A stretch of 64,000 nucleotides of DNA, from positions 124,001-188,000 of the forward strand of contig NZ_REGA01000001.1 in the NCBI RefSeq assembly GCF_003841505.1, in the 5' to 3' direction. Position 1 is the first letter of the stretch, and every line of letters begins with the position of its first letter. Below the pieces are notes generated by a model. The model ran no database searches, was not told where the DNA came from, and was given only the letters and a program-made list of their open reading frames with translations. Source of the DNA: Natrarchaeobius chitinivorans. Its GTDB lineage: Archaea > Halobacteriota > Halobacteria > Halobacteriales > Natrialbaceae. Of the stretch, positions 1-64,000 are shown in pieces. The position numbers and the translations under genes were made by a program.

Positions 1-142
1 TAAAATAACCGTTTGCCAACCCCGTTCATCACGTCAGCCGGCAAACGCCCGACACGCTACGGCGTTGAGTCTCTCGGATATCGTGACTGAAAAATTCCAA
101 AACTTAATTATCTGTGAAAATGTAGTGATACAGAGCGAGTCC

Positions 143-886
143 ATGACCGACAGTACGATCGAAAACAAACCGGGCGACGGCGGGTTCGACGTCGGCTCGA
201 GTGCCGACGAACTATTCGGGGAAATCGCGGACGAGCCGCTCGAGACGGACGGTGATCGGACGAGCGAGGTCGAACCGGACGAGGACGACGGAGCCGGCGT
301 CGAGGACCAGACGGCCGCGACCGTCTTCGGTCAGCTCAAAGACGAAGTCGAAGCCGAGAGCTCCGAGACAGACGACTTGCTCGCCGACGAGAGTCCCGAG
401 GACATCATCGCGAGCGCGGACGACCCCGACCCCGAACCGGCGGTCGACGAGGACCTCCTCGTCGACGAGGAGGAACTGACGGACCTGCTGTTGACCGAGC
501 GGACGAAAGGGGAGGAGTTTCTCTGGGTCGACGCCGACGAGGACGAGACCAGCGACTTGCTCTCGGCCGAAACCGACCCAGCAGACGACGCCGAACCCGA
601 TGAAGTCGAATTCTCCGAACGCGATCTCGAGGAGACGGACGAACCCGACATCGACTCCAGCTCTGACACCGACCCGGTCGAATCGGACGAACTCGACGTC
701 GACACGGCTGACGCCAGTTCGTCAGCAATCGAAGACGCCAGTTCCTCGCCAACCGAAGACGCCAGTTCCTCGCCAACCGAAGACGCCGCGGACGGAAGCG
801 AAGGGGACGGTTCGCCGGCTCCATCCAACGACCGTCCGCAGGGGCTGTTCGCTCGACTCCGCGCGACGCTCGCCGGCTTCTTTTAG
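143..886 (+). CDS. Highly acidic hypothetical protein
   Basis: I do not recognise the family. The 247-aa product is almost continuously Asp/Glu/Ser-rich and probably disordered, ending in a short basic-hydrophobic tail (RLRATLAGFF) that could be an amphipathic membrane or partner-binding helix. I chose ATG 143 over the TTG at 65 because the residues encoded before 143 are not acidic, and an AT-rich TATA-like stretch (about 105-113) lies roughly 30 nt upstream of 143. Near the C-terminus an 8-residue unit (DASSSPTE-like) is repeated three times, matching a 24-bp DNA repeat at 710-781. It stands alone, convergent with sucCD. Confidence 0.7.
   Translation: MTDSTIENKPGDGGFDVGSSADELFGEIADEPLETDGDRTSEVEPDEDDGAGVEDQTAATVFGQLKDEVEAESSETDDLLADESPEDIIASADDPDPEPAVDEDLLVDEEELTDLLLTERTKGEEFLWVDADEDETSDLLSAETDPADDAEPDEVEFSERDLEETDEPDIDSSSDTDPVESDELDVDTADASSSAIEDASSSPTEDASSSPTEDAADGSEGDGSPAPSNDRPQGLFARLRATLAGFF
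710..787 (+). repeat. 24-bp tandem repeat inside acidic gene (3 copies plus partial)
   Basis: Units start at 710, 734 and 758 and a partial copy follows. The second and third are identical and the first differs at a few bases. The period is a multiple of three, so the reading frame is kept. Confidence 0.85.
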
Positions 887-1132
887 GCTTCCCACGGGTC
901 ATGGACCCCGGATCAACCGCTCTCGTTTTCGAGTCGTGATCGAACCGGACAGCGCTCGAGAACGGCGCACACTCCGTTCGAAAGCCGCTTCCTGCTGACC
1001 GGTCGGGAACGATACAGGCGTGGTACGGACCAGCGATCCGTATCAGTCGGTGTCGGTGAGACCGCAAAACGGTCGCGGGCTCACGCTACTTCGTCACGAC
1101 AGACCGGACGAACCGTTACCGCTCCGGAGTGT

Positions 1133-2005
1133 CTAGGAGAGGTACGATTCGATGTGGTCTGCGACCTCTTCGGGCGTGTCACCCACGGGAACGCCCGCGT
1201 CGTTCAACGCCGAAATCTTGCTCTCGGCGGTGCCGGTACCCGAACCCGAGACGATCGCGCCGGCGTGACCCATGCGCTTGCCCGGCGGGGCGGTGCGGCC
1301 GGCGATGAAGCCGGCGACCGGCGTGTCGACGTGCTCGTCGATGTAGGCGGCCGCTTCTTCCTCGTCCTCGCCGCCGATCTCACCGCACATGACGATGGCG
1401 TCGGTCTCGTCGTCGTTCTCGAACAGCTCGAGGGCGTCGACGAAGTCGGTGCCGATGATCGGGTCGCCGCCGATGCCGATGGCGGTCGTCTGTCCGATGC
1501 CGCGGTTGGTGAGGTTGTCGACGACCTGGTAGGTCAGGGTACCCGATCGGGAAACGAGACCGACGTTACCGTCCGCGAAGATGTTTCCGGGGAGGATACC
1601 GAGTTTGGCCTCGCCGGGCGTGATGAGTCCGGGACAGTTCGGACCGATGAGCCGCGTGTCGGTCTCGGAGAGACGCTTGTTGACCCGGGCCATGTCCTGG
1701 GTCGGAATCCCTTCGGTGATCGCGACCGCCAGTTCGAGGTCGGTGTCGAGGGCCTCGAAGATGGCGTCACCCGCGAACGCAGGTGGGACGAAGATGACGG
1801 ACGTATCGGCGTCTTCCTCCTCGACCGCCTCGTGGACGGTGTCGTACACCGGAACGCCGGCGGCTTCCTGTCCACCCTTGCCGGGAACCGCGCCGGCGAC
1901 GACGTTGGTTCCGTACTCGATCATCTGTTCGGCGTGGAAGTTGCCCTCCCCGCCGGTGATTCCCTGTACCACGACGCGCGTGTCGTCGTCGACTAGTACG
2001 CTCAT
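1133..2005 (-). CDS. sucD: Succinyl-CoA synthetase alpha subunit (succinate-CoA ligase)
   Basis: Catalyses the substrate-level phosphorylation step of the TCA cycle (succinyl-CoA + ADP/GDP + Pi to succinate + CoA + NTP) as a heteromer with SucC in the cytosol. The 290 aa are the normal family length. The N-terminal Rossmann-like CoA-binding domain ([14 protein letters not shown]) and the phospho-histidine in [10 protein letters not shown] (His247) are visible. The start overlaps the sucC stop by ATGA (2002-2005), so the two are translated from one mRNA. A perfect Shine-Dalgarno (GGAGGTGA) lies just upstream inside sucC. Confidence 0.97.
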
Positions 2006-3159
2006 TGTTCGTTCACCTCCTCAGCGTAGGAAACGGCACGCTGGACCGCGTCCTCGAGTGTCTGTTCGACCGTCACGAGGTCTTCGTTCAGAATCTCCAT
2101 CCCTTCTTCCCAGTTGGTTCCGGCGAGTCGGACGACGACCGGTTTGGGAATCTCCTCGAACTGCTCCAGGGCTTCGTTGATCCCCTTTGCAACCTCGTCA
2201 CCGCGGGTAATTCCCCCGAAGATGTTGAAGACGACGCTGTCGACGTTGTCGTCGGAAAACACCATGTCGAGTGCGTTCGCGATCCGGTCGGCTTTCGCGC
2301 CGCCACCGACGTCGAGGAAATTAGCGGGCTCGCCGCCGTAGTGGTCGACGAGGTCGAGCGTGGTCATCACGAGACCGGCACCGTTGCCGATGATGCCCGT
2401 GTTGCCCTCGAGGCGGACGTAATCGAAGTCGTACTCGGCGGCTTTTTGCTCGAGTTCGTCGCCGCCGGCCGCTTCGTTTTCCATCTCGGCCAGTTCGGGC
2501 TGGCGGAACAGCGCGTCCTCGTCGATGTTCATCACGGCATCGGCCGCGATCACGTCGCCGTCGGCCGTCACCATCAGCGGGTTGATTTCGGCGTCGGAGC
2601 CGTCGCGGCTCTCCCAGAGATCGTAGAGCGTCATGAGAACGTTCGAGACGTCACGTGCGACGGCGGGGTCGACGCCAGCGTCGTAAACCGCCTTGCGTGC
2701 CTGATAGGGGTGCATGCCGAAGGAGGGATCGACGTGTTCGCGGGCGATCGCGTCGGGGTCTTCCTCCGCGACTTCCTCGATGTTGACGCCGCCGCGGGTC
2801 GAGACCATCGCGACGGGTTTGCCCTCGCCGCGGTCCATCGTGATCCCGACGTAGAGTTCGTCCGTAAAGTCGACGGCCCCCTCGACGAGAACGCGATCGA
2901 CGTGATACCCCTTGAGGTCCATGCCCAGGATCGAGTCGGCCGCCTCTCGAGCCTCGGTCTCGTCTGCCACGAGTTCGATTCCGCCGGCCTTCCCACGACC
3001 GCCGACCTGTACCTGCGCTTTGACTGCCACCGGATACCCGATCTCCTCGGCCGCGGCGAGTACGCCGTCGACGTCGGAGGCGAGCTGTGACGCCGGCGTC
3101 GGAATCCCGGCGTCGGCGAAGACCTGTTTCGCCTGGTATTCGTGGAGTTTCATAGCCAT
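2002..3159 (-). CDS. sucC: Succinyl-CoA synthetase beta subunit
   Basis: Partner of SucD in the TCA cycle; the beta subunit carries the nucleotide-binding ATP-grasp domain and the C-terminal CoA-ligase domain. It is 385 aa, typical length. It opens with the family signature [11 protein letters not shown] and contains the glycine-rich VGGRGKAGG segment and the [15 protein letters not shown] region conserved in the family. The first ATG is 3159, with a second in-frame ATG two codons later. A TATA box (ATTTAAG, minus strand) about 27 nt upstream of 3159 implies a leaderless transcript. First gene of the sucCD operon. Confidence 0.97.
2013..2020 (-). promoter_or_regulatory. Shine-Dalgarno of sucD
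   Basis: GGAGGTGA on the minus strand, 7 nt before the sucD ATG and inside the sucC C-terminus. This perfect anti-16S match contrasts with the apparently leaderless first gene. Confidence 0.7.
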
Positions 3160-3181
3160 TCGAACGGCGGTTCCCCCCTTG

Positions 3182-3188
3182 CTTAAAT
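3182..3188 (-). promoter_or_regulatory. TATA box of the sucCD operon
   Basis: ATTTAAG on the minus strand is centred about 27 nt upstream of ATG 3159, the spacing expected when transcription starts at or next to the start codon (leaderless). Confidence 0.55.
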
Positions 3189-3220
3189 CCTGTTAGTCTC
3201 GACTCGTCGGACGGACCACT

Positions 3221-3289
3221 GCGTGCCGATACAGTCTGCGTCTGCGTGTCGATACAGTCCGCGTCTGCGTGCCGGTACGGTCCGCGACC
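3221..3289. repeat. 23-bp tandem repeat, 3 copies
   Basis: Copies at 3221, 3244 and 3267 share GCGTG(C/T)CG(A/G)TAC(A/G)GT with few mismatches. They lie upstream of the sucCD promoter in an otherwise non-coding interval. The period is not a multiple of three. Confidence 0.85.
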
Positions 3290-3323
3290 GGCGCGCCCGC
3301 GTGGTCGAGAACCGCGACGTGGG

Positions 3324-3357
3324 CCCCAATACGTTGCGTTGGACCCCAATACGTTGG
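3324..3357. repeat. 20-bp-period direct repeat, 2 copies
   Basis: CCCCAATACGTTG occurs at 3324 and 3344 in the same intergenic region as the 23-bp repeat. Confidence 0.7.
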
Positions 3358-3412
3358 CAGTCGCTCCTCGTTCGCGGGACCCACATGCGTCGACAGCCGA
3401 CATGGGCTCGCG

Positions 3413-3940
3413 TTACTCGTCGTCGCGGTCGACCGTCTCGAGCCGTGCGACGTCGAGCAGGATTCGGTTTCGGGACGGTTCGACGGCTTCGACTTCGCCG
3501 GCGAGCAGCAGGTCGACGGTCGACGTCGTCCCGATCGCGATTGCATCACCCTCGTCGAACCCCTGAACCGACTCCAGAAATCGGATCCGGACCCGGCAGA
3601 CGTCGGGGTGGTGGACGTTCGTGAACGTGATCGTATCGACGACGGCGTCGACTCGGTCGAACTCCTGGGCGAGAACCGCCGTTTCGGGGTCCTCGACCGG
3701 ATTTCGATCGAGAACCTCGTAGGCGACGTCGGTGGGTTCGTAACCGCCGTGAGGTCCCGAAACGCTTTCGACCAGTTTGAGCGCGCTCAGATTCGACATC
3801 TGATTGCGAACGGTCCGCGGTTCGCGGTCGATCGCTGCTGCGATCGTCTTCGCCGGAACCGGGGCATCCGTTCCCTGATAATCGTTAATCAGGGCGGAGA
3901 GGATCGCTCGTTGACTGTTCGTCAAATCGATCGTTGGCAT
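3413..3940 (-). CDS. Winged-helix regulator with C-terminal beta-rich domain
   Basis: Probable DNA-binding regulator, 175 aa. Residues about 5-65 form a helix-turn-helix (NSQRAILSALINDYQ, then AAAIDREPRTVRNQMSNLSAL). The rest, including FLESVQGFDEGDAIAIG and ILLDVARLETV, looks like a small beta domain that could sense a ligand. ATG 3940 was chosen because the longer reading frame upstream (to 4111) runs over the divergent UbiA gene and is arginine-rich. It is divergent from the prenyltransferase gene (about 110 bp between starts) and convergent toward nothing obvious. The target is unknown. Confidence 0.8.
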   Translation of the reverse strand: MPTIDLTNSQRAILSALINDYQGTDAPVPAKTIAAAIDREPRTVRNQMSNLSALKLVESVSGPHGGYEPTDVAYEVLDRNPVEDPETAVLAQEFDRVDAVVDTITFTNVHHPDVCRVRIRFLESVQGFDEGDAIAIGTTSTVDLLLAGEVEAVEPSRNRILLDVARLETVDRDDE

Positions 3941-4050
3941 CGGTGTCCGGTTCGTGTCGCTGCCTAAAGAGTGCGACGCAGCGCACCACAACTCCCAAGG
4001 CCGTTCGGTCGCTACGCTCTCGGAGGTGACCGAGCGCCTGCTGACCCGAC

Positions 4051-4920
4051 GTGACGACCCAGAGTGACGGAAATCGAACGCGGCGGTGGTTCTCGTCGAT
4101 ACAGAACGCACTCCAGGCGCTGGTCCACACGAACCTCTTCATCTCGATCGCGACGGTGAGCGTCGTCGTCACGACCGTGTTGCTCGCGGACCTCCCGTTC
4201 GATCCGCTCCCCGCGTTCATCGTCTTCGCCGCCACGATGTTCGTCTACAGCATCAACCGGATCACCGACATGGCGGAGGACGAGCGGAACGTTCCACGGC
4301 GTGCAGCGTTCACCAGACGCTACGGCCGGTTCTGGCTGGCGATGGGGGTCGCACTGTACGTCGGCGCGATCGTCATCGCGGTCGCGGCGGGGTTGCCCGG
4401 CGCAGTCTACCTGTTGCTTCCGATCGCCGTCGCAGCACTCTACTCGCTGGGGGTCAAACGACTGTTTCTCGTGAAAAACTGCTTCGTCGGAATCGCCTGG
4501 GGAGTGATTCCCCTCGGCGTCGGCTACTACTACGGCCGACTCTGGACCGTCGAAATCCTGTTTCTGGCCGGATACGTCACCGTGATGATCACCATCGCCG
4601 CGGTGATCTTCGACGTCAAAGATATCGAGGGCGACCGGGCAGAAGGGATCTCGACGGTCCCCAACACGCTCGGCTCACATCGGACCCGCATCCTCTCGGC
4701 GATTGCGACCGTCGTCGTCGCAGTTATCGTCGCCGGTCTCGTAGGGTGGAACGTCCTGGCGACGGAATTTCTCGTCGTCCTCGCGATGAACGGATACGTT
4801 CTCGGCTACATCCCGTTTGCGACGCCGGATCGCGGACCGCTTTTCTACGGATTCGTCGTCGACGGCGAACACGTGGCTCTCGCCCTCCTGGTCGTCGCCC
4901 TCGAGTGGCTCCGGTGGTGA
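4051..4920 (+). CDS. UbiA-family prenyltransferase
   Basis: Integral membrane prenyltransferase transferring an isoprenoid chain to an acceptor, with Mg2+ held by two Asp-rich motifs. Both motifs are visible: NRITDMAED (N69, D73, D77) and DVKDIEGD (D188, D191, D195). About eight to nine hydrophobic segments span 289 aa, the usual length. It starts at GTG 4051. The exact acceptor (quinone, lipid or heme precursor) cannot be read from the sequence. It stands alone, divergent from the HTH gene and convergent with a zinc-ribbon gene. Confidence 0.85.
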   Translation: MTTQSDGNRTRRWFSSIQNALQALVHTNLFISIATVSVVVTTVLLADLPFDPLPAFIVFAATMFVYSINRITDMAEDERNVPRRAAFTRRYGRFWLAMGVALYVGAIVIAVAAGLPGAVYLLLPIAVAALYSLGVKRLFLVKNCFVGIAWGVIPLGVGYYYGRLWTVEILFLAGYVTVMITIAAVIFDVKDIEGDRAEGISTVPNTLGSHRTRILSAIATVVVAVIVAGLVGWNVLATEFLVVLAMNGYVLGYIPFATPDRGPLFYGFVVDGEHVALALLVVALEWLRW

Positions 4921-4931
4921 CGGGATCGTGC

Positions 4932-5159
4932 TCAGTCTCTATCGGTTTCGCTCCAGTCGCACTCCTGGCACTTCCAGCCGGTCACGAACTCCGTGACCGA
5001 CGGCATATAGCCCACCTCGAGCACGGATTCACCACACTCGGGACAGTCGCGGTCGGCTTCCGAGATCGATTCCGCTTCCATCACCGACTCGCCCTCGATC
5101 AACTCCGCGAGCGAGTCCGCCGTCACCATTCGGCCCTGAACGACGCGATTCTGGCTCAC
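4932..5159 (-). CDS. Small zinc-ribbon protein
   Basis: 75 aa with two CxxC knuckles, CPECG and CQECDW, separated by about 24 residues, consistent with a single zinc ribbon. The N-terminal half is helical and acidic. It is widespread in type among haloarchaea, but I cannot assign a function. It could act in nucleic-acid or protein binding. It lies tail to tail with the prenyltransferase gene. Confidence 0.8.
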   Translation of the reverse strand: MSQNRVVQGRMVTADSLAELIEGESVMEAESISEADRDCPECGESVLEVGYMPSVTEFVTGWKCQECDWSETDRD

Positions 5160-5362
5160 GTTCGATACTGGGGTTGCGATCCCCCTAAGGGTTTCTGGAG
5201 AGGACAGGTCGGCGAGCGGAGTCGTCGAAGCGAGCGTCGATCACTCGTTCTCGTCAGGCCGGGTTCGGTGTCGAACTCGACGGTTACGTCGTGGCCGGCA
5301 GGCGGAAATTCGACGCGGTCCCCGGAAGTCGCCCCGTTCCGTCGGTGTGACGGTACCCAGGG

Positions 5363-6655
5363 TCAATCGCCGGCTTCGCCCACCCGCGTCTCACTCGAGA
5401 CGATTTCGGGCTTCGAGTCCGAACGTTCGCGCTCGGTTTGCCGCCCGGCCAACAGCCGTTCGGCGTCAGCGCTCAGTCGGTTGACGACCGCCCGACCGTC
5501 GCGTTCGCGTTCGACGAGTCCGTCCTCCTCGAGTCGGCCGAGGTGGTGGGTTACGGTACTCGGATCGCGATCGAGCGTATCGGCCAGCCCGCTGACCGAA
5601 TCGGGGCCGTCGTCGGCGAGTGCGTACAGGACGGCTGCCGTCGCCTCGTCGTTGAGTGCAGCGTCGAGTTCGGCCGACTCGGTGTCGATCGGGAAGTACC
5701 GTCGGTGGCCCCGGACGTCCTTTCTGGAGACCAGGTTCTCGAACTCGAGGATCCGAAGGTGATACCGTGCCGTCTGAACCGGAACGCCGGTCTCGTCGCT
5801 TATCTCGGCGAGATAGGTGCCGGGCGACGACCGGATCTCCTTGTAAATAGCCGAACGTGCGTCGTGCTCGAGCGGATCGTCATCGCTGAACCGTTGATAG
5901 CCGAGCAGGGCGACCAGTCTGGTCCCCCACTCGCGGAGCAGCGTCGCTGCCGAAGAGAGCAGCGAACTGGCGCCACCACCACCGGGCGCAGACGAGAGTA
6001 TCGCGGTCGTCCCCATCCGCCGCGCCAGCAGGGCAGCGCCGGTCGCTCCGGCCCCGATCGCGACTCCGGAGCCGGCACTCGAGCTGGGAATCGGTTCACC
6101 CCCCGTTTCCTCGTCGGACGCGTTCGCGGCGCCGTCGCTCTCCTCGTCGACACCTCCTTCGTCACCGGCCGATTCGTCGGTGTTCGGTTCGGCTGGACTC
6201 GATCCGGCCGTGACCGTCAGTTCTCCATTGGCGACCGACACGTTCCCGCCGACGGACGCGTCCAGCCGGAGGCGGTCCGCGAGGGAAATCCCGGTTCGAT
6301 TCGTCTCGACGTCGTTCGGTTCCTCAACCGCCTCGAGGAGCGGTTCGGATTCGTCGAGGCTCCCGTTCGAAAGTGTTCTCTCGAGTTCCTCGGTCGTCTC
6401 GTCGATCTGATCGTCCTCACCAGTCGACAGGTCGACGTCGCTATCGTCGTTCGAGTCCACGTTCGTCGCGCCGTCAGTCGGGGAGCTATTCCCGTCGTCC
6501 GTCGACTCGATTCCATCGTCGTCCTCGACCAGTTCGTCCGTCGTGTCGACGGCCCCGGCGGTCGAGGCCCCGGCCTGAGCGACGAATCCGCCCGCTGGCC
6601 CGACGGCGAACAGAGAGAGGGCGGAGACCAGGACGAGAATCTGAAGCATTCGCAT
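5363..6655 (-). CDS. Membrane-anchored double winged-helix transcription regulator
   Basis: 430 aa. An N-terminal signal or anchor sequence (LQILVLVSALSLFAVGPAGG) is followed by about 180 residues of acidic, Ser/Asn-rich, probably extracellular chain. A glycine-alanine transmembrane-like stretch (GSGVAIGAGATGAALLARR) comes next, then two C-terminal winged helices: IYKEIRSSPGTYLAEISDET...TARYHLRILEFENLV and ALADDGPDSVSGLADTLDR...VTHHLGRLEEDGLV. This suggests a one-component regulator that senses outside and binds DNA inside; that is inference. ATG 6655 was chosen because it begins the signal peptide; the frame upstream is a non-coding extension. The secreted-protein gene immediately upstream on the same strand may be functionally linked. 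Confidence 0.8.
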   Translation of the reverse strand: MRMLQILVLVSALSLFAVGPAGGFVAQAGASTAGAVDTTDELVEDDDGIESTDDGNSSPTDGATNVDSNDDSDVDLSTGEDDQIDETTEELERTLSNGSLDESEPLLEAVEEPNDVETNRTGISLADRLRLDASVGGNVSVANGELTVTAGSSPAEPNTDESAGDEGGVDEESDGAANASDEETGGEPIPSSSAGSGVAIGAGATGAALLARRMGTTAILSSAPGGGGASSLLSSAATLLREWGTRLVALLGYQRFSDDDPLEHDARSAIYKEIRSSPGTYLAEISDETGVPVQTARYHLRILEFENLVSRKDVRGHRRYFPIDTESAELDAALNDEATAAVLYALADDGPDSVSGLADTLDRDPSTVTHHLGRLEEDGLVERERDGRAVVNRLSADAERLLAGRQTERERSDSKPEIVSSETRVGEAGD

Positions 6656-6754
6656 GATCGGTACTCGAGAGTGACGCTCTCGTTCGGTTGAACTTCTCCG
6701 TCGATGCCAAAGTCGTTTTGGACGAATCGGTAACACGTCGAGAGTTCTCGGAAC

Positions 6755-6811
6755 GGAGCCCGGATCGAACCGACCCTCGACACCGGAGCCCGGATCGAAC
6801 CGACCCTCGAC
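6755..6811. repeat. 30-bp-period direct repeat, 2 copies, in regulator upstream region
   Basis: A 27-nt unit beginning GGAGCCCGGATCGAACC occurs identically at 6755-6781 and 6785-6811, about 100 nt upstream of the membrane regulator start. Confidence 0.85.
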
Positions 6812-6881
6812 GGGGGACAGCGCCCGGGTAGACGGAAGTGCAAGCTCCAGGGACGATATCGAATCCGACACGAAAGTTCCG

Positions 6882-7706
6882 TCAGACTTCGACGCCGACC
6901 GTGGTTTCGCTCTCGGCCGTCACCGACGTTTCTCCCTCGGTCTCGTCGCTCGAGTCGTCGTCGCTCGCATCGTTGTCGATCTCGACGGAGGTCTCGCCGT
7001 CGACCGCGGAACTGCGTTCGTCGTCGCCGCCGGTCGCGTCGACCTCGGCGCTCGAGTTTGCGTCGACGTCGGCCGACGCACCGTCGTCGGTTCGGTCCTC
7101 GGTCTCGTCTCCGTCGGCGTCGTCCGATCCAGCGGCGGCGTTGGTTTCAGTTTCCGCGACCGTCTCGGCCGCTCCGCTCGAGCCGAACACGCCGATCGTG
7201 CTCTGGATCGCCGAACTGACCCAGGCTCCGAGTGCCAGTCCGTTTCCGCGGTCGTCACCGTCCGAGTCATCGGTGCCGTCGTCCGAGTCGTCACTATCGC
7301 TCGCGGCCGAGGCCTCGCCCTCGAGTTCGACGGTTATCGTCCGATCGTCGCCGTCGTAGGCGGGGAGAGTCACGACGCCGGAGACGTGTGCGTCGTCGGA
7401 TTCGACCTCGAACGTCACCGTCTCGTCGGTTTCGGGGGTCGGCAGGACGACGGTGCCCTCGGAGTCCGACTCGTACGTTCCGGCCGCGTCCGCGTTTGCG
7501 TTACCGACTCCGGTCACGGTCACGTCGGCACCGGTGGCGGCCGATCCGGATCGGTCGATCGTAACCACGGTCCGGTCGTCCGACGGTTCGATCGTTACGG
7601 TCATCGATTGGGAGGCAGACGTCTCGCCCGCCGCCACAGCGGGCCCAGCGGCTGTCATCACGAGCATCGCTGCGATCGCGATCGCGGCTAATTCGTTCCT
7701 GAACAT
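6882..7706 (-). CDS. Secreted acidic protein with signal peptide
   Basis: 274 aa. An N-terminal signal peptide (ELAAIAIAAMLVMTAAGPAVAA) precedes an approximately 110-residue beta-rich domain (MTVTIEPSDDRTVVTIDRSG through VTLPAYDGDDRTITVELEG), then a long Asp/Ser/Glu-rich tail interrupted by one weakly hydrophobic patch (GNGLALGAWVSSAIQSTIGVFG). There is no PGF-CTERM or lipobox. ATG 7706 was chosen because it places the signal peptide at the N-terminus. It lies about 230 bp upstream of the membrane winged-helix regulator on the same strand. I do not recognise the family. Confidence 0.75.
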   Translation of the reverse strand: MFRNELAAIAIAAMLVMTAAGPAVAAGETSASQSMTVTIEPSDDRTVVTIDRSGSAATGADVTVTGVGNANADAAGTYESDSEGTVVLPTPETDETVTFEVESDDAHVSGVVTLPAYDGDDRTITVELEGEASAASDSDDSDDGTDDSDGDDRGNGLALGAWVSSAIQSTIGVFGSSGAAETVAETETNAAAGSDDADGDETEDRTDDGASADVDANSSAEVDATGGDDERSSAVDGETSVEIDNDASDDDSSDETEGETSVTAESETTVGVEV

Positions 7707-7903
7707 CACACTCGGACGGTTCGTGGGGTACATAAAAGGGGTTCTCACAGATCCGTCCAAACGTTTCGACCCGAGCGAGCGTCCGAAGCGAAATCACGCG
7801 AGTGCACCCCTCGCAACCGGATCCTCGAGTGCCCGATATCGATCCAGCCGGCGTTTACCGACGGCGACGGCCGCGAATTCGCGACCTCACTGACATTTGT
7901 CTG

Positions 7904-7985
7904 ATACGGATTACTGTAACTGTTTACCGGCGCACCCGCGACCCGGGCGACGGGTGCGCCGGTAATGATTTACAGTAAACCGTAT
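7904..7985 (+). repeat. 82-bp double-hairpin element, copy 1
   Basis: The outer inverted repeat ATACGGATTACTGTAA / TTACAGTAAACCGTAT has one mismatch in 16. It encloses a GC-rich hairpin ACCGGCGCACCCG / CGGGTGCGCCGGT. The internal junctions are CTGTTTAC on the left and GTAATGA on the right. It lies between divergent genes. Confidence 0.95.
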
Positions 7986-8087
7986 GACAGTATGAAGACT
8001 GGGTGGTCTGAACTTCCGCCCCCTATGATAATAACCGAACGGGGTCGACAGCTCTATTCCTATAGGAAAACATCTAGCCAACAACCA

Positions 8088-8735
8088 ATGGGAATTATCG
8101 CCGAGTTCGAGCTGGGTGCAGACGAGTTCGTCCTCGAGGACGCGTTGCTCGTTTCGGAGATCGATCGAATCGAGTTCGATCGCGTCGTTGCAGACCGGAA
8201 GGGCGGCCTGTCGTTTTTCTGGGTGTGGGGGGCGAACTTCGAGACGTTCGAGCGGATCGTAGCGAACGGGTCCGACGTCGCGGAACTCGTTCACGTGGAC
8301 TCCGTCGAGGACGGACGGCTCTATCGGGCCGAGTGGAGTGACTCCGTTGGCAGTTTGGTTCGGGGAATCGAACTGTGCGGCGCGAGTATGCTGTCGGGAA
8401 CTGGGGAGGGTGACGGCTGGTCGTTCGAAATCCGTTTTTCCGGTACCGACGACTTCACCGAGTTCAGCAACCACTGTCTCGAGACCGACCTGAATCTCGC
8501 GTTGAACGACGTCCACACGGTATCTCGGCCGGATAGCGATCTGGGATACGGACTCACGTCACGCCAGCGCGAGTTGTTGATCGAAGCGGCAACGAAGGGG
8601 TACTACGACGAACCCCGTTCGGTATCGCTTCGGGAGTTAGCCGACGATTTCGGCATCTCTGCACCGTCTGCCAGCGGATTACTCCGCCGTGGGACACACC
8701 GTCTGATCACGTCGACGATCCTCTCCGAGGAGTAA
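8088..8735 (+). CDS. HTH_10 (Bat-like) transcription regulator
   Basis: 215 aa, the common haloarchaeal single-domain architecture: an N-terminal ligand-sensing region (GIIAEFELGADEFVLEDAL...) and a C-terminal HTH_10 domain (LTSRQRELLIEAATKGYYDEPR...LADDFGISAPSASGLLRRG) related to bacterio-opsin activator. ATG 8088 was chosen over the frame start at 7965, which lies in the repeat element. A TATA-like CTATAGGA about 27 nt upstream fits leaderless transcription. It begins the sensory gene block to 15183; its target genes are unknown. Confidence 0.9.
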   Translation: MGIIAEFELGADEFVLEDALLVSEIDRIEFDRVVADRKGGLSFFWVWGANFETFERIVANGSDVAELVHVDSVEDGRLYRAEWSDSVGSLVRGIELCGASMLSGTGEGDGWSFEIRFSGTDDFTEFSNHCLETDLNLALNDVHTVSRPDSDLGYGLTSRQRELLIEAATKGYYDEPRSVSLRELADDFGISAPSASGLLRRGTHRLITSTILSEE

Positions 8736-8874
8736 GCTGGTCCAAATCCTTTTGGTAGTTCTATTTTATAAAACCCTTAATCGTTAGCTTTTACGCGCTC
8801 GAACCTGTAACTGCCAGAGACCACTGGAACGCAGTAGCCGCGACTGCTCGAGAGGTCGTCTTGCAGTTGCCATC

Positions 8875-11274
8875 ATGGACAGCACAAACGAACTCACCGA
8901 GCACGTTCGACGAGGAGACCGGGAGGAAAGTCTGCAGTTCGATCGGTGGTCCGGCGACGACGTCGGTTCGCATTTCGTATTCGTCTACGAGAACACTCGA
9001 GAGAAATTGGCTGTCATCACGGAGTTTCTCGCTCGGGGACTGGAAAACGGCGAGAACTGTCTCGCGATTTACGAACGCGAGTTCGTCGAGCGCCTGGAGC
9101 CTGCGTTACATGCGAGAGGAATCGACGTCCCGAAGGCGATCCAGGACGGCGATCTGACGTTCAAGACGCCCGCTGAGACGTACCTGGCCGGTGAGGAGAC
9201 GACGCCCGATGCGCTGGGTCACTGGTTAGCGGAGTTCGCCGACGGGACGGGAGATGCGGTCGATCGCATCTCCGGGGGGATGAGTTGGGCGGTCGATACG
9301 GTGTCGGAATCGGTTCTGAGCGAGTACGAACGGCGATCGGACCGGATCATTCAAAACTCCGAGCTGACAGTTCTGTGTCCATACGACCGGAACTCGTTTT
9401 CGGACGAATTTCTCTTCGAAATCGTCGAGCACCACCCGATGTATCGGACGCCGACGGGGTCGTGTGTCAACCCGTTTCAACGCGACGGAACGACCCCGGC
9501 CCAGCCCATCGACGAGGGCCTGTTCGACGAGGTGATCGACACGCTCGAAGATCTGAGCCGGTACTCCTCACAGACGCAAACGATCGCAGCGGTCACGGAG
9601 CTCGCGGAGTTCATCGACGGAACTGGCATCGACGACAGACGGGAGTTCGCCAGTTGTGTCGTCGACGCGATTTCGACGATCTTCTTTCCCTCCCACACCG
9701 CCATCTGGCAGTACGACAACGACTCCGGACAGTTCGAGTCGACGCCCGCCACAAATTCCCGGTTCGAAGGCCTCGAGTTCCGCACCGACGCCCTCTCCGA
9801 TCAGGCGTGGGACGTGTATGCGAATAGTCGAGAAGTCGAGACGAAATCGCTCTCGGCTGCCACGATTCCCGAAACCAGCGACGATCTGCCGATCGACGAG
9901 GGCATCTTCGTTCCGCTCGGTCGCCACGGCGTTCTCGTGGTCGTCTTCCCCCGGTACGTTTCGCTCACCGATTCCGAAATCGCGGTCGTCCACATGCTTC
10001 AAACCAAGATCCGTACTGCGCTGGATACCATCTCGTACGATCGGGAACTGCAACGATACGATGCCCGACTGGAAGATCAAACCGAGCGAATCGAGACACT
10101 CGAGGAGATCGTGTCCCTGCATCAGGGAGCCAACCACGAACTCGTTCGCTCGACGTCCCGGGCCGAACTCGAAGAGCGTGTGTGCAAACAGTTAGTCGAG
10201 TCGCCGTCGATCGAATTCGCCTGGTTCGGAACGTGGGACCCGGCCGAGACGGAACTGACCCCGACGGCCGCCAGTGAAACCGGCGAGGGGTATCTGGAGG
10301 CGGTCGCTGCAGCGGGGGAGAGTCAGAACCTCGAGCCGGCGATAACCGCCTGTCGAAACGGTCGTTCGACGGTCACGGAGGACGCGTACACGGATCCGCC
10401 GTTCGAACCGTGGCGAGCGCAGGCGCTTCGACGGGGGTATCGATCGATCGCAAGCGTTCCGGTCGAGTTCAAAGACGCGCGCTACGGCGTTCTCACGGCG
10501 TATTCGGAAGACCCCTACGCGTTCGGTTCGTACACCCGACGCGCACTGGAGAACCTGGGAAAATGCGTCGGACACGCCATCAGCGCCCGCCAGAAGAAGA
10601 AAGCGCTGATCACCGATCGAGTGACCGAGTTGACCCTTCGAATTCGGGACGAATCCCTGCCAATCGTTGCGCTCGCCGATCTGCTCGACACCAGAATTAG
10701 TTTCGACGGGATCGTTCCACAAAGCGAGGGCCATCCCCGGACGTACTTTACCGTCCACGACTGTGCGCGTGCCGACGTAGAAAACGCTGCCGTCCAGTCG
10801 TATGGGATATCCGACCTCTCACACGTCGTCAAGCGAGGTGACGGCCACCTGTTTGCAAGCACCGTAGACGACACCTGCTTTTTCGGCCGTCTCCTGGATT
10901 TCGGCGGCGTGCCGAACGCACTCGAGGCGACGGGAACCGAAGCTGAAATCGCCGTCGAGATTCCCGAGGGCACGTCCGCCAGTAGCCTCCTCTCGATGCT
11001 CGAGGACCGGTTCGAACGCGTAGAGGTGCAGTCCCAGGAAACGCGAGAGCGGAAATTCCGCGCACGCGACGAGTTCAAACAGGAGTTCGAAGAGCAACTG
11101 AGCGACCGGCAAAAGGAGGTGTTGCGAACGGCCTACTACAGCGGTTTCTTCGAGTCTCCCCGCGAAAGTACCGGCCAGGACCTCGCCGATCAACTCGACG
11201 TCTCCCAGCCGACCGTCACGGAGAACATCCGCTCGGCAGAACGCGAATTCCTGACGCTGCTGTTCGAAGGGTGA
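8875..11274 (+). CDS. MEDS-GAF-GAF-HTH_10 sensory regulator
   Basis: 799 aa multidomain one-component regulator. Residues 1 to about 200 form a MEDS domain (HFVFVYENTREKLAVITEFLARGLE, SGGMSWAVDT), a sensory module of the DcmR type. About 230-390 and 430-570 look like GAF domains linked by a coiled coil (YDARLEDQTERIETLEEIV). A Bat-type region and a C-terminal HTH_10 (LSDRQKEVLRTAYYSGFFESPR...QLDVSQPTVTENIR, about 735-795) follow. An AT-rich TTTATAAAA at about 8764 lies 100 nt upstream, so a leader is likely. Ligand and regulon are unknown; the adjacent HalOD1 and kinase genes suggest a signalling cluster. Confidence 0.93.
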   Translation: MDSTNELTEHVRRGDREESLQFDRWSGDDVGSHFVFVYENTREKLAVITEFLARGLENGENCLAIYEREFVERLEPALHARGIDVPKAIQDGDLTFKTPAETYLAGEETTPDALGHWLAEFADGTGDAVDRISGGMSWAVDTVSESVLSEYERRSDRIIQNSELTVLCPYDRNSFSDEFLFEIVEHHPMYRTPTGSCVNPFQRDGTTPAQPIDEGLFDEVIDTLEDLSRYSSQTQTIAAVTELAEFIDGTGIDDRREFASCVVDAISTIFFPSHTAIWQYDNDSGQFESTPATNSRFEGLEFRTDALSDQAWDVYANSREVETKSLSAATIPETSDDLPIDEGIFVPLGRHGVLVVVFPRYVSLTDSEIAVVHMLQTKIRTALDTISYDRELQRYDARLEDQTERIETLEEIVSLHQGANHELVRSTSRAELEERVCKQLVESPSIEFAWFGTWDPAETELTPTAASETGEGYLEAVAAAGESQNLEPAITACRNGRSTVTEDAYTDPPFEPWRAQALRRGYRSIASVPVEFKDARYGVLTAYSEDPYAFGSYTRRALENLGKCVGHAISARQKKKALITDRVTELTLRIRDESLPIVALADLLDTRISFDGIVPQSEGHPRTYFTVHDCARADVENAAVQSYGISDLSHVVKRGDGHLFASTVDDTCFFGRLLDFGGVPNALEATGTEAEIAVEIPEGTSASSLLSMLEDRFERVEVQSQETRERKFRARDEFKQEFEEQLSDRQKEVLRTAYYSGFFESPRESTGQDLADQLDVSQPTVTENIRSAEREFLTLLFEG

Positions 11275-11374
11275 TATTCGGCCAACATATTATCATTATC
11301 AACCGGCTGTGGCGGTTCGATTATCCATAATGGGAGAACGCCTATCCGTATGCCTCGAGACGTAACCGAGTAGA

Positions 11375-11647
11375 ATGAGTCGAGGCGAAGTCGGTAAAGA
11401 GACGGTCTCTTATGACGTTCCATCGGACGAAGCCGCGTCCCACGCCGTCGTCCGGGCAGTAAGTGCGCTGGAAGATCGGAAACCGACAGACCTGGACGAG
11501 CCCCTCCACACAGCCGTCGACGTAGAAGCGCTGAATTCGCTGTTCGAACGCCAATCCGATGGAGCGCTCCGATTCAGGTACGCGGGCTTTACCGTGGTCG
11601 TCGACTTTACCGGGACGGTCGTCGTCACCGCGGATGAAACCGAATAG
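11375..11647 (+). CDS. HalOD1 output-domain protein
   Basis: 90 aa stand-alone HalOD1 domain, a halophile-specific putative output module often fused to or found near two-component proteins. Characteristic features are VSYDVPSDEAASHAVVRAVSA at the N-terminus and the beta pair LRFRYAGFTVVVDF...GTVVVT at the C-terminus. It starts at ATG 11375, 100 bp after the MEDS regulator and 170 bp before the PAS kinase, so it may connect the two. The molecular activity of HalOD1 is not established. Confidence 0.88.
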   Translation: MSRGEVGKETVSYDVPSDEAASHAVVRAVSALEDRKPTDLDEPLHTAVDVEALNSLFERQSDGALRFRYAGFTVVVDFTGTVVVTADETE

Positions 11648-11820
11648 TACCGCCGGTTGCGGACCGTTTTCTCTTCGGTCCTCGAGGCCCCCACGTCCGC
11701 TCGGCGCGAGCCGTGTCTCGGGGACTCCCGTTATCGGTAACTGCCGATAAATGCCAGCAGCTGGAGTCTCGGTCGACGATCGGCGGGAAGTTTATCCCTC
11801 TTAGCAGCCATCGGGTGAAC

Positions 11821-14800
11821 ATGAGTACACGAGCGGACGCCAACGGCGAGGGTGGGACGCTGTGGGCCGACGTCGACGACGACGTCGCGCTCGACCGGTA
11901 TCGGACCCTCGCCGAGACGATGGGCAGCGGGATCTATCAACTCGACGCGGACGGGCGGTTCGTCGCAGTCAACGACGCCGTCGTCGAGACGACGGGGTAC
12001 GCTCGAGACGAACTGCTCGGCGAACACGTCTCCCTGATTCTTTCCGGCGACGCTCCCGACTTCGAGTCGACGGTCTCTACGCCTCCGGAATCGGGTGACG
12101 GGGAAACCGCGACGTTCGAACTCGCCGTCCGAACCGCCGACGGCCAGACCGTCCTTCGCGAGTTTCGGATCACCACCCTCGTGGAGAGCGGTGAGTTTCG
12201 GGGGACGATCGGCGTCTCTCGAGACGGTACAGAATCGATCGGTGAGAGAGCGACGGCGGACACGGAGACGCCACCGTACGGACCCATCACGAACGTCCTC
12301 GGCGAGGCGAACATCGGCGTCTTCGTCCTCACCGACGAGTTCGACGTCGCCTGGGCCGACGAGACGATCGAGGAGTACTTCGGTCTCGACCGGAGCGACG
12401 TTCTCGGCCGGGACAAGCGAACGCTGATCGAGGAGTCGGTCAAAGACAGATTCGCCGATCCCGACCGGTTCGCGGACACCGTCCTGGCAACCTACGACGA
12501 CAACAGTTACGTCGAACGATTCGAGTGTCGGATCACCGCTGGCGAGGACCGTGACGGGCGCTGGCTCGAGCACTACAGCAGACCGATCGAATCGGGGCAG
12601 TACGCCGGCGGCCGAATCGAATTCTACGACGATATCACGGATCAAAAACGCTCCGAGGGTGTCCTCCGGGAAACCAGGGAACGATTTCACTCGTTGATCG
12701 ATGCCGTCGAAGAGTACGCGATCTTCAGGCTGGATCCGGGGGGACACGTCGTCAGCTGGAACGAAGGCGCTGGGGAGATCAAGGGGTACGACACCGAGGA
12801 GATACTCGGAGAACACTTCTCGACGTTCTACACCCCCCAGGACCGGGCCGAAGGCGTTCCCGACCGAAACCTCGAGAAGGCAGCCGACGAGGGTTCGATC
12901 ACCGACGAAGGCTGGCGCGTCAGAAAAGACGGGAGCCGGTTCTGGGCCGACGTGACGATCACCGCGGTGTACGACGACGGGACCCACCGCGGCTTCCTGA
13001 AAGTTACCCGCGACACGACCGATCGATACGAACGCGAGCAGGAACTCGAAACCGAACTCCAGCGGATTTTCGGCAGGATCACCGACGGGTTCTACGCGCT
13101 CGACGAGGAGTGTCAGTTCACCCACTGCAACGAACGCGCCGAAGAGATTCTGGGAGTCGACTGGGAGGAGTTGCTCGGATCGAACGTCTGGGATGAGTTT
13201 CCCGAACTCGAGGGAACCGCCTTCGAGACGACCTACCAGAAAGCGATGGAGACACAGGAGTCGGTCTCGTTCGAGGAGTATTACCGGCCGACCGACGCCT
13301 GGTTCGAGGTTCACGTCTACCCGTCCGAAACCGGTCTCTCCGTCTACTTCCGGGACGTCTCCGACCGGGTCGAGCGCGAGCGGGAACTCGAGCGAACCGA
13401 ACGGCGGTTCGAAGCGATCTTCAACGATCCAAACATCCTCGTTGGGCTGTTAGCTCCCGATGGAACGGTCCTCGACATCAACGGGACCGCGATGGAGTAC
13501 ATCGACGCCGGCCTCGAGGACGTAACCGGCGAGTCGTTCTGGGAGACGCCGTGGTGGGGCGAGGGGGATGCGGTCCAATCCGACGTCAAAGAGTGGACGA
13601 AACGTGCGGCGGCCGGCGAGTACGTCGACTTCGAGACCGACCTCACCCGGCCGAACGGCGAGCGCTACACGTTGAGCGGCTACTTCCGTCCGGTGACGAA
13701 CGACGACGGAGACGTCGTCTCGATCATCGTCTCCGATCGCGACGTGACCGATCGAAAACGACGCGAGCGACAGCTTCGTAAATCCGAACAGCGGTACAGA
13801 ACGCTCGCCGAGAACTTCCCGAACGGGATCGTCACCATGTTCGACGACGACCTCGAGTACACCCTCGCCGCGGGACGCGGATTCGAGGACCTCCCCGTGT
13901 CATCGGACGACGTCGAGGGGGAATCGGTCGACGACGTGTGGCCCGAGGACGTCTCCAGGGTGCTCGCATCCGCGTTCCGCGCTGCCCTCGACGGGGAGAG
14001 ACAGGTCGTCGAACCCGAGTACGCCGGTCGCGAGTGGGTCGTCCGCGTCGTCCCGTTGACCGACGACGACGGAAACGCGTTCGGCGGGATGACCCTCGCT
14101 CAGGACATCACCGATCGGAAAGAGCGCAAGCGTGCGCTGGCGGAGAGCAAACGCCGATACCAGACGCTCGTCGACCACTTCCCGAACGGGGCCGTCGGGC
14201 TCTACGACGAAACCCTGTCGTATACGATCGTCGGGGGATCGCTGCTCGACGAGCTCGGTATCGCCTCCGAAGACGTCGTCGGAAGCAGTATCTACGACCG
14301 CTACCCCGACGAAATCGTCGAGCAGTACGGCCACTACTTCGACAGCGTGTTCGAGGGCGAATCGAACGCGTTCGAACTCGAGTACCACGACCGCCACCTG
14401 CAGGCGCACACGCTTCCCGTTCGAAACACGGATGGCGAGATCGACGCCGGAATGCTGATGGTCCAGGACGTCACCGAGCGAAAGGAGTACGAGCGGAAAC
14501 TCGAGGCGTCGAACGAACGCCTCGAGCAGTTCGCGTACGCCATCTCACACGATCTGCAGGAACCGCTCCGGATGGTCTCGAGTTACCTCCAGCTCGTCGA
14601 CGATCGGTACGCCGACGAACTCGACGAAGACGCCGAGGAGTTCATCGAGTTCGCGGTCGACGGCGCAGATCGAATGCGCGAGATGATCGAGGCGCTGCTC
14701 GAGTACTCCCGCGTCGAGACGGAGGGCGATCCGCTCGAGCCGACCGACCTCGACGGCGTTCTCGAGGACGCGATCGAGAATCTGCACCTCCAGATCGAGG

Positions 14801-15183
14801 ATGCAGACGCCGAAATCACCGCCGAGGATCTCCCTCGAGTCCGGGGCGATGCCGGTCAGTTGCGCCAGGTCTTTCAGAACATCCTCAGTAACGCGATCGA
14901 GTACAGCGGCGACGAACCGCCGCGAATAACAGTCTCCGCCGAACGGGAGGACGGCCAGTGTGTGGTCTCGATTCGTGATCGGGGGATCGGGATCGATCCG
15001 GAGGATCAGGAACGGGTGTTCGACGTCTTCGAGCGACTCCACAATCGCGAGGATCATCCGGGGACGGGCGTCGGACTCGCGCTCTGTCAGCGTATCGTCG
15101 AACGCCACGGCGGGGACATCTGGGTCGACTCCGAACCCGGGGCGGGGGCGACGTTCTCGTTTACGCTCCCGACGCCCGAGTAG
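11821..15183 (+). CDS. Multi-PAS sensor histidine kinase
   Basis: 1120 aa soluble kinase with no transmembrane segments. Roughly seven tandem PAS domains fill residues about 20-880, followed by HisKA with phospho-acceptor His910 (YAISHDLQEPL), and a HATPase_c domain with N box NILSNAIEY (about 1020) and glycine boxes RDRGIGIDPED and GTGVGLALC. ATG 11821 (MSTRADANG) is the credible start; the upstream frame to 11713 has no family match. No response regulator with a receiver domain lies nearby, so its partner is elsewhere or may be a HalOD1-type output. The signals sensed cannot be inferred. Confidence 0.93.
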   Translation: MSTRADANGEGGTLWADVDDDVALDRYRTLAETMGSGIYQLDADGRFVAVNDAVVETTGYARDELLGEHVSLILSGDAPDFESTVSTPPESGDGETATFELAVRTADGQTVLREFRITTLVESGEFRGTIGVSRDGTESIGERATADTETPPYGPITNVLGEANIGVFVLTDEFDVAWADETIEEYFGLDRSDVLGRDKRTLIEESVKDRFADPDRFADTVLATYDDNSYVERFECRITAGEDRDGRWLEHYSRPIESGQYAGGRIEFYDDITDQKRSEGVLRETRERFHSLIDAVEEYAIFRLDPGGHVVSWNEGAGEIKGYDTEEILGEHFSTFYTPQDRAEGVPDRNLEKAADEGSITDEGWRVRKDGSRFWADVTITAVYDDGTHRGFLKVTRDTTDRYEREQELETELQRIFGRITDGFYALDEECQFTHCNERAEEILGVDWEELLGSNVWDEFPELEGTAFETTYQKAMETQESVSFEEYYRPTDAWFEVHVYPSETGLSVYFRDVSDRVERERELERTERRFEAIFNDPNILVGLLAPDGTVLDINGTAMEYIDAGLEDVTGESFWETPWWGEGDAVQSDVKEWTKRAAAGEYVDFETDLTRPNGERYTLSGYFRPVTNDDGDVVSIIVSDRDVTDRKRRERQLRKSEQRYRTLAENFPNGIVTMFDDDLEYTLAAGRGFEDLPVSSDDVEGESVDDVWPEDVSRVLASAFRAALDGERQVVEPEYAGREWVVRVVPLTDDDGNAFGGMTLAQDITDRKERKRALAESKRRYQTLVDHFPNGAVGLYDETLSYTIVGGSLLDELGIASEDVVGSSIYDRYPDEIVEQYGHYFDSVFEGESNAFELEYHDRHLQAHTLPVRNTDGEIDAGMLMVQDVTERKEYERKLEASNERLEQFAYAISHDLQEPLRMVSSYLQLVDDRYADELDEDAEEFIEFAVDGADRMREMIEALLEYSRVETEGDPLEPTDLDGVLEDAIENLHLQIEDADAEITAEDLPRVRGDAGQLRQVFQNILSNAIEYSGDEPPRITVSAEREDGQCVVSIRDRGIGIDPEDQERVFDVFERLHNREDHPGTGVGLALCQRIVERHGGDIWVDSEPGAGATFSFTLPTPE

Positions 15184-15254
15184 CGGGACCGATCCGTTCG
15201 TACTGCCGGACAGAACTCTTCGAAGACCGGTCGCGAATTCGCGACCGACGTCTC

Positions 15255-15336
15255 GTACGGATTGCTGTAACTGTGTACCGGAGCGACCGGGTGCAATCCC
15301 GCGGTCGTTCCGGTAACGATTTACAGTAAACCGTAC
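15255..15336 (+). repeat. 82-bp double-hairpin element, copy 2 (variant inner stem)
   Basis: Outer arms GTACGGATTGCTGTAA / TTACAGTAAACCGTAC; the end pair is G-C instead of A-T, a compensated change. The inner stem is ACCGGAGCGACC / GGTCGTTCCGGT, different in sequence from copy 1 but still paired. It lies downstream of the PAS kinase. Confidence 0.93.
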
Positions 15337-15338
15337 CA

Positions 15339-15360
15339 CTGACTGCCGTCCGACAGTATC
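15339..15360. repeat. 22-nt dispersed repeat, copy 1
   Basis: CTGACTGCCGTCCGACAGTATC; a second copy with one change is at 20019-20040. Both are intergenic. Confidence 0.6.
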
Positions 15361-15616
15361 AGTTGGGTCCACGGATGGAACGGGCGAACGCAATGGGGGA
15401 CACTCCCAGTCGCACTCCGATCCGAGCGGTCGGTCGTCAGGCTCCGTCGGCTATCGGACTATTCCCGTCCGTAACTACTTTTGATTTCCAGCCTTTTCCA
15501 GGCAACTCGGAAATCCCTGTACACTACCGTCCTAACTCAGTTCCGATTGGGAATAAACCACATCTGATTACGACCTCATCCAAAGCTATTTCACGCTCCC
15601 TTCTAACGTAGTATCC

Positions 15617-16546
15617 ATGTCGATACAACGGCGGGAGTTCATCGCGGCGATCGGAACGACTGCTGCGGCCGGATTAGCTGGCTGTGCAGCGCTCGGTGAT
15701 GATGGGGGTAATGGACCTGAAATCAGCGGAGAAACACTGACGCTTACCACGACGACGAGTACGTACGATACCGGCCTGCTCGACGAACTCAACGCACCCT
15801 TCGAAGACCGATACGGCGTCACCGTCGATACCGTCTCACTGGGAACGGGTGCGGCGATCGAAACCGGGCGCAGCGGCGATTCCGACGTCGTAATGGTTCA
15901 CGCACGCTCGCAAGAAGACGAGTTCATGGAAGACGGGTATGCGATCAATCGTCGCGATCTGATGTTCAACGACTTCGTCATTATCGGTGATGCCGACGAC
16001 CCCGCTGGGATCTCCGGCGGTGATGACGCCGTCGACGCGTTCGCACAGATCGCCGAGTCGGAATCCACGTTCGTCTCTCGTGGAGACGATTCGGGGACGC
16101 ACACCCAGGAACTCGAGATCTGGGGCGAAGCCGGATACGAAGATGGAGACTTCGGTGAGTGGTATCAGGAAGCCGGACAGGGAATGGGCGAAGTGATCGT
16201 CCAGACCGGTCAGAGTGAAGGATATACCCTCTCTGACCGGGGGACCTATCTCTCGATGATCAACGAAACCGATCTCGAAATTCACGTCGAAGGACCGGTC
16301 GAAGGCGGCCCGGAAATACTTTCGAACCCGTACGGGATCTTCGCCATCAACCCCGCCGTTCACGATAACGTGAACTACGACCTCGCGATGGCGTACATCG
16401 GCTTCATCACGAGTCTCGAGGGCGAGGAAATCATCAGGGAGTACACCGTCGAGGGCGAACAACTGTTCTTCCCCGAAGCGATCACAGAGGAACCGAACTT
16501 CCAACAGTACGTCCCCGAAGAGTGGGACGGCTCACATAGCGACTGA
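15617..16546 (+). CDS. tupA: Tungstate/molybdate ABC transporter, substrate-binding lipoprotein
   Basis: Extracellular oxyanion-binding component. 309 aa with a Tat-type N-terminus (RREFIAAIG) and lipobox LAGC (Cys about 22), so exported folded and lipid anchored. The mature part begins with the TupA-type [16 protein letters not shown], and [14 protein letters not shown] is the second conserved loop contacting the anion. The first gene of a tupA-tupB-tupC run (gap 12 bp to tupB). Specificity for tungstate over molybdate is inferred from TupA family resemblance. A ModE-like gene follows the operon. Confidence 0.9.
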
Positions 16547-16558
16547 GAGCGATCGACG

Positions 16559-17275
16559 ATGCCACTCGAGCTATCTGTCCTGTCGCCACTGGTCGTCGAT
16601 TTCCCCTTCGAGTGGAACTACATTCGGAGTATCATCCGGGTGTCGCTCTACGTAAGTATCACAGCCGTCGTGTTGAGTACGCTGTTCAGCATTCCCGTGG
16701 CACTTCTCGTCGGTTTTAAAGACTTTCGCGGGAAGACGCTGCTCACCTCGATCATCAACACCGGGATGGGCTTTCCGAGCGTCGTCGTCGGACTGGTCGT
16801 ACTGTTTACGGTGTCCAACGAGGGACCGCTCGGATCGTGGGATCTCGTGTTCACGCCCGAAGCGATGATCATGTCCCAGTTCGTGCTCGCAGCGCCGGTC
16901 ATCACCGGCGTGAGTCTCGCTGCGGTGAGTAGCGTCGAACAGAACGTTCGCGACGCGGCGTTCGCGATGGGCGGCACGAGAGCCGACGTCGCCCTCGTGA
17001 CCATCAAGGAGGCCCGGTACGGAATCGCGACGGCAGTCCTCGCAGGATTCGGACGAGCGATCAGCGAAGTCGGCTCCGTCCTCATCGTCGGTGGCAACAT
17101 CGCGGGTTCGGACGGGACGTCCGTCACTCGAACGCTCACGACCGCGATTCAACTCGAGGCGCGACAGGGCCGCTTCGAAACGGCGATGATACTCGGCGCG
17201 ATCCTCGTCGTGCTCGTCCTGATCGTCAACGCGATCGTGGTTCGACTGGGTGGCGACACCGGAGGGAACCGATGA
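16559..17275 (+). CDS. tupB: Tungstate/molybdate ABC transporter, permease
   Basis: 238 aa with about five transmembrane helices and the BPD_transp_1 coupling motif ([19 protein letters not shown]...[11 protein letters not shown]), which contacts the ATPase. Typical length for TupB. The start at 16559 follows tupA by 12 bp; the stop overlaps the tupC start by ATGA (17272-17275), indicating translational coupling. Confidence 0.92.
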
Positions 17276-18039
17276 CGCTCACCGCAGACGACGTCCACCA
17301 CGGCTACGGGACCGACCCCGTCTTCGAGGGCGTCTCCCTGACGGTCGCACCCGGCGAAGTCCTCGCGATCATCGGCCCGTCCGGCGTCGGGAAGTCGACC
17401 CTGCTTCGGTTGCTCGCGCTGTTCGACGAACCCGACGGGGGAGCCATCGAGTTCGGCGGCGAGGCCGTCTGGGACGTCTCGGAACGAAAGCGCCTCGACT
17501 ACCGGCGTCGCATCGGCATGGTCTTTCAGGAGGCGAGTCTCTTCGACGCGAGCGTGCGTCGCAACGCCGAGTACGGGCTCCGAGTTCGCAAACCCTGGTC
17601 CGACCGCCTTCGACACGAACTCGCGACTCTCGTCGGGCGGACCAACGGCACCGGCGACGCGATCGACGCCCTCGAGACCGTCGGATTGCGCGAGAAAGCC
17701 GAGCAGGACGCCGCGTCGCTGTCGGGCGGGGAAGCACAGCGGGTCGCGTTCGCCCGCGCGCTCGCGTACGATCCCGAGATGCTCCTGCTCGACGAGCCGA
17801 CGTCGGATCTCGATCCGCGAAATACGGCAGTGCTCGAAGACGCCGTTCTCGAGGCCAGAAATCGTGGGATCGGCGTCGTCATCGCGACCCACGACATGCA
17901 CCAGGCGGAGCGTATCGCGGATCGAGTCGCCGTCCTCCTCGAAAACCAGATTATCGAAGTCGGCGAGACCGAGCGGATCTTCGAGATGCCGCGCGACGAC
18001 CGAACCCGGAAGTTTATCGACGGGGAGTTGATATACTAA
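17272..18039 (+). CDS. tupC: Tungstate/molybdate ABC transporter, ATP-binding protein
   Basis: 255 aa ATPase: Walker [11 protein letters not shown]-loop GMVFQEA, signature LSGGEAQR, Walker [13 protein letters not shown] and the switch histidine in ATHDMHQ. It powers TupAB uptake of oxyanion for molybdo- or tungstopterin enzymes. It has no C-terminal TOBE domain; the regulatory TOBE is carried by the downstream ModE-like protein. Confidence 0.94.
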
Positions 18040-18059
18040 CGGGAACCACCGTGGCGCTG

Positions 18060-18136
18060 ATACGGTCTGCTGTCAGTCGTTTCCGGAGGCTGGTGCCATC
18101 CCGCGGTCTCCGGTAAAGAGGGACAGCAATCCGTAC
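18060..18136 (-). repeat. Double-hairpin element, copy 3 (divergent, apparently inverted)
   Basis: Outer arms ATACGGTCTGCTGTC / GACAGCAATCCGTAC keep the pairing while differing in sequence from copy 1 (TGCTGTC/GACAGCA replaces TACTGTA/TACAGTA). Inner stem CCGGAG / CTCCGG. Junction sequences match the other copies better in the reverse orientation. It lies between tupC and the ModE-like gene. Confidence 0.75.
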
Positions 18137-18158
18137 GACACCCACTCGAGGACCGATC

Positions 18159-18851
18159 ATGACGATCGAAAAGGAATACAACACGAAGCTCTCGGTCGAC
18201 GGCGTCACCATCGACCGTCGCGACGTCGAGATGCTCGCGGCGATCGACCGGTGTGGATCGATGCATAAGGCGGCCGACGACCTGGGGCGATCGTACGCCC
18301 GACTGCAAAACCGCGTCGTCGAGATCGAGGACGCGGTCGGCCCGATCACCGAGCGAAAACGCGGGGGAAGCGGCGGCGGCGGAACCGACCTGACCGAGAC
18401 GGCCCACGACCTGTGCAGGCGGTTCGACCGCCACGACGCCGAACTCGACGGCGTCGCTCGCGTAACCGAATCCGTCTTCACCGGCACCGTCAGTGACCGA
18501 AACGGCGAACTCGCGACCGTCGACTCGGAGATCGGCTCGATCCTCGCGCTGGTCCCGGAGGGAGCGAGCGAGGTTCAGGTCAGCGTCCGCTCCGACGCCG
18601 TCGTCCTGACCGACCCGGCCGAGACGCCCCAGGGAGACGGAACCAGCCTCCGAAATCGGTTTCTCGGCACCGTCGAACGCCTCGAGGCCGGCGACGCGAT
18701 CACCAGGGTAACCGTCGGACTCGAAGTGGGGTCCGTCCAGGCGCTCGTCACGAACGCCAGCGCGGATCGGTTAGGTCTCGAGTGTGGCCGACAGATCGCC
18801 GTCTCGTTCAAGGCGACGGCCGCTCGAGCGATTTCGATCGACTCCGAATAG
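18159..18851 (+). CDS. ModE-like molybdate/tungstate-responsive regulator (HTH plus TOBE)
   Basis: 230 aa. The N-terminal LysR-like winged helix (VEMLAAIDRCGSMHKAADDLGRSYARLQNRV, then ITERKRGGSGGGGTDLT) is typical of ModE. The C-terminal half (from about 105) holds TOBE/molbindin-like beta strands (GTVSDRNGELATVDSEIGSILALVPEG; FLGTVERLEAGDAITRVTVGLEVGSVQALVT). The location right after tupABC implies oxyanion-dependent control of that operon. ATG 18159 was chosen; no competing upstream start. It is separated from tupC by a hairpin element. Confidence 0.9.
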   Translation: MTIEKEYNTKLSVDGVTIDRRDVEMLAAIDRCGSMHKAADDLGRSYARLQNRVVEIEDAVGPITERKRGGSGGGGTDLTETAHDLCRRFDRHDAELDGVARVTESVFTGTVSDRNGELATVDSEIGSILALVPEGASEVQVSVRSDAVVLTDPAETPQGDGTSLRNRFLGTVERLEAGDAITRVTVGLEVGSVQALVTNASADRLGLECGRQIAVSFKATAARAISIDSE

Positions 18852-19175
18852 GACGTCTCCGTCTGGGATTTGAACAGGTCCAGGACGGTCGCCCTCGCTT
18901 CGCTCGAGCGTCTGGATCTGGTGTGAGGATGTCAAACAAGTAGGAACGCTTATCGATCAGCGAGCGTTCTATCAGGTTCGAGTGAGGTTCGTAGCGTCGT
19001 GGTGAATAGCGGGCGCGTATCGGTCATCGATCGGGTAAGCCATGGCCCGTCACACCCTGATCAGTCTCTGGTTATTTGCAGGAGATGAATTTATGCTACT
19101 GTCTCACATAGTTCAAGGGGGTGGATTCCCATTCGATCGGGCGACACCCCAGAGATAGGAACAGAAGGTGATCAC
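18852..19175. other. Intergenic remnant with tRNA-Glu 3'-end fragment
   Basis: 324 bp with no credible gene. A 19-nt match to the 3' part of the tRNA-Glu gene lies at 18857-18875. The rest is lower in GC, and the upstream part of the DUF4242-like gene contains a TATA-like GGTTATTTGC near 19070. Confidence 0.5.
18857..18875 (-). repeat. Partial tRNA-Glu 3'-end copy (att-like), distal
   Basis: CTCCGTCTGGGATTTGAAC is identical to the plus-strand sequence at the 3' end (T arm and acceptor) of tRNA-Glu at 19844-19918. This is the kind of duplication left by integrases that target tRNA 3' ends. Confidence 0.7.
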
Positions 19176-19481
19176 ATGAGTAAATCCGACCTGGAGGACT
19201 TCCTTGTTCTCCGAGAGCTAGAGGAACCGATCACCCAAGAGGACCTGCAGACAGTGGATGAGCGATCGACTGCGTGCCGTTGGGAACTCGACGATGAGGG
19301 GATGAAAGTGCGTGCTGTGGAGTCGGAGGTCTTGACGGACGAAGACGGAAACGTGACTGGAACACACTGTCACTACAAGGCAGAGAGCGAAGAGGCAGTG
19401 CGGGAACATGCAAACCGGGCTGAACTCCCCATCTCGCGTATCGATCGCCCTGGCCAACCTCTTGGAGGCGACTTCGACTAA
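19176..19481 (+). CDS. Small protein resembling the DUF4242 / nickel-binding family
   Basis: 101 aa. The pattern fits DUF4242: short beta strand with FLVLRELEEPITQEDLQ, a central WELDDEGMKVRAVESEVL strand pair, then HCHYKAESEEAVREHANRAELPISRI. Members are small ferredoxin-fold proteins; metal binding has been reported for one bacterial homologue. It sits between two partial tRNA-Glu copies, so it may be cargo of a former integrated element. The start ATG 19176 follows a modest GAACAGAAGG; function in this host unknown. Confidence 0.75.
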   Translation: MSKSDLEDFLVLRELEEPITQEDLQTVDERSTACRWELDDEGMKVRAVESEVLTDEDGNVTGTHCHYKAESEEAVREHANRAELPISRIDRPGQPLGGDFD

Positions 19482-19843
19482 CCGTTCTTTCGCGGCTTTC
19501 GAAAAGCCACGGAATGACCGATTTACCGGGTTTGGATCGAAACAAATAGAGTCGCGGTGTTGACTTCACACTCTCTATTCAGCAGGCGACTTTTGGCAGC
19601 GGTCGGATAGACCAATAGCTGCTTCGGTAACTGCTTGCCCCGTACTTACCGTTCGTTGAGAGTCACGAAGACAGTATGCGATCCGTTCTCTGACACTCTA
19701 CTGGTGTTCCAATCTCAAGCCGTCCGCTGATCAGGAAGAAGTGCTCCGTCTGGGATTTGAACCCGATGCAAATCTTCGCTACGCTCGGATTTCCGTGCTT
19801 CAATCCCAGAGCGTGCGCTTTTTGCTCACTACGTTCGCAAAAA
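19482..19843. other. Intergenic region with second tRNA-Glu fragment
   Basis: 362 bp. No credible gene. It contains a 23-nt copy of the tRNA-Glu 3' end at 19742 and a lower-GC stretch consistent with residual mobile DNA. Confidence 0.5.
19742..19764 (-). repeat. Partial tRNA-Glu 3'-end copy (att-like), proximal
   Basis: A 23-nt exact match to the plus-strand 3' end of the tRNA-Glu gene, including the discriminator position and T arm (begins TGCTCCGTCTGGG), located 102 bp from the full gene. Confidence 0.75.
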
Positions 19844-19918
19844 TGCTCCGTCTGGGATTTGAACCCAGGTCATCGGCTCGAAAGGCCGAAATGATTGGCC
19901 GGACTACACCAACGGAGC
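19844..19918 (-). tRNA. tRNA-Glu (UUC)
   Basis: Folds as a 75-nt tRNA. Acceptor GCTCCGT pairs with ACGGAGC. The anticodon arm TCGGC-CTTTCGA-GCCGA gives anticodon TTC (Glu), the T arm contains GGTTCAAATCC, and the discriminator base is A. The D stem has a U-U at 13-22, acceptable for this isoacceptor. CCA is not encoded. A TATA-like TTTTTACTA (minus strand) lies about 35-40 nt upstream near 19951-19961. Two partial copies of its 3' end lie downstream at 19742 and 18857. Confidence 0.96.
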
Positions 19919-20018
19919 GTGCGTTCGTACGCATCCTCTGGTTGCCGAGGCCTAGTAAAAAGCGTTCCGTTCCGACGGCGTCGTGATACACACTGACGCA
20001 CTCGAGGTCGTCCCCTCG

Positions 20019-20040
20019 CTGACCGCCGTCCGACAGTATC
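20019..20040. repeat. 22-nt dispersed repeat, copy 2
   Basis: CTGACCGCCGTCCGACAGTATC, one base different from 15339-15360. Confidence 0.6.
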
Positions 20041-20222
20041 GCTCTCGTGGAACGTCGGCGCTGATCGGTCCGTCGCGACGGACACCAACCCACCTGTCGA
20101 TAGCTATGACCGTGAGGTTACATTTTCGTGCGTGTCTCGAGAGGAGCCACGAGAGATCGAACGCAAACGCGCCGACGGACGACATCTCAACGCTTTTCAC
20201 CTCCCGGTTCGATCCGTCGGGT

Positions 20223-20960
20223 GTGAAATACGTTCGATTCCGCGACCCCGCCGGTGCCGTCCGGCGCGGCGAGTTCGAAAACGGTCACGTCCAGTTCGGA
20301 AACGAAAGCTACAGCCTCGAGAGCGACGAAATCGACGTCCTCGCGCCGTCAGATCCCTCGAAGATCGTCTGCGTCGGCCGCAACTACGCCAAACACATCG
20401 ACGAGATGGGATCCGACACGCCGGATCGGCCGCTCCTGTTCCTGAAAGGACCGAACACGGTCGCGAGCCACGGAGATACCGTCACCGCGCCGGCCGGGAA
20501 AGACCGGATCGACTACGAGGCCGAACTCGGCGTCGTCATCGGAGAGCAGTGTCGCCACGTCCCCGAGGCGGACGCGATGGACGTCGTCGAGGGCTTTACC
20601 TGCGTCAACGACGTCTCGAACCGCGACGACCAGCAGGAAGAACGAAACTGGATCCGCGGGAAGGCCTTCGACGGCGCAGCGCCGATCGGGCCGGTGCTCG
20701 CGACTCCCGACGAAGTCCCCGACGACGCGTTCGTCCGCGCGCGAGTCAACGGCGAGGTTCGACAGTACGGCTCGCTCGAGCAACTCATCTTCCCCATCCC
20801 GGAACTGATCGCCGAGATCACGACCTACCTCACGCTCGAACCCGGCGACGTCATCGCCACGGGCACCCCCGAAGGGGTCGGCCCGCTCGCCGACGGCGAC
20901 GACGTCGAAATCGAAGTCGAGGGCGTCGGCACGCTCGAACACTCGATCCGAGTTCCCTGA
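20223..20960 (+). CDS. Fumarylacetoacetate hydrolase (FAH) family protein
   Basis: 245 aa, typical for the single-domain FAH superfamily (hydrolases, isomerases and decarboxylases acting on acylpyruvate-like substrates; divalent metal). Signature elements are KIVCVGRNYAKHIDEMG, FLKGPNTVASHGD, the metal ligands in DYEAELGVVIG, and GDVIATGTPEGVG. The exact substrate is not deducible. I chose GTG 20223 (VKYVRFRDPAGAVRRGE) because it matches the usual N-terminus and the 80 codons upstream look non-coding. The stop TGA ends at 20960, which is also the first base of a double-hairpin element. Confidence 0.9.
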   Translation: MKYVRFRDPAGAVRRGEFENGHVQFGNESYSLESDEIDVLAPSDPSKIVCVGRNYAKHIDEMGSDTPDRPLLFLKGPNTVASHGDTVTAPAGKDRIDYEAELGVVIGEQCRHVPEADAMDVVEGFTCVNDVSNRDDQQEERNWIRGKAFDGAAPIGPVLATPDEVPDDAFVRARVNGEVRQYGSLEQLIFPIPELIAEITTYLTLEPGDVIATGTPEGVGPLADGDDVEIEVEGVGTLEHSIRVP

Positions 20961-21041
20961 GACGGATTACTGTAACTGTGTACCGGCGCACCCGCCGCCT
21001 GGGTCGCGGGTGCGCCGGCAATGACGTACAGTAAACCGTAT
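20960..21041 (+). repeat. 82-bp double-hairpin element, copy 4 (starts on stop codon)
   Basis: Outer arms AGACGGATTACTGTA / TACAGTAAACCGTAT and inner stem ACCGGCGCACCCG / CGGGTGCGCCGG. Its first base is the A of the FAH gene stop codon. Confidence 0.94.
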
Positions 21042-21141
21042 GAGACGACTCGAGTCGTCTCTGGCAGGGACTCGAGTTCCCGCCAGCCTCGACGAACTCC
21101 GTGAACTCGACTGACTCAGACGTCTCGAGAGCGGCGACGAC

Positions 21142-21429
21142 CTACTCGATGGTGAACAGGTGTCCCTCCCTCGGGACGTCGAAGAGACCGACGCGTGCGC
21201 CCGCGTCGAGCCAGGCGTGTCCGTAGGAAAACGCCGCCAGCGCGTTGACGGGGTCGTCGTTCTCGCGGAAGTGTCTCCCGTCCTCGAGGTACGACGACGC
21301 CATCTCGTAGCAGTCGGCGGCGGCCTCAGCCATCGGGGTCCCCTCCGGCGGCGCGATCGTCGCCGCCTCGAGCGCCTCCGCGAGTAGTTCGCCGTATCGA
21401 TCGGTCTTCTCCTCGAGATCCGCGGCCAT
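21142..21429 (-). CDS. DUF357 family protein
   Basis: 95 aa, mostly helical, matching the archaeal DUF357 pattern (YGELLAEALEAATI..., AADCYEMASSYLEDGRHF, DDPVNALAAFSYGHAWLDAGARVGLF). The family is conserved in archaea with no demonstrated function. It starts at ATG 21429, divergent from the glutaredoxin-reductase fusion about 115 bp away. Confidence 0.88.
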   Translation of the reverse strand: MAADLEEKTDRYGELLAEALEAATIAPPEGTPMAEAAADCYEMASSYLEDGRHFRENDDPVNALAAFSYGHAWLDAGARVGLFDVPREGHLFTIE

Positions 21430-21544
21430 ACGTCCACCACTGCGCTCGCGGCCGTAAACGCGTCGACCGCGTCGTCGATCCCGGCACGATTCCGCTGGGA
21501 ACGCAAGCGGTTTAGGCCGCGTTTCCCTACAGAAAGACAGACAA

Positions 21545-22909
21545 ATGAGCGACCTGCCTCGAGTCGAAATCTACACCAAAGAGGACTGTCCCTACTGCGA
21601 GAACGCGAAAGACCTCTTCGACAGCAAGGGCGTCGAGTACGAGACGTACAACGTCACCGGCGACGACGAGCTGTTCGAGGAGATGGTCGAACGCGCCGGC
21701 GGTCGCAAGACCGCACCCGAAGTGTTCGTCGACGACGAACTGATCGGCGGCTGGGACGACACCAGCGCACTCGAGGAATCGGGCGAACTCGACGAGAAGC
21801 TGGGTCTCGCGGACGAGGACGGCGAAAGCGACGGGCCGCAGGGGAATCGAACCGAAGGCGGTGACGCCGCCGACGTCGTCGAGCACCGCACGCTCATCAT
21901 CGCCGGGACGGGTATCGCCGGGCTGACGGCGGCGATCTACGCCGGTCGCGCGAACAACGAGCCGCTGGTCATCGAGGGCGACGAACCCGGCGGTCAGCTC
22001 ACCCTGACGACCGACGTGGCGAACTACCCCGGCTTCCCCGAGGGGATCAGCGGTCCGGAGCTCGTCAACAACATGAAAGAGCAGGCGCGGCGCTTCGGTG
22101 CCGACCTGAAAAACGGCATCGTCGACTCCGTCGACGCCGATCAGCGGCCGTTCCGCGTCGAGTTGACCAACGGTGACGTCTACACCGCCGACGCGGTGAT
22201 CGCGGCGTCGGGAGCCAGCGCCCGCACGCTCGGCGTCCCCGGCGAGGACGAACTCATGGGCTACGGCCTGTCGACGTGTGCCACCTGTGACGGCGCGTTC
22301 TTCCGTGACGAGGACATGCTCGTCGTCGGCGGCGGCGACGCCGCGATGGAGGAGGCGACGTTTCTCACCAAGTTCGCCGACACGGTCTACATCGCCCACC
22401 GCCGCGAGGAGTTTCGCGCCGAGGACTACTGGGTCGACCGGGTCCACGAAAAGGTCGAGGAGGGCGACATCGAGATCATGAAAAACACCGAACTGATCGA
22501 GATCCACGGCTCCCAGGCTGAGGGCGTCGATTACGTCACCCTCGTCGAAAACGACAAGGGCCATCCCACCGACCGCCTCGACGATCCGGAAACCGACGAG
22601 TTCGAGTTCGACGTCGGCGCGGTCTTTTTCGCCATCGGCCACACCCCCAACACCGACTACCTCGAGGGAACCGGCGTCGAGATGGACGACGAGGGCTACC
22701 TCCGAACCCAGGGCGGCGATGGCGGCGGCCAGACCGAGACCGACGTTCCCGGCATCTTCGGCGCTGGCGACGTCGTCGACTACCACTACCAGCAGGCGGT
22801 GACCGCCGCCGGAATGGGCTCGAAAGCCGCACTCGACGCCGACGAGTATCTCGAGGACTTAGAGCGCGCCGAGTCCGCCGGAACGGAAGTGGCGGCAGCG
22901 GACGATTAG
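21545..22909 (+). CDS. Glutaredoxin-thioredoxin reductase fusion
   Basis: 454 aa. Residues 1-85 are a glutaredoxin with active site C15-P-Y-C18 and the cis-Pro loop TAPEVFVDD. An acidic linker (about 85-113) leads to a low-Mr thioredoxin-reductase-like flavoprotein. In it, FAD is bound by GTGIAGLTAAIYAGRA (117-135), the redox pair is C245-A-T-C248, NAD(P) is bound by GGGDAAMEEATFL with HRREEFRA, and the final FAD motif is GIFGAGDVVD. Electrons could pass from NAD(P)H through FAD to the attached glutaredoxin within one chain; the physiological thiol in haloarchaea is likely gamma-glutamylcysteine (inference). A TATA-like GGTTTAGG lies about 35 nt before ATG 21545. Confidence 0.92.
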   Translation: MSDLPRVEIYTKEDCPYCENAKDLFDSKGVEYETYNVTGDDELFEEMVERAGGRKTAPEVFVDDELIGGWDDTSALEESGELDEKLGLADEDGESDGPQGNRTEGGDAADVVEHRTLIIAGTGIAGLTAAIYAGRANNEPLVIEGDEPGGQLTLTTDVANYPGFPEGISGPELVNNMKEQARRFGADLKNGIVDSVDADQRPFRVELTNGDVYTADAVIAASGASARTLGVPGEDELMGYGLSTCATCDGAFFRDEDMLVVGGGDAAMEEATFLTKFADTVYIAHRREEFRAEDYWVDRVHEKVEEGDIEIMKNTELIEIHGSQAEGVDYVTLVENDKGHPTDRLDDPETDEFEFDVGAVFFAIGHTPNTDYLEGTGVEMDDEGYLRTQGGDGGGQTETDVPGIFGAGDVVDYHYQQAVTAAGMGSKAALDADEYLEDLERAESAGTEVAAADD

Positions 22910-23178
22910 TCGTCGCCGGGTTTGTAGGCCCCTGAACGCTTCTCGATGGTGTGAACCCACAGAATCTGGTCAGCCTGGACTGCCTTACTTCCGAGACGAA
23001 ACGCGCCGATGCGGAGCATCGAATGCGGTACACCGGTGAGTGGTTCCAGGTAGTCGCTCGGATCACGCGGTGACGATCTCGTCGAGCTTCGAGACGATGG
23101 GCTCTTGCTCGTGCGGCTCGAGCTTCTCGTATTCACGCGCTGCGGGGTCGGTGAATTTCCAGTCTCACTCGTCGTCAC
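22906..23178 (-). pseudogene. Decayed RelE/ParE-type toxin
   Basis: The C-terminal half reads SDYLEPLTG...LRIGAFRLG...WVHTIEKRSGAY, homologous to the intact toxin at 24653-24937 (SDFLDPLSN...LRVGDYRLG...IESVRKREGAY). The N-terminal half is in another frame (WKFTDPAAREYEKLEPHEQE...SKLDEIVTA, then stop) and a further frame disruption lies before it. A deletion of about 7-8 nt near 23068-23075 would explain the switch. The start GTG 23178 overlaps the antitoxin stop. The last bases overlap the stop of the reductase gene, tail to tail. Confidence 0.82.
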
Positions 23179-23471
23179 TCGCCGGCATCCGTATCCTCGT
23201 TCAGACGCGCTCGAATCTCGTCGCTGCTGTATGTTCGTCCCTCACCGGTCGCCAGTTGGTGTTCGCTGACGGCGATGTCCTTCCACCCCTTCCGCGAGAA
23301 CGCGGGGTGCTTCACGGCGTCCCGAAGCGCCCACCGGATGAACTCGCTACGGGACGGGAAATCTTCGGCTCACCACGTCGCATCGAGGTCGTCGAGGAAC
23401 GCCTGCGGAATCTTGAGCGTGATCGTCGTCATGTTGGGGTCGTCGTTGGCCCCTGTATCAGCGTCGGACAT
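23175..23471 (-). pseudogene. Decayed ribbon-helix-helix antitoxin
   Basis: Reads MSDADTGANDDPNMTTITLK, then IPQAFLDDLDATW, an in-frame TGA, and AEDFPSRSEFIRWALRDAV...GWKDIAVSEHQL...SSDEIRARLNEDTD. The layout (RHH strand, S-R-S-E-F-I helix, C-terminal toxin-binding tail) parallels the intact antitoxin at 24927-25202. A single nonsense codon interrupts it at about 23371-23373. It overlaps the toxin start, as in the intact pair. Confidence 0.82.
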
Positions 23472-23481
23472 ACGTCTGTAT

Positions 23482-23565
23482 TATAGTAACAACTGAAACG
23501 ATTTACACACCGATCGCCGATCGGTCTGGCGATCGGGTGTGTAATGACTTTCAGTGGCTACTATA
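23482..23565 (+). repeat. 84-bp double-hairpin element with different outer arms (C1)
   Basis: The outer inverted repeat TATAGTAACAACTGAAA / TTTCAGTGGCTACTATA and inner stem ACACACCGATCGCC / GGCGATCGGGTGTGT differ from the 82-bp family. The core junctions are shared: ACTGAAACGATTTAC on the left and GTAATGAC on the right. It lies upstream of the wHTH gene. Confidence 0.88.
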
Positions 23566-23684
23566 CCTCCGTATTACCATAAGCGTTGTCGGTGTGGCGA
23601 AACACATCCACTTTCACATAGACCCTGTTAATCGCGGTTAACGCTAGTGGGAATACTTACGAACACCGGGTGGTATTTCTCCGT

Positions 23685-24026
23685 ATGAGCAGTATGGAGC
23701 ACGCAACTGACCGCGGGGAGAAGAAAGCGCTCCGGAAGGAACACCCAAGCGGGTGGCTCTACCTCACGCAGCACGACGCGATCCCGATCCTCGTAGACGC
23801 GTTGCTCGACCTACCGCCGAACCGCGAGTTCAACAAAACCGAACTCGCAGAGCACGCTGGCGTCACGCGTCAGACCGTCGGGAATTATACTGATCTCTTG
23901 CTCGAGGTCGAACTCATCGAGGAGGTCCCGAACACGTCTCCACGTCGATACCGAGTTGCGGACAGTACTGTCGTCCGTGAACTCTTCGAGTTGAACAGTG
24001 CCCTCAACCACGTCGGCGGCAAGTGA
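23685..24026 (+). CDS. Winged-helix DNA-binding protein
   Basis: 113 aa. The central HTH is FNKTELAEHAGVTRQTVGNYTDLLLEVELIEEV, followed by a wing SPRRYRVADS, with a helical C-terminus that may dimerise. ATG 23685 was preferred to an in-frame start five codons upstream. It is flanked on both sides by TATAGTA-armed hairpin elements in opposite orientation, which suggests a small cassette. No neighbouring transposase. Likely an accessory regulator. Confidence 0.82.
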   Translation: MSSMEHATDRGEKKALRKEHPSGWLYLTQHDAIPILVDALLDLPPNREFNKTELAEHAGVTRQTVGNYTDLLLEVELIEEVPNTSPRRYRVADSTVVRELFELNSALNHVGGK

Positions 24027-24096
24027 CAGCGGCCCTCGAGAAACTGGCGGAGTCAGTGGGAGTCGGGTTCATCCGGGTTACGAATCCAACGATAAC

Positions 24097-24294
24097 TATA
24101 GTAGCGACTGGAAGTCACTGCACACCTGATCGTACGACGAGAACGCGGTTCGGAGTGTACGCGGTTCGGAGCGAACGTAGTGAGCGAGAACCGTGGAACG
24201 GCGAGCGGTGACCGAAGGGAGCCGTGAGCAGAGCGAAGCAAGCGAGAACCGCGGAACGGCGAACAGTGTGGAAATAGTTCCAGTTATTACTATA
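24097..24294 (-). repeat. TATAGTA-armed hairpin element, inverted, with enlarged centre (C2)
   Basis: The ends TATAGTAGCGACTGGAA / TTCCAGTTATTACTATA pair, and GTCACTGCACACC on the left matches the reverse complement of the right side of C1, so the orientation is opposite. The apical part is replaced by about 125 bp containing a short duplicated motif (GCGAGAACCG-GGAACGGCGA at about 24182 and 24241). Confidence 0.78.
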
Positions 24295-24334
24295 CTTCCG
24301 AGCCTGCGCTCGCCGCAACTGAAAAGAGGACACG

Positions 24335-24526
24335 ATGAGTACGTTCACTGGATGCATGGCATCCAGTACTGACTCTTCAGCGGCGGTCGACGACGACGTC
24401 CGCCGGCTCTACGAGCGATATCAGTCCGCCGAAACTGACGCAGAGCGTCACGAAATCGCCCTCGAGATGGGGAAACTCGACAGACGTCGACACGCTGAGA
24501 TCTATGCGGCTCTCGAGGACGAATAA
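24335..24526 (+). CDS. Small hypothetical protein
   Basis: 63 aa (57 aa if ATG 24356 is used). The second half is a plausible charged helical domain (VDDDVRRLYERYQSAETDAERHEIAL, MGKLDRRRHAEIYAALEDE), and codon use is typical of the genome. No family recognised. Its stop codon coincides with the start of a 70-bp duplicated segment. Could be a partner of the adjacent accessory genes or an independent small gene. Confidence 0.5.
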   Translation: MSTFTGCMASSTDSSAAVDDDVRRLYERYQSAETDAERHEIALEMGKLDRRRHAEIYAALEDE

Positions 24527-24605
24527 ACAGTCGAACTCGAGCGCAGACGAGCAATACCTATCGGCGTTCGAGTGCGTCCTCGAGCGAGGAGGTGAACGGA
24601 TCGGG
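24526..24605 (-). pseudogene. Truncated duplicate of the 3' end of the zinc-finger gene at 25350-25562
   Basis: About 60 bp starting at GAGCAATACCTATCGG are nearly identical to 25341-25397. They correspond on the minus strand to the C-terminal codons (DAFTSSLEDALEHR) of the zinc-finger gene. The similarity also extends into the downstream flank (AACAGTCGAACTCGAGCG at 24526 and 25267). The rest of the gene is absent here. Confidence 0.75.
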
Positions 24606-24652
24606 AAGGTGGTCGAAGACCGTGCGTCGGTACACCGTTGTACCAGTCCGCA

Positions 24653-24937
24653 TCAGTCGTCTCCGGAGTACGCCCCCTCTCGTTTGCGGACGCTTTCGAT
24701 GCGGACCACGCGGTCCTCGCGGCGCAGGCGACAACCCAGGCGATAATCGCCGACTCGTAACTTTTGGAAGGGGGAGTTCGACAATGGATCGAGAAAATCA
24801 CTGGGCTCACGCCACTCAGAAGAGACGACGTCGTCTAATTTCGAAATGATGCGGTCTTGTGTCCTCGAGTCCAGCTGTGCGAACTGATCCTCGGCCCGCG
24901 GTGAAAATATCCAGTCCCAGTTCTCTTCACTCGTCAT
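24653..24937 (-). CDS. RelE/ParE-type toxin
   Basis: 94 aa, the usual length for RelE/ParE-fold toxins. The pattern WIFSPRAEDQFAQLDSRTQDRIISKLDDVV, DFLDPLSN, LRVGDYRLGCRLRREDRVVRIESVRKREGAY corresponds to the two N-terminal helices, the core sheet and the conserved C-terminal strand. Whether it cleaves mRNA or targets gyrase is not deducible. It overlaps the antitoxin stop (24927-24937), an antitoxin-first operon. A decayed homologous pair lies 1.5 kb away. Confidence 0.87.
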   Translation of the reverse strand: MTSEENWDWIFSPRAEDQFAQLDSRTQDRIISKLDDVVSSEWREPSDFLDPLSNSPFQKLRVGDYRLGCRLRREDRVVRIESVRKREGAYSGDD

Positions 24938-25202
24938 CGGACCCGTACGCCGCTTTGATCTCCTCGCTCGGGCGCCCTTCGGATTCGTCGAACTGCGCTT
25001 CGCTGATCGCGAGATCCTTCCAAAAACTCGCGCCCTCCGGGTGGTTCACCGACTCTCGAAGCGCGTATCGAATGAACTCGCTTCGGCTGTTGAAGCCGCG
25101 TTCGCGCCACGTCTCGTCGATGACTTCGCGAAACGAGCGCGAAATGCGGAGGTTGATCCGCTCGATTTCCGGATCGGAGTCGTTCGCATCCGCCTGTGAC
25201 AT
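24927..25202 (-). CDS. Ribbon-helix-helix antitoxin
   Basis: 91 aa. N-terminal RHH: IERINLRISRSFREVIDETWRERGFNSRSEFIRYALRE, followed by a C-terminal segment (ASFWKDLAISEAQFDESEGRPSEEI) that would wrap the toxin. ATG 25202 begins the conserved part; a longer frame to 25346 includes repeat sequence and is not credible. First gene of the toxin-antitoxin operon; such antitoxins usually repress their own promoter. Confidence 0.87.
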   Translation of the reverse strand: MSQADANDSDPEIERINLRISRSFREVIDETWRERGFNSRSEFIRYALRESVNHPEGASFWKDLAISEAQFDESEGRPSEEIKAAYGSDDE

Positions 25203-25266
25203 ACGAGCGTACGTACGTAGTGTGTACACAAAACAGTACCGTCGCTGGGGGGCATCGGTCCCCACG

Positions 25267-25397
25267 AACAGTCGAACTCGAGCGGAGACGAGCAGTGGGG
25301 AGCCATCGACAGACGAGCAAGGAGAGCCGCTTCCACAGACGAGCAATACCTATCGGTGTTCGAGTGCGTCCTCGAGCGAGGAGGTGAACGCGTCGGG
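25267..25397. repeat. Second copy of the duplicated segment flanking the toxin-antitoxin pair
   Basis: It shares AACAGTCGAACTCGAGCG and the GAGCAATACCTATCGG block with 24526-24605, with about 50 extra bp inserted between them. That insert contains further GACGAGCA repeats (three occurrences). Confidence 0.75.
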
Positions 25398-25562
25398 GGG
25401 ATGGCCGAGGACGGCGGGCGAGACGCGACAGCCACAGGGGAACGCTTCCCCTTCGAGGGGGCCGTAGACGGTGACGACGGAGACCCCCGCTCCGCACACC
25501 GGACACGGCGGCAAGAGGGATTCGCGTCTCGCGTCGCTCTCGAGGGTGAACTCGTCGCTCAT
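25350..25562 (-). CDS. Small zinc-finger protein
   Basis: 70 aa with CPVCGAG and CGCRV, giving four cysteines in a knuckle arrangement (C20, C23, C43, C45). Amino-terminal part is acidic (MSDEFTLESDARRE). Function unknown; haloarchaea have many such one-domain zinc fingers. Its 3' end is duplicated at 24526-24605 on the other side of the toxin-antitoxin operon. Confidence 0.72.
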   Translation of the reverse strand: MSDEFTLESDARRESLLPPCPVCGAGVSVVTVYGPLEGEAFPCGCRVSPAVLGHPPDAFTSSLEDALEHR

Positions 25563-26468
25563 CGCCCCACCCCGCGGGCGAGCAACGGGCGCGCGGCCGA
25601 CTCGAGCGTGTCGGTCTTCGGACGCCTCTCGAGGGCGGTATCACGAGTGCCTTCGCAGATAGACGCCGCTCGAGATGTCCGGCGACGTGAGTCCCGACGC
25701 GTTCGTCGATGCCACGATTGCGGAGTCGACGCTACTCGAGTCGGGCGATTCCTCGGCCGTGCGGGACGTTTATATCCCGTCAGTATGTACGCAATCATGG
25801 CATCCAATCCTCACGTGTTTGGAAGCCACGTCTCGGGTGTCTTCAGCACCCGGGGCATTTGAGCGCAGCCCCCTGCGACGCGTGGAGAGTGGCTTCCGTT
25901 CTGATTGATGACGTGTAGTGACTTATATCTAACCCCATCATCTATGAATATACCCCCGATCTCCGTCTATAATACGACGCGCGCGGCACAAGTGCGAACG
26001 GACAAACAGTGACTCAGCAGGATTTTCCGGATTGGCGGACACTCGAGTCCTTGCGTCGGTGTCGAAAGCCCTCGACGACCTCGCGGTCGCTGCGGCGGAT
26101 ATCGGCACTTCGTTCACGGGTCGTTCCTCCCCGTTCACCGCGCGGTTCTCACTGCGCTCCGAACCGCGCCGTTCCGATAGTGCCACCGCAGCGACTCCCC
26201 CCTGGCGCGACGTCGTCTCGCCCTTTCAGTCCGCCAGGCTCCGAACCGCCTGCCCTCCCCCGGGTCGCGCGACCCGCACCACGGGTACGCGCTCCCGGCC
26301 GTCAATTCGGTGGGCAGAGCTAAACGCAGTCGACTGGCTCGAGCAGTCAACACAGCCATTGCTTGCCGCCGATTCGCTCGCGGGACTGGAGTACAGAAAG
26401 CAACTACTACCTCTCACCGCAACCCGCTTGTCGGTACATTTACCAGTTTGTCCGACTCATCTTCATGT
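25563..26468. other. 906-bp region without a credible gene
   Basis: All open frames here are short, arginine/serine-rich or mutually overlapping. A hairpin CGCGGTTC...GAACCGCG lies at 26141-26168 and a short CGGGTG...CACCCG hairpin near 25834-25853. Some stretches resemble degenerate coding or mobile DNA, but no family could be identified. Confidence 0.6.
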
Positions 26469-26573
26469 ATGACGTTGGAAGAGTCGATCCGAGAGTTAGA
26501 AGAACAACTCGACATGAACCGGAGTGAAGAAGTTGAGGAAACCGGACGAATCGTCGCACGACTACAGGACTGA
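26469..26573 (+). CDS. Very small charged helical protein (34 aa)
   Basis: MTLEESIRELEEQLDMNRSE followed by EVEETGRIVARLQD: a compact amphipathic helix with heptad-like leucines, closed by TGA. The composition is typical haloarchaeal acidic. No homologue recognised. An open frame this short could occur by chance. Confidence 0.35.
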   Translation: MTLEESIRELEEQLDMNRSEEVEETGRIVARLQD

Positions 26574-26861
26574 TCGTCCACCAACTCTTTTCGGATTATG
26601 TGATATTCTTCGACCCTCGATGCAGACAACTCGCTTATTCGCTCACCGCAGTTGTTTGAAATCGTTCGCAAACTCGTGTTTCGAGACCGTGGTTTACAAA
26701 GTCCAACGAGAACTGCTTGTCATCCGGATAATGGTAGGAAATACGAGAGGGCAGTATCTAAGAGGGAGTCCGTCAGGAATATATCCTTGCGGTTTTGCTG
26801 ATTCTCGTTGAACAGTAGAGCGAAGCGAGCAGTGTGCTGTCGCTATCGGGTGTAGCGTCGC
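26574..26861. other. AT-richer intergenic stretch
   Basis: 288 bp with noticeably lower GC than the surroundings and no credible gene; adjoins the surface-glycoprotein terminator. Confidence 0.5.
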
Positions 26862-26902
26862 AAAAAATGAAAGCCGCACCGAAAGGCCGGATCGAAATCC
26901 GG
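26862..26902 (-). terminator. Terminator of the surface glycoprotein gene
   Basis: On the minus strand, stem CCGGAT-TTCG-ATCCGG (26887-26902) lies 15 nt after the stop codon and is followed within 20 nt by a TTTTTT run (26862-26867), fitting an archaeal T-rich terminator. Confidence 0.65.
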
Positions 26903-26916
26903 TAGTTAGGAAGCGT

Positions 26917-29403
26917 TTAGTTCTGACGGCGGAGCGCGAGCATCGCGGCGGCCATCAGGGCGACGAGTGCGACGGCGATACCGAAGCCGGGCACGTCATC
27001 GTCTTCTGGCTCAGGCTCGTCGTCGGACGGCTCAGGCGTGTCGTCGGATGGCTCAGGCTCGTCGTCAGACGGTTCTGGCTCATCGTCGGACGGCTCTGGC
27101 TCGTCGTCAGACGGCTCTGGCTCGTCGTCAGCGTCGTCAGCTTTGTCGTCGTCGTCAGCGATCTTGTCGACGAAGACAGCGTCAGCGGATCCGATTCCGC
27201 TTCCACTGATGCGGAAGGTGAGTTCACCCTCGTCGCCTTCGCTACGGTCGCTCAGGTCGACAGCTCCCGTTTCGAAGGTTCCGTCCGAGGCGATCTCGGT
27301 GTCCTCGAGGGTGTGCAGGAAGCTTGGCGTGTCGCCAGCGTTACGGATGCGGACCGTGGAGTCCGATCCGGGTGCGACGTTCGTCTCACCGGTGACGGTG
27401 AACTCATCGGAGGTCTCGAGTTGGACGTTGTCGTCCTCGTCGAGGTTGTCGAACGTCACGGCGGGTTCGACAATCGTGAACTCAGTGCTCACGGACTGGT
27501 CGGAGTCAGCCTGGAAGTACGGATACGCGTTGTGGTAGGTGCCGTCGAATGGCGCGCCACCATTATCGTACTTGTAGCGCTCGTCAGGGTGGGTCTCGTA
27601 CTCGAGCTCAGCGGTGAAGTCCATGCCGTCCGCGAGGGAGCGGTCGAATGCATTGCTGGAGCTCGTGTCGACGACAACGTAGAATTCGCCTGCATCGTTG
27701 TCGGCAATGACGAGGACCTCATCTGAATCCGCTCCGAGGTTCAGTGCGGTTGGGTCCTGGTTCCCAGTTGCGTCGTCAGCTTCGACCCCGAAGTTGATAC
27801 CTTCGTAGTTATCGTCGTTAAGCGCCTCGAGGGTGCTGGCACTGAAGCCGTCATCGAGTGCGTCCCAGTCCTCACTGTCGTGGTAGACCATGGCGCCGTA
27901 GAGACCGGTCGCTTCGGCCTTGATGATGAGACGGTCGTCCTCTGCGATGTCCGTTCGCTCAGTAGCGGCATCGAGGAGATCGTCGAGTTCGTCCTCGTCT
28001 GCGTCGTCACCTGGGGCGACCCACGTGCTGATGGAGTCGACACCGGGCGTCGTCAGGTCGAGCGTCGCGAGGTCGAGTTCGTCGTCGAGTTCGGACGAAC
28101 CGTCGCTAGCGACGATGAAGTCACCGTTTCCGTTGGCAGCGACGTCATAGTCGGTCGCCTGGAGCGGTCGGGTCAGCTGGTATTCAGTAGACTGGTAGTC
28201 CGACGCATCGCTGATCAGCCCGAGTTCGTCGAGGTAGTCAGCGAAGTCGCCGTTCGAACCGAGCGTATCACCGACTTCCTCGTCGTGGAAGTCGGCACCA
28301 GTCGATCCAACACCGTCGTGGACTTCGCTCGTGAGTTCGTCGTCACCAGCGTTGTAGACGTCCTCGGTGTCAGCATCGTGGGCACCCAGCGTACGGGTGT
28401 TGACCTGGAAGCTCACTTCACCGTCTTCTTCGTCGTCAACGACGTGTACGACGTCAACGAATCCAGCGTTTTCGTCACCGATCTGGATCCACGTCTCGTC
28501 GGTGTCATCGAGGTCAACCGTGAACTCGACGATGTCACCGGCGGTCTGCGTGTAAACGCTCTGGTCGAACGAACCACTGCGGTCGTGTTCGACAACAGAG
28601 ATGTTAGCGGTCGCTTCAGCTGACGTGTCGTCGACTTCGAACGTGAATTCGTAGTCGTCGGTGTCAATGCCAGCGAAGTCTGCATCGAATTCGCCGTCAC
28701 TGACGCCGTTGAGCGTAATTTCGTCGTCTTCAGTGTTCAGATCGATGCTACCGTGGGCGGCGAAGATGCCGTCGAGTTCCGAGGCGGTAAGGTCACCGTC
28801 GGCGTCAACGACCACGTCGTAGGCTCCACGGTTAGAGTCGAACTCAATCTCCGTGACAGCGCCGTCACCTTCGTCGGTGACTTCGTCATCGTCGAACTCA
28901 GCGCTCAGCGACTGAACGCTCACTTCGAACGCATCGCCGCTGGAGACATCGTCACTCTGTGCAGGGAGACTCTCGTGTGCGAGGAAGAAGTATTCCTCAT
29001 CGAGGTCACTCGTGTCGATGACAACAACGCTCCAGTCCTGAACGTCAGATGAGTCGACACCCGGGTGTTTGTCCTCGAGCGTCTCGTTGACTTCTGCCTC
29101 TGCAGCAGTCTGGATGGTCAATTCCGCCTCGAAGGACGTATCGTCATCGCCGAAGCTGTTGACCTGTCGGAGTTCGACTTCATTGTCTGTGATGCCGTCT
29201 AGGTCTTGGCCATAGGCGATGACGTCTTGTCCTTGCCAGGCGATACTACCGTCGTACTCGTACGTAAGTTCAGCTGGATGATCGTGTGCCGCCGCCGAGC
29301 CCGCAAACGCAGCGGACATGGCAAAAACGGACATAACCATCAGCGCGGCAAGGAACACTGCGCGTCCCTTTTCGCGATATGATGTCGTGTTTCGTGTACT
29401 CAT
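26917..29403 (-). CDS. S-layer-type surface glycoprotein (PGF-CTERM)
   Basis: 828 aa exported protein. The N-terminus MSTRNTTSYREKGRAVFLAA...AGSAAA is the haloarchaeal surface-glycoprotein signal peptide. The body is beta-rich, very acidic and Asn-X-Ser/Thr bearing. The C-terminus has about six EPEPSDD repeats, a short spacer, then PGFGIAVALVALMAAAMLALRR, the PGF-CTERM signal processed by archaeosortase A with lipid attachment. It most likely builds the S-layer lattice. ATG 29403 was chosen because it starts the signal peptide; the frame continues to 29469 without resemblance. Monocistronic, with its own terminator. Confidence 0.93.
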   Translation of the reverse strand: MSTRNTTSYREKGRAVFLAALMVMSVFAMSAAFAGSAAAHDHPAELTYEYDGSIAWQGQDVIAYGQDLDGITDNEVELRQVNSFGDDDTSFEAELTIQTAAEAEVNETLEDKHPGVDSSDVQDWSVVVIDTSDLDEEYFFLAHESLPAQSDDVSSGDAFEVSVQSLSAEFDDDEVTDEGDGAVTEIEFDSNRGAYDVVVDADGDLTASELDGIFAAHGSIDLNTEDDEITLNGVSDGEFDADFAGIDTDDYEFTFEVDDTSAEATANISVVEHDRSGSFDQSVYTQTAGDIVEFTVDLDDTDETWIQIGDENAGFVDVVHVVDDEEDGEVSFQVNTRTLGAHDADTEDVYNAGDDELTSEVHDGVGSTGADFHDEEVGDTLGSNGDFADYLDELGLISDASDYQSTEYQLTRPLQATDYDVAANGNGDFIVASDGSSELDDELDLATLDLTTPGVDSISTWVAPGDDADEDELDDLLDAATERTDIAEDDRLIIKAEATGLYGAMVYHDSEDWDALDDGFSASTLEALNDDNYEGINFGVEADDATGNQDPTALNLGADSDEVLVIADNDAGEFYVVVDTSSSNAFDRSLADGMDFTAELEYETHPDERYKYDNGGAPFDGTYHNAYPYFQADSDQSVSTEFTIVEPAVTFDNLDEDDNVQLETSDEFTVTGETNVAPGSDSTVRIRNAGDTPSFLHTLEDTEIASDGTFETGAVDLSDRSEGDEGELTFRISGSGIGSADAVFVDKIADDDDKADDADDEPEPSDDEPEPSDDEPEPSDDEPEPSDDTPEPSDDEPEPEDDDVPGFGIAVALVALMAAAMLALRRQN
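26998..27137 (-). repeat. 21-bp in-frame repeats coding the EPEPSDD stalk
   Basis: About six 21-bp units (consensus GACGGCTCTGGCTCGTCGTC on the plus strand) encode the Glu-Pro-Ser-Asp stalk before the C-terminal anchor. Confidence 0.85.
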
Positions 29404-29537
29404 GTGTTGTGTATTGTCTGATTTCGCATTGGTTGTCTGTGTACCAGGCAGCTTCCCACCGGCCCACACCTCGAGGGTGTCGAGGGGGCTTCTGGGAAAG
29501 ACTCCCGGGTAGGGGTAACCGATGCTTTATGGTCCCC

Positions 29538-29550
29538 TGTAATAAGCTTT
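29538..29550 (-). promoter_or_regulatory. Candidate promoter of the surface glycoprotein gene
   Basis: AAGCTTATTAC on the minus strand is a TATA-like box within an AT-rich run, about 140 nt before ATG 29403; a second candidate ATAAAGC is at 29524-29530. A long leader is unusual but known for S-layer genes. Confidence 0.35.
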
Positions 29551-29816
29551 CTAGTTCTCCGATCACTTTCCGCACAAAAATCCGTCTGTTTTAGTGTAGA
29601 AGATTGTGTATATTACGTTCGCGACGAAACGCGACTCCTGAGAGTAATAGTGTGTTACGCCTCAGCGTGTGGACCATTCACATCGATAGACGGGTCGAGG
29701 CGATCGAGCCGACGAACGCAGATTTCGGACTCGCCTCGGGAGATCGCCACCGATCCGAACGTGACGAGGGTAACGACGCTTTTCCAGCGAATTATCGAGC
29801 AACTACATCGATTGAG

Positions 29817-29894
29817 ACGGTTTGCTATGACTGATTGCCGGTCGATCGGCCACCGTTCTGCGACCGACCGGTAAAGACACATAGCAGACCGTAT
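29817..29894. repeat. Double-hairpin element, copy 5 (divergent)
   Basis: Outer arms ACGGTTTGCTATG / CATAGCAGACCGT and inner stem CCGGTCG / CGACCGACCGG. Compared with copy 1, ACTGT/ACAGT has become GCTATG/CATAGC with pairing kept. Orientation is unclear. Confidence 0.72.
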
Positions 29895-29970
29895 GGCACA
29901 CGATTCGACAACCTATCTGGTGCTCAGGGAGGACTGACGTGCAGTGGCGACGAACGGAGTCAGGGGACGG

Positions 29971-30573
29971 TCACTCGGAATAGACCGTCGCGTCCAGATA
30001 CGCCTCGATCTCGGTGCGGACGTCCTCGAGCCAGTCTCCGGACTCGTGGGTCGACCGCCGGAACATGACGCCCGTGAGCATCGTGACGAGCGTGGCGGCC
30101 ACCCGATCGGGATCGCACTCCCGAAACTCCCCCTGGTCGATTCCCGAGCGGACGATGTCAGCGACGTGAGCCTCGAACACCGCGTCGCTTTTCGTAAAGT
30201 GGTCGGTGTAGTCGCCGTCGTGGACGGCACGTGACCGAAGTTCGATCAGCGTCGCCACCATCTTGCGACGCGCCGGCGGCATCTCCTCGTCGAGCCCCCA
30301 CTCGAGAAACGCCTCGAGACGACGACGGGGATCGGCGATGTCCTCGTCGGTCATTCGGCGTTCGAACCGCTCGAGCATGAACGAGAGACACTCGAGGACG
30401 AGTTCGTCCTTGCCGTCGTAGTGGCGGTAAACCAGCGACGTGCTCTTTTCGAACTCGTCGCCGATAGCGTTTATAGTTAGATCCGCGTACCCGTGCGTAC
30501 GTAGCGCGCGGTACGTGGCCGCGAGAATCTCCTCTCGCGTGTCGGCGGGATCCTCGAACGGATCGTCGCTCAC
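29971..30573 (-). CDS. TetR/AcrR family regulator
   Basis: 200 aa. The N-terminal HTH is DTREEILAATYRALRTHGYADLTINAIGDEFEKSTSLVYRHYDGKDELVLECL; the remainder is a helical ligand/dimer domain. GTG 30573 (VSDDPFEDPADTREE) was chosen because the frame upstream to 30732 is arginine-rich and covers an operator-like palindrome. It is divergent from the CARDB-like/RND operon (gap about 295 bp) and is the obvious candidate repressor of it, as for many TetR-exporter pairs. Confidence 0.9.
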   Translation of the reverse strand: MSDDPFEDPADTREEILAATYRALRTHGYADLTINAIGDEFEKSTSLVYRHYDGKDELVLECLSFMLERFERRMTDEDIADPRRRLEAFLEWGLDEEMPPARRKMVATLIELRSRAVHDGDYTDHFTKSDAVFEAHVADIVRSGIDQGEFRECDPDRVAATLVTMLTGVMFRRSTHESGDWLEDVRTEIEAYLDATVYSE

Positions 30574-30717
30574 GAACCGCTCACCCGCCGCGACGGATTC
30601 CGGCGCTCGGAACGAACGCGGCCCGCTGGCGCGATTTCGCCTCGAGTCCGCCGGGCGTCGCGGATGCGGTCGATCATCGAACCGAGAGTCGTGACGGCGG
30701 GTAATAAACGGTGTGAA

Positions 30718-30727
30718 TGAACGTTCA
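30718..30727. promoter_or_regulatory. Palindrome TGAACGTTCA, candidate TetR operator
   Basis: A perfect 10-bp palindrome in AT-richer surroundings (GAATGAACGTTCAATC), 145 bp before the TetR start and 141 bp before the exporter operon. Confidence 0.5.
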
Positions 30728-30763
30728 ATCACAAGGTCTATGGTCCTGTTGGCGAAGATATGT

Positions 30764-30778
30764 GTAATGAGCGATTAC
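30764..30778. promoter_or_regulatory. Operator-like inverted repeat GTAAT-N5-ATTAC, copy 1
   Basis: Half sites GTAAT and ATTAC with a 5-nt spacer; a second copy is 51 bp downstream. Confidence 0.5.
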
Positions 30779-30814
30779 GCCCTCCACGCGTCCCGCCCTC
30801 GAGATGGATTGTCC

Positions 30815-30829
30815 GTAATGGTCGATTAC
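30815..30829. promoter_or_regulatory. Operator-like inverted repeat GTAAT-N5-ATTAC, copy 2
   Basis: The same half sites as copy 1 with GGTCG as spacer, 39 bp before the operon start GTG 30868; flanking G/C bases are also conserved. Confidence 0.5.
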
Positions 30830-30867
30830 GATACCCACCGGGGCTCGCGGTCGACGGAGGGTGAACC

Positions 30868-32457
30868 GTGACTCGTCGCGCGATCGTGTCGGTCGCTGTC
30901 GTCGTCCTCGTGTCGATGGGGATGGTCGCGGCCGCGTCGGGACCCATCGTCGCACAGGGTCTCGAACAGGGCGAACCGAACCTCGAGGTCTACCTGCCGG
31001 ACAACGAAGTGAAGCCGGGATCGGCCGAAACGCTCGAGGTCAACGTCGGGAACGACGCGACGGTCCGAACGGGAAGCGGTGAGGGGGTGACGACCGCTCG
31101 CGGAGTGAGCGTCGAGATCCGCGACGCCGGGCCGTTCGAGGCGAAAAGCGGCGAGACGCCGATCGGACCGATTCAGGACGGGCAGGTCGCCTCCGCACCG
31201 CTGCAGATAGACGTTCCACAGGACGTCGAACCCGGCGAACACACCGTCACCGTCCAGGTTCGTTACGCCTACACCAACCGCGTCTCCTCCGGCGGCCCAC
31301 AGCGGCTGACCGCCAGCAAAACCCACCGGATCGACGTCGTCGTCCCGGACGAACCTCGCTTCGAGATCAGCGACGTCGAGACTGACGTCGAACCCGGCGG
31401 CGACGGTCCCGCGACCCTCGAGATCCAGAACGTCGGCTCGGAGACGGCCAACCAGGCTCGCGCGACGATCACCGGCGGTGGCGGCGTCGTCGTCGACGGC
31501 GAAGTCGCCGAGGAGGTCCTGGGTGACCTCGAGCCCCGAGAGAGTACGAACGTGACCACCGACGTCGCAATCGCCGAGACGACGAGCGAGGGGAACAAGC
31601 CACTCGAGGTCGCGATCAGCTACCGCGACGGGTCGGGAATCGAACGCGAAGCGAGACCGGAGACGGCGAGTCTGTCACCCGCGCCCGAACAGACGTTCTC
31701 GATCTCGAACGTCGAGGACACGCTCTCGGTCGGCTACGAGGGCGACGTCACCGGCAAACTCACAAACGACGGGCCGCGAGCGGTCGACGACGCCGTCCTG
31801 ATCGTCGAGCCGATGAGCGACTCGCTCCACGTCGAGGACACCCGGTATGCCCTGCCCGAACTCGAGCCGGGCGAGACGGTCGAGTTCGCCTACCCGACCG
31901 ACGTCAGCGGGACGGCCGACGCCGGCCCCCGTCAGTTGCGCTTTACCATCGAGTACACGAGCGGCGATCGGTCGACGGCCACCGACGGCCCGATCTCAGA
32001 GCGCGTCGTCGTCGACGACCGACAGGACGAGTTCTCCCTCGAGAGTGTGTCGGCGACGGTCGGCCAGGGAGAGAGCGCCGAGTTCGTCCTCGAGATCACG
32101 AACGAGCGTCCGCAGACGCTCTCGAACGTCGACGCGAGACTCTACACCAAGAGCCCGCTCTCGACGACCAACGACGAGGCGTTCGTCCCCGAACTCGAGC
32201 CGGGCGAGTCGGCCGAGATCGTCTTCGACGTGTCGGCGGCCGACAGCGCACCCGCCGAAACCCATCCCGTCGAACTGGACTTCGAGTACGACACCGACCG
32301 GGGCGATACGGTGATCTCGAGTACGTACAAACACCCCGTCGACGTCGTCGCCGTCGAGGACGACGGTGGAACGAGTCTCGGAGCGATCGTCGTCCGCGGG
32401 ATGGCTCTGCTCACGGTCGCCGGACTCGGCGTCGGCCTGTGGTTGCGGAGACGGTAA
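30868..32457 (+). CDS. Exported CARDB/COG1361-like adaptor protein
   Basis: 529 aa. The N-terminal signal peptide (AIVSVAVVVLVSMGMVAAASG) is followed by four or so Ig-like CARDB domains with the recurring LEIQNVGSETANQARATI, LTNDGPRAVDDAVLIV, LEITNERPQTLSNVDARLY and ELEPGES patterns. A C-terminal transmembrane helix (IVVRGMALLTVAGLGVGLWL) ends in RRR. The topology puts the beta domains outside the cell. The RND exporter starts 9 bp downstream, so it is probably an external partner of that exporter. GTG start. Confidence 0.85.
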   Translation: MTRRAIVSVAVVVLVSMGMVAAASGPIVAQGLEQGEPNLEVYLPDNEVKPGSAETLEVNVGNDATVRTGSGEGVTTARGVSVEIRDAGPFEAKSGETPIGPIQDGQVASAPLQIDVPQDVEPGEHTVTVQVRYAYTNRVSSGGPQRLTASKTHRIDVVVPDEPRFEISDVETDVEPGGDGPATLEIQNVGSETANQARATITGGGGVVVDGEVAEEVLGDLEPRESTNVTTDVAIAETTSEGNKPLEVAISYRDGSGIEREARPETASLSPAPEQTFSISNVEDTLSVGYEGDVTGKLTNDGPRAVDDAVLIVEPMSDSLHVEDTRYALPELEPGETVEFAYPTDVSGTADAGPRQLRFTIEYTSGDRSTATDGPISERVVVDDRQDEFSLESVSATVGQGESAEFVLEITNERPQTLSNVDARLYTKSPLSTTNDEAFVPELEPGESAEIVFDVSAADSAPAETHPVELDFEYDTDRGDTVISSTYKHPVDVVAVEDDGGTSLGAIVVRGMALLTVAGLGVGLWLRRR

Positions 32458-32466
32458 CACCGACCG

Positions 32467-35205
32467 ATGACCGATCCCGACCGCACGGACGAAAGCGACG
32501 GCATCTCCGGCTCCGACGGCCCCACGAGCGTCGACCTCGGCGGCTCCTCGAGTGACGCCACCACCGGCACCGACGACCGTCCCCCAAACGTCGACACCAC
32601 CAGCACCGACGACGGCCCCTCGAGGCACGGGGCCGACCGGATACCGGACGACGGTGACGGATGGCTGAGCCGTCTCGATCCCCGAACCGTCCTGGGCACC
32701 CTTCGCTCCGGCGGGAGAGAGGGCGGAACCGATCGCGGGGGCGATCCGTTCACCCGCCGGGTCAACCCACTGATTACGGACCGGCCGTGGACCGTCGTCG
32801 TCGCCTTTCTGTTAGTGACCGCGCTCTTTCTCGGCGGCGCGATGGCCGGCGGCGGCGAGCAACAGGCCGGTGCCGACCAGTTCACCGAAGAGACGCCGGC
32901 CCAGCAGGCGTTCGACGACATGCAGGAGAACTTCGGTGACAACGGGCGCGAGACGGGCGGCGATTCCGCCCAGTTGTTCATCGAGGACGACCGGAACGTC
33001 CTCTCGAAGCCGAACCTGTTGCGGATGCTCGAGTTTCAAGACCGCGTCGAGTCGACGGAGAGCCTGCGGGTGACGTCGACGACGAGTCCGGCCTCGCTGA
33101 TCGCCCAGCAACTCGATCCGACCGCCGAAACTCCCGAAGAACAGTACCGCGTCGTCGACCGGGCGTCCCAGCGCCAGATCGACGCCGCCATCGCCGACGC
33201 CGACGAGGCTGCGGGGCTCCCGGTGAGCACTGACTTCACCAGGGAGTCAGCATCGGCGAGCGTCGCACAGATCGCCGTCAGCTACGATACCGCGTCGATG
33301 GCGGATACGGGAAACAACGCACACCTCCAGTTTCAGACCCAGGAGATCGCGAACGACGTCGACGGCTTCGATACCGACGAGAACGTCGTCATCTGGGGTG
33401 ACGCGATCCTCGACGAGGAGACGGTCCAGTTGCTCGGGGACACCGCGATCGTCGTCTTTCCGGCCGCGATCGTCCTGATCATGTTCTTTCTCGCGATCGC
33501 CTACCGGGATCCGGTCGATCTGGGTCTCGGGCTCGTCGCGCTCGTGATGACGCTGATCTGGACGTTCGGCTTCATGGGATACGCGAACATTCCGTTTTCG
33601 GACTCGTTGATCACCGTCTTCCCGCTGTTGCTCGCCGTCGGTATCGACTTCGGCATCCACATCATCAACCGCTACCGGGAAGAACGGGCGACGGGGGCGG
33701 CGGTGGGCGAGGCGATGGGGATCACGACGGGCCAGCTCACGACGGCGTTGCTGATCGTCACCATCACGACCGTCTTCAGCTTCGCGGCGAACCTGATAAG
33801 CGATATAACCCGCGACTTCGGGCTCGTCGCCGCCGCGGGAATCGTCTTTACGTTCCTCATCTTCGGCGTCTTCCTTCCGGCCGGCAAGGTCGGGTTCGAC
33901 CGGCTGCGCGAGGGAACGCGGTTCCCGCAGTTCGGCACGTCCCCGCTCGGCAACGAGGACTCGATTCTCGGACGGGTGCTCCCCGTCGGCGTCGAGATCG
34001 CACGCGTCGCGCCGGCGATCTTCCTCGTCGCGATGCTCGTCGTCGGTGGGAGTGCCGCCGCCTACGGAACGGGCGTCGACACCGAGTTCGACCAGGAGGT
34101 GTTTTTCCCCGACGAGGACCGAGTCGAACAGTACGAGTCCCTCCCGGAGCCGTTTTCCCCCAGCGAGTACACCTTCATGCAGGTTCTTGCGTACTTAGAG
34201 GAGGACTTCGAGATGAGTCTCCAGGGGACGGTGACCGTCTACGTCGAGGACAACGACCTTCGGTCGGACGGCGCACTCCGGGAGATCGACCGAGCCCTGC
34301 AGAATCCCCCGAACTCCTTCGAAGCGGACGGTCGCCAGGCCGACGCCAACAGCATCGTCGGCGTGATCGACTCGCAAGCGGCGGCCGACCCCGAGTTCGC
34401 ACGAACCGTCGACCGCCACGACTCCAGCGGCGACGGGATCCCCGATCGGAACGTCGACGCGTTCTACGACGAGTTGTTCGCATCCGACGCGGGAGGACAG
34501 GCGGAGAGTCGACTGACGACCGACCGGGGTGCGACGCGAATCGACTACTCGATCGACGTCGACGCCGAACAGGACGAGGCGGTCGCCGACGCCCGGACGG
34601 TGGCCTCGGAGATGCGGATGGACGCGACGGCGACCGGTCAGCTCGTCATCTTCGAGAGCGTGATCGAGGAGATCACCGAGTCGGCGGTCCAGAGCCTGAT
34701 GGCTGCGTTCGTGCTCACCGCGATGTTCCTCGTCCTCTCGTACTGGTGGCTCGAGGGGCGGGCGATATACGGCGTGCTCAATCTCGTCCCGGTCGTACTC
34801 TCCGTCGCATTGCTCGCTGGCTCGATGCGGTTTTTCGACGTCCCGCTCAGTCCGATCAACGCGCCGATTCTCTCGGTGTCGATCGGGCTCGGCGTCGACT
34901 ACACCGTCCACTTCATGCACCGGTTCGTCGACGAGTACGAGGCGGGCAAAGACGTCCACGAGGCGTTGCTCGTCACGGTCCGGGGCACCGGCGGTGCGCT
35001 CACCGGCAGCATGCTCACGACGGTCTGTGGACTCGGCGTTCTCTATCTCGCACTCATCCCGCTGATCATGGAGTTCGGTCTGCTGCTCGCGCTTGGCGTC
35101 TTCTACGCCTGGCTCAGTTCGATCCTCGTACTCCCGTCGACGATCGTCGTCTGGGCCCGCCTCGAGAGTAGACACGACGTAGCCGAACGGGTGCCGTGGG
35201 CCTGA
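32467..35205 (+). CDS. RND/MMPL superfamily exporter
   Basis: 912 aa. A disordered acidic N-terminal extension (about 1-105) precedes the standard RND fold: TM1, an extracellular domain, a TM2-6 bundle, a second extracellular domain, and TM7-12. Both proton-relay motifs are intact: GIDFGIHIINRYRE in TM4 and GVDYTVHFMHRF in TM10. It is an archaeal HAE3-like member. The substrate is unknown; lipids or hydrophobic compounds are typical. Cotranscribed with the CARDB-like protein and opposite a TetR gene. Confidence 0.92.
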   Translation: MTDPDRTDESDGISGSDGPTSVDLGGSSSDATTGTDDRPPNVDTTSTDDGPSRHGADRIPDDGDGWLSRLDPRTVLGTLRSGGREGGTDRGGDPFTRRVNPLITDRPWTVVVAFLLVTALFLGGAMAGGGEQQAGADQFTEETPAQQAFDDMQENFGDNGRETGGDSAQLFIEDDRNVLSKPNLLRMLEFQDRVESTESLRVTSTTSPASLIAQQLDPTAETPEEQYRVVDRASQRQIDAAIADADEAAGLPVSTDFTRESASASVAQIAVSYDTASMADTGNNAHLQFQTQEIANDVDGFDTDENVVIWGDAILDEETVQLLGDTAIVVFPAAIVLIMFFLAIAYRDPVDLGLGLVALVMTLIWTFGFMGYANIPFSDSLITVFPLLLAVGIDFGIHIINRYREERATGAAVGEAMGITTGQLTTALLIVTITTVFSFAANLISDITRDFGLVAAAGIVFTFLIFGVFLPAGKVGFDRLREGTRFPQFGTSPLGNEDSILGRVLPVGVEIARVAPAIFLVAMLVVGGSAAAYGTGVDTEFDQEVFFPDEDRVEQYESLPEPFSPSEYTFMQVLAYLEEDFEMSLQGTVTVYVEDNDLRSDGALREIDRALQNPPNSFEADGRQADANSIVGVIDSQAAADPEFARTVDRHDSSGDGIPDRNVDAFYDELFASDAGGQAESRLTTDRGATRIDYSIDVDAEQDEAVADARTVASEMRMDATATGQLVIFESVIEEITESAVQSLMAAFVLTAMFLVLSYWWLEGRAIYGVLNLVPVVLSVALLAGSMRFFDVPLSPINAPILSVSIGLGVDYTVHFMHRFVDEYEAGKDVHEALLVTVRGTGGALTGSMLTTVCGLGVLYLALIPLIMEFGLLLALGVFYAWLSSILVLPSTIVVWARLESRHDVAERVPWA

Positions 35206-35343
35206 CCGCTCTGAGACCTTCCCGAACGAACAGGTCCGATACCGAGTCGGGGCCTCGAGGCGGCGACGGAAGAGGGGGAAAACGACGGCGGTGAAAGGAA
35301 CCGTTATCACTGGGCGGGAAAAACGCCCCTCAACGGCTGTTGA

Positions 35344-36564
35344 ATGGACGTCGGAGACACACTCAAACGGGAAGTTCGAGCACTGTGGGCTGACGGAACC
35401 GGACTTGCACTCGGCGCGGTCGCGACCACCTGGGGACTGCTGATCGGGACGCGGATGATTCTCCCGGTCGTCCTCCCGTCGATTCAGGAGACGTTCGATC
35501 TGAGTCTGACGGTCGCCGGACTTCTCGTGACGATCCTGTGGCTCGGCGGGGCGATCGGCCAGTTGCCGGGCGGAATGCTTGCTGACAAGTACGACGAACG
35601 GACGCTCATGGCGACGAGCGCGGTCGTCGTCGGTGTGGCACTCGTCGCCTTCGTCTTCGCTCCGTCCGCGGTCGTCCTGTTCGGCGCAGCGGCGGTGTGG
35701 GGGCTCGCTCACTCGCTGTACCCGATCGCGCGCATCACCTTGCTCTCGAATCTCTATCCAGATCGCCTCGGCAGCGCCCTCGGGGTGACGATGGCGACAG
35801 GCGACGTCGGCCAGACCGCTCTCCCGCCTCTCGGTGCCGTCCTCGCGGGCGCGATCGCCTGGCAGGCGGGGCTCGGCTTCGTAATCCCGCTTCTGGTCGC
35901 ATTCGGCGTCCTCATCCTGATGTTCGTGCCGAAGACGTCCTCGCCCGACGACGACAACGGATCGGGACGATCGCTCGAGGGGGTCAGGGCGGTCGTGCCC
36001 GCGCTCTCCACGCCGTCGATGGGGTTCATCACGCTGATCCTGTTTCTCTACATCTTCATCTGGCAGTCGTTCACCGCGTTCTATCCGACCTACCTCATCA
36101 CGGTAAAGGGGATTCAGCCGGCCATCGCGAGCGCTCTGTTCGGGCTCTTTTTCGCCGTCGGCGTCGTCGTCAAGCCGATCGCCGGCGGGGCCTACGACCG
36201 GATCGGCATCCGCGGGTCGCTCGTCGGCGTCCTCGCCGCGCCGGTCGGCGGCTTCTTCTTGCTCCCGTTCGTCGACGAACTCTGGGCGCTGGCCCTCATC
36301 ACGGCGCTCGTAAGCACCATGCTCGGGTCGGGGGCGATCACCCAGTCGTACCTGGCGGAGTCGTTCCCCGAGGAACTGCGCGGAACCGGACTCGGCGTCG
36401 TGCGAACCGTCACCGCGACCGTCGGTGCGGGCGGTCCGCTCGTGTTCGGCGCGATCGGCGATTACGGCTACTTCGACGAAGGATACTGGGCGCTTGCCGC
36501 GATCATGGCTGTGATCGTCCTTCTGACGCTCGCGATGCCGACGACGTCCGCGGCCCGGAACTGA
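35344..36564 (+). CDS. Major facilitator superfamily transporter
   Basis: 406 aa, 12 hydrophobic segments. The MFS loop 2-3 motif is GGMLADKYDERTLM, and its weaker repeat after TM8 is KPIAGGAYDRIGIRGS. Possible sugar, drug or anion substrate; none can be fixed from sequence. It follows the RND gene by 138 bp in the same direction and lies tail to tail with the VOC gene. Confidence 0.9.
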   Translation: MDVGDTLKREVRALWADGTGLALGAVATTWGLLIGTRMILPVVLPSIQETFDLSLTVAGLLVTILWLGGAIGQLPGGMLADKYDERTLMATSAVVVGVALVAFVFAPSAVVLFGAAAVWGLAHSLYPIARITLLSNLYPDRLGSALGVTMATGDVGQTALPPLGAVLAGAIAWQAGLGFVIPLLVAFGVLILMFVPKTSSPDDDNGSGRSLEGVRAVVPALSTPSMGFITLILFLYIFIWQSFTAFYPTYLITVKGIQPAIASALFGLFFAVGVVVKPIAGGAYDRIGIRGSLVGVLAAPVGGFFLLPFVDELWALALITALVSTMLGSGAITQSYLAESFPEELRGTGLGVVRTVTATVGAGGPLVFGAIGDYGYFDEGYWALAAIMAVIVLLTLAMPTTSAARN

Positions 36565-36582
36565 ACGCGGGCTCGAGCCGTC

Positions 36583-37380
36583 CTAAAATGGGAACAGCGA
36601 GTCGGCCTCGGGGTCGCGCTCTATGAGTTCGATCTCGTGGCCGTCCTGATCTTTCGTGAACGCGTACATGTCGTCGTTGCTCTCGGGGTCGCGGTAGTCC
36701 GGGGCCTCTCGAGTGAGCAACTGCTCCCAATTCTCCCCGAGGTCGTCGACGCGAACGCAGAGGTGACCCCAGGCGTCGCCCATCTCGTAGCTGCGGCCGT
36801 CGTAGTTGTAGGTGAGTTCGACGGCCATCGCCTCGGCGGCGGCGTCCCGCGGCTCGACGAAGTAGTTCGCGAAGGTGTCGGCCTCCCAACGGCCGATCTC
36901 GTCGTACTCGAACTTGCGCGTCCAGAAGCCGAGCGCCTCGTCGGCGTCCTCGACGCGGATCATGGTGTGATCGAGCGACCACAGCGCTCCCTCGTCGGGA
37001 TCGCGCTGGACGATTTCGATCTCGTGGCCGTCGGGGTCTTTGACGAACGCGTACCGGCCGCCACAGGACTCGGGATCGCGGTAGTCCTCGACGCCCTCGT
37101 CCATCAGTTGCTCGTAGTGCTCCTCGAGTTCCCCCTCCGGAACCCGAACCGCGACGTGTCCCCAGGCGTCGCCGACTTCGAGGTCGTCCGTGCCCTCGTT
37201 GTGGGTCAACTCGAGCAACGCACCCTCCTCGTGGATCTCCTCCGGGCCGAGGTAGACGATGGTGAAGTCCTCGCCCTCGTACCGGTCTTTCTCCTCGTAC
37301 TCGAGGTGGGTTTCGTACCACTCGAGGGAGTCGTCCAGATCCGAGACGCGAAGCATGACGTGATCGAGCGTTCCGTCCAT
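36583..37380 (-). CDS. Tandem VOC (glyoxalase/bleomycin-resistance fold) protein
   Basis: 265 aa with two VOC modules. Module 1 is DHVMLRVSDLDDSLEWYETHL...GHVAVRVPEG...AFVKDPDGHEIEIV (1 to about 128). Module 2 is DHTMIRVEDADEALGFWTRKF...GHLCVRVDDL...AFTKDQDGHEIELI (132-262). In the family His/Glu residues bind a divalent metal: H6 and E122 of module 1, with equivalents in module 2. A lactoylglutathione-lyase-like or dioxygenase activity is possible, but the substrate is unknown. ATG 37380 was chosen; the longer frame to 37842 runs through a tandem repeat. Confidence 0.9.
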   Translation of the reverse strand: MDGTLDHVMLRVSDLDDSLEWYETHLEYEEKDRYEGEDFTIVYLGPEEIHEEGALLELTHNEGTDDLEVGDAWGHVAVRVPEGELEEHYEQLMDEGVEDYRDPESCGGRYAFVKDPDGHEIEIVQRDPDEGALWSLDHTMIRVEDADEALGFWTRKFEYDEIGRWEADTFANYFVEPRDAAAEAMAVELTYNYDGRSYEMGDAWGHLCVRVDDLGENWEQLLTREAPDYRDPESNDDMYAFTKDQDGHEIELIERDPEADSLFPF

Positions 37381-37844
37381 GGACGAACGAACGCGCGGTG
37401 TGACAAAAAGCGTGGCGAAGCCGGCGGTCTGGCGGGGAAAGGGCGGAAAATCAAAGGGAGGGGGAAGGGGAAGCGAAGACCGGCGGTCTGACGAATTGAG
37501 CAGCGAAGACCGATACGGCGGTCCGATCGCCGACTCGAGGAGTAGCCGGACTGCAAGAAACAGCCACACACAGACTGCGGCGAACAGCCACACACAGACT
37601 GCGGCGAACAGCCACACACAGACTGCGGCGAACAGCCACACAGTTCGCGGCCACGGAATCGGCGATCGAACGCGCGTCGGGCGGTCGCCGAAATGCCCCA
37701 GCTTTCGCTGGCAGACAGCGACAGTATAATCCGATCCGGACTGTTTTGCTCGAGTATGAACGACGTAGTCGCCCCGACCGCACTCGGGCGGCCCCGAAAC
37801 CGCACGCGGCCGACTCGTGACGTCCACGGAGGGATCCGACACCG
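37381..37844. other. Intergenic region with tandem repeats
   Basis: 464 bp with no credible gene. It contains a 24-bp tandem repeat and, at about 37695-37730, a right-half-like remnant of the double-hairpin family (CCAGC-TTTC-GCTGG followed by ACAGTATAATCCGAT). Confidence 0.6.
37557..37641. repeat. 24-bp tandem repeat, 3.5 copies
   Basis: Identical units of GAACAGCCACACACAGACTG plus CGGC, with the first copy slightly different. Open in several frames because the period is a multiple of three; neither frame looks like a real protein. Confidence 0.92.
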
Positions 37845-38504
37845 ATGAGTACCCCCGAAGGCACTCGACCGTGGTCCGACGTCTACGAACTCACCTCGTT
37901 TCTCGAGGGGGTCGAAGAGAGCGGCGGCATCTCCGTGACGGCGTTTCTCGAGGAACTCGACGAGCAAAACGACCTCGGGCTCGAGGTGGACGGGGTCGTC
38001 TACCACGATCGTGGGATCCGCGTCCCCGGCTACGACGCGACGTTCGTCCACGAGCCGACCGGATCGCGAGGGCGGCCCGCGTTCAGCGTCGAAGTCGACA
38101 CCGTCGGTCCCCGCAACGCCTGGGCGATCTTCGACGATACGCTCTCGTGGAACGTCTACCTCCTCCGGACCGAGGGGTTGGCGGCGCTCGCGTGGCTAAG
38201 CGACGAGGAGTACAAAGTAGAGGAAGCGGACCAGTTCCCGACCAAACGCGAGGCGGTTTCCTCCGGACGATTCTCCTTCGGCGTCTTCGTCCACGCCGGC
38301 GAGGACTGGGAGCGCCAGGTCGAACGAATCCGACAGACGAACGCGCCCGCGTATCTCCAGCGCGAGGACGGGACGACGATGATCCCCTCGACTCAGTCGG
38401 AGTTCTACCAGTACGTCGACTCGACGCCGACGGAGTTCCGGACCAGCGGCGGCAACGCCCCGTCGTACCTGGGCGTGCTCGAACTCGAGATCACGATCGA
38501 TTGA
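37845..38504 (+). CDS. Hypothetical haloarchaeal protein
   Basis: 219 aa soluble acidic protein with mixed alpha/beta character: VYELTSFLEGVEESGGISVTAFLEEL, NAWAIFDDTLSWNVYLLRTEGLAALAWLSDEEY, FSFGVFVHAGEDWERQV. No transmembrane segment or catalytic motif is recognised. It starts with ATG 37845 and is followed 36 bp later by the ZIP gene, so the two may be cotranscribed. Function unknown. Confidence 0.82.
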   Translation: MSTPEGTRPWSDVYELTSFLEGVEESGGISVTAFLEELDEQNDLGLEVDGVVYHDRGIRVPGYDATFVHEPTGSRGRPAFSVEVDTVGPRNAWAIFDDTLSWNVYLLRTEGLAALAWLSDEEYKVEEADQFPTKREAVSSGRFSFGVFVHAGEDWERQVERIRQTNAPAYLQREDGTTMIPSTQSEFYQYVDSTPTEFRTSGGNAPSYLGVLELEITID

Positions 38505-38540
38505 CGGACCGGCGACGGTAATCATATCCGTCGCGCCGAT

Positions 38541-39395
38541 GTGGACGGGACCGTGCCATCGTTCGCGGAGGTCGTCGCCGTCGCTGCGGTCGCCGGTTGT
38601 GTGACCGGGATCGGCGCGCTCCCGGTTCTCGTCACCGACCGGGTGAGCCACCGCGTCTACGACGGGGCGCTCGGGCTCGCGGCGGGGATCATGGTCGGCG
38701 CGGCCGTCTTCGCGCTCGTCCTGCCCGGACTCGAACTCGGCTCGCCGCTCGAGGTCGTCGCCGGCGTTCTGATCGGCGGTGCCTTCCTGCTCGTGACCAA
38801 CGCCCTCCTGCCACATCTCCACCTTCGGTTTCGGGGCAGTCACCTCGAGGGGACGGCCGTCGTCGACGACCTCGAAGGGGTCGGTAGTCCGGGTGCAGAT
38901 ACCGAGTCTCGCGAACGCTCGGAGGACGACCCAGCGGTGACCGACGACCTGCGACGTGCCGCGCTCGTCGGTGCGACGGTTACGATCCACAACGTCCCCG
39001 AGGGGCTCGCGGTCGGTATCGCGTTCGCCAGCGGCGAAACCGCGCTCGGATTCGCCATCGCGACCGCCATCGCCGTCCAGAACGTCCCCGACGGCTTCTC
39101 GATGGCCGTCCCCGCCGCTCGAGCGGGCGTTTCCCGCCCGAGGACCGTCCTCTACACCACGCTGTCCGGCGGCGTCCCCGAACCGGTCGCCGCGGCCGTG
39201 GGCTTCTCGCTCGTCGTGTTCGTCACCGGGCTCTTTCCGATCGCGGCCGGCTTCGCCGCGGGTGCGATGATCGCCGTCGTCTTCCGCGAACTCGTCCCCT
39301 CGAGTCACGGCCACGGCTACGCAGATACGGCCACGGCGACGTTCGTCGCGGGCTTCGCGCTGATGCTCGTCGTGGATACGGTACTGGCGGTTTGA
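38541..39395 (+). CDS. ZIP family metal transporter
   Basis: 284 aa with eight hydrophobic segments and a variable loop (about 95-135) rich in acidic residues. TM4 contains the metal site HNVPEGLAVGIAF and TM5 the related QNVPDGFSMAVPAARAG. Imports divalent cations, usually Zn2+ or Fe2+. It starts at GTG 38541; another GTG 12 bp later is possible. Downstream of the hypothetical gene. Confidence 0.9.
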   Translation: MDGTVPSFAEVVAVAAVAGCVTGIGALPVLVTDRVSHRVYDGALGLAAGIMVGAAVFALVLPGLELGSPLEVVAGVLIGGAFLLVTNALLPHLHLRFRGSHLEGTAVVDDLEGVGSPGADTESRERSEDDPAVTDDLRRAALVGATVTIHNVPEGLAVGIAFASGETALGFAIATAIAVQNVPDGFSMAVPAARAGVSRPRTVLYTTLSGGVPEPVAAAVGFSLVVFVTGLFPIAAGFAAGAMIAVVFRELVPSSHGHGYADTATATFVAGFALMLVVDTVLAV

Positions 39396-39509
39396 TCGCC
39401 GGCCGCCCACTCTCCGGTCCGGGCCGAGACGACCGCCAGCGAGTTCCGTCCCGCGAGATCATCGAGGGACGGCAACGGAGTTACGGCGAGCGAGGACGAA
39501 CGGAGAGAT

Positions 39510-39731
39510 ATGAGCCAGCCCGATGCGCTCGGAACGGTGGGGCCGTACCGGATCGAGGATCTCGAGGGAAAAGAGCGGGGGCTCCGCGTCGGCTGTGAAA
39601 CCCACGACGAGTGGCGGGAGTTCGAACCTGGACGGCGCGCGGTCGCGTTCTACTGTCCGGACTGTAGCCTCGAGGTCGAGGTGCGCCTCCACGACGATCT
39701 CGACTGGCGGGACTGGGGCGAGCGGTGCTGA
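39510..39731 (+). CDS. Small hypothetical protein with CPDC motif
   Basis: 73 aa: YRIEDLEGKERGLRVGCETHDEW, then AVAFYCPDCSLEVEVRL, DDLDWRDWGERC. Cys and His residues (C35, H38, C56, C59) could form one zinc site. No family recognised. Convergent with elp3. Confidence 0.75.
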   Translation: MSQPDALGTVGPYRIEDLEGKERGLRVGCETHDEWREFEPGRRAVAFYCPDCSLEVEVRLHDDLDWRDWGERC

Positions 39732-39818
39732 CCCTGGCTGACGCTCCGATCCGATTCGCCGTCGACGGCCTGAACGCCGACTCTCGAGCGACCGCGAGGG
39801 ACTCGAGGCCGATACCGG

Positions 39819-41480
39819 CTACAGACGCTTGCTCACGTACGGCCCGTCCTGGTGGTAGCCCAGTTTGTTTCGGTAGTACTCGCGCGCACCGATCCCCGAG
39901 ATGACGCTGAGTTTGTCGTAGCCGGCGTCGGCGGCCAGTTCCTCGGCGCGGTCCATCAGCCGACGGCCGTAGCCCTGATGCTGATGCTGGCCGTCCTCTC
40001 CTTCGCCGCCGACGGCGACCTCCGTCCCGTAGACGTGGAGTTCGCGCACGAGCGCGGCGTTCTCGAGTTCGGATCGAACCGGGTCGCCGGGGAACCGAAG
40101 TCGACAGAACCCCACCAGCAGGTCGTTCTCGAAGTCCTCGAACGAGATGAAGTGTTCCGTCCCGCCACAGGCATCGTAACGCATCACGTCGAGGTCGACG
40201 GTTTCGGGGTCGTCGTCGTTCATCCCGGCCTCGCGACAGCGGATGCACTCACACGACCAGCCGTGTTCGTCCATGCGCTGTCGCGCGAGTTGCCGGAGGT
40301 TAGACTTCCAGACGCCGGCGTCGATGAAATCCGCCGGAATGTCCCGCTGGACGCGCTGGAGTCGGGTGTACCGGGGGATCATGTCCTTGATCTCGGCGAC
40401 CAGATCGGCGGCTTCCTCGTTGTCGAGCGGATCGTACTCGCCTCTGTGCCACCAGTCGTAGGTCGCCGTCCCGCGGACGATCAGCGTCGGGTAGATCTTG
40501 AGGTAGTCGGGCTTCCACGCCTCGCTCTCGAAGATGCGCCGGAAGTCCTCGAGACACATCTCTTTGCTCATCCCCGGCTGGCCGGGCATCATGTGGAAGC
40601 CGACTTTGAACGCCGAATCGCGCAACCGCTGGTTGGCCTCCATCGACTCTTTGACGCCGTGACCGCGGTGCATCTCCCGGTTGATCCGCTCGAAGGTGGT
40701 CTGGACGCCGACCTCGACTTTCGTCCCGCCGAGGTCGAGCATACGGTCGATCTGCTCCGGATCGCACCAGTCCGGCTTCGTCTCGAAGGTCGTCCCGATG
40801 TTGCGGACGTCCGCGGTCTCGTTTTCGGCGATCACGTCCTCGAGGTACTTCCACTCGTACTCCTCGGGGTCTTCCGCGAAACTAACGCCCTCTGCCGGCT
40901 CGGGCTCTTCGTCGACGTCGTAGTCGTTCATCGCCTCCAGGGCGCGCTTGACGAACCACTCCTGGTAGTCGTGGCTGCGGGCGGTCATCGTCCCGCCCAT
41001 CAGGATGAGTTCGACCTTGTCGACCGGGTGGCCGATCTCGCGCAGTTGCTCGAGACGAAGCGTCACTTGGCCGTAGGGGTCGTAATCGTTCTGGACCCCG
41101 CGGGCCGCGGCGGGTTCCTCGCCGGTGTAGCTCTGGGAGGAGGAAAACTCCGAGTCGGGGCCGCCGGGACAGTACAGACACTTCCCGTGTGGACACCGCT
41201 CGGGGGAGGTCATGATCGCAACCGGCGAGACGCCCGAGGCCGTGCGGACGGGTTTGCGCTGCAACACCCCCTCCAGGTCCTCGCGGTGTTCCTGCGGGGC
41301 GTAGTCGAGGAGCTCGGAGTTTTTGGGCACTTTCGGAGCGGAGTGTTCCGAACAGGCCTCGAGTTTCGCCTTCTCGACCTCGTCGCGTTCGATCTCGCCC
41401 GCCAGAATTCGCTCGACGAGCGTCTCACAGACCCGCTCGAACGCGTCGGTTTCGGTCGGCTCGGGCGTCTCGGTACTCAC
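39819..41480 (-). CDS. elp3: Elp3-type tRNA U34 carboxymethyltransferase (radical SAM + GNAT)
   Basis: Single-subunit archaeal Elp3: a radical-SAM domain makes an acetyl radical from acetyl-CoA and modifies wobble uridine-34 of tRNAs. 553 aa. The iron-sulfur cysteines are C96-x4-C101-x2-C104 (CPHGKCLYC), followed by PGGP. A C-terminal GNAT domain with acetyl-CoA loop GYGRRLMDRAEELA and GIGAREYYRNKLGY is present. GTG 41480 (VSTETPEPTE) was taken as start; upstream codons overlap a repeat element. It belongs with the other translation-quality genes in this window. Confidence 0.95.
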   Translation of the reverse strand: MSTETPEPTETDAFERVCETLVERILAGEIERDEVEKAKLEACSEHSAPKVPKNSELLDYAPQEHREDLEGVLQRKPVRTASGVSPVAIMTSPERCPHGKCLYCPGGPDSEFSSSQSYTGEEPAAARGVQNDYDPYGQVTLRLEQLREIGHPVDKVELILMGGTMTARSHDYQEWFVKRALEAMNDYDVDEEPEPAEGVSFAEDPEEYEWKYLEDVIAENETADVRNIGTTFETKPDWCDPEQIDRMLDLGGTKVEVGVQTTFERINREMHRGHGVKESMEANQRLRDSAFKVGFHMMPGQPGMSKEMCLEDFRRIFESEAWKPDYLKIYPTLIVRGTATYDWWHRGEYDPLDNEEAADLVAEIKDMIPRYTRLQRVQRDIPADFIDAGVWKSNLRQLARQRMDEHGWSCECIRCREAGMNDDDPETVDLDVMRYDACGGTEHFISFEDFENDLLVGFCRLRFPGDPVRSELENAALVRELHVYGTEVAVGGEGEDGQHQHQGYGRRLMDRAEELAADAGYDKLSVISGIGAREYYRNKLGYHQDGPYVSKRL

Positions 41481-41561
41481 TACACTGATTTGATCGCGCA
41501 GCGGGAATAAGCGTGTCGGACTCGATAGGGGTCGTGGGTCTCGAAAGACGTCTGCAGGCTG

Positions 41562-41643
41562 ATACGGATTACTGTCACTGTTTACCGGCGCACCCGCCGC
41601 CCGGGTCACGGGTGCGCCGGCAATGACTGACAGTAAACCGTAT
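41562..41643 (+). repeat. 82-bp double-hairpin element, copy 6
   Basis: Outer arms ATACGGATTACTGTCA / TGACAGTAAACCGTAT; the CA/TG pair replaces AA/TT of copy 1, a compensated change. Inner stem ACCGGCGCACCCG / CGGGTGCGCCGG. It lies between the carB 3' end and the elp3 start. Confidence 0.95.
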
Positions 41644-41688
41644 GAATCGACCCGGGATCGGTCCCGGTCGGTGTCGGTCGTCGCCGCG

Positions 41689-44600
41689 TTACGCGCCCCA
41701 GCTATCGACGCGGTGTGGACGATCGGTCACCGACGCGACCTCGAGGTCGTCGCCGGCGGCCTCGAGCGCCTCGACGTAGGCCACGGCGCTGGCTTCCGTC
41801 GAGAGGTAGGGAATCTCCTCTTCGACGGCCATCTCGAGACTCGGGCGGTCGCGGCTGACGACGAAGTCGACTTTCCCCTCGCGGATGGCCGCCGGCACGT
41901 CGTCGAACTCCTCGACGTCGAAGTGGTCCTCGAAGCCGTCGACGTCGAGATCGATCACGGCGGTGCCCTCGCTGACCGCGTTCGAGGCGGCCTGCTGGGC
42001 CTTCCAGTAGGCCATGCCGAACTCGCTCGCCGTCCCCATCACTTCGCCGGTGGACTTCATCTCCGGGCCCAGACGCGGGTCCGATCCCGGCAGACGGTCG
42101 AACGGGAGGACGACCTCCTTGATCGAGGTGTGTTCCGGAATCTGCTCTTGGGCCTCGAGGCTCGCGAGCGTCTCGCCGGCCATCACCTTGGCCGCGAGTT
42201 TCGCGATCGGGACGCCCGTCGCCTTCGAGATGAAGGGTACGGTGCGAGAGGACCGCGGGTTGGCCTCGAGGACGTAGACCTCGCCGTCCCTGACTGCAAG
42301 CTGGACGTTCAACAGTCCCTTGGTCTTCAATGCCGCCGCGATGTCCTCGGTGACCTCGCGGACGCGTTCTAAGGTGTCGTCGTCGAGCGAGCGCGGCGGG
42401 ATCATACAGGCGGAGTCGCCGGAGTGGACGCCCGCGGTCTCGACGTGTTCCATGATGCCGCCGATCAGCACCGAGCGGCCGTCGGAGACGGCGTCGACGT
42501 CGAGTTCGATCGCGTCCTCTAAGAAGTCGTCCACGAGGATCGGCTTGTCCGGGGAGACGCGGACGGCCTCCTCGATGTACGTCTCGAGTTCGTCGTCGTC
42601 GTAAACGACGTCCATCGCGCGGCCGCCCAGCACGTAGGATGGGCGGACGAGGACGGGGTAGCCGATCTCGTGGGCGAGCTCGAGCGCTTCCTCCTTCGAG
42701 TACGCCGTCCCGCCGTCGGGCTGGGCGATCCCGAGTTCGTCCATGAGCGCGTTGAAGCGGTCGCGGTCCTCGGCCAGGTCCATCGCCTCGACGGAGGTGC
42801 CCATGACCTCACACTCGAGGCCGCGGCGGTCGATCTCCTCGGCGAGCGGTTCGGCGATGTTGACGGAAGTCTGACCGCCGAACTGGACCATCACGCCGTC
42901 GGCGTCGGCCGCCTCGGCGACGTCCGCGACCTCCTCGGCCGTGATCGGTTCGAAGAACAGCCCGTCGGAGGTATCGTAGTCCGTCGAGACCGTCTCGGGG
43001 TTGTTGTTGACGACGTGGGCGTCGATGCCGAGTTCGCGCAGCGCCTGGATCGCGTGGACCGAACAGTAGTCGAACTCGACGCCCTGTCCGATGCGGATCG
43101 GGCCGCCGCCGACCACGACGACGCTCTCGACGTCCCGGGAGACCTCGAGTTCGCCGGCCGCGGCGTCGCCGATCAGCGGACCGGACTCGAATTCACTCTT
43201 GCGCGCGGAGTAGTAGTACGGCGTCTCGGCCTCGAACTCGCCGGCGCAGGTGTCGACTTGCTTGTAGGTTCGACCGGGGACGTCCTGTTCGACCGCGTCG
43301 ACGTCGGTCCCGGCGGCCGCGGCGATCGTCGCGTTCGTGTGGCCGGCGATCGCGGCCTCGGTGAAGTCGCCCTCGGCGGCGGCGCGCACGGAGCTTGCGA
43401 TGCGTTCGTATCGTTCGGTGTACCACTCGAAGATGCCCGTGAGGTCGACGACCTCCTCGACGGTGTAGCCGCGGTCGAAGGCCTCGAACATCGCGTACGG
43501 TCGGTCCGGCGACGGACGCGCGAGGTAGCGTTCCTCGAGTTCCTCGTCGCTTACGTCGTCCCAGTCGACGTCGGGTTCGTACTCCGAGGAGCGAAGTGCC
43601 TTGAGCAGGCTCTCCTCGAAGGTGCGTCCGATCGCCATTGCCTCGCCGGTCGACTTCATCGCGGTGGTGAGCTCGAAGTCGACGTCGTCGAACTTGTCCT
43701 TGGGCCACCGCGGCACTTTGGTGACGACGTAGTCGATCGCCGGCTCGAACGCCGCGGTCGTCTCGCCCGTAATTTCGTTTTCGATCTCGTGGAGGCGCTT
43801 GCCGATGGCGACCTTCGCGGTGACGCGGGCGATCGGGTAGCCGGTTGCCTTCGAGGCCAGCGCCGAGGACCGCGAGACGCGGGGGTTCACCTCGACGACG
43901 CGGTACTCGCCGCCAGGCGTGCCGTCGTCGCGCCAGGCGAACTGGATGTTACAGCCGCCCTGAATCCCGAGTTCGCGGATGACGTCGAGCGCCGCGGTGC
44001 GCATCTCCTGGTGGCCCTCGTCGGGAACGAGTTGGGAGGGCGTGACGACCGTCGACTCCCCGGTGTGGATCCCCATCGGGTCGATGTTCTCCATGTTACA
44101 GATGATGATACAGGAGTCGTCGGCGTCGCGCATCACCTCGTACTCGTACTCGACCCAGCCGGCGATCGACTCGGTGATGAGCACCTCGCTGTTACGAGAG
44201 AGGCGAAGCCCCTTGCGGACGCGGGCGAGGAGTTCGTCGAACTCGTGGACGACGCCCGAGCCGCTCCCGCCGAGCGTGTAGGTCGTCCGGGCGATAACCG
44301 GCAGGCCGCCGACCTCCTCGACGGCGGCCTCGACGCGCTCTTTCAGGTCGGCCTCGGTCAGTTCCGTGACGGACTCGCCGTCCTCGAGCGCGATCGTCGT
44401 CGAGCGGGGAACCGGCTGGCCGATCTTCTCCATGCGCTGGCGAAAGAGGTCGCGGTCCTCGGTCGCGTAGATCGTATCCAGCGGCGTCCCCATGATCTCG
44501 ACGTCGTACTCCTCTAAAACGCCCTCTTCGGCGAGTTCGGCGGTGACGTTGAGCCCGGTCTGGCCGCCGAGACCGGCGATGACCCCGTCCGGTTGCTCCT

Positions 44601-44853
44601 TCCGGATGATCTCGGCGATTGCGTCGGTCGTGATCGGCTCGATGTAGACCTCGTCGGCCATCTCGGGATCGGTCATGATCGTCGCCGGGTTCGAATTGAC
44701 GAGGACGACGCGTGCCCCCTCCTCCTGGAGGGCGCGACAGGCCTGTGCGCCGGAGTAGTCGAACTCCGCGGCCTGTCCGATCTGGATCGGTCCGCTACCG
44801 ATCAACAGGATCGTCCGCCCGTCCCCTGTCGCTTCGTCGTGATCCGTACTCAT
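41689..44853 (-). CDS. carB: Carbamoyl-phosphate synthase large subunit
   Basis: Makes carbamoyl phosphate from bicarbonate, ammonia and 2 ATP for pyrimidine and arginine synthesis, with the small subunit CarA (not in this window). 1054 aa, full length. Two homologous halves: N-half starts IGSGPIQIGQAAEFDYSG, C-half repeats GGGPIRIGQGVEFDYCSVHA (about 570-590). Each has an ATP-grasp domain; the C-terminal MGS allosteric domain holds residues about 930-1054. ATG 44853 with a long intergenic upstream. Confidence 0.97.
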   Translation of the reverse strand: MSTDHDEATGDGRTILLIGSGPIQIGQAAEFDYSGAQACRALQEEGARVVLVNSNPATIMTDPEMADEVYIEPITTDAIAEIIRKEQPDGVIAGLGGQTGLNVTAELAEEGVLEEYDVEIMGTPLDTIYATEDRDLFRQRMEKIGQPVPRSTTIALEDGESVTELTEADLKERVEAAVEEVGGLPVIARTTYTLGGSGSGVVHEFDELLARVRKGLRLSRNSEVLITESIAGWVEYEYEVMRDADDSCIIICNMENIDPMGIHTGESTVVTPSQLVPDEGHQEMRTAALDVIRELGIQGGCNIQFAWRDDGTPGGEYRVVEVNPRVSRSSALASKATGYPIARVTAKVAIGKRLHEIENEITGETTAAFEPAIDYVVTKVPRWPKDKFDDVDFELTTAMKSTGEAMAIGRTFEESLLKALRSSEYEPDVDWDDVSDEELEERYLARPSPDRPYAMFEAFDRGYTVEEVVDLTGIFEWYTERYERIASSVRAAAEGDFTEAAIAGHTNATIAAAAGTDVDAVEQDVPGRTYKQVDTCAGEFEAETPYYYSARKSEFESGPLIGDAAAGELEVSRDVESVVVVGGGPIRIGQGVEFDYCSVHAIQALRELGIDAHVVNNNPETVSTDYDTSDGLFFEPITAEEVADVAEAADADGVMVQFGGQTSVNIAEPLAEEIDRRGLECEVMGTSVEAMDLAEDRDRFNALMDELGIAQPDGGTAYSKEEALELAHEIGYPVLVRPSYVLGGRAMDVVYDDDELETYIEEAVRVSPDKPILVDDFLEDAIELDVDAVSDGRSVLIGGIMEHVETAGVHSGDSACMIPPRSLDDDTLERVREVTEDIAAALKTKGLLNVQLAVRDGEVYVLEANPRSSRTVPFISKATGVPIAKLAAKVMAGETLASLEAQEQIPEHTSIKEVVLPFDRLPGSDPRLGPEMKSTGEVMGTASEFGMAYWKAQQAASNAVSEGTAVIDLDVDGFEDHFDVEEFDDVPAAIREGKVDFVVSRDRPSLEMAVEEEIPYLSTEASAVAYVEALEAAGDDLEVASVTDRPHRVDSWGA

Positions 44854-45021
44854 TGGTTCTGTTCGTTCGAAGTTCGTACATCGTAATAAGCCCCACGAAA
44901 CGATACGATTCTCGAAATCACTTTTCGAAATTCGAATTCGGCTGGCGATACCCGGCGCGACGAGGGGGCGCTCTCCCCGTACCGAAGCGTGGCGACCGTC
45001 TCGAGCGGGTCGTGAAACCGC

Positions 45022-45073
45022 CTCTCCCGGCCGCCGGAACCCGGTGTCACTCTCCCGGCCGCCGGAACCCGGT
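45022..45073. repeat. 28-bp-period direct repeat, 2 copies
   Basis: CTCTCCCGGCCGCCGGAACC plus CGGT occurs identically at 45022 and 45050, upstream of carB. Confidence 0.88.
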
Positions 45074-45110
45074 AGCGCTCGCTACTGGCTTTTCGAGAAC
45101 CGAATCGACT

Positions 45111-45168
45111 GGCCGTTCCGAGACTCACAGCCTACCGGCCGTTCCGAGACTCACAGCCTACCGGCCGA
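45111..45168. repeat. 26-bp tandem repeat, 2 copies plus partial
   Basis: GGCCGTTCCGAGACTCACAG plus CCTACC occurs identically at 45111 and 45137, with the first bases of a third copy at 45163. Confidence 0.88.
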
Positions 45169-45204
45169 CTCGAGGTCCACGATCTTCGAGACCTGCAATC
45201 ACTG

Positions 45205-45408
45205 TCAGCGCACGCTGATGCCTCGCCGAGAGAGGAACTCGCTTGCGGCTTTGATCTCGACGGGGCTCCCGATGACGCGACAGTGCCCCTCGTCCTCCTG
45301 AAAAACGGTAACCGTGAACTCGTCGTCGAGCCGAGGCTCGAGGTCCGTTACGGTCTCACGGGGGAGGACGATCTGGGTACTGTCGCGAAGCCGCGCCGGA
45401 TCTGGCAT
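45205..45408 (-). CDS. Small conserved haloarchaeal protein (VNG_1110C-like)
   Basis: 67 aa: MPDPARLRDSTQIVLPRETV, DDEFTVTVFQEDEGHCRVIGSPVEIKAASEFL. It looks like a small beta-rich DNA-binding or AbrB/SpoVT-like module (STQIVLPRETV) with a helical end. I recall this type as a conserved haloarchaeal family of unknown function; not certain. ATG 45408 gives the compact domain; longer frames upstream do not fit. Divergent from the DRG GTPase. Confidence 0.75.
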   Translation of the reverse strand: MPDPARLRDSTQIVLPRETVTDLEPRLDDEFTVTVFQEDEGHCRVIGSPVEIKAASEFLSRRGISVR

Positions 45409-45547
45409 GTACGCATCGCCTTTTCCCTGCGCCCGGTTTATGAGTGTCGAAACCCGTTGGAATCGGTAATGTCTGACGACCCGATGGCCGTCGGCGAATA
45501 GGGGCGATGGAAAGGGTTTTTCCGGACCGGCGGCTGGGTACAGACAA

Positions 45548-46657
45548 ATGGGGCTCAAGGAGGAGATCGAGGAAATCGAAGAAGAGATCGCCAATACGCC
45601 CTACAACAAGTCGACTGAGGCACACATCGGCCGGCTGAAGTCGAAGCTCGCGGAGAAAAAAGAGAAACTCGAGAACCGTAGCTCCGCCGGCGGCGGGACC
45701 GGCTACTCGGTCGAGAAACACGGTGACGCGACCGTCGCACTCGTCGGCTTTCCGAGCGTCGGTAAGTCCTCACTTTTGAACTCGCTGACGAACGCCGAGA
45801 GCGAAACCGGCTCCTACGAGTTCACCACACTCGACGTCAACCCGGGGATGCTCAAACACCGCGGGGCGAACATCCAGATGCTCGACGTCCCGGGGCTCAT
45901 CGAGGGGGCGGCCACCGGTCGGGGAGACGGCCAGCAGGTCCTCGCCGTCGTCCGAAACGCCGACCTGATCGTCTTCGTCCTCTCGGTGTTCGAGATCGAT
46001 CAGTACGATCGGCTTCAGGAGGAGCTGTACGACATCAACATCCGCGTCGACCAGGAGCCGCCGCGGGTGACGGTCCGACCGAAGATCAAAGACGGCATCA
46101 AGATCACCTCGAGCACCGAACAGGACTTAGACGAGGAGACGATATCAGACGTCCTCCGCGAACACGGCTACGTCAACGCCGTGTTGAACCTCCAGGAGGC
46201 CGTCACCATCGATCGACTGATCGACGGCCTGATGGAAAACCGCGAGTACATCCCCTCGATCACCTGCGTCAACAAGGTCGACCTGATCGAGCCCGACTAC
46301 AAGGAGACGGTCGACGAGCAGTTGCGCGAGCGCGATCTCGACCCCGAAGAAGTGACGTTCATCAGCGCCGAAGCGGAGAGAGGCCTCGAGGCGCTCAAAG
46401 ATCGGATCTGGGACGGCCTGGGTCTCATTCGGGTCTACATGAACAAGCCGGGCCGGGGCATCGACTGGGATGAACCGCTGGTCATCGAGGAAGGGACCAC
46501 CGTCGGCGATGCGATCGAAAAACTCGGCGGCGAGATGGAAGAGCGGTTTCGCTTCGCCCGCGTTACCGGCCCCAGCGCGACTCACGACGAACAGCAGGTC
46601 GGCACGGATCACGTCCTCGAGGACGAGGACGTGCTGAAGCTTATTTTGCGTCGGTGA
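45548..46657 (+). CDS. DRG/OBG-family GTPase with TGS domain
   Basis: 369 aa, the archaeal DRG type, associated with ribosomes and translation. N-terminal helical region EEIEEIEEEIANTPYNKSTEAHIGRLKSKL (1-45), G1 GFPSVGKSS (67-75), G2/DFTT-like FTTLDVNPG, G3 DVPGLIEGAA, G4 NKVD, and C-terminal TGS domain from about 290 (GLIRVYMNKPGRGIDWDEPLVI to the end). The stop lies inside the first unit of a 26-bp tandem repeat. RqcH follows in the same direction. Confidence 0.93.
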   Translation: MGLKEEIEEIEEEIANTPYNKSTEAHIGRLKSKLAEKKEKLENRSSAGGGTGYSVEKHGDATVALVGFPSVGKSSLLNSLTNAESETGSYEFTTLDVNPGMLKHRGANIQMLDVPGLIEGAATGRGDGQQVLAVVRNADLIVFVLSVFEIDQYDRLQEELYDINIRVDQEPPRVTVRPKIKDGIKITSSTEQDLDEETISDVLREHGYVNAVLNLQEAVTIDRLIDGLMENREYIPSITCVNKVDLIEPDYKETVDEQLRERDLDPEEVTFISAEAERGLEALKDRIWDGLGLIRVYMNKPGRGIDWDEPLVIEEGTTVGDAIEKLGGEMEERFRFARVTGPSATHDEQQVGTDHVLEDEDVLKLILRR

Positions 46658-46728
46658 CGCTCATCGGCCCGTTGCATCGGTGACGCTCATCGGCCCGTTG
46701 TGTCGATGACGCTCATCGACTCGTTTCG
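46651..46728. repeat. 26-bp tandem repeat, 3 copies, beginning in the DRG stop region
   Basis: Units at 46651, 46677 and 46703; the first two differ in the last two bases only. The first unit includes the DRG stop codon, so the repeat grew into the 3' end of the gene or seeded from it. Confidence 0.9.
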
Positions 46729-46846
46729 TCGCGTCCGATCCGAGACGCCGATGCCCGGACGGATTCCAGCCGGTCGCCGCGGGCGGCCGCCGTTCTCGCG
46801 GGGTCGGAGCGACACGTCTTTTTGACAGCGCCGGGCAGGTAGTGGT

Positions 46847-49006
46847 ATGGATCCAAAGCGGGAGCTTACGAGCGTCGACCTCGCCGCCCTCGTCGGGGAA
46901 CTGGGCACCTACGAGGGGGCGAAAGTCGACAAGGCCTACCTCTACGGCGACGATCTCGTCCGCCTGAAGATGCGCGATTTCGACCGCGGACGCCTCGAGT
47001 TGGTACTCGAGGTCGGCGAAACCAAACGAGCACACACCGTCTCCCCCGAGCGGGTGCCCGACGCCCCGGGCCGGCCGCCGCAGTTCGCGATGATGCTCCG
47101 GAACCGACTGTCGGGTGCAGATTTTGTCGGTGCATCACAGTACGAGTTCGACCGCATCCTCGAGTTCGTCTTCGAGCGCGAGGACGGACTCACGCGGATC
47201 ATCGTCGAACTGTTCGGCCAGGGCAACGTCGCCGTCACCGACGGCGAGTACGAGGTGATCGACTGCCTCGAGACCGTCCGGCTGAAGTCACGAACCGTCG
47301 TTCCCGGCTCGCGCTACGAGTTTCCGGACACGCGGACGAATCCGCTCACCGTCTCCCGCGAGGCGTTCGAACGCGAGATGGACGACTCCGATACGGACGT
47401 CGTCCGGACGCTCGCGACCCAGCTCAACTTCGGCGGACTCTACGGCGAAGAGGTCTGTACCCGCGCCGGCGTCGAGAAGACGATGGATATCGACGACGCC
47501 GACGAGGAGGTCTACGAGCGACTCTACGAGGCCATCGAGCGTCTCGCACTCGACGTTCGCAATCGCAACTTCGACCCGCGGCTCTACATCGAAGGCGGCG
47601 ACGAGGGAGACGCCGACGGAGAGGCGAACGAAGGCACCGATTCGAACGCCGGCCGCGTCGTCGACGTCACCCCGTTCCCGCTCGAGGAACACGCCGAACT
47701 CGCGGCCGAGCCCTACGACACGTTCCTGTCCGCGCTCGACGACTACTTCTTCCGACTCGAACTCGCCGACGAGGAAGAGCCGGACCCGACGGACCAGCGC
47801 CCGGATTTCGAAGCGGAGGTCGCGAAGTACGAGCGGATCATCGAGCAACAGGAGGGCGCAATCGAAGGGTTCGAAGAGGAAGCCGACGCCACGCGCCAAA
47901 AGGCGGAGTTGCTGTACGCCGAGTACGGGCTGGTCGACGATATTCTGTCGACGGTTCAGGAGGCACGCAGACAGGATCGACCGTGGGACGAGATCGAACA
48001 GCGGTTCGAGGAAGGCAGAGAGCGGGATATCGAGGCCGCCGAAGCGGTCGTCGACGTCGACGGCAGCGAGGGCGTCGTCACGATCGAACTCGACGGCAAG
48101 CGCATCGACCTCGTCGCCCGCGACGGCCTGGAACAGAACGCCGATCGGCTCTACACCGAGGCCAAGCGCATCGCCGAGAAAAAGGAGGGGGCGCTGGCGG
48201 CGATCGAGGACACCCGCGAGGACCTCGAGGACGCCAAACGCCGCCGCGACCGGTGGGAAGCCGACGACGGGGACGACGATGAGGACGAAACAGCGGACGA
48301 AGACGACGACCGGGACTGGCTGTCCGAGCCCTCGGTCCCGATTCGCGAGAACGAACCGTGGTTCGACCGGTTCCGATGGTTTCACACCAGCGACGGCTAC
48401 CTCGTCATCGGCGGTCGTAACGCAGACCAGAACGAGGAGTTGGTGAAGAAGTACCTCGAGCCGGGTGACAAAGTCCTGCACACGCAGGCCCACGGCGGCC
48501 CCGTTACCGTGTTGAAGGCGACCGATCCGAGCGAGGCGTCCTCCTCGGAGATCGAACTGCCCGAAACCAGTATCGAGGAGGCTGCCCAGTTTGCAGTATC
48601 GTACTCGTCGGTCTGGAAAGACGGCCGGTACGCGGGCGACGTCTACGCGGTCGACTCCGGCCAGGTCACCAAGACGCCCGAAAGCGGCGAGTACCTCGAG
48701 AAAGGCGGGTTCGCGATCCGCGGCGATCGAACCTACTACGACGACACGCCGGTCGGCGTCGCGGTCGGGATCCAGTGTGAACCCTACACCCGCGTGATCG
48801 GCGGCCCGCCGTCGGCGGTCACGGATCAGGCGGCGACTGTGATCGAACTCGAGCCCGGTCGGTACGCACAGGCCGACGCGGCGAAGCGACTGTATCGACA
48901 GTTCCGGGAACGATTCGCGGACGAGTCGTTCGTCCGAAAGATCGCGAGCCCGGACCGGATCCAGCACTTCATGCCGCCGGGCGGAAGCCGGATCGCAGAG
49001 GAGTAG
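46847..49006 (+). CDS. rqcH: RqcH/NFACT-family ribosome quality-control protein
   Basis: Binds 60S/50S-peptidyl-tRNA complexes on stalled ribosomes and promotes nascent-chain tailing in bacteria and eukaryotes. 719 aa: NFACT-N (1 to about 200), HhH-type segment, long coiled coil (about 320-400 and 430-490), then NFACT-R (WFHTSDGYLVIGGRNADQNEELVKKYL; HTQAHGGP; SVWKDGRYAGDVYAVDSGQVTKTP). ATG 46847. Close to pelota and DRG, all translation factors. Confidence 0.94.
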   Translation: MDPKRELTSVDLAALVGELGTYEGAKVDKAYLYGDDLVRLKMRDFDRGRLELVLEVGETKRAHTVSPERVPDAPGRPPQFAMMLRNRLSGADFVGASQYEFDRILEFVFEREDGLTRIIVELFGQGNVAVTDGEYEVIDCLETVRLKSRTVVPGSRYEFPDTRTNPLTVSREAFEREMDDSDTDVVRTLATQLNFGGLYGEEVCTRAGVEKTMDIDDADEEVYERLYEAIERLALDVRNRNFDPRLYIEGGDEGDADGEANEGTDSNAGRVVDVTPFPLEEHAELAAEPYDTFLSALDDYFFRLELADEEEPDPTDQRPDFEAEVAKYERIIEQQEGAIEGFEEEADATRQKAELLYAEYGLVDDILSTVQEARRQDRPWDEIEQRFEEGRERDIEAAEAVVDVDGSEGVVTIELDGKRIDLVARDGLEQNADRLYTEAKRIAEKKEGALAAIEDTREDLEDAKRRRDRWEADDGDDDEDETADEDDDRDWLSEPSVPIRENEPWFDRFRWFHTSDGYLVIGGRNADQNEELVKKYLEPGDKVLHTQAHGGPVTVLKATDPSEASSSEIELPETSIEEAAQFAVSYSSVWKDGRYAGDVYAVDSGQVTKTPESGEYLEKGGFAIRGDRTYYDDTPVGVAVGIQCEPYTRVIGGPPSAVTDQAATVIELEPGRYAQADAAKRLYRQFRERFADESFVRKIASPDRIQHFMPPGGSRIAEE

Positions 49007-49012
49007 ACGCCA

Positions 49013-49444
49013 CTATAGGAGGTGTTTCTGTGCGAGCGAACTGATAATCGGCAGGGAAGCCGCCTCACCCTGGTAGGCCTTGACGACGAGGTACAACCAA
49101 ACGAGGAATACCGCGAGCCACAGGGCGAGCGATATCAGGATGTCGAAAAGCGCTACCAGCATCTCTAACAGAAATCCGATAACCGGGACCGATCCCATCA
49201 ACATTCCGAGGACCAGCATCCCGATCCAGAAGACCGCATAAATCACGATCACCGTCAGGCCGAACACGATGCTCTGAGCGGCGTGATACCGGGCGAACCC
49301 GTTGTCCTCCTCGAGCAAGTACACGAGAAGTCCCCCGATCGGTGCAAAGAAATACGAGAGCATCGCGATGACGTTCCCGTCCGGACCGAGGCTGGTTTCG
49401 GTCGACGCTGCGGACTCGACTGAAGACGCGCTTTTCGTTGCCAT
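49013..49444 (-). CDS. DUF4870 family membrane protein
   Basis: 143 aa. Acidic N-terminus then three or four transmembrane helices: NVIAMLSYFFAPIGGLLVYLL, ARYHAAQSIVFGLTVIVIYAVF, a central hydrophobic pair, and WLYLVVKAYQGEA, which is the usual DUF4870 signature. Function unknown. It is tail to tail with rqcH, 6 bp apart; the upstream interval to pelota is AT-rich. Confidence 0.88.
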   Translation of the reverse strand: MATKSASSVESAASTETSLGPDGNVIAMLSYFFAPIGGLLVYLLEEDNGFARYHAAQSIVFGLTVIVIYAVFWIGMLVLGMLMGSVPVIGFLLEMLVALFDILISLALWLAVFLVWLYLVVKAYQGEAASLPIISSLAQKHLL

Positions 49445-49669
49445 GAGTATCTGATTCGAAATTCTCCCGTTCCTAATTCAATGTTTTGGAATACAATTAT
49501 ATACTATGACATCAGTACAGTAAATAGTCCAGGTAGAGTTAATGTACTTTTCCCAGTTAGGTCTCCGGGAGAAAACTCCGATCAGTCCGGTCCGTCGCGG
49601 ATCCGCTGTCGACGGTCACGGGCAGTGACAGGGGGCGGACGAATGAGAGCACCTTTTTGTCGCCTCCAC

Positions 49670-49677
49670 GGAGGTGA
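49670..49677 (+). promoter_or_regulatory. Shine-Dalgarno of pelota
   Basis: GGAGGTGA, perfect anti-16S match, a few nt upstream of ATG 49681; decides this start over other in-frame options. Confidence 0.75.
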
Positions 49678-49680
49678 CGT

Positions 49681-50748
49681 ATGCAGATCAAAGACCGGGA
49701 GCGACTCGAGGGTGGGCGCGAACGGGTCACCGTGGTGCCCGAGAGCGTCGACGACCTTTGGCACCTGCAGTTCGTCCTCGAGCCCGGCGACCGCGTCGCG
49801 GGGGATACGACCCGGCGTATCCAGCGAAACGACGAACAGATGCGCGATACGGGCGGCGAGCGCGAGCACATGTGGGTCGCCATCGCCGTCGACGACGTCG
49901 AGTTCCACAAGTTCGCGAACCGTCTCCGCGTAGGTGGGGAGATCGTCGCCTGCTCGCGAGAGGATCAACTCGGCTTCCATCACACCGTAAACGTCGAGGA
50001 GCGAGACGAGATTTCGATCGAGAAGCGCTTCAAACCGGATCAGGAGGCACGCCTCGAGGAGGCCGAAGAGGCGACGGAAAACCCCGACGTCGCCATCGCG
50101 ACCGTCGAGGAAGGACAGGCCCACGTCCATACGGTCGCCCAGTACGGCACCGAAGAGCGCGCGACGATCACCGGACCGACCGGGAAAGGGGAGTACGCCC
50201 GCGAGCGTTCGGAGCTGTTCGCCGAACTCGGCGACGTACTCAAACGCCTCGAGGTCGACGCGATTATCCTCGCCGGACCCGGCTTTACGAAACAGGACGC
50301 CCAGAAGTACCTCGAGAAGAACGAACCCGACGTCGCCGAGTTGCTCACGATGGTCGATACGGCGAGCGTTGGCGACCGGGGCGTCCACGAGGTGCTCAAA
50401 CGCGGCGCGGTCGCGGACGTCCAACAGGAGACGCGCATCGAGAGCGAGGCCGAACGGATCGACGAACTCACGCGCCGAATCGCGGAGGGTGCCAAAGCCG
50501 CCTACGGGCCGGACGAGGTTCGAACGGCCGCCGAGTACGGTGCGATCGAGGACCTGTTGATACTCGACGACCGACTGCGGAAAGAGCGCGGACCGGACGG
50601 CGAGTGGGCCGTCGACGTCGACGACATCGTCCGCACGACCGAGCAGAAAGGCGGCGACGTGACGGTGTTCTCGAGCGAGTTTCCCCCGGGCCAGCAGCTC
50701 TCGAATCTCGGCGGGATCGCGGCCCTGTTGCGGTACCGACTCGAATGA
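49681..50748 (+). CDS. pelA: mRNA surveillance protein pelota
   Basis: 355 aa homologue of Dom34/pelota, which enters stalled ribosomes with aEF1A and, with ABCE1, splits them. N-terminal Sm-like domain ([39 protein letters not shown]...), central and C-terminal eRF1-2/3-like domains ([78 protein letters not shown]). No GGQ, as expected for pelota. Strong Shine-Dalgarno. Stop overlaps next gene by ATGA. Confidence 0.96.
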
Positions 50749-51170
50749 GTCCGGCGGGTCCGGGCGGCCCGATCTCGTGGACGCTGGTCACGTGGACGCC
50801 GATCCTGGGTGTTCTGGACCTGTGGACTCCGGTTCTGGAGGGACTGGACCCGTGGACGCCGATTCCGTGGGAAGGGATGCTGTGGACCCTGGCGGTGCTC
50901 ACTTACGGCGTCGGTGACCTCGCGACGACGATAGTGGGATTGCGCTACGACGAACTCGAGGAAGGAAATTCGGGTGCACGCCTGTTGCTCGGGGATCCAC
51001 CCTCGGCCGTCCGATTCGGGCTGTTCAAGGCTGCCCTGTTCGGGTTCTGTTATGCTGGATACGTCGCGCTCGGCGGATTCGAATTTCGGGTTCTCTTCCC
51101 GGCGGCGATCAGCGCCGTCGGAATCTATGCGGTCGTCAACAACGTTCGAGCGATCGTCGCCGTCAGGTGA
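50745..51170 (+). CDS. Small membrane protein (DUF5658-like)
   Basis: 141 aa with about three to four transmembrane segments: [64 protein letters not shown]. Starts ATGA-overlapped with pelota, so they are translationally coupled. The first 45 residues are built from a 30-bp DNA repeat encoding WTP-(ILGVLDL)-type units and may be non-essential. Resembles a haloarchaeal family of unknown function. Confidence 0.82.
50792..50872 (+). repeat. 30-bp in-frame repeat at the 5' end of the membrane-protein gene
   Basis: GTGGAC(G/T)CCG recurs at 50792, 50822 and 50852 with similar following sequence. The encoded units are [20 protein letters not shown] and WTPIP. Confidence 0.8.
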
Positions 51171-51240
51171 GTCGACTCGCCGTTCGCGGACGGACTCGAC
51201 GCGGTCACCGATCACCGGGAAACCGCTACAACAATCCGCC

Positions 51241-52080
51241 TCACGCGCCGCGGTCTCGAGACTGCCACAGGAACACAACGGCGACCGGAACGACCGCCCA
51301 CGCGAGCAACGTTCCGAGTCCGAACAGGTTCGGGAGGTGCGGCAGGGTCGTCGAGCCGCCGAAAAGGGGCTCGATGGCCCGCGGAACGTAATAGAGCGCG
51401 CCCGAGAACGCGTCGAACGGATTCAGCCGGCTCACGTACAGATACCAGGTCGGCTCCTCGAGACTCGCGAGCAAGAACGGTTCCTCGAGGTCGGGAGTCG
51501 TTCGTCCGGTGAGGACGAACGAGACGAACGCGACGACCGTCGTCTGCCAGAGGAGCCGAAAGGAGACGTAGAGTCCGAGAAGCAAGGCGAGAGCGCGCCG
51601 CCTCGTCGTACAGATCCTCGAGGCAATCACGGTCGGACTCAACCAGGCGAGGCCGAGCAGTATCGCTGCGGCGAGACCGCCGAACAGCGACGTCGGACGT
51701 ATCGTCCCGAGTTGACCGACGACGAGAGCCGCCAGCAGGCCGACGACGACCGTCGAGGCGATCCCGAGGACGGCTCCTCGGCCGAGGAGCGCGCCGAGAG
51801 TGATCTCGAGGAACGATCCGTTCCGGTCGTCGGTCCGTCTCGAGGTCGACCCGGAGATGGCGAGCGTGCCGAGAGCGACCGCGAACAGGGGCAACCAGAG
51901 TTCGACCTCTCCAATAGCGAGCAAGAGCGGCCGATCGTCCGTCCGAAGGTGTGGCGACCCCATCCAGGGAACCCACATCACCAACACGACGATCGCGAAA
52001 AGTGCGGTCGCGATCCACGTCGACCTCGAGCGAGCGAGGCCAACGATTTCGTTCCGTGCGATTCTCGTCGCGAGACTCAT
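51241..52080 (-). CDS. ABC-2 type permease subunit
   Basis: 279 aa with six transmembrane segments (WIATALFAIVVLVMWVPWM, LWLPLFAVALGTLAISGS, LLGRGAVLGIASTVVVGLLAALVVG, and three more). The N-terminal ARNEIVGLARSRSTW is typical of NosY/ABC2 permeases. No ATPase gene lies adjacent, so it is an orphan here. It is about 100 bp downstream of the TrmB gene on the same strand and may be cotranscribed with the exporter operon. Confidence 0.8.
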   Translation of the reverse strand: MSLATRIARNEIVGLARSRSTWIATALFAIVVLVMWVPWMGSPHLRTDDRPLLLAIGEVELWLPLFAVALGTLAISGSTSRRTDDRNGSFLEITLGALLGRGAVLGIASTVVVGLLAALVVGQLGTIRPTSLFGGLAAAILLGLAWLSPTVIASRICTTRRRALALLLGLYVSFRLLWQTTVVAFVSFVLTGRTTPDLEEPFLLASLEEPTWYLYVSRLNPFDAFSGALYYVPRAIEPLFGGSTTLPHLPNLFGLGTLLAWAVVPVAVVFLWQSRDRGA

Positions 52081-52178
52081 CCGTCCTCACCGCGGGCTGA
52101 ACGTTCGAGGGCAGTCATCTTCGCTGGGACCTATCATACAATAGGTCAATTCCCCAATCAGTGTATCGATCGAACAGG

Positions 52179-52931
52179 TCACGACGGCGTTTGGGTGCTG
52201 GCCTCGATCAACTGGATCAGGACCGAGGCGAACAGCGACCCGGAACTCCAGATCGCGGTCTCGCTGCCGTCGTCGTCGATGACACTCAACAGAATTCCGT
52301 CGTCGTCGACCATGACGATCCGCCCCGACCTGTGGTCCTCGCCGTGGTGACTCGGCGGCGAATCGGTCTGGACGCCCTCGAGAGATCCCAGTTGCTCCCG
52401 GACCGCATCCGTTCTGCTCACGGCGAGGACCTCGACGTCCGATTCCACCGCACACTCGAGCGTTCGCTCGATCGGCTCGGTGACCAGTTCCGGCAAGCGC
52501 GTCCCGAAGACGATGCGACCCTTGGCACTCGAGAGGAGATCGACGACCCGGTCGTCGACCCGGTCCCGACCGCGAACCGTCCAGATGTCCTCCTGGGTCT
52601 CCTCGCCGGTCGACTCCTGTCTGACCCGGTCGACGTAATCGAACGCACGCTCGCGCTCGCTCTCGAATCGGTCCCGGAGAATGTCCTGGGCCTCGTCGAC
52701 GTCCACCGGTCGATATCTGATCGGACTCGACTGCTGGATCTCGAGCAGTCCCCTGCCCTCGAGACTTTCGGCGACGCTGTAGACCTGCGATCGGGGGACA
52801 TCGGCGATTCGCGCGACGTCCCGCGCGGTCCCGGAGCCGAGTCGGTGGAGCGCGATGAACACCTTGGCCTCGTAACTGGTGAGGCCGAGTCGTTCGAACG
52901 CCTCGACCGCCTCGGGTTCGTCGACGCTCAC
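52179..52931 (-). CDS. TrmB-family transcription regulator
   Basis: 250 aa. N-terminal TrmB winged helix: AFERLGLTSYEAKVFIALHRLGSGTARDVARIADVPRSQVYSVAESLEGRGLL, followed by a short coil and a C-terminal PLD-like effector domain (GRIVFGTRLPELVTE, VEVLAVSRTDAVREQL). Start overlaps the exporter stop by ATGA (52928-52931), so the exporter and regulator form an operon, probably autoregulated. Confidence 0.9.
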   Translation of the reverse strand: MSVDEPEAVEAFERLGLTSYEAKVFIALHRLGSGTARDVARIADVPRSQVYSVAESLEGRGLLEIQQSSPIRYRPVDVDEAQDILRDRFESERERAFDYVDRVRQESTGEETQEDIWTVRGRDRVDDRVVDLLSSAKGRIVFGTRLPELVTEPIERTLECAVESDVEVLAVSRTDAVREQLGSLEGVQTDSPPSHHGEDHRSGRIVMVDDDGILLSVIDDDGSETAIWSSGSLFASVLIQLIEASTQTPS

Positions 52932-55900
52932 TCGTCCTCACCCCCTGCACCGGAATCGGACGTTCTGCGGGTGTCCCTGGTCGTCTCGGCGTCGGGATCC
53001 GTCGAGGTCCCCCCGTCGCTCGCCGCCGGCGGCGTGGGTCGGCGAACCGGCCGCGTGTCGAAGGAGACGTCGGGTCCGAGGTAGCGCGTCCAGAGGACCA
53101 GCAGCGTCGGAAGAACGACGACGCTCGCCAGAAACGCGTACGTAATCGTCAAGCCCGTAATGATGCCGAACTGTCGAAGGACCGGAAGGACGGCAAACGC
53201 CAGCGTCCCGAAGCCGCCGACGGTGGTCGCCGCGCTGCCGAGCAGTGCCCCTCCGGTACCGGTGACCGTCGTCTCGAGGGCCGCCCAGACGTTACCCTGG
53301 CGCTCGAGTTCCAGGGTGTAGCGGGCGCTGACGTGGATGCTGTAGGCGACACCGAGCCCGATGGTGAGGCTGGTAATCATCCCAGTGAGGACGTTAAACG
53401 GCATTCCGATGAGATACATCGTGCCGAGAATCCAGCTGACGGCGAAGGCGACCGGCAGTAGCGTCACGACGCCGAGAGTCGCACTGTTGCCGGTGAGTCG
53501 GTAGGCCGCCGACAGGAACACGAACACCGCGACGAGCGTGATCAGCAAGCTCTGGAGGACGGTGTCGAGCAGGTCCTGCTCGACGATGTGATTGACGATC
53601 GGATCACCCGTAGCGATGGCGCTGACGCCGCCCCCGCTGGCAGCGACACCCGTTCCGTCGTCCGTATCGTCGTTCCCGTCGTCGGCGAACCCGCGGTCGC
53701 CTCCCGCCCCTTCGTCGTCGATCGTCGCCGCGATGGCGCGCATCTCTTCGGTCGTCTCGTCGAACGGCGCATCGCCCCGGACGGCGACGATCAGCCGAGC
53801 CGTATCGTACGTACCGTCGTCGTTCCGGTGGAGAACCTGACTCGCTTCCTCCTCGTTGACCTCGAACAGTTCGTCGTACAGTTCCGTGACGTTCTCGTCG
53901 GGGACCCCGTCACCCGTCGTATCCGCGGCCTCGAACGATTCGTTGAACGACTCGTTCTGGGCGGCAACGTCTTCCATCACGGTCAACGGCCCGTCGACGT
54001 CGGCTTCGCCGCTTGCAAGCGTGTACGCGACCTCGCTGTCGGCGGCCTCGTTCTGGGCCGTCTCGAGGCGTTCGAGTACGTCCCCATCGGCAACGTCGCC
54101 CTCGACCAAGATCTGGGCCTGCAGGTCGTCACGCTGGAAGTTCTCGTTGACGAAATCGAGGTCCGCCGAGGCCTGATACTCGCCGGGTGCCATCGAACTC
54201 GGGAGCGACTCCGTCCACGCGGGCGGGCTCTCCGCGAGGAAGTCCTCCTCGTCGAAGCTGGTGTCGACCTGACTCGCGCCGTAGACCCCGCCGGCGGTCA
54301 CGAGCAAAACGACGAGTAACAAGACCAGCGGGGCCCGCCTGGCCGCGGTCGCACCGACCGAGAGGACGTCCCCCAACCGCCCGCCGCCGGTTCCAAATGC
54401 CCGCCTGTGGCGATCGAAGCCGCGGGCCTCGAGGATCGTGTCGATCTCGACTTTCGCAGCCGGGATCAAGCCGCCGAAGACGATCAGCGCGGCGAGGATG
54501 CCGAACGCGCTCACGACGCCGAACTCCCGAATCGGGGCGATCGGGCTGATCAGGTTCGCGAGAAACCCGATCGCGGTCGTCGCGGTCACCCAGACGAGCG
54601 CAATGCCGACGCCCGCGAGCGCGACGGCCATCGATCCGCGGATCGAACTCGAGTCGGTGACTGAGTGATCGGCCGTTTCGGGGCGCTCACGGGCCGCTTC
54701 ACTCCCCGTTCTCTCGTCCGAGGCCCGTGGCGTCTCGCGGTGCTCCCGATAGCGCATGAAGACGTGGATCGCGTAGTCGATCGAGAGCCCGATCAACAGG
54801 ACCGGAATCGCGATCATCATCTGGTTGAACGAGATGTCCGCCCAGCCCATGAAGCCGAACGTCCAGACGAGCACCGTGACGATGCCGACGACACCGAGGA
54901 CGATATCGAGCGGATCGCGGTAAGCGACCAGGAGTGCAGCGACGACGAACGCGAGCGCGAGCGGACCGACGATCGCCAGACTGTCTGCCATCGAGCGGTC
55001 GATCTCGTCGGTAATGACGCCGACGCCGAAGACGATCTGATCGTGATCGTGATCGGCCGCGAGGTCGCGCAGATCGAGTTGGGCATCGAGGACCGCCTCG
55101 TCGACCGCACCCATCTCCACGTCACCGTCGCCGATTCCCTGGGTGACGAACGTCATTCGCGCGTCCGCCTCGGTCGAACCGGGCTCGTAGTCCGATGGCA
55201 TGAACGCGAGAGCCCCACCCTGGTCTTCGTCGTCGTCCGACAGCGCGTCCTCGAGAGCCTCCTCGAACTCCTCGTCGTCGATCTCCGAGAGCGTCTCGAT
55301 CTGTTCGTCGAGCGTCGGTCCGTCGTCGTCCTCGAGGTCGGCTTGCATCTCCTCGAGTTCTTCGGCGTCTTCCCCCAGTTGTTCGTACTCTTCTTCGAGT
55401 CGCTCGCTATCCTCTTCGAGTTGCTCGCTGTCTTCCTCGAGTTGCTCGCTCTCGGCCTCGAGTTGCTCGTACTCGTCTTCGAGAACGCCCATCGTCGCGC
55501 CGAGGTAGACGTCCTCCAGCGCGTCGGTGAGTTCCTGATACTCCGGATCCGCCTCGGGGTCGTCGGTCGTCTGCTCGATCGCGAACCGATCAGACTCGAT
55601 CGCCCGCGCCTGCTGGGCCAGTTCCTCGTACTCCGCGGCCTGTTCGTCGTCGAGGCCCGCGGTCGCTTCCTCGATCGTGGCGTCGAACTCCGCCTCGAGT
55701 TCGGCCGCACCCTCCTGGTACTCGGGGTCGTCCTCGTCGTAGGTTGCCGCCAGTTCCTCGTACTCGCGCTGGATGCGGATCGACGCGTCGATGCCGTCCT
55801 CGAGTCGGTCGCTCGTCTCGTTCAACTCCGCCTCGCGTTCCTCGAGTTCCTCACCACGTTCCTCGAGCTCTTCGCCACGTTCCTCGAGTTCCTCGCTCGT

Positions 55901-56356
55901 CTCGTTCAACTCCGTCTCGCGTTCCTCGAGGTCGTCGCCCAGTTCCTCGAGTTCGTCGATCTGCTCGTTCGTGATCGCCGTGATCGCGACGACGTTCTCG
56001 ACGCCGGTGATCGCGTCGTCCTCGACGAGCGTCTCGTTGACCGATTCGTTCGCCCTGATCTCCTCCTGGAACTCCAGAGACTCGAGCAACGATTCTCTCG
56101 TGAGAACGTTCTCGCCGTCACCGCGGGTGATTACCTGGACGCTGGTCGTCCCCTCCTCGTCGTCGACGCCGAACCGTTCGTCGATCTCCTCCATCGCATC
56201 GCCCTCGGGTGAGTCGCTCTCGAACTGCTCGAGCGAGGAGTCGTCGTCGACCATCGACATCCCCGTGCCGATCAGTGCAGTCGTAAGCAGGAGCGCAACG
56301 AGAACGATACGGGAGTGAGACGTGACGAGGTCGGAGATACGTTCGACCGGATTCAT
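52928..56356 (-). CDS. RND/MMPL superfamily exporter with coiled-coil insert
   Basis: 1142 aa. The first extracellular domain (about 60-400) contains two long Glu-rich coiled coils (ELNETSEELEERGEELEERG; EYEQLEAESEQLEEDSEQLE) absent from ordinary members. Standard RND transmembrane bundles follow, with TM4 motif GLSIDYAIHVFMRYRE (D527). The matching TM10 motif reads GLGVAYSIHVSARY, with Ala1004 where Asp is expected. C-terminal tail is disordered. Substrate unknown. Upstream AT-rich TATA-like sequence near 56433. Confidence 0.92.
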   Translation of the reverse strand: MNPVERISDLVTSHSRIVLVALLLTTALIGTGMSMVDDDSSLEQFESDSPEGDAMEEIDERFGVDDEEGTTSVQVITRGDGENVLTRESLLESLEFQEEIRANESVNETLVEDDAITGVENVVAITAITNEQIDELEELGDDLEERETELNETSEELEERGEELEERGEELEEREAELNETSDRLEDGIDASIRIQREYEELAATYDEDDPEYQEGAAELEAEFDATIEEATAGLDDEQAAEYEELAQQARAIESDRFAIEQTTDDPEADPEYQELTDALEDVYLGATMGVLEDEYEQLEAESEQLEEDSEQLEEDSERLEEEYEQLGEDAEELEEMQADLEDDDGPTLDEQIETLSEIDDEEFEEALEDALSDDDEDQGGALAFMPSDYEPGSTEADARMTFVTQGIGDGDVEMGAVDEAVLDAQLDLRDLAADHDHDQIVFGVGVITDEIDRSMADSLAIVGPLALAFVVAALLVAYRDPLDIVLGVVGIVTVLVWTFGFMGWADISFNQMMIAIPVLLIGLSIDYAIHVFMRYREHRETPRASDERTGSEAARERPETADHSVTDSSSIRGSMAVALAGVGIALVWVTATTAIGFLANLISPIAPIREFGVVSAFGILAALIVFGGLIPAAKVEIDTILEARGFDRHRRAFGTGGGRLGDVLSVGATAARRAPLVLLLVVLLVTAGGVYGASQVDTSFDEEDFLAESPPAWTESLPSSMAPGEYQASADLDFVNENFQRDDLQAQILVEGDVADGDVLERLETAQNEAADSEVAYTLASGEADVDGPLTVMEDVAAQNESFNESFEAADTTGDGVPDENVTELYDELFEVNEEEASQVLHRNDDGTYDTARLIVAVRGDAPFDETTEEMRAIAATIDDEGAGGDRGFADDGNDDTDDGTGVAASGGGVSAIATGDPIVNHIVEQDLLDTVLQSLLITLVAVFVFLSAAYRLTGNSATLGVVTLLPVAFAVSWILGTMYLIGMPFNVLTGMITSLTIGLGVAYSIHVSARYTLELERQGNVWAALETTVTGTGGALLGSAATTVGGFGTLAFAVLPVLRQFGIITGLTITYAFLASVVVLPTLLVLWTRYLGPDVSFDTRPVRRPTPPAASDGGTSTDPDAETTRDTRRTSDSGAGGEDE
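55810..55920 (-). repeat. In-frame repeats coding the ELEERGE coiled coil
   Basis: Near-identical 21-bp units (TTCCTCGAGTTCCTCACCACG-like, cut short here) recur, encoding ELEERGE heptads; the second coiled coil near 55370-55460 shows the same with QLEEDSE units. Confidence 0.75.
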
Positions 56357-56751
56357 TCGATCGCCTCCACCGAACCGGCGTCCGTACGTCGAAGAACCAT
56401 GCTGTTGTTACGATCCTAAAAACACGGCCGCTTATACGTGTTTGCAGAGCTACAATTTAGTGAACGTCACGCCTCCTGATACACAGCCCACTGCCCCAAG
56501 ACGCCGAATGTCGTTCGATGCTGGCTCCCAATTATAGTGTTCGATATCTGATTTTCATATGACTCGATACGGGTCTCCGATCCATCAGCGCGCGCTGGCG
56601 ACGGCGGCGAGCACTACGAGACGTCGTCGCTACCCCTGTGCGAAGGACGGCGCAGAACGCAGTGATCCGCAGAGGCTGGTGAGGGGAGGCGGTGAGCAGG
56701 ACTGATACTGCCGGCCGGAGGTCGACCTCGAGTACTCCCTCCGAGAGTCTG
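56357..56751. other. Intergenic region between exporter and thrC
   Basis: 395 bp with no credible gene; AT-rich near the exporter promoter, GC-rich and featureless near thrC until the hairpin element. Confidence 0.55.
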
Positions 56752-56833
56752 ATACGGACTACTGTACCTGTTTACCGGCGCACCCACCGTCCGGGTCGCG
56801 GGTGCGCCGGCAACGACGTACAGTAAACCGTAT
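56752..56833 (+). repeat. 82-bp double-hairpin element, copy 7 (abuts stop codon)
   Basis: Outer arms ATACGGACTACTGTA / TACAGTAAACCGTAT and inner stem ACCGGCGCACCC / GGGTGCGCCGG. Its last base is the A of the TGA stop (minus strand) of the threonine-synthase-like gene. Confidence 0.95.
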
Positions 56834-58023
56834 CACACGCCCTGACTCATCAGGTAGCTCCGCAACACGTCGGCCTCCTTGCTCCCGGTCGCGGCGTTGA
56901 CGAGGACGACCGTCTCGTCGCCGTCGAACTCGCCGCGCTCGGCGAGTTCCCACGCGCCGGCGGCCGCGGCCCCAGCACTCGGCGTCATCTCGAGACCCTC
57001 GTGTTTGGCAACCGTGACCGCAGCCTCGAGGACGTCCTGGTCGCCGGCCGCAACCGCGCCGCCGTCGGTCTTCCGGATCGCCTCGAGCACCCGCGAACCT
57101 GCGATCGGATCGGGAACTTCGATCCCGCCACAGATCGTATCGGGCGTCTCGACAGGTTCGGTGTCGTCGGCTCCCGACTCGAACGCGTCGACGATCGGCG
57201 CACAGCCGTCGGCCTGGGCGGCGTACAGCGAGGGGCGCTCGTCGACGAGGCCGAGCGTTTGCAACTCGGTCACCGCCCTGGAGCCGCCGACAAGCCCGGT
57301 ACCGCTCCCGGTCGGGTAGACGATCGCGTCGGGCACCGCCCACTCGAGTTGCTCGAGGATCTCGTACGTGGTAGTCTTCTCGCCCTCGTGGCGGTACGGC
57401 GTGACGAACGTCTGGAGTGGCTCCCAGTCGTCGTGTTCGGCTATTCCCTCCTCGAAGGCGTCGACGGCGTCGTCGTATCGCCCGCCGACGACGTTCATGT
57501 CGCCGCCGTGGACGTTCACCATCGCCTTGTTCGAAAAGCCCGAGCGTGCGGGGAGATACACGTGTGACTCGAGGCCCGCACGGCCGGCGTAGGCCGCGGC
57601 CGACTGCCCGCCGTTGCCGGTCGACGCGAGCGCGACGTCGGTTCCACCGCTTTCCACAACGGCTGTTACCGCCATCGACTGGCCCCGATCCCGAATCGTT
57701 CCCGTCGGATTCCGGCCCTCGTCTTTGATCAGTAGTCGTCCGACGCCGAGTTCCGCCGCCAGCGCGGGGCACTCGACCAGCGGCGTCGCCCCCTCGTCCA
57801 TCGTCACGGCCGCTTCGCGGGCGACCGGCAACAGGTCCTCGTAGCGCCACATCGAATCCAGCGGACGCGACTCGAGGGCGGCCCGATCCAGATCGATCGC
57901 GTCGTAGTCGTACGTCGCCTCGAGAAGCCCGTCACAGTCGGGACACCGACCGATCCGATCGGCGTCCACGTTGGCCCCGCAGTCGACACACTCGAGGCCG
58001 AGAAAGGCGTCAGTCGTCTCCAT
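56833..58023 (-). CDS. thrC: Threonine synthase family protein lacking the PLP lysine
   Basis: 396 aa fold-type II PLP family. N-terminal zinc ribbon (C12, C15, C27, C30), substrate loop EGATPLVECPALA, cofactor region LLIKDEGRNPTGTIRDRG, phosphate-binding STGNGGQSAAAYAGRA. In catalytic members the Schiff-base lysine lies in (S/T)-F-K-D-R; here the position is Arg111 (TIRDRG). It may therefore be a non-catalytic or altered paralogue rather than the housekeeping threonine synthase. The remainder aligns well to the family. Confidence 0.8.
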   Translation of the reverse strand: METTDAFLGLECVDCGANVDADRIGRCPDCDGLLEATYDYDAIDLDRAALESRPLDSMWRYEDLLPVAREAAVTMDEGATPLVECPALAAELGVGRLLIKDEGRNPTGTIRDRGQSMAVTAVVESGGTDVALASTGNGGQSAAAYAGRAGLESHVYLPARSGFSNKAMVNVHGGDMNVVGGRYDDAVDAFEEGIAEHDDWEPLQTFVTPYRHEGEKTTTYEILEQLEWAVPDAIVYPTGSGTGLVGGSRAVTELQTLGLVDERPSLYAAQADGCAPIVDAFESGADDTEPVETPDTICGGIEVPDPIAGSRVLEAIRKTDGGAVAAGDQDVLEAAVTVAKHEGLEMTPSAGAAAAGAWELAERGEFDGDETVVLVNAATGSKEADVLRSYLMSQGV

Positions 58024-58096
58024 ACCGAACCGTTCGTGGCCCCGGACTAATGGTTGTTCATCGCTCTCGGCCGGAAAATGCGTCGAACGGACGCGG

Positions 58097-58795
58097 TCAC
58101 GCTGCGGGTCGGTCGCTCGTCGACTCCCCGTTCGATCCCTCGACGGCGATCGGGTGGAGATCGAGCCACGCGTGACCGATCACGTAGTAGGCCGCGACCA
58201 GCGCGTAGAACGCGACGATCGCGCCGAGGACGGCACCGACGAACGGAATCGAGCCGAGGATGCCCGAGACGAACGAGCCGACGATCACGATGCCGAGTGC
58301 CAGCAGCCAGTTCGTTGCGTAGGTTGCGCTTCGGAGGACGGGGCGAAGCGCCGCGAAGTCGAACCCTGCGGCGATTCGCCGTTCCGCGGCGAACTGTGCG
58401 AGCGCGGCCGGAACGACGTACGCCGTCAGCAGGGCGGCCGCGAGCGCGAGCAGTCCGACCGCGATCACGACGGCGACGCCGAACACACCGGGATCGCCGC
58501 TGGCGACGAGTACGACACCCCCCGCGGCGAACGCGCCGACGACGATCGGGACCAGCGAGTACGCGAGGAGGATCACGAACGCCTTCGCGCCCTCGACGGT
58601 CAACTCGCCCCAGTCGTCGAACGTCGGAGCCTCGTCGTCGCCGCGTGCGGTCCGGTCCAGTACGCGGACGACGTACCCCCAGACGAGAAAGAGGGGGATC
58701 ACCAGAAAGGCAAACAGCAGGAGCACTCCCCCGATGATGCTGGTCTTCCACGCGTCCTCGCTGTCTTTCAGATAGATTATTGATTCGGTTAGCAT
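58097..58795 (-). CDS. DUF4013 family membrane protein
   Basis: 232 aa with about six transmembrane segments. The DUF4013 pattern is present: N-terminal SIIYLKDSEDAWKTSIIGGVLLL, then GYVVRVLDRTARGDDEAPTFDDWGELTVEGAKAFVI, and C-terminal YALVAAYYVIGHAWLD. Conserved in halophilic archaea and bacteria, function unknown. Single gene. Confidence 0.88.
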   Translation of the reverse strand: MLTESIIYLKDSEDAWKTSIIGGVLLLFAFLVIPLFLVWGYVVRVLDRTARGDDEAPTFDDWGELTVEGAKAFVILLAYSLVPIVVGAFAAGGVVLVASGDPGVFGVAVVIAVGLLALAAALLTAYVVPAALAQFAAERRIAAGFDFAALRPVLRSATYATNWLLALGIVIVGSFVSGILGSIPFVGAVLGAIVAFYALVAAYYVIGHAWLDLHPIAVEGSNGESTSDRPAA

Positions 58796-59029
58796 CGGTT
58801 ACACCTCGGCCGTCTGCAGTTGCTCGCGGCCTGGCCAACGTATTATACTACCGACAACTATATAGCCCTCTCCATATACCGGAAATCCTGCCTTTTCAGC
58901 CCCTCAAACTCACATTCCGATCGTACTTCAACAGTGGTATCAGAATTAGGAGTGGACGTAATCTCACGCGTGTACGGCCTCGAGACGCGACGCTCGAGGG
59001 TATATCAAACCGCAGAGAATACGTCGATA

Positions 59030-59206
59030 TCAGTGGTCGCCGGCTTTCGACTGCCACTCGTAGTCGCGACGCTTGGCGGACGTGCCGAAGCCACACGACG
59101 AGCATTCCTTCTTCTTTACGTGGTAGGACTTCTCTCCGCAGCGACGACACTTGACGTGTGTCGTCTTGTTCTTCTTTCCTTGGCTCGGGGTTCCTGCACC
59201 AGTCAT
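59030..59206 (-). CDS. rpl37e: Ribosomal protein L37e
   Basis: 58 aa zinc-binding component of the large subunit. [20 protein letters not shown], then [21 protein letters not shown], ending [14 protein letters not shown]. Zinc ligands C20, C23, C35, C38 in the CxxC-x11-CxxC pattern. Start overlaps the Lsm stop by ATGA. The frame was too short to stand out, but is unambiguous. Confidence 0.97.
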
Positions 59207-59430
59207 GGAGTTATCGAAACGACGTTGTCGCCGCGTATAATGGTTGTGTCTTCGATCGGCTCGTCGTCCGACGCGGCTTCATCGGCGGGAATCGCGGCGT
59301 CGTCGAGCACGAGGTTCATGTGCTGATCGTAGCCGGCGAGATCGCCGACGTATTCGTCGCCGCTTTTGAGTCGTACCGTCACGCGTTCGCCAAGCGACGC
59401 CTCGAGGACGTCGAGCGGTCGTCCACTCAT
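59203..59430 (-). CDS. Lsm (Sm-like) RNA-binding protein
   Basis: 75 aa archaeal Sm-like protein forming a ring that binds U-rich RNA. Sm1: [41 protein letters not shown]; Sm2: [14 protein letters not shown]. First gene of the Lsm-L37e pair, conserved in haloarchaea. A TATA box 27 nt upstream of the ATG implies a leaderless mRNA. Confidence 0.95.
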
Positions 59431-59452
59431 ACGAAAGACCGCAGGTGACGAC

Positions 59453-59460
59453 TACTTAAT
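59453..59460 (-). promoter_or_regulatory. TATA box of the Lsm-L37e operon
   Basis: ATTAAGTA on the minus strand centred about 27 nt upstream of ATG 59430; spacing implies leaderless transcription. Confidence 0.55.
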
Positions 59461-59556
59461 CGTACCGGTCCCGTCGTACTCGAGGCGAGTCACCTCGACC
59501 GAACGGTTCGACGAATCGACCAAACGGCTAAGTGGACGGTCGTCGTCCACGACGAT

Positions 59557-59871
59557 ATGGGAGAACGAAAATTCACCTTCATCGAGTTGCATCTAGACGG
59601 CGACACCCAGTTCGGTCCGCGCGAAATCGGCGAAGCGCTCCCGTTCGGGGAGAAGACGGAAGCCTCCGACCTCGAGACCGAAGTCGAGTTCGACGAGGAA
59701 TCCGACGAGGCAGCCGACGACGACAGCAGTGGTCCCGGCGGGAAGAGTGCGATCGGCGCGCTGGTCGCCCTCGCTGTGCTCGTCGGGATCGCCGCCGCCG
59801 CGAAAAAGTTCCGCGGTGACGACGAACCCGACCTGGAGGACGAAGAACAGCCGGACGTTATCGTCAACTAA
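59557..59871 (+). CDS. Small membrane-associated acidic protein
   Basis: 104 aa: N-terminal soluble strand-rich part (MGERKFTFIELHLDGDTQFG), acidic linker, one transmembrane helix (SAIGALVALAVLVGIAAAAKKF) and an acidic tail. I do not recognise the family; likely small haloarchaeal membrane protein. Followed 43 bp later by the metalloprotease gene in the same direction, so possibly one transcript. Confidence 0.82.
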   Translation: MGERKFTFIELHLDGDTQFGPREIGEALPFGEKTEASDLETEVEFDEESDEAADDDSSGPGGKSAIGALVALAVLVGIAAAAKKFRGDDEPDLEDEEQPDVIVN

Positions 59872-59914
59872 ACTGAGCCGAACGCTTTTGCGTTCGACAG
59901 TCGTACCCATTCCT

Positions 59915-60877
59915 GTGAACCTCTATCGTAGCGCTCGTGCCGTCGCCGGGGCGTCCGGATCCGGCGACGACGCGATCGACTGGCGATCCGCCGCAGAAGC
60001 CGCGAAGGCGGCGACGGATCCCGGATCGATCGCACTCGAGCCCGGCGAGGCCGACGCCTACGCGCGTGACGTCCGGGATGCTCGTGCGGCCGTTCGAACG
60101 GTTTCCGGTGCCGAGTTCGACGTCCCCGACACCATCGAGATCCAGAACCGTCACCACTGGATCGACGCCAACGTCGAGACCTTCGAGCGCGTGATGGGCG
60201 CACTCGAGGCCCACACCGACGTCTTTCCCGGTATCGCCCGGACGATCAACACGGGGACGATGGCCGTCTTGCTCGGCTTTCTCGGACGGAACGTCCTCGG
60301 TCAGTACGACCCGCTGTTGCTCGCCGACACGCCGGAGGACGACCACGCGCTCTATTTCGTCCGGCCGAACATCCTCAACGCGGCCGACACGCTCGAGGTC
60401 GATCCCGACCGGTTCAGACGCTGGATCGCGTTTCACGAGGTAACCCACGCGGCGGAGTTCGGCGCGGCCCCGTGGCTCTCGACGCACCTCGAGCGGCGCA
60501 TGGAAGACGGCATCGCCGCCCTCTCGGCGGGGTCGTTCGACCGCGACGCGTTCCGGGAACTCGACGCCGCGATGACCGTCGTCGAGGGGTACGCCGAACT
60601 CCTGATGGACCACGCCTTCGACGACGAGTACGAGGACCTCCGACGGAAACTCGACGCGCGACGGCAGGGCCGAGGCCCCCTCCAGCGGCTGTTCCGACGG
60701 CTGCTCGGACTCGGACTCAAACAGCGCCAGTACGAGCGCGGGAAGAACTTCTTCGAGAGCGTCGTCACCGCGAGCGACCTCGAGACTGCGAGTCGCGTCT
60801 GGGAGCGACCCGAGAACCTGCCGACCCAGGACGAACTCGACTCGCCGGGGCTGTGGCTGCGCCGGATCGACCGCTGA
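59915..60877 (+). CDS. Zinc-dependent metalloprotease (DUF2342 / F420-associated family)
   Basis: 320 aa. Contains HEVTHAAEF (zinc ligands His174 and His178, catalytic Glu175) and conserved flanks HHWIDANVETFERVMGALEAH and MTVVEGYAELLMDHAF, matching the coenzyme-F420-biosynthesis-associated hydrolase family. Substrate unknown. GTG 59915 chosen (VNLYRSARAV), as upstream codons belong to the neighbouring gene in another frame. Confidence 0.88.
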   Translation: MNLYRSARAVAGASGSGDDAIDWRSAAEAAKAATDPGSIALEPGEADAYARDVRDARAAVRTVSGAEFDVPDTIEIQNRHHWIDANVETFERVMGALEAHTDVFPGIARTINTGTMAVLLGFLGRNVLGQYDPLLLADTPEDDHALYFVRPNILNAADTLEVDPDRFRRWIAFHEVTHAAEFGAAPWLSTHLERRMEDGIAALSAGSFDRDAFRELDAAMTVVEGYAELLMDHAFDDEYEDLRRKLDARRQGRGPLQRLFRRLLGLGLKQRQYERGKNFFESVVTASDLETASRVWERPENLPTQDELDSPGLWLRRIDR

Positions 60878-60889
60878 CAGGCCGACTGG

Positions 60890-61110
60890 ACAACCACAGG
60901 TGGGCACGGACAGCTGCGGCTGAGACGGACAGCCACAGGTGAGCACGGACAGCTGCGGCTGAGACGGACAACCACAGGTGGGCACGGACAGCTGCGGCTG
61001 AGACGGACAGCCACAGGTGAGCACGGACAGCTGCGGCTGAGACGGACAACCACAGGTGGGCACGGACAGCTGCGGCTGAGACGGACAGCCACAGGTGGGC
61101 ACGGACAGCT
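60890..61110. repeat. 39-bp tandem repeat, about 5 copies
   Basis: Units of 39 bp, each with CACAGGTG(A/G)GCACGGACAG and CTGCGGCTGAGACGGACA, run through the intergenic region between the metalloprotease gene and the small membrane protein. Period is a multiple of three but the encoded peptides look artificial (Cys/Gly/Pro-rich). There are no spacers, so it is not CRISPR. Confidence 0.93.
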
Positions 61111-61122
61111 GTGTGTGAGTGC

Positions 61123-61431
61123 TTACAACTTCGAGTGACGAAACTCTCGAGCGACGCGCCGGAGGTACCACCACAGCGCCGTCCCGACCAGACAGCCGCC
61201 CAGCGCCGACAGTCCGACGATGGCGTACCCGCCGCCACCCTGGAGCGCCATCGTCGCACCGGAGAGGCTGACCAGCAAGACGAACCCGACGCTCATCCGG
61301 CCGACGCCGTCGCCTACTCCGCCGAGTTGAGGGCGTCTCGAGCGATCGTTTCTCCGCGTTCGATCGACTCCCTTCGATCGGTCGGACGATCGGGTTCGCT
61401 CGCTCCCGGCCCGCCGGCCGTCTCGCCTCAT
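61123..61431 (-). CDS. Small two-helix membrane protein
   Basis: 102 aa: an arginine-rich N-terminal half and a C-terminal hydrophobic hairpin (MSVGFVLLVSLSGATMALQG; YAIVGLSALGGCLVGTALWWYL). ATG 61431 overlaps the stop of the upstream gene (61428-61430), supporting this start; a start at ATG 61296 (57 aa) would leave only the membrane hairpin. Unknown function. Confidence 0.65.
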   Translation of the reverse strand: MRRDGRRAGSERTRSSDRSKGVDRTRRNDRSRRPQLGGVGDGVGRMSVGFVLLVSLSGATMALQGGGGYAIVGLSALGGCLVGTALWWYLRRVAREFRHSKL

Positions 61432-61874
61432 ACCTTGTCGGCGACGCTTACGTGCATCGTCGCGAACTGCCAGTCCGCGGTCGTTCGCTCGCTCGCCATC
61501 GCACTCGAGGCGGGCGTCGGCTGGCCGTCGCTCGAGTCCGAGGGTGACTCGCGAACGAGCGTTCCGCTCCAGCGCGTGTCGAATCGATGCTCCGTCTCGC
61601 TCTCGACGTCCGTCCATGCCATCGTCACCTCGTCGGCGAACGTTGCGAACCGATCGCGCTCGCCGACGACGAGGTGGTGGCTCTCGACGGTCCAGTCCGC
61701 GGTCGTCTCCGTCTGGGAGCGAAGCGCCTCGGCTACGTCGTCGTAGCCGAACAGCGCCTCGCCGATCCCGAACTTGACCGTCGAACCGGCCGGCCGGAAG
61801 TACGACTCGAGCGGATCGCCGTTCCGAAGCGCGTCGTAGTAGGCGTGGACGGTGTCCTCGGCGTGTGCGGTCAT
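61428..61874 (-). CDS. NTF2/SnoaL-like fold protein
   Basis: 148 aa. Pattern of an NTF2-like domain: DTVHAYYDALRNGDPLESYF, VKFGIGEALFGYDDVAEALRSQ, WTVESHHLVVGERDRFATFADEVTMAW, HRFDTRWSGTLVRE, WQFATMHVSV. Members act as enzymes or ligand-binding units; no specific activity evident. ATG 61874 fits the fold start. Likely cotranscribed with the downstream small membrane protein. Confidence 0.85.
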   Translation of the reverse strand: MTAHAEDTVHAYYDALRNGDPLESYFRPAGSTVKFGIGEALFGYDDVAEALRSQTETTADWTVESHHLVVGERDRFATFADEVTMAWTDVESETEHRFDTRWSGTLVRESPSDSSDGQPTPASSAMASERTTADWQFATMHVSVADKV

Positions 61875-61971
61875 CGTACGGTACTCTCCGGCGGGCGACC
61901 CCAAAGACGCATCGGACGCGAGTGCATGCCGCCCGATCGATGGCACCCGGCAATCGACGAAAGGGACGAAC

Positions 61972-62098
61972 TCCCGGCATCCGACGACAGTGACGTCATT
62001 CCGGCATCCGACGACAGTGACGCCATTCCGGCATCCGACGACAGCGAGGCCCTTCCGACAACCAACGACAGCGACCCACTCCCGGCAGTCGACGACAA
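61972..62098. repeat. 27-bp tandem repeat, 3 good and 2 degenerate copies
   Basis: Units beginning CCGGCATCCGACGACAG at about 61976, 62003 and 62030, then weaker copies. They run up to 5 bp before the MscS stop codon at 62103. Confidence 0.9.
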
Positions 62099-62102
62099 CC
62101 GT

Positions 62103-63125
62103 TCATGCGGAGTCGGTCGGTCCCTCCCCGTGGTCGATCGCCTCGCCAGGTTTCGGTCTCCGGTCGGCCGACGAACGGTCGGCTGACTCGGATTCGATTC
62201 GGCGGTTGCGATCGAGCGCGTCGTCCCCGACTTCAGGCTCGAGCGATTCCCCGTCGGGCGAATCGAACGCAACTCGCGCCCGCCCGCTCGTCTCGTCGAA
62301 GACGTGGTGGGTGTGCGGGTACGCGATTTCGACGTCGGCGTCCCGAAACGCGTTCCAGGCGTTGCGCTGGACCGCCGATCGAACTTTCAGCGGGAGGTAC
62401 GGCTCCTCGAGCCAGAGTTTGAGATCGATCGAGATGCCGTGATCGGCGAACTCCCTGACGAACGCCGTCGGGCGCGCCGGAAACCGCGACTGGCCCACCC
62501 TGATCGGCGGCCCGCCCTCGATGACGCCGTCGACCCGGCGAGCCGACCGCTCGAGGAGTTCGCAGGCCTGCTCGAGGTCGCCCTCGTAGGTGACACAGAC
62601 CTCGATCGAGAGCCTGCTCCGTTCGTCCTCCGCCGAACAGTTACGGACGTCGCGCTCGCGCATCGTCTCGTTCGGAATCACGAGAAACGAGTTCTCGAGC
62701 GTGAACACACGCGTATAGCCGAGCGTGATGTCGTCGACGTACCCCCGCTCTTCGCGGTCGGCGAGTTCGATCATATCGCCGACCTCGTAGGGTCGGTTGA
62801 ACAGGATGAACAGCCCGCTGACGTAGCTGCGCCCGATCGGCGCGAGCACCGCACCGACGACGAGCGAGAGGACGGTAAACGAGAGCAGGACGTTCTGCGG
62901 GCGAAAACCGAGGAGCCCGGCGAAGGGGACGAACGCGTAGCAGACGATCGCGATCCGGCCGGCCAACAACACCGCGTTGGCGGTCGTCGGTCGAAGGGCT
63001 CGCCGCTCGAGGCGCGGTCGAAGCCGATCGGCCAGCAGCTTCGAGCCGTACCACGCGACGAGGATCGCGATTCCGGCGAGCAGCCACGTCATCTCGAGCG
63101 TACCGACGAAATCCGTGACCGCCAT
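62103..63125 (-). CDS. MscS-family mechanosensitive channel
   Basis: 340 aa. N-terminal transmembrane helices (TWLLAGIAILVAWYGSKLLAD, ANAVLLAGRIAIVCYAFVPFAG, VLLSFTVLSLVVGAVLAPIG), then the MscS beta domain (GLFILFNRPYEVGDMIEL, GYVDDITLGYTRVFTLENSFLVIPNETM) and the alpha/beta domain. The pore-helix Gly/Ala pattern is moderate. C-terminal extension acidic. Likely an osmotic-safety valve. ATG 63125 was chosen; the longer frame upstream has no membrane character. Confidence 0.88.
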   Translation of the reverse strand: MAVTDFVGTLEMTWLLAGIAILVAWYGSKLLADRLRPRLERRALRPTTANAVLLAGRIAIVCYAFVPFAGLLGFRPQNVLLSFTVLSLVVGAVLAPIGRSYVSGLFILFNRPYEVGDMIELADREERGYVDDITLGYTRVFTLENSFLVIPNETMRERDVRNCSAEDERSRLSIEVCVTYEGDLEQACELLERSARRVDGVIEGGPPIRVGQSRFPARPTAFVREFADHGISIDLKLWLEEPYLPLKVRSAVQRNAWNAFRDADVEIAYPHTHHVFDETSGRARVAFDSPDGESLEPEVGDDALDRNRRIESESADRSSADRRPKPGEAIDHGEGPTDSA

Positions 63126-63371
63126 CCGGGCGCTTCGGTCGGCGGAGACAGGTTCGAGCGACCGACCGCCGGCTACTGATTCGTGCGATCGGCCGCCGAC
63201 TCCCAGTCCGACGATTCGACCGACGAGTTCCGATTCGATGATTCTGGACGCGTAACGCGACGGGTAAACGGACACTGCCTGACCTTCCGTCGGCGAGCGA
63301 AAAAGGGCGGCCGTGGCAACAGCAGGGGACGGGTCCCGCCTTCGACAGCAGACCGTCCCGTGTGGTCCGAT
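63126..63371. other. Intergenic sequence upstream of MscS
   Basis: 246 bp with no gene; the MscS promoter region; nothing recognised. Confidence 0.5.
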
Positions 63372-63453
63372 ATACGGATTTCTGTAACTGTGTACCGGAG
63401 CGACCGCAAGACGGCGCCCAGTCGCTCCGGAGACGACGTACAGTATTCCGTAT
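63372..63453 (+). repeat. 82-bp double-hairpin element, copy 8 (variant inner stem)
   Basis: Outer arms ATACGGATTTCTGTA / TACAGTATTCCGTAT with internal mismatches; inner stem ACCGGAGCGAC / GTCGCTCCGG. It is upstream of the AI-2E gene, and its last arm overlaps a TATA-like box. Confidence 0.92.
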
Positions 63454-63458
63454 AAAAG
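63451..63458 (+). promoter_or_regulatory. TATA-like box of the AI-2E transporter gene, formed with the hairpin element
   Basis: TATAAAAG begins with the last bases of hairpin element 8. ATG 63519 is 61 nt downstream, so a leader of about 35 nt is expected. Confidence 0.45.
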
Positions 63459-63518
63459 AGCCGTCTCAATTCACCGGAGTGTATTCATACTCGTACAGAC
63501 TAGGTAAGAAGTACGTCT

Positions 63519-64000
63519 ATGGATCGTGAAAAACTATTTCTCTACGTTTTACTGGCGATCGTCACGTTCTCGGTGTTCGTCATCGTTCGCCCGTTTCTCG
63601 AGTACGTTCTGCTGGCTCTCCTCCTCGCGTACGTCCTGTTTCCGTTACACCTCCAGCTACGCGAATCCGTACAGCGACGTCTGCCGTCCACTCGAGTCGC
63701 GGAGATCGTGTCCGCGGTCACGCTGATTCTCGCGAGTTTCGTGGTGTTGATAATCCCGATACTGTACATTCTGACGGCCTTTCTCGAGGACCTCCGGTTG
63801 ATCTCCCGGGGGGAAACCGACCTGCAGACTGCCCTGATCGAACGGAAACTCGCAGAGATCGCCGGCGTAGACGTCGACATTCAGGAGACGGCCGGACAGC
63901 TGACCGAATTCCTGTTCTCCGTGTTCTTCCACGACGTCTCACACCTGATCGAACTCTCGTTGCACGTCTCCCTCGGCGTCGCGCTCGTCCTCTTTCTGGT
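63519..64000 (+). CDS. AI-2E family transporter (3' truncated by window end)
   Basis: First 160 codons of a membrane protein, MDREKLFLYVLLAIVTFSVF, FLEYVLLALLLAYVLFPLHLQL, VAEIVSAVTLILASFVVLIIPILYILTAFLEDL, matching the first three helices of the AI-2E/PerM exporter family. The family exports or exchanges diverse small molecules; function here unknown. It continues beyond 64000. Confidence 0.85.
   Translation, partial: MDREKLFLYVLLAIVTFSVFVIVRPFLEYVLLALLLAYVLFPLHLQLRESVQRRLPSTRVAEIVSAVTLILASFVVLIIPILYILTAFLEDLRLISRGETDLQTALIERKLAEIAGVDVDIQETAGQLTEFLFSVFFHDVSHLIELSLHVSLGVALVLFL

Follow-up and report, generated by a model that had tools for sequence, protein, structure and literature searches.

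Short repetitive elements comparable to the one studied here are known from bacteria and archaea. Prokaryotic MITEs are short and noncoding, have terminal inverted repeats and a short target duplication, occur in many intergenic copies and are presumably moved in trans; stop codons are nowhere mentioned in the text of a review on these elements (PMC10969869). In Haloquadratum walsbyi the high-copy elements SMR-A, SMR-B and the PATEs have been described, which measure about 80–110 bp. The SMRs have prominent inverted repeats and are reported to produce no target duplication and to insert in other mobile elements, and the PATEs are without terminal inverted repeats (PMC3119063). Bacterial REP elements are high-copy extragenic palindromes of 20–40 bp tagged at one end with GTAG or CGTC (PMC3733652). 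As regards target duplications, classical IS630/Tc1 elements duplicate TA, but in the related pogo group the Fot elements have a TAA duplication (PMC7386202).

The element described here was found in a window of 64 kb, the window being the whole stretch of DNA that was analysed. It is an 80-bp palindromic, MITE-like unit with the 13-bp terminal inverted repeats TACGGATTRCTGT...ACAGTAAACCGTA. All the properties of prokaryotic MITEs listed above, presumably including movement in trans, apply to it, but unlike these MITEs (PMC10969869) it forms, over its full length, a single conserved hairpin with covariation, TGA/TCA is duplicated and half of the copies are situated on stop codons. With the SMRs and PATEs it shares the size range, the haloarchaeal host and the high copy number, and with the SMRs also the prominent inverted repeats (PMC3119063). 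Identity with an SMR is ruled out by the 3-bp duplication and identity with a PATE by the 13-bp terminal inverted repeats, according to the respective definitions. Measured against the definition in PMC3733652, the element is not a REP either, since it is 80 bp long, begins with TACGG and has inverted-repeat ends and a target duplication. No published description was found in the searchable literature, with ISfinder and subscription journals lying outside the search, and the element may already be catalogued somewhere. We rate as new the coincidence of the target duplication with the stop codon and its genome-wide extent; the MITE kind itself is known.

Copies in the window

The features of the window are as follows.

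20223..20960, plus strand: FAH-family gene (Pfam FAA_hydrolase), the stop codon of which is the target
20958..20960, plus strand: left copy of the target duplication, TGA, identical with the FAH stop codon
20961..21040, plus strand: element abutting the FAH stop, 80 bp, first base G instead of T
21041..21043, plus strand: right copy of the target duplication, TGA, of the FAH-side element
56753..56832, plus strand: element abutting the threonine-synthase-like stop (TCA on the plus strand, 56833–56835), 80 bp, flanks TGA/TCA
56833..58023, minus strand: threonine-synthase-like gene (Pfam PALP), the stop codon of which touches the element
7905..7984, plus strand: element between divergent genes, TGA/TGA duplication
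15256..15335, plus strand: element of the AGCGACCG-arm subtype, 72 bp after a stop, decayed flanks TCG/CCA
18061..18135, minus strand: diverged seventh copy, 75 bp, flanks TGA/CGA
41563..41642, plus strand: element 46 bp away from the right-hand gene's stop, TGA/TGA duplication
63373..63452, plus strand: element of the AGCGACCG-arm subtype between divergent genes, flanks ATA/TAA

The preliminary description had reported six well-preserved copies; the window contains seven, the added one being the diverged copy at 18061–18135. Its observation that elements touch the stop codons of the FAH gene (20958–20960) and of the threonine-synthase-like gene (56833–56835, minus strand) was confirmed. The A of TGA, which had been regarded as the outermost base of the outer arm, has to be assigned to the flanking duplicated target, and the cores of the two elements comprise 20961–21040 and 56753–56832. 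The earlier length of 82 bp is explained by the duplicated target T-S-A, because the A of the left flank and the T of the right flank mimic an extra base pair. At the threonine-synthase-like stop one of the two flanks (TGA/TCA) is altered.

Besides these copies the window contains a tandem array with a 39-bp unit (60849–61158), which starts close to where a called gene ends, and tandem repeats at 61947–62108 and 26996–27163. The periods of the latter two, 27 bp and 21 bp, are multiples of three, and the repeat at 26996–27163 is located within a called gene.

Structure of the element and target duplication

The host genome comprises 4.57 Mb in 48 contigs, from which 100 stretches of 20 kb (2.0 Mb, 44%) were taken as a sample. 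Iterative profile searches identified 252 element places in these 2.0 Mb, and in 193 of them both ends are present. A perfect 3-bp direct repeat flanks 133 of the 193 copies (TGA in 76, TCA in 54). The rare flanks TAA/TAA, TTA/TTA and TCG/TCG, each seen in a single copy, are also identical on both sides, which argues for a target-site duplication and would not be expected if the hairpin merely extended further. The target has a palindromic context, about GNC-TSA-GNC. With terminal inverted repeats, a target duplication of fixed length (3 bp) and short, multiple and mostly intergenic copies, the element shows these three characteristics of a MITE, and at 80 bp its coding capacity is too small for a transposase.

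In an alignment of 37 copies drawn from many genomes, 94.4% of the pairs of the two helices are retained, and both-sided changes are seen in 12 of the 27 helix pairs. The covariation score is 0.260, compared with 0.103 for shuffles and no more than 0.073 after sliding. Also conserved as mismatches are the internal loop and the A.A mismatch near the ends of the element. In alignment A1 these correspond to columns 6/75 (A.A) and 16–22/59–65 (a CGATT-type strand opposite AATGAC), where mismatches are kept across genera; inside a covarying hairpin they could possibly form a protein-recognition site. A 79-bp subtype with CCGCCGATCGCC arms is found alongside the common subtype in several genomes (copies in G015, G079, G098 and G103).

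Excess of copies at stop codons

Genes were called with a home-made codon-usage method, which gave 1852 genes, 59% of them with TGA stops. When the distances between elements and gene stops were listed, the excess that the preliminary description had advised looking for was found precisely at offset 0: 85 of 190 intergenic copies (2.0 Mb) are situated there, and the other offsets from -40 to 60 hold at most five copies each. Stops make up about 9–10% of the non-genic TGA/TCA sites, and compared with this site frequency the binomial p for 85 of 190 is about 4e-36. Target sequence alone can be dismissed as the cause of the excess, as weighting the sites by their similarity to occupied non-stop targets lifts the expected share of stops merely to 20–22%. 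Against this target-weighted expectation the copies with perfect duplication, 65 of 128 at stops, still give a binomial p of 2e-12. A general motif behind stop codons that could serve as landing pad was also rejected, since element-free stops have none apart from TACGG/GACGG being slightly overrepresented after TGA. Pfam domains were detected in seven of ten randomly picked ORFs abutting an element.

Filled and empty sites

The nearest named relatives of the FAH protein of the window belong to the Natrialbaceae. FAH orthologues stop at the same codon, and so do the orthologues of the threonine-synthase-like gene, which use TAG or TGA and are without the element; in the nearest relatives the hairpin is missing at both stops. 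We considered whether the genes could be truncated, with the element supplying a new stop. This is ruled out because the orthologues share the end codon and because the duplicated TGA necessarily predates the insertion.

In Natronococcus pandeyae the same FAH stop carries an 80-bp element (2239–2318 of L271), behind which a second TGA stands. Compared with the FAH copy of the window this element has the opposite orientation and different arms. Four other Natronococcus genomes have an uninterrupted CTGA-AC at the FAH stop and contain no insert. This pair of filled and empty sites shows insertion into a stop codon. In Natrarchaeobius chitinivorans the head of an element stands on the same FAH stop and is broken by an IS, the start of which matches IS630-family elements with a TCA/TGA duplication. 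It thus appears that elements have inserted repeatedly at the FAH stop, although some of the hits could share ancestry, followed by later loss.

Occurrence in other genomes

The exact pattern of the element ends was found in 77 of 125 genomes of the family, representing 20 of 29 genera, compared with no match for the reversed pattern. Loci in other genomes were judged with the codon model of this genome. In a non-random sample of 30 genomes, this genome included and each represented by one listed locus, the 3-bp duplication is present in 26 and the element abuts the stop of a credible ORF in 20. Five high-copy genomes, which had been chosen for TGA flanks, have 16 of 30 copies at stops. In genome G079 the corresponding figure is 17 of 46, compared with 45 stops among the 847 noncoding TGA sites (5.3%) of the same stretches. 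In Natrinema thermotolerans the end of a CDS annotated by the depositor coincides with the element boundary. No match to the element was obtained in viral contigs, searched with the exact pattern, or in phage records.

Explanations for the excess at stop codons

We consider it very likely that a MITE-like element of the Natrialbaceae inserts at T[G/C]A and duplicates it, and that target choice and selection concentrate the copies on stop codons. The 80-bp element would be nonautonomous and moved in trans by a transposase, most likely of the DDE type, and insertion at T[G/C]A in the palindromic context would duplicate the three bases. An insertion into a gene's own TGA would restore the stop on the left side and change no amino acid; insertions into TGA/TCA within genes would break these genes and be lost. 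Target choice together with selection would leave the surviving copies concentrated on stop codons. Since a stop restored by the duplication makes insertion into a gene's own TGA harmless to the protein, an excess at stops is what this mechanism predicts. Inside called genes we found three of the 193 copies, although genes carry 61% of the target-weighted sites, which points to strong selection against harmful insertions. The boundaries of the element, its 3-bp duplication, the target motif, the excess at offset 0 with its recurrence in other genera and the one pair of filled and empty sites were observed; we infer both the identity of the transposase, with the IS630-family IS described below as best candidate, and the share of selection, as opposed to insertion bias, in the excess.

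The preliminary description had proposed that insertion targets stop codons. The TGA/TCA duplication, the excess at offset 0, seen here as well as in other genera, and the filled and empty sites bear out the insertion. What is recognized, however, is a DNA trinucleotide in a palindromic context, and about half of the copies are situated away from stops, so that a recognition of the stop codon itself does not follow. The adjusted odds ratio for stops is 5.0 (3.3–7.3) in all spacers. For convergent spacers, with the other sites up to 100 bp from stops as comparison, it is 3.45 (1.8–7.7), and for tandem spacers, with sites up to 60 bp away, 2.1 (1.1–4.1). If the copies are divided into thirds by similarity, from most to least similar, 31, 28 and 24 of 63 are located at stops. 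The share does not rise in older copies, so gradual loss elsewhere explains only part of the excess. The two- to fivefold residual at stops could be due to steered insertion, fast purging or hidden features of the spacers.

Three other explanations were weighed against the proposed insertion and selection. An insertion machinery that itself prefers gene 3' ends, for instance through DNA state, transcription or supercoiling, would act beyond target and negative selection. It would fit the three odds ratios, the share of stops that stays flat with copy age, and the copies in convergent spacers being sparser more than 100 bp from stops. The residual could also reflect quick purging, unannotated spacer features or target preferences missed by the position-weight model, and we regard such a preference as rather unlikely. 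Were transposition actively steered to gene 3' ends or stops, it would represent an archaeal case of safe-harbour targeting in which the duplicated trinucleotide is the restored stop; we think this doubtful. That the coincidence arose by chance or as an artefact of gene calling might be suspected, as the preliminary description rested on two cases and the gene calls were home-made. The p value of the excess, its replication in other genomes, the Pfam domains in the sampled abutting ORFs and the depositor's annotation in Natrinema thermotolerans speak so clearly against it that this explanation is negligible.

The hairpin could also be useful after stops, as terminator, mRNA 3' end or stabilizing structure, and be kept there by positive selection. 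The excess at offset 0, the strong compensatory conservation and a weak bias in orientation relative to the stops (52 to 34, p=0.07) would agree with such a role. However, hairpin energy (p=0.77) and profile similarity (p=0.89) are equal at stops and elsewhere, and the nearest relatives do without the element at the same stops. T-runs are no commoner than after ordinary stops: at least four T within 40 nt were found in 4 of the 85 stop-abutting cases and after 167 of all 1852 stops. Positive selection for a useful hairpin is therefore improbable in our opinion, and the role as 3' end or terminator that had been suggested earlier finds no support in T-runs, orientation, hairpin stability or profile similarity. 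In Rfam no match within 20900–21100 reaches the gathering score. Judged from their sequences, the elements are probably not terminators, and in annotation the hairpins would be read as marking gene ends.

The element provides a clear case of a transposon target duplication that falls on a codon with a fixed meaning, insertion into the stop keeping the coding sequence intact by construction. This suggests a simple reason why an element present throughout the family can attain hundreds of copies in a genome as compact as this one, roughly 80% of which is coding. Its numerous replicate insertions, spread over many species, also make it a test system for separating insertion bias from selection.

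Candidate transposase and related mobile elements

An IS with the 13-bp ends of the element (TACGGWTTRCTGT) was found neither by pairing ends across the 2.0 Mb, nor by the end-plus-start pattern in 125 genomes, nor at the ends of DDE_3 transposase loci in three genomes. An IS630-family IS of the Natrialbaceae, 1072–1073 bp long, with two ORFs, HTH_33 and DDE_3 domains (NF033545) and the ends TAGGGATCAGCAG shows a 3-bp TCA/TGA duplication in four genomes (L290, L291, L292 and L294). In this genome a 99-bp MITE with the ends TAGGGATTATCGT has mostly a TGA/TCA duplication and twice ACT. It is present at L139:12791–12972 (contig C14) and in about ten other places of the 2.0 Mb; what resembled a 182-bp relative on this contig is actually the 80-bp element with this MITE nested in it. 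The IS and the 99-bp MITE have the TCA/TGA duplication and ends beginning with TA-S-GG in common with the 80-bp element but differ in the inner part of the terminal repeat, which is unlike TACGGWTTRCTGT. Because both produce the same 3-bp duplication, an IS630-like transposase would be our best guess for the mover of the element, and it is offered as a guess only. The IS1031 group of IS5 also produces 3-bp TNA duplications and may be considered as a source of the mover.

On contig C3 of this genome, near 237343–238271 (L338), a seemingly intact IS630-type transposase gene with the candidate ends TATAGTAACCATTAGA/TATAGTAGACATTAGA was noticed. TATAGTAGCCACTG motifs, which are similar to these candidate ends, are contained in several lone-end sequences and suggest another MITE family.
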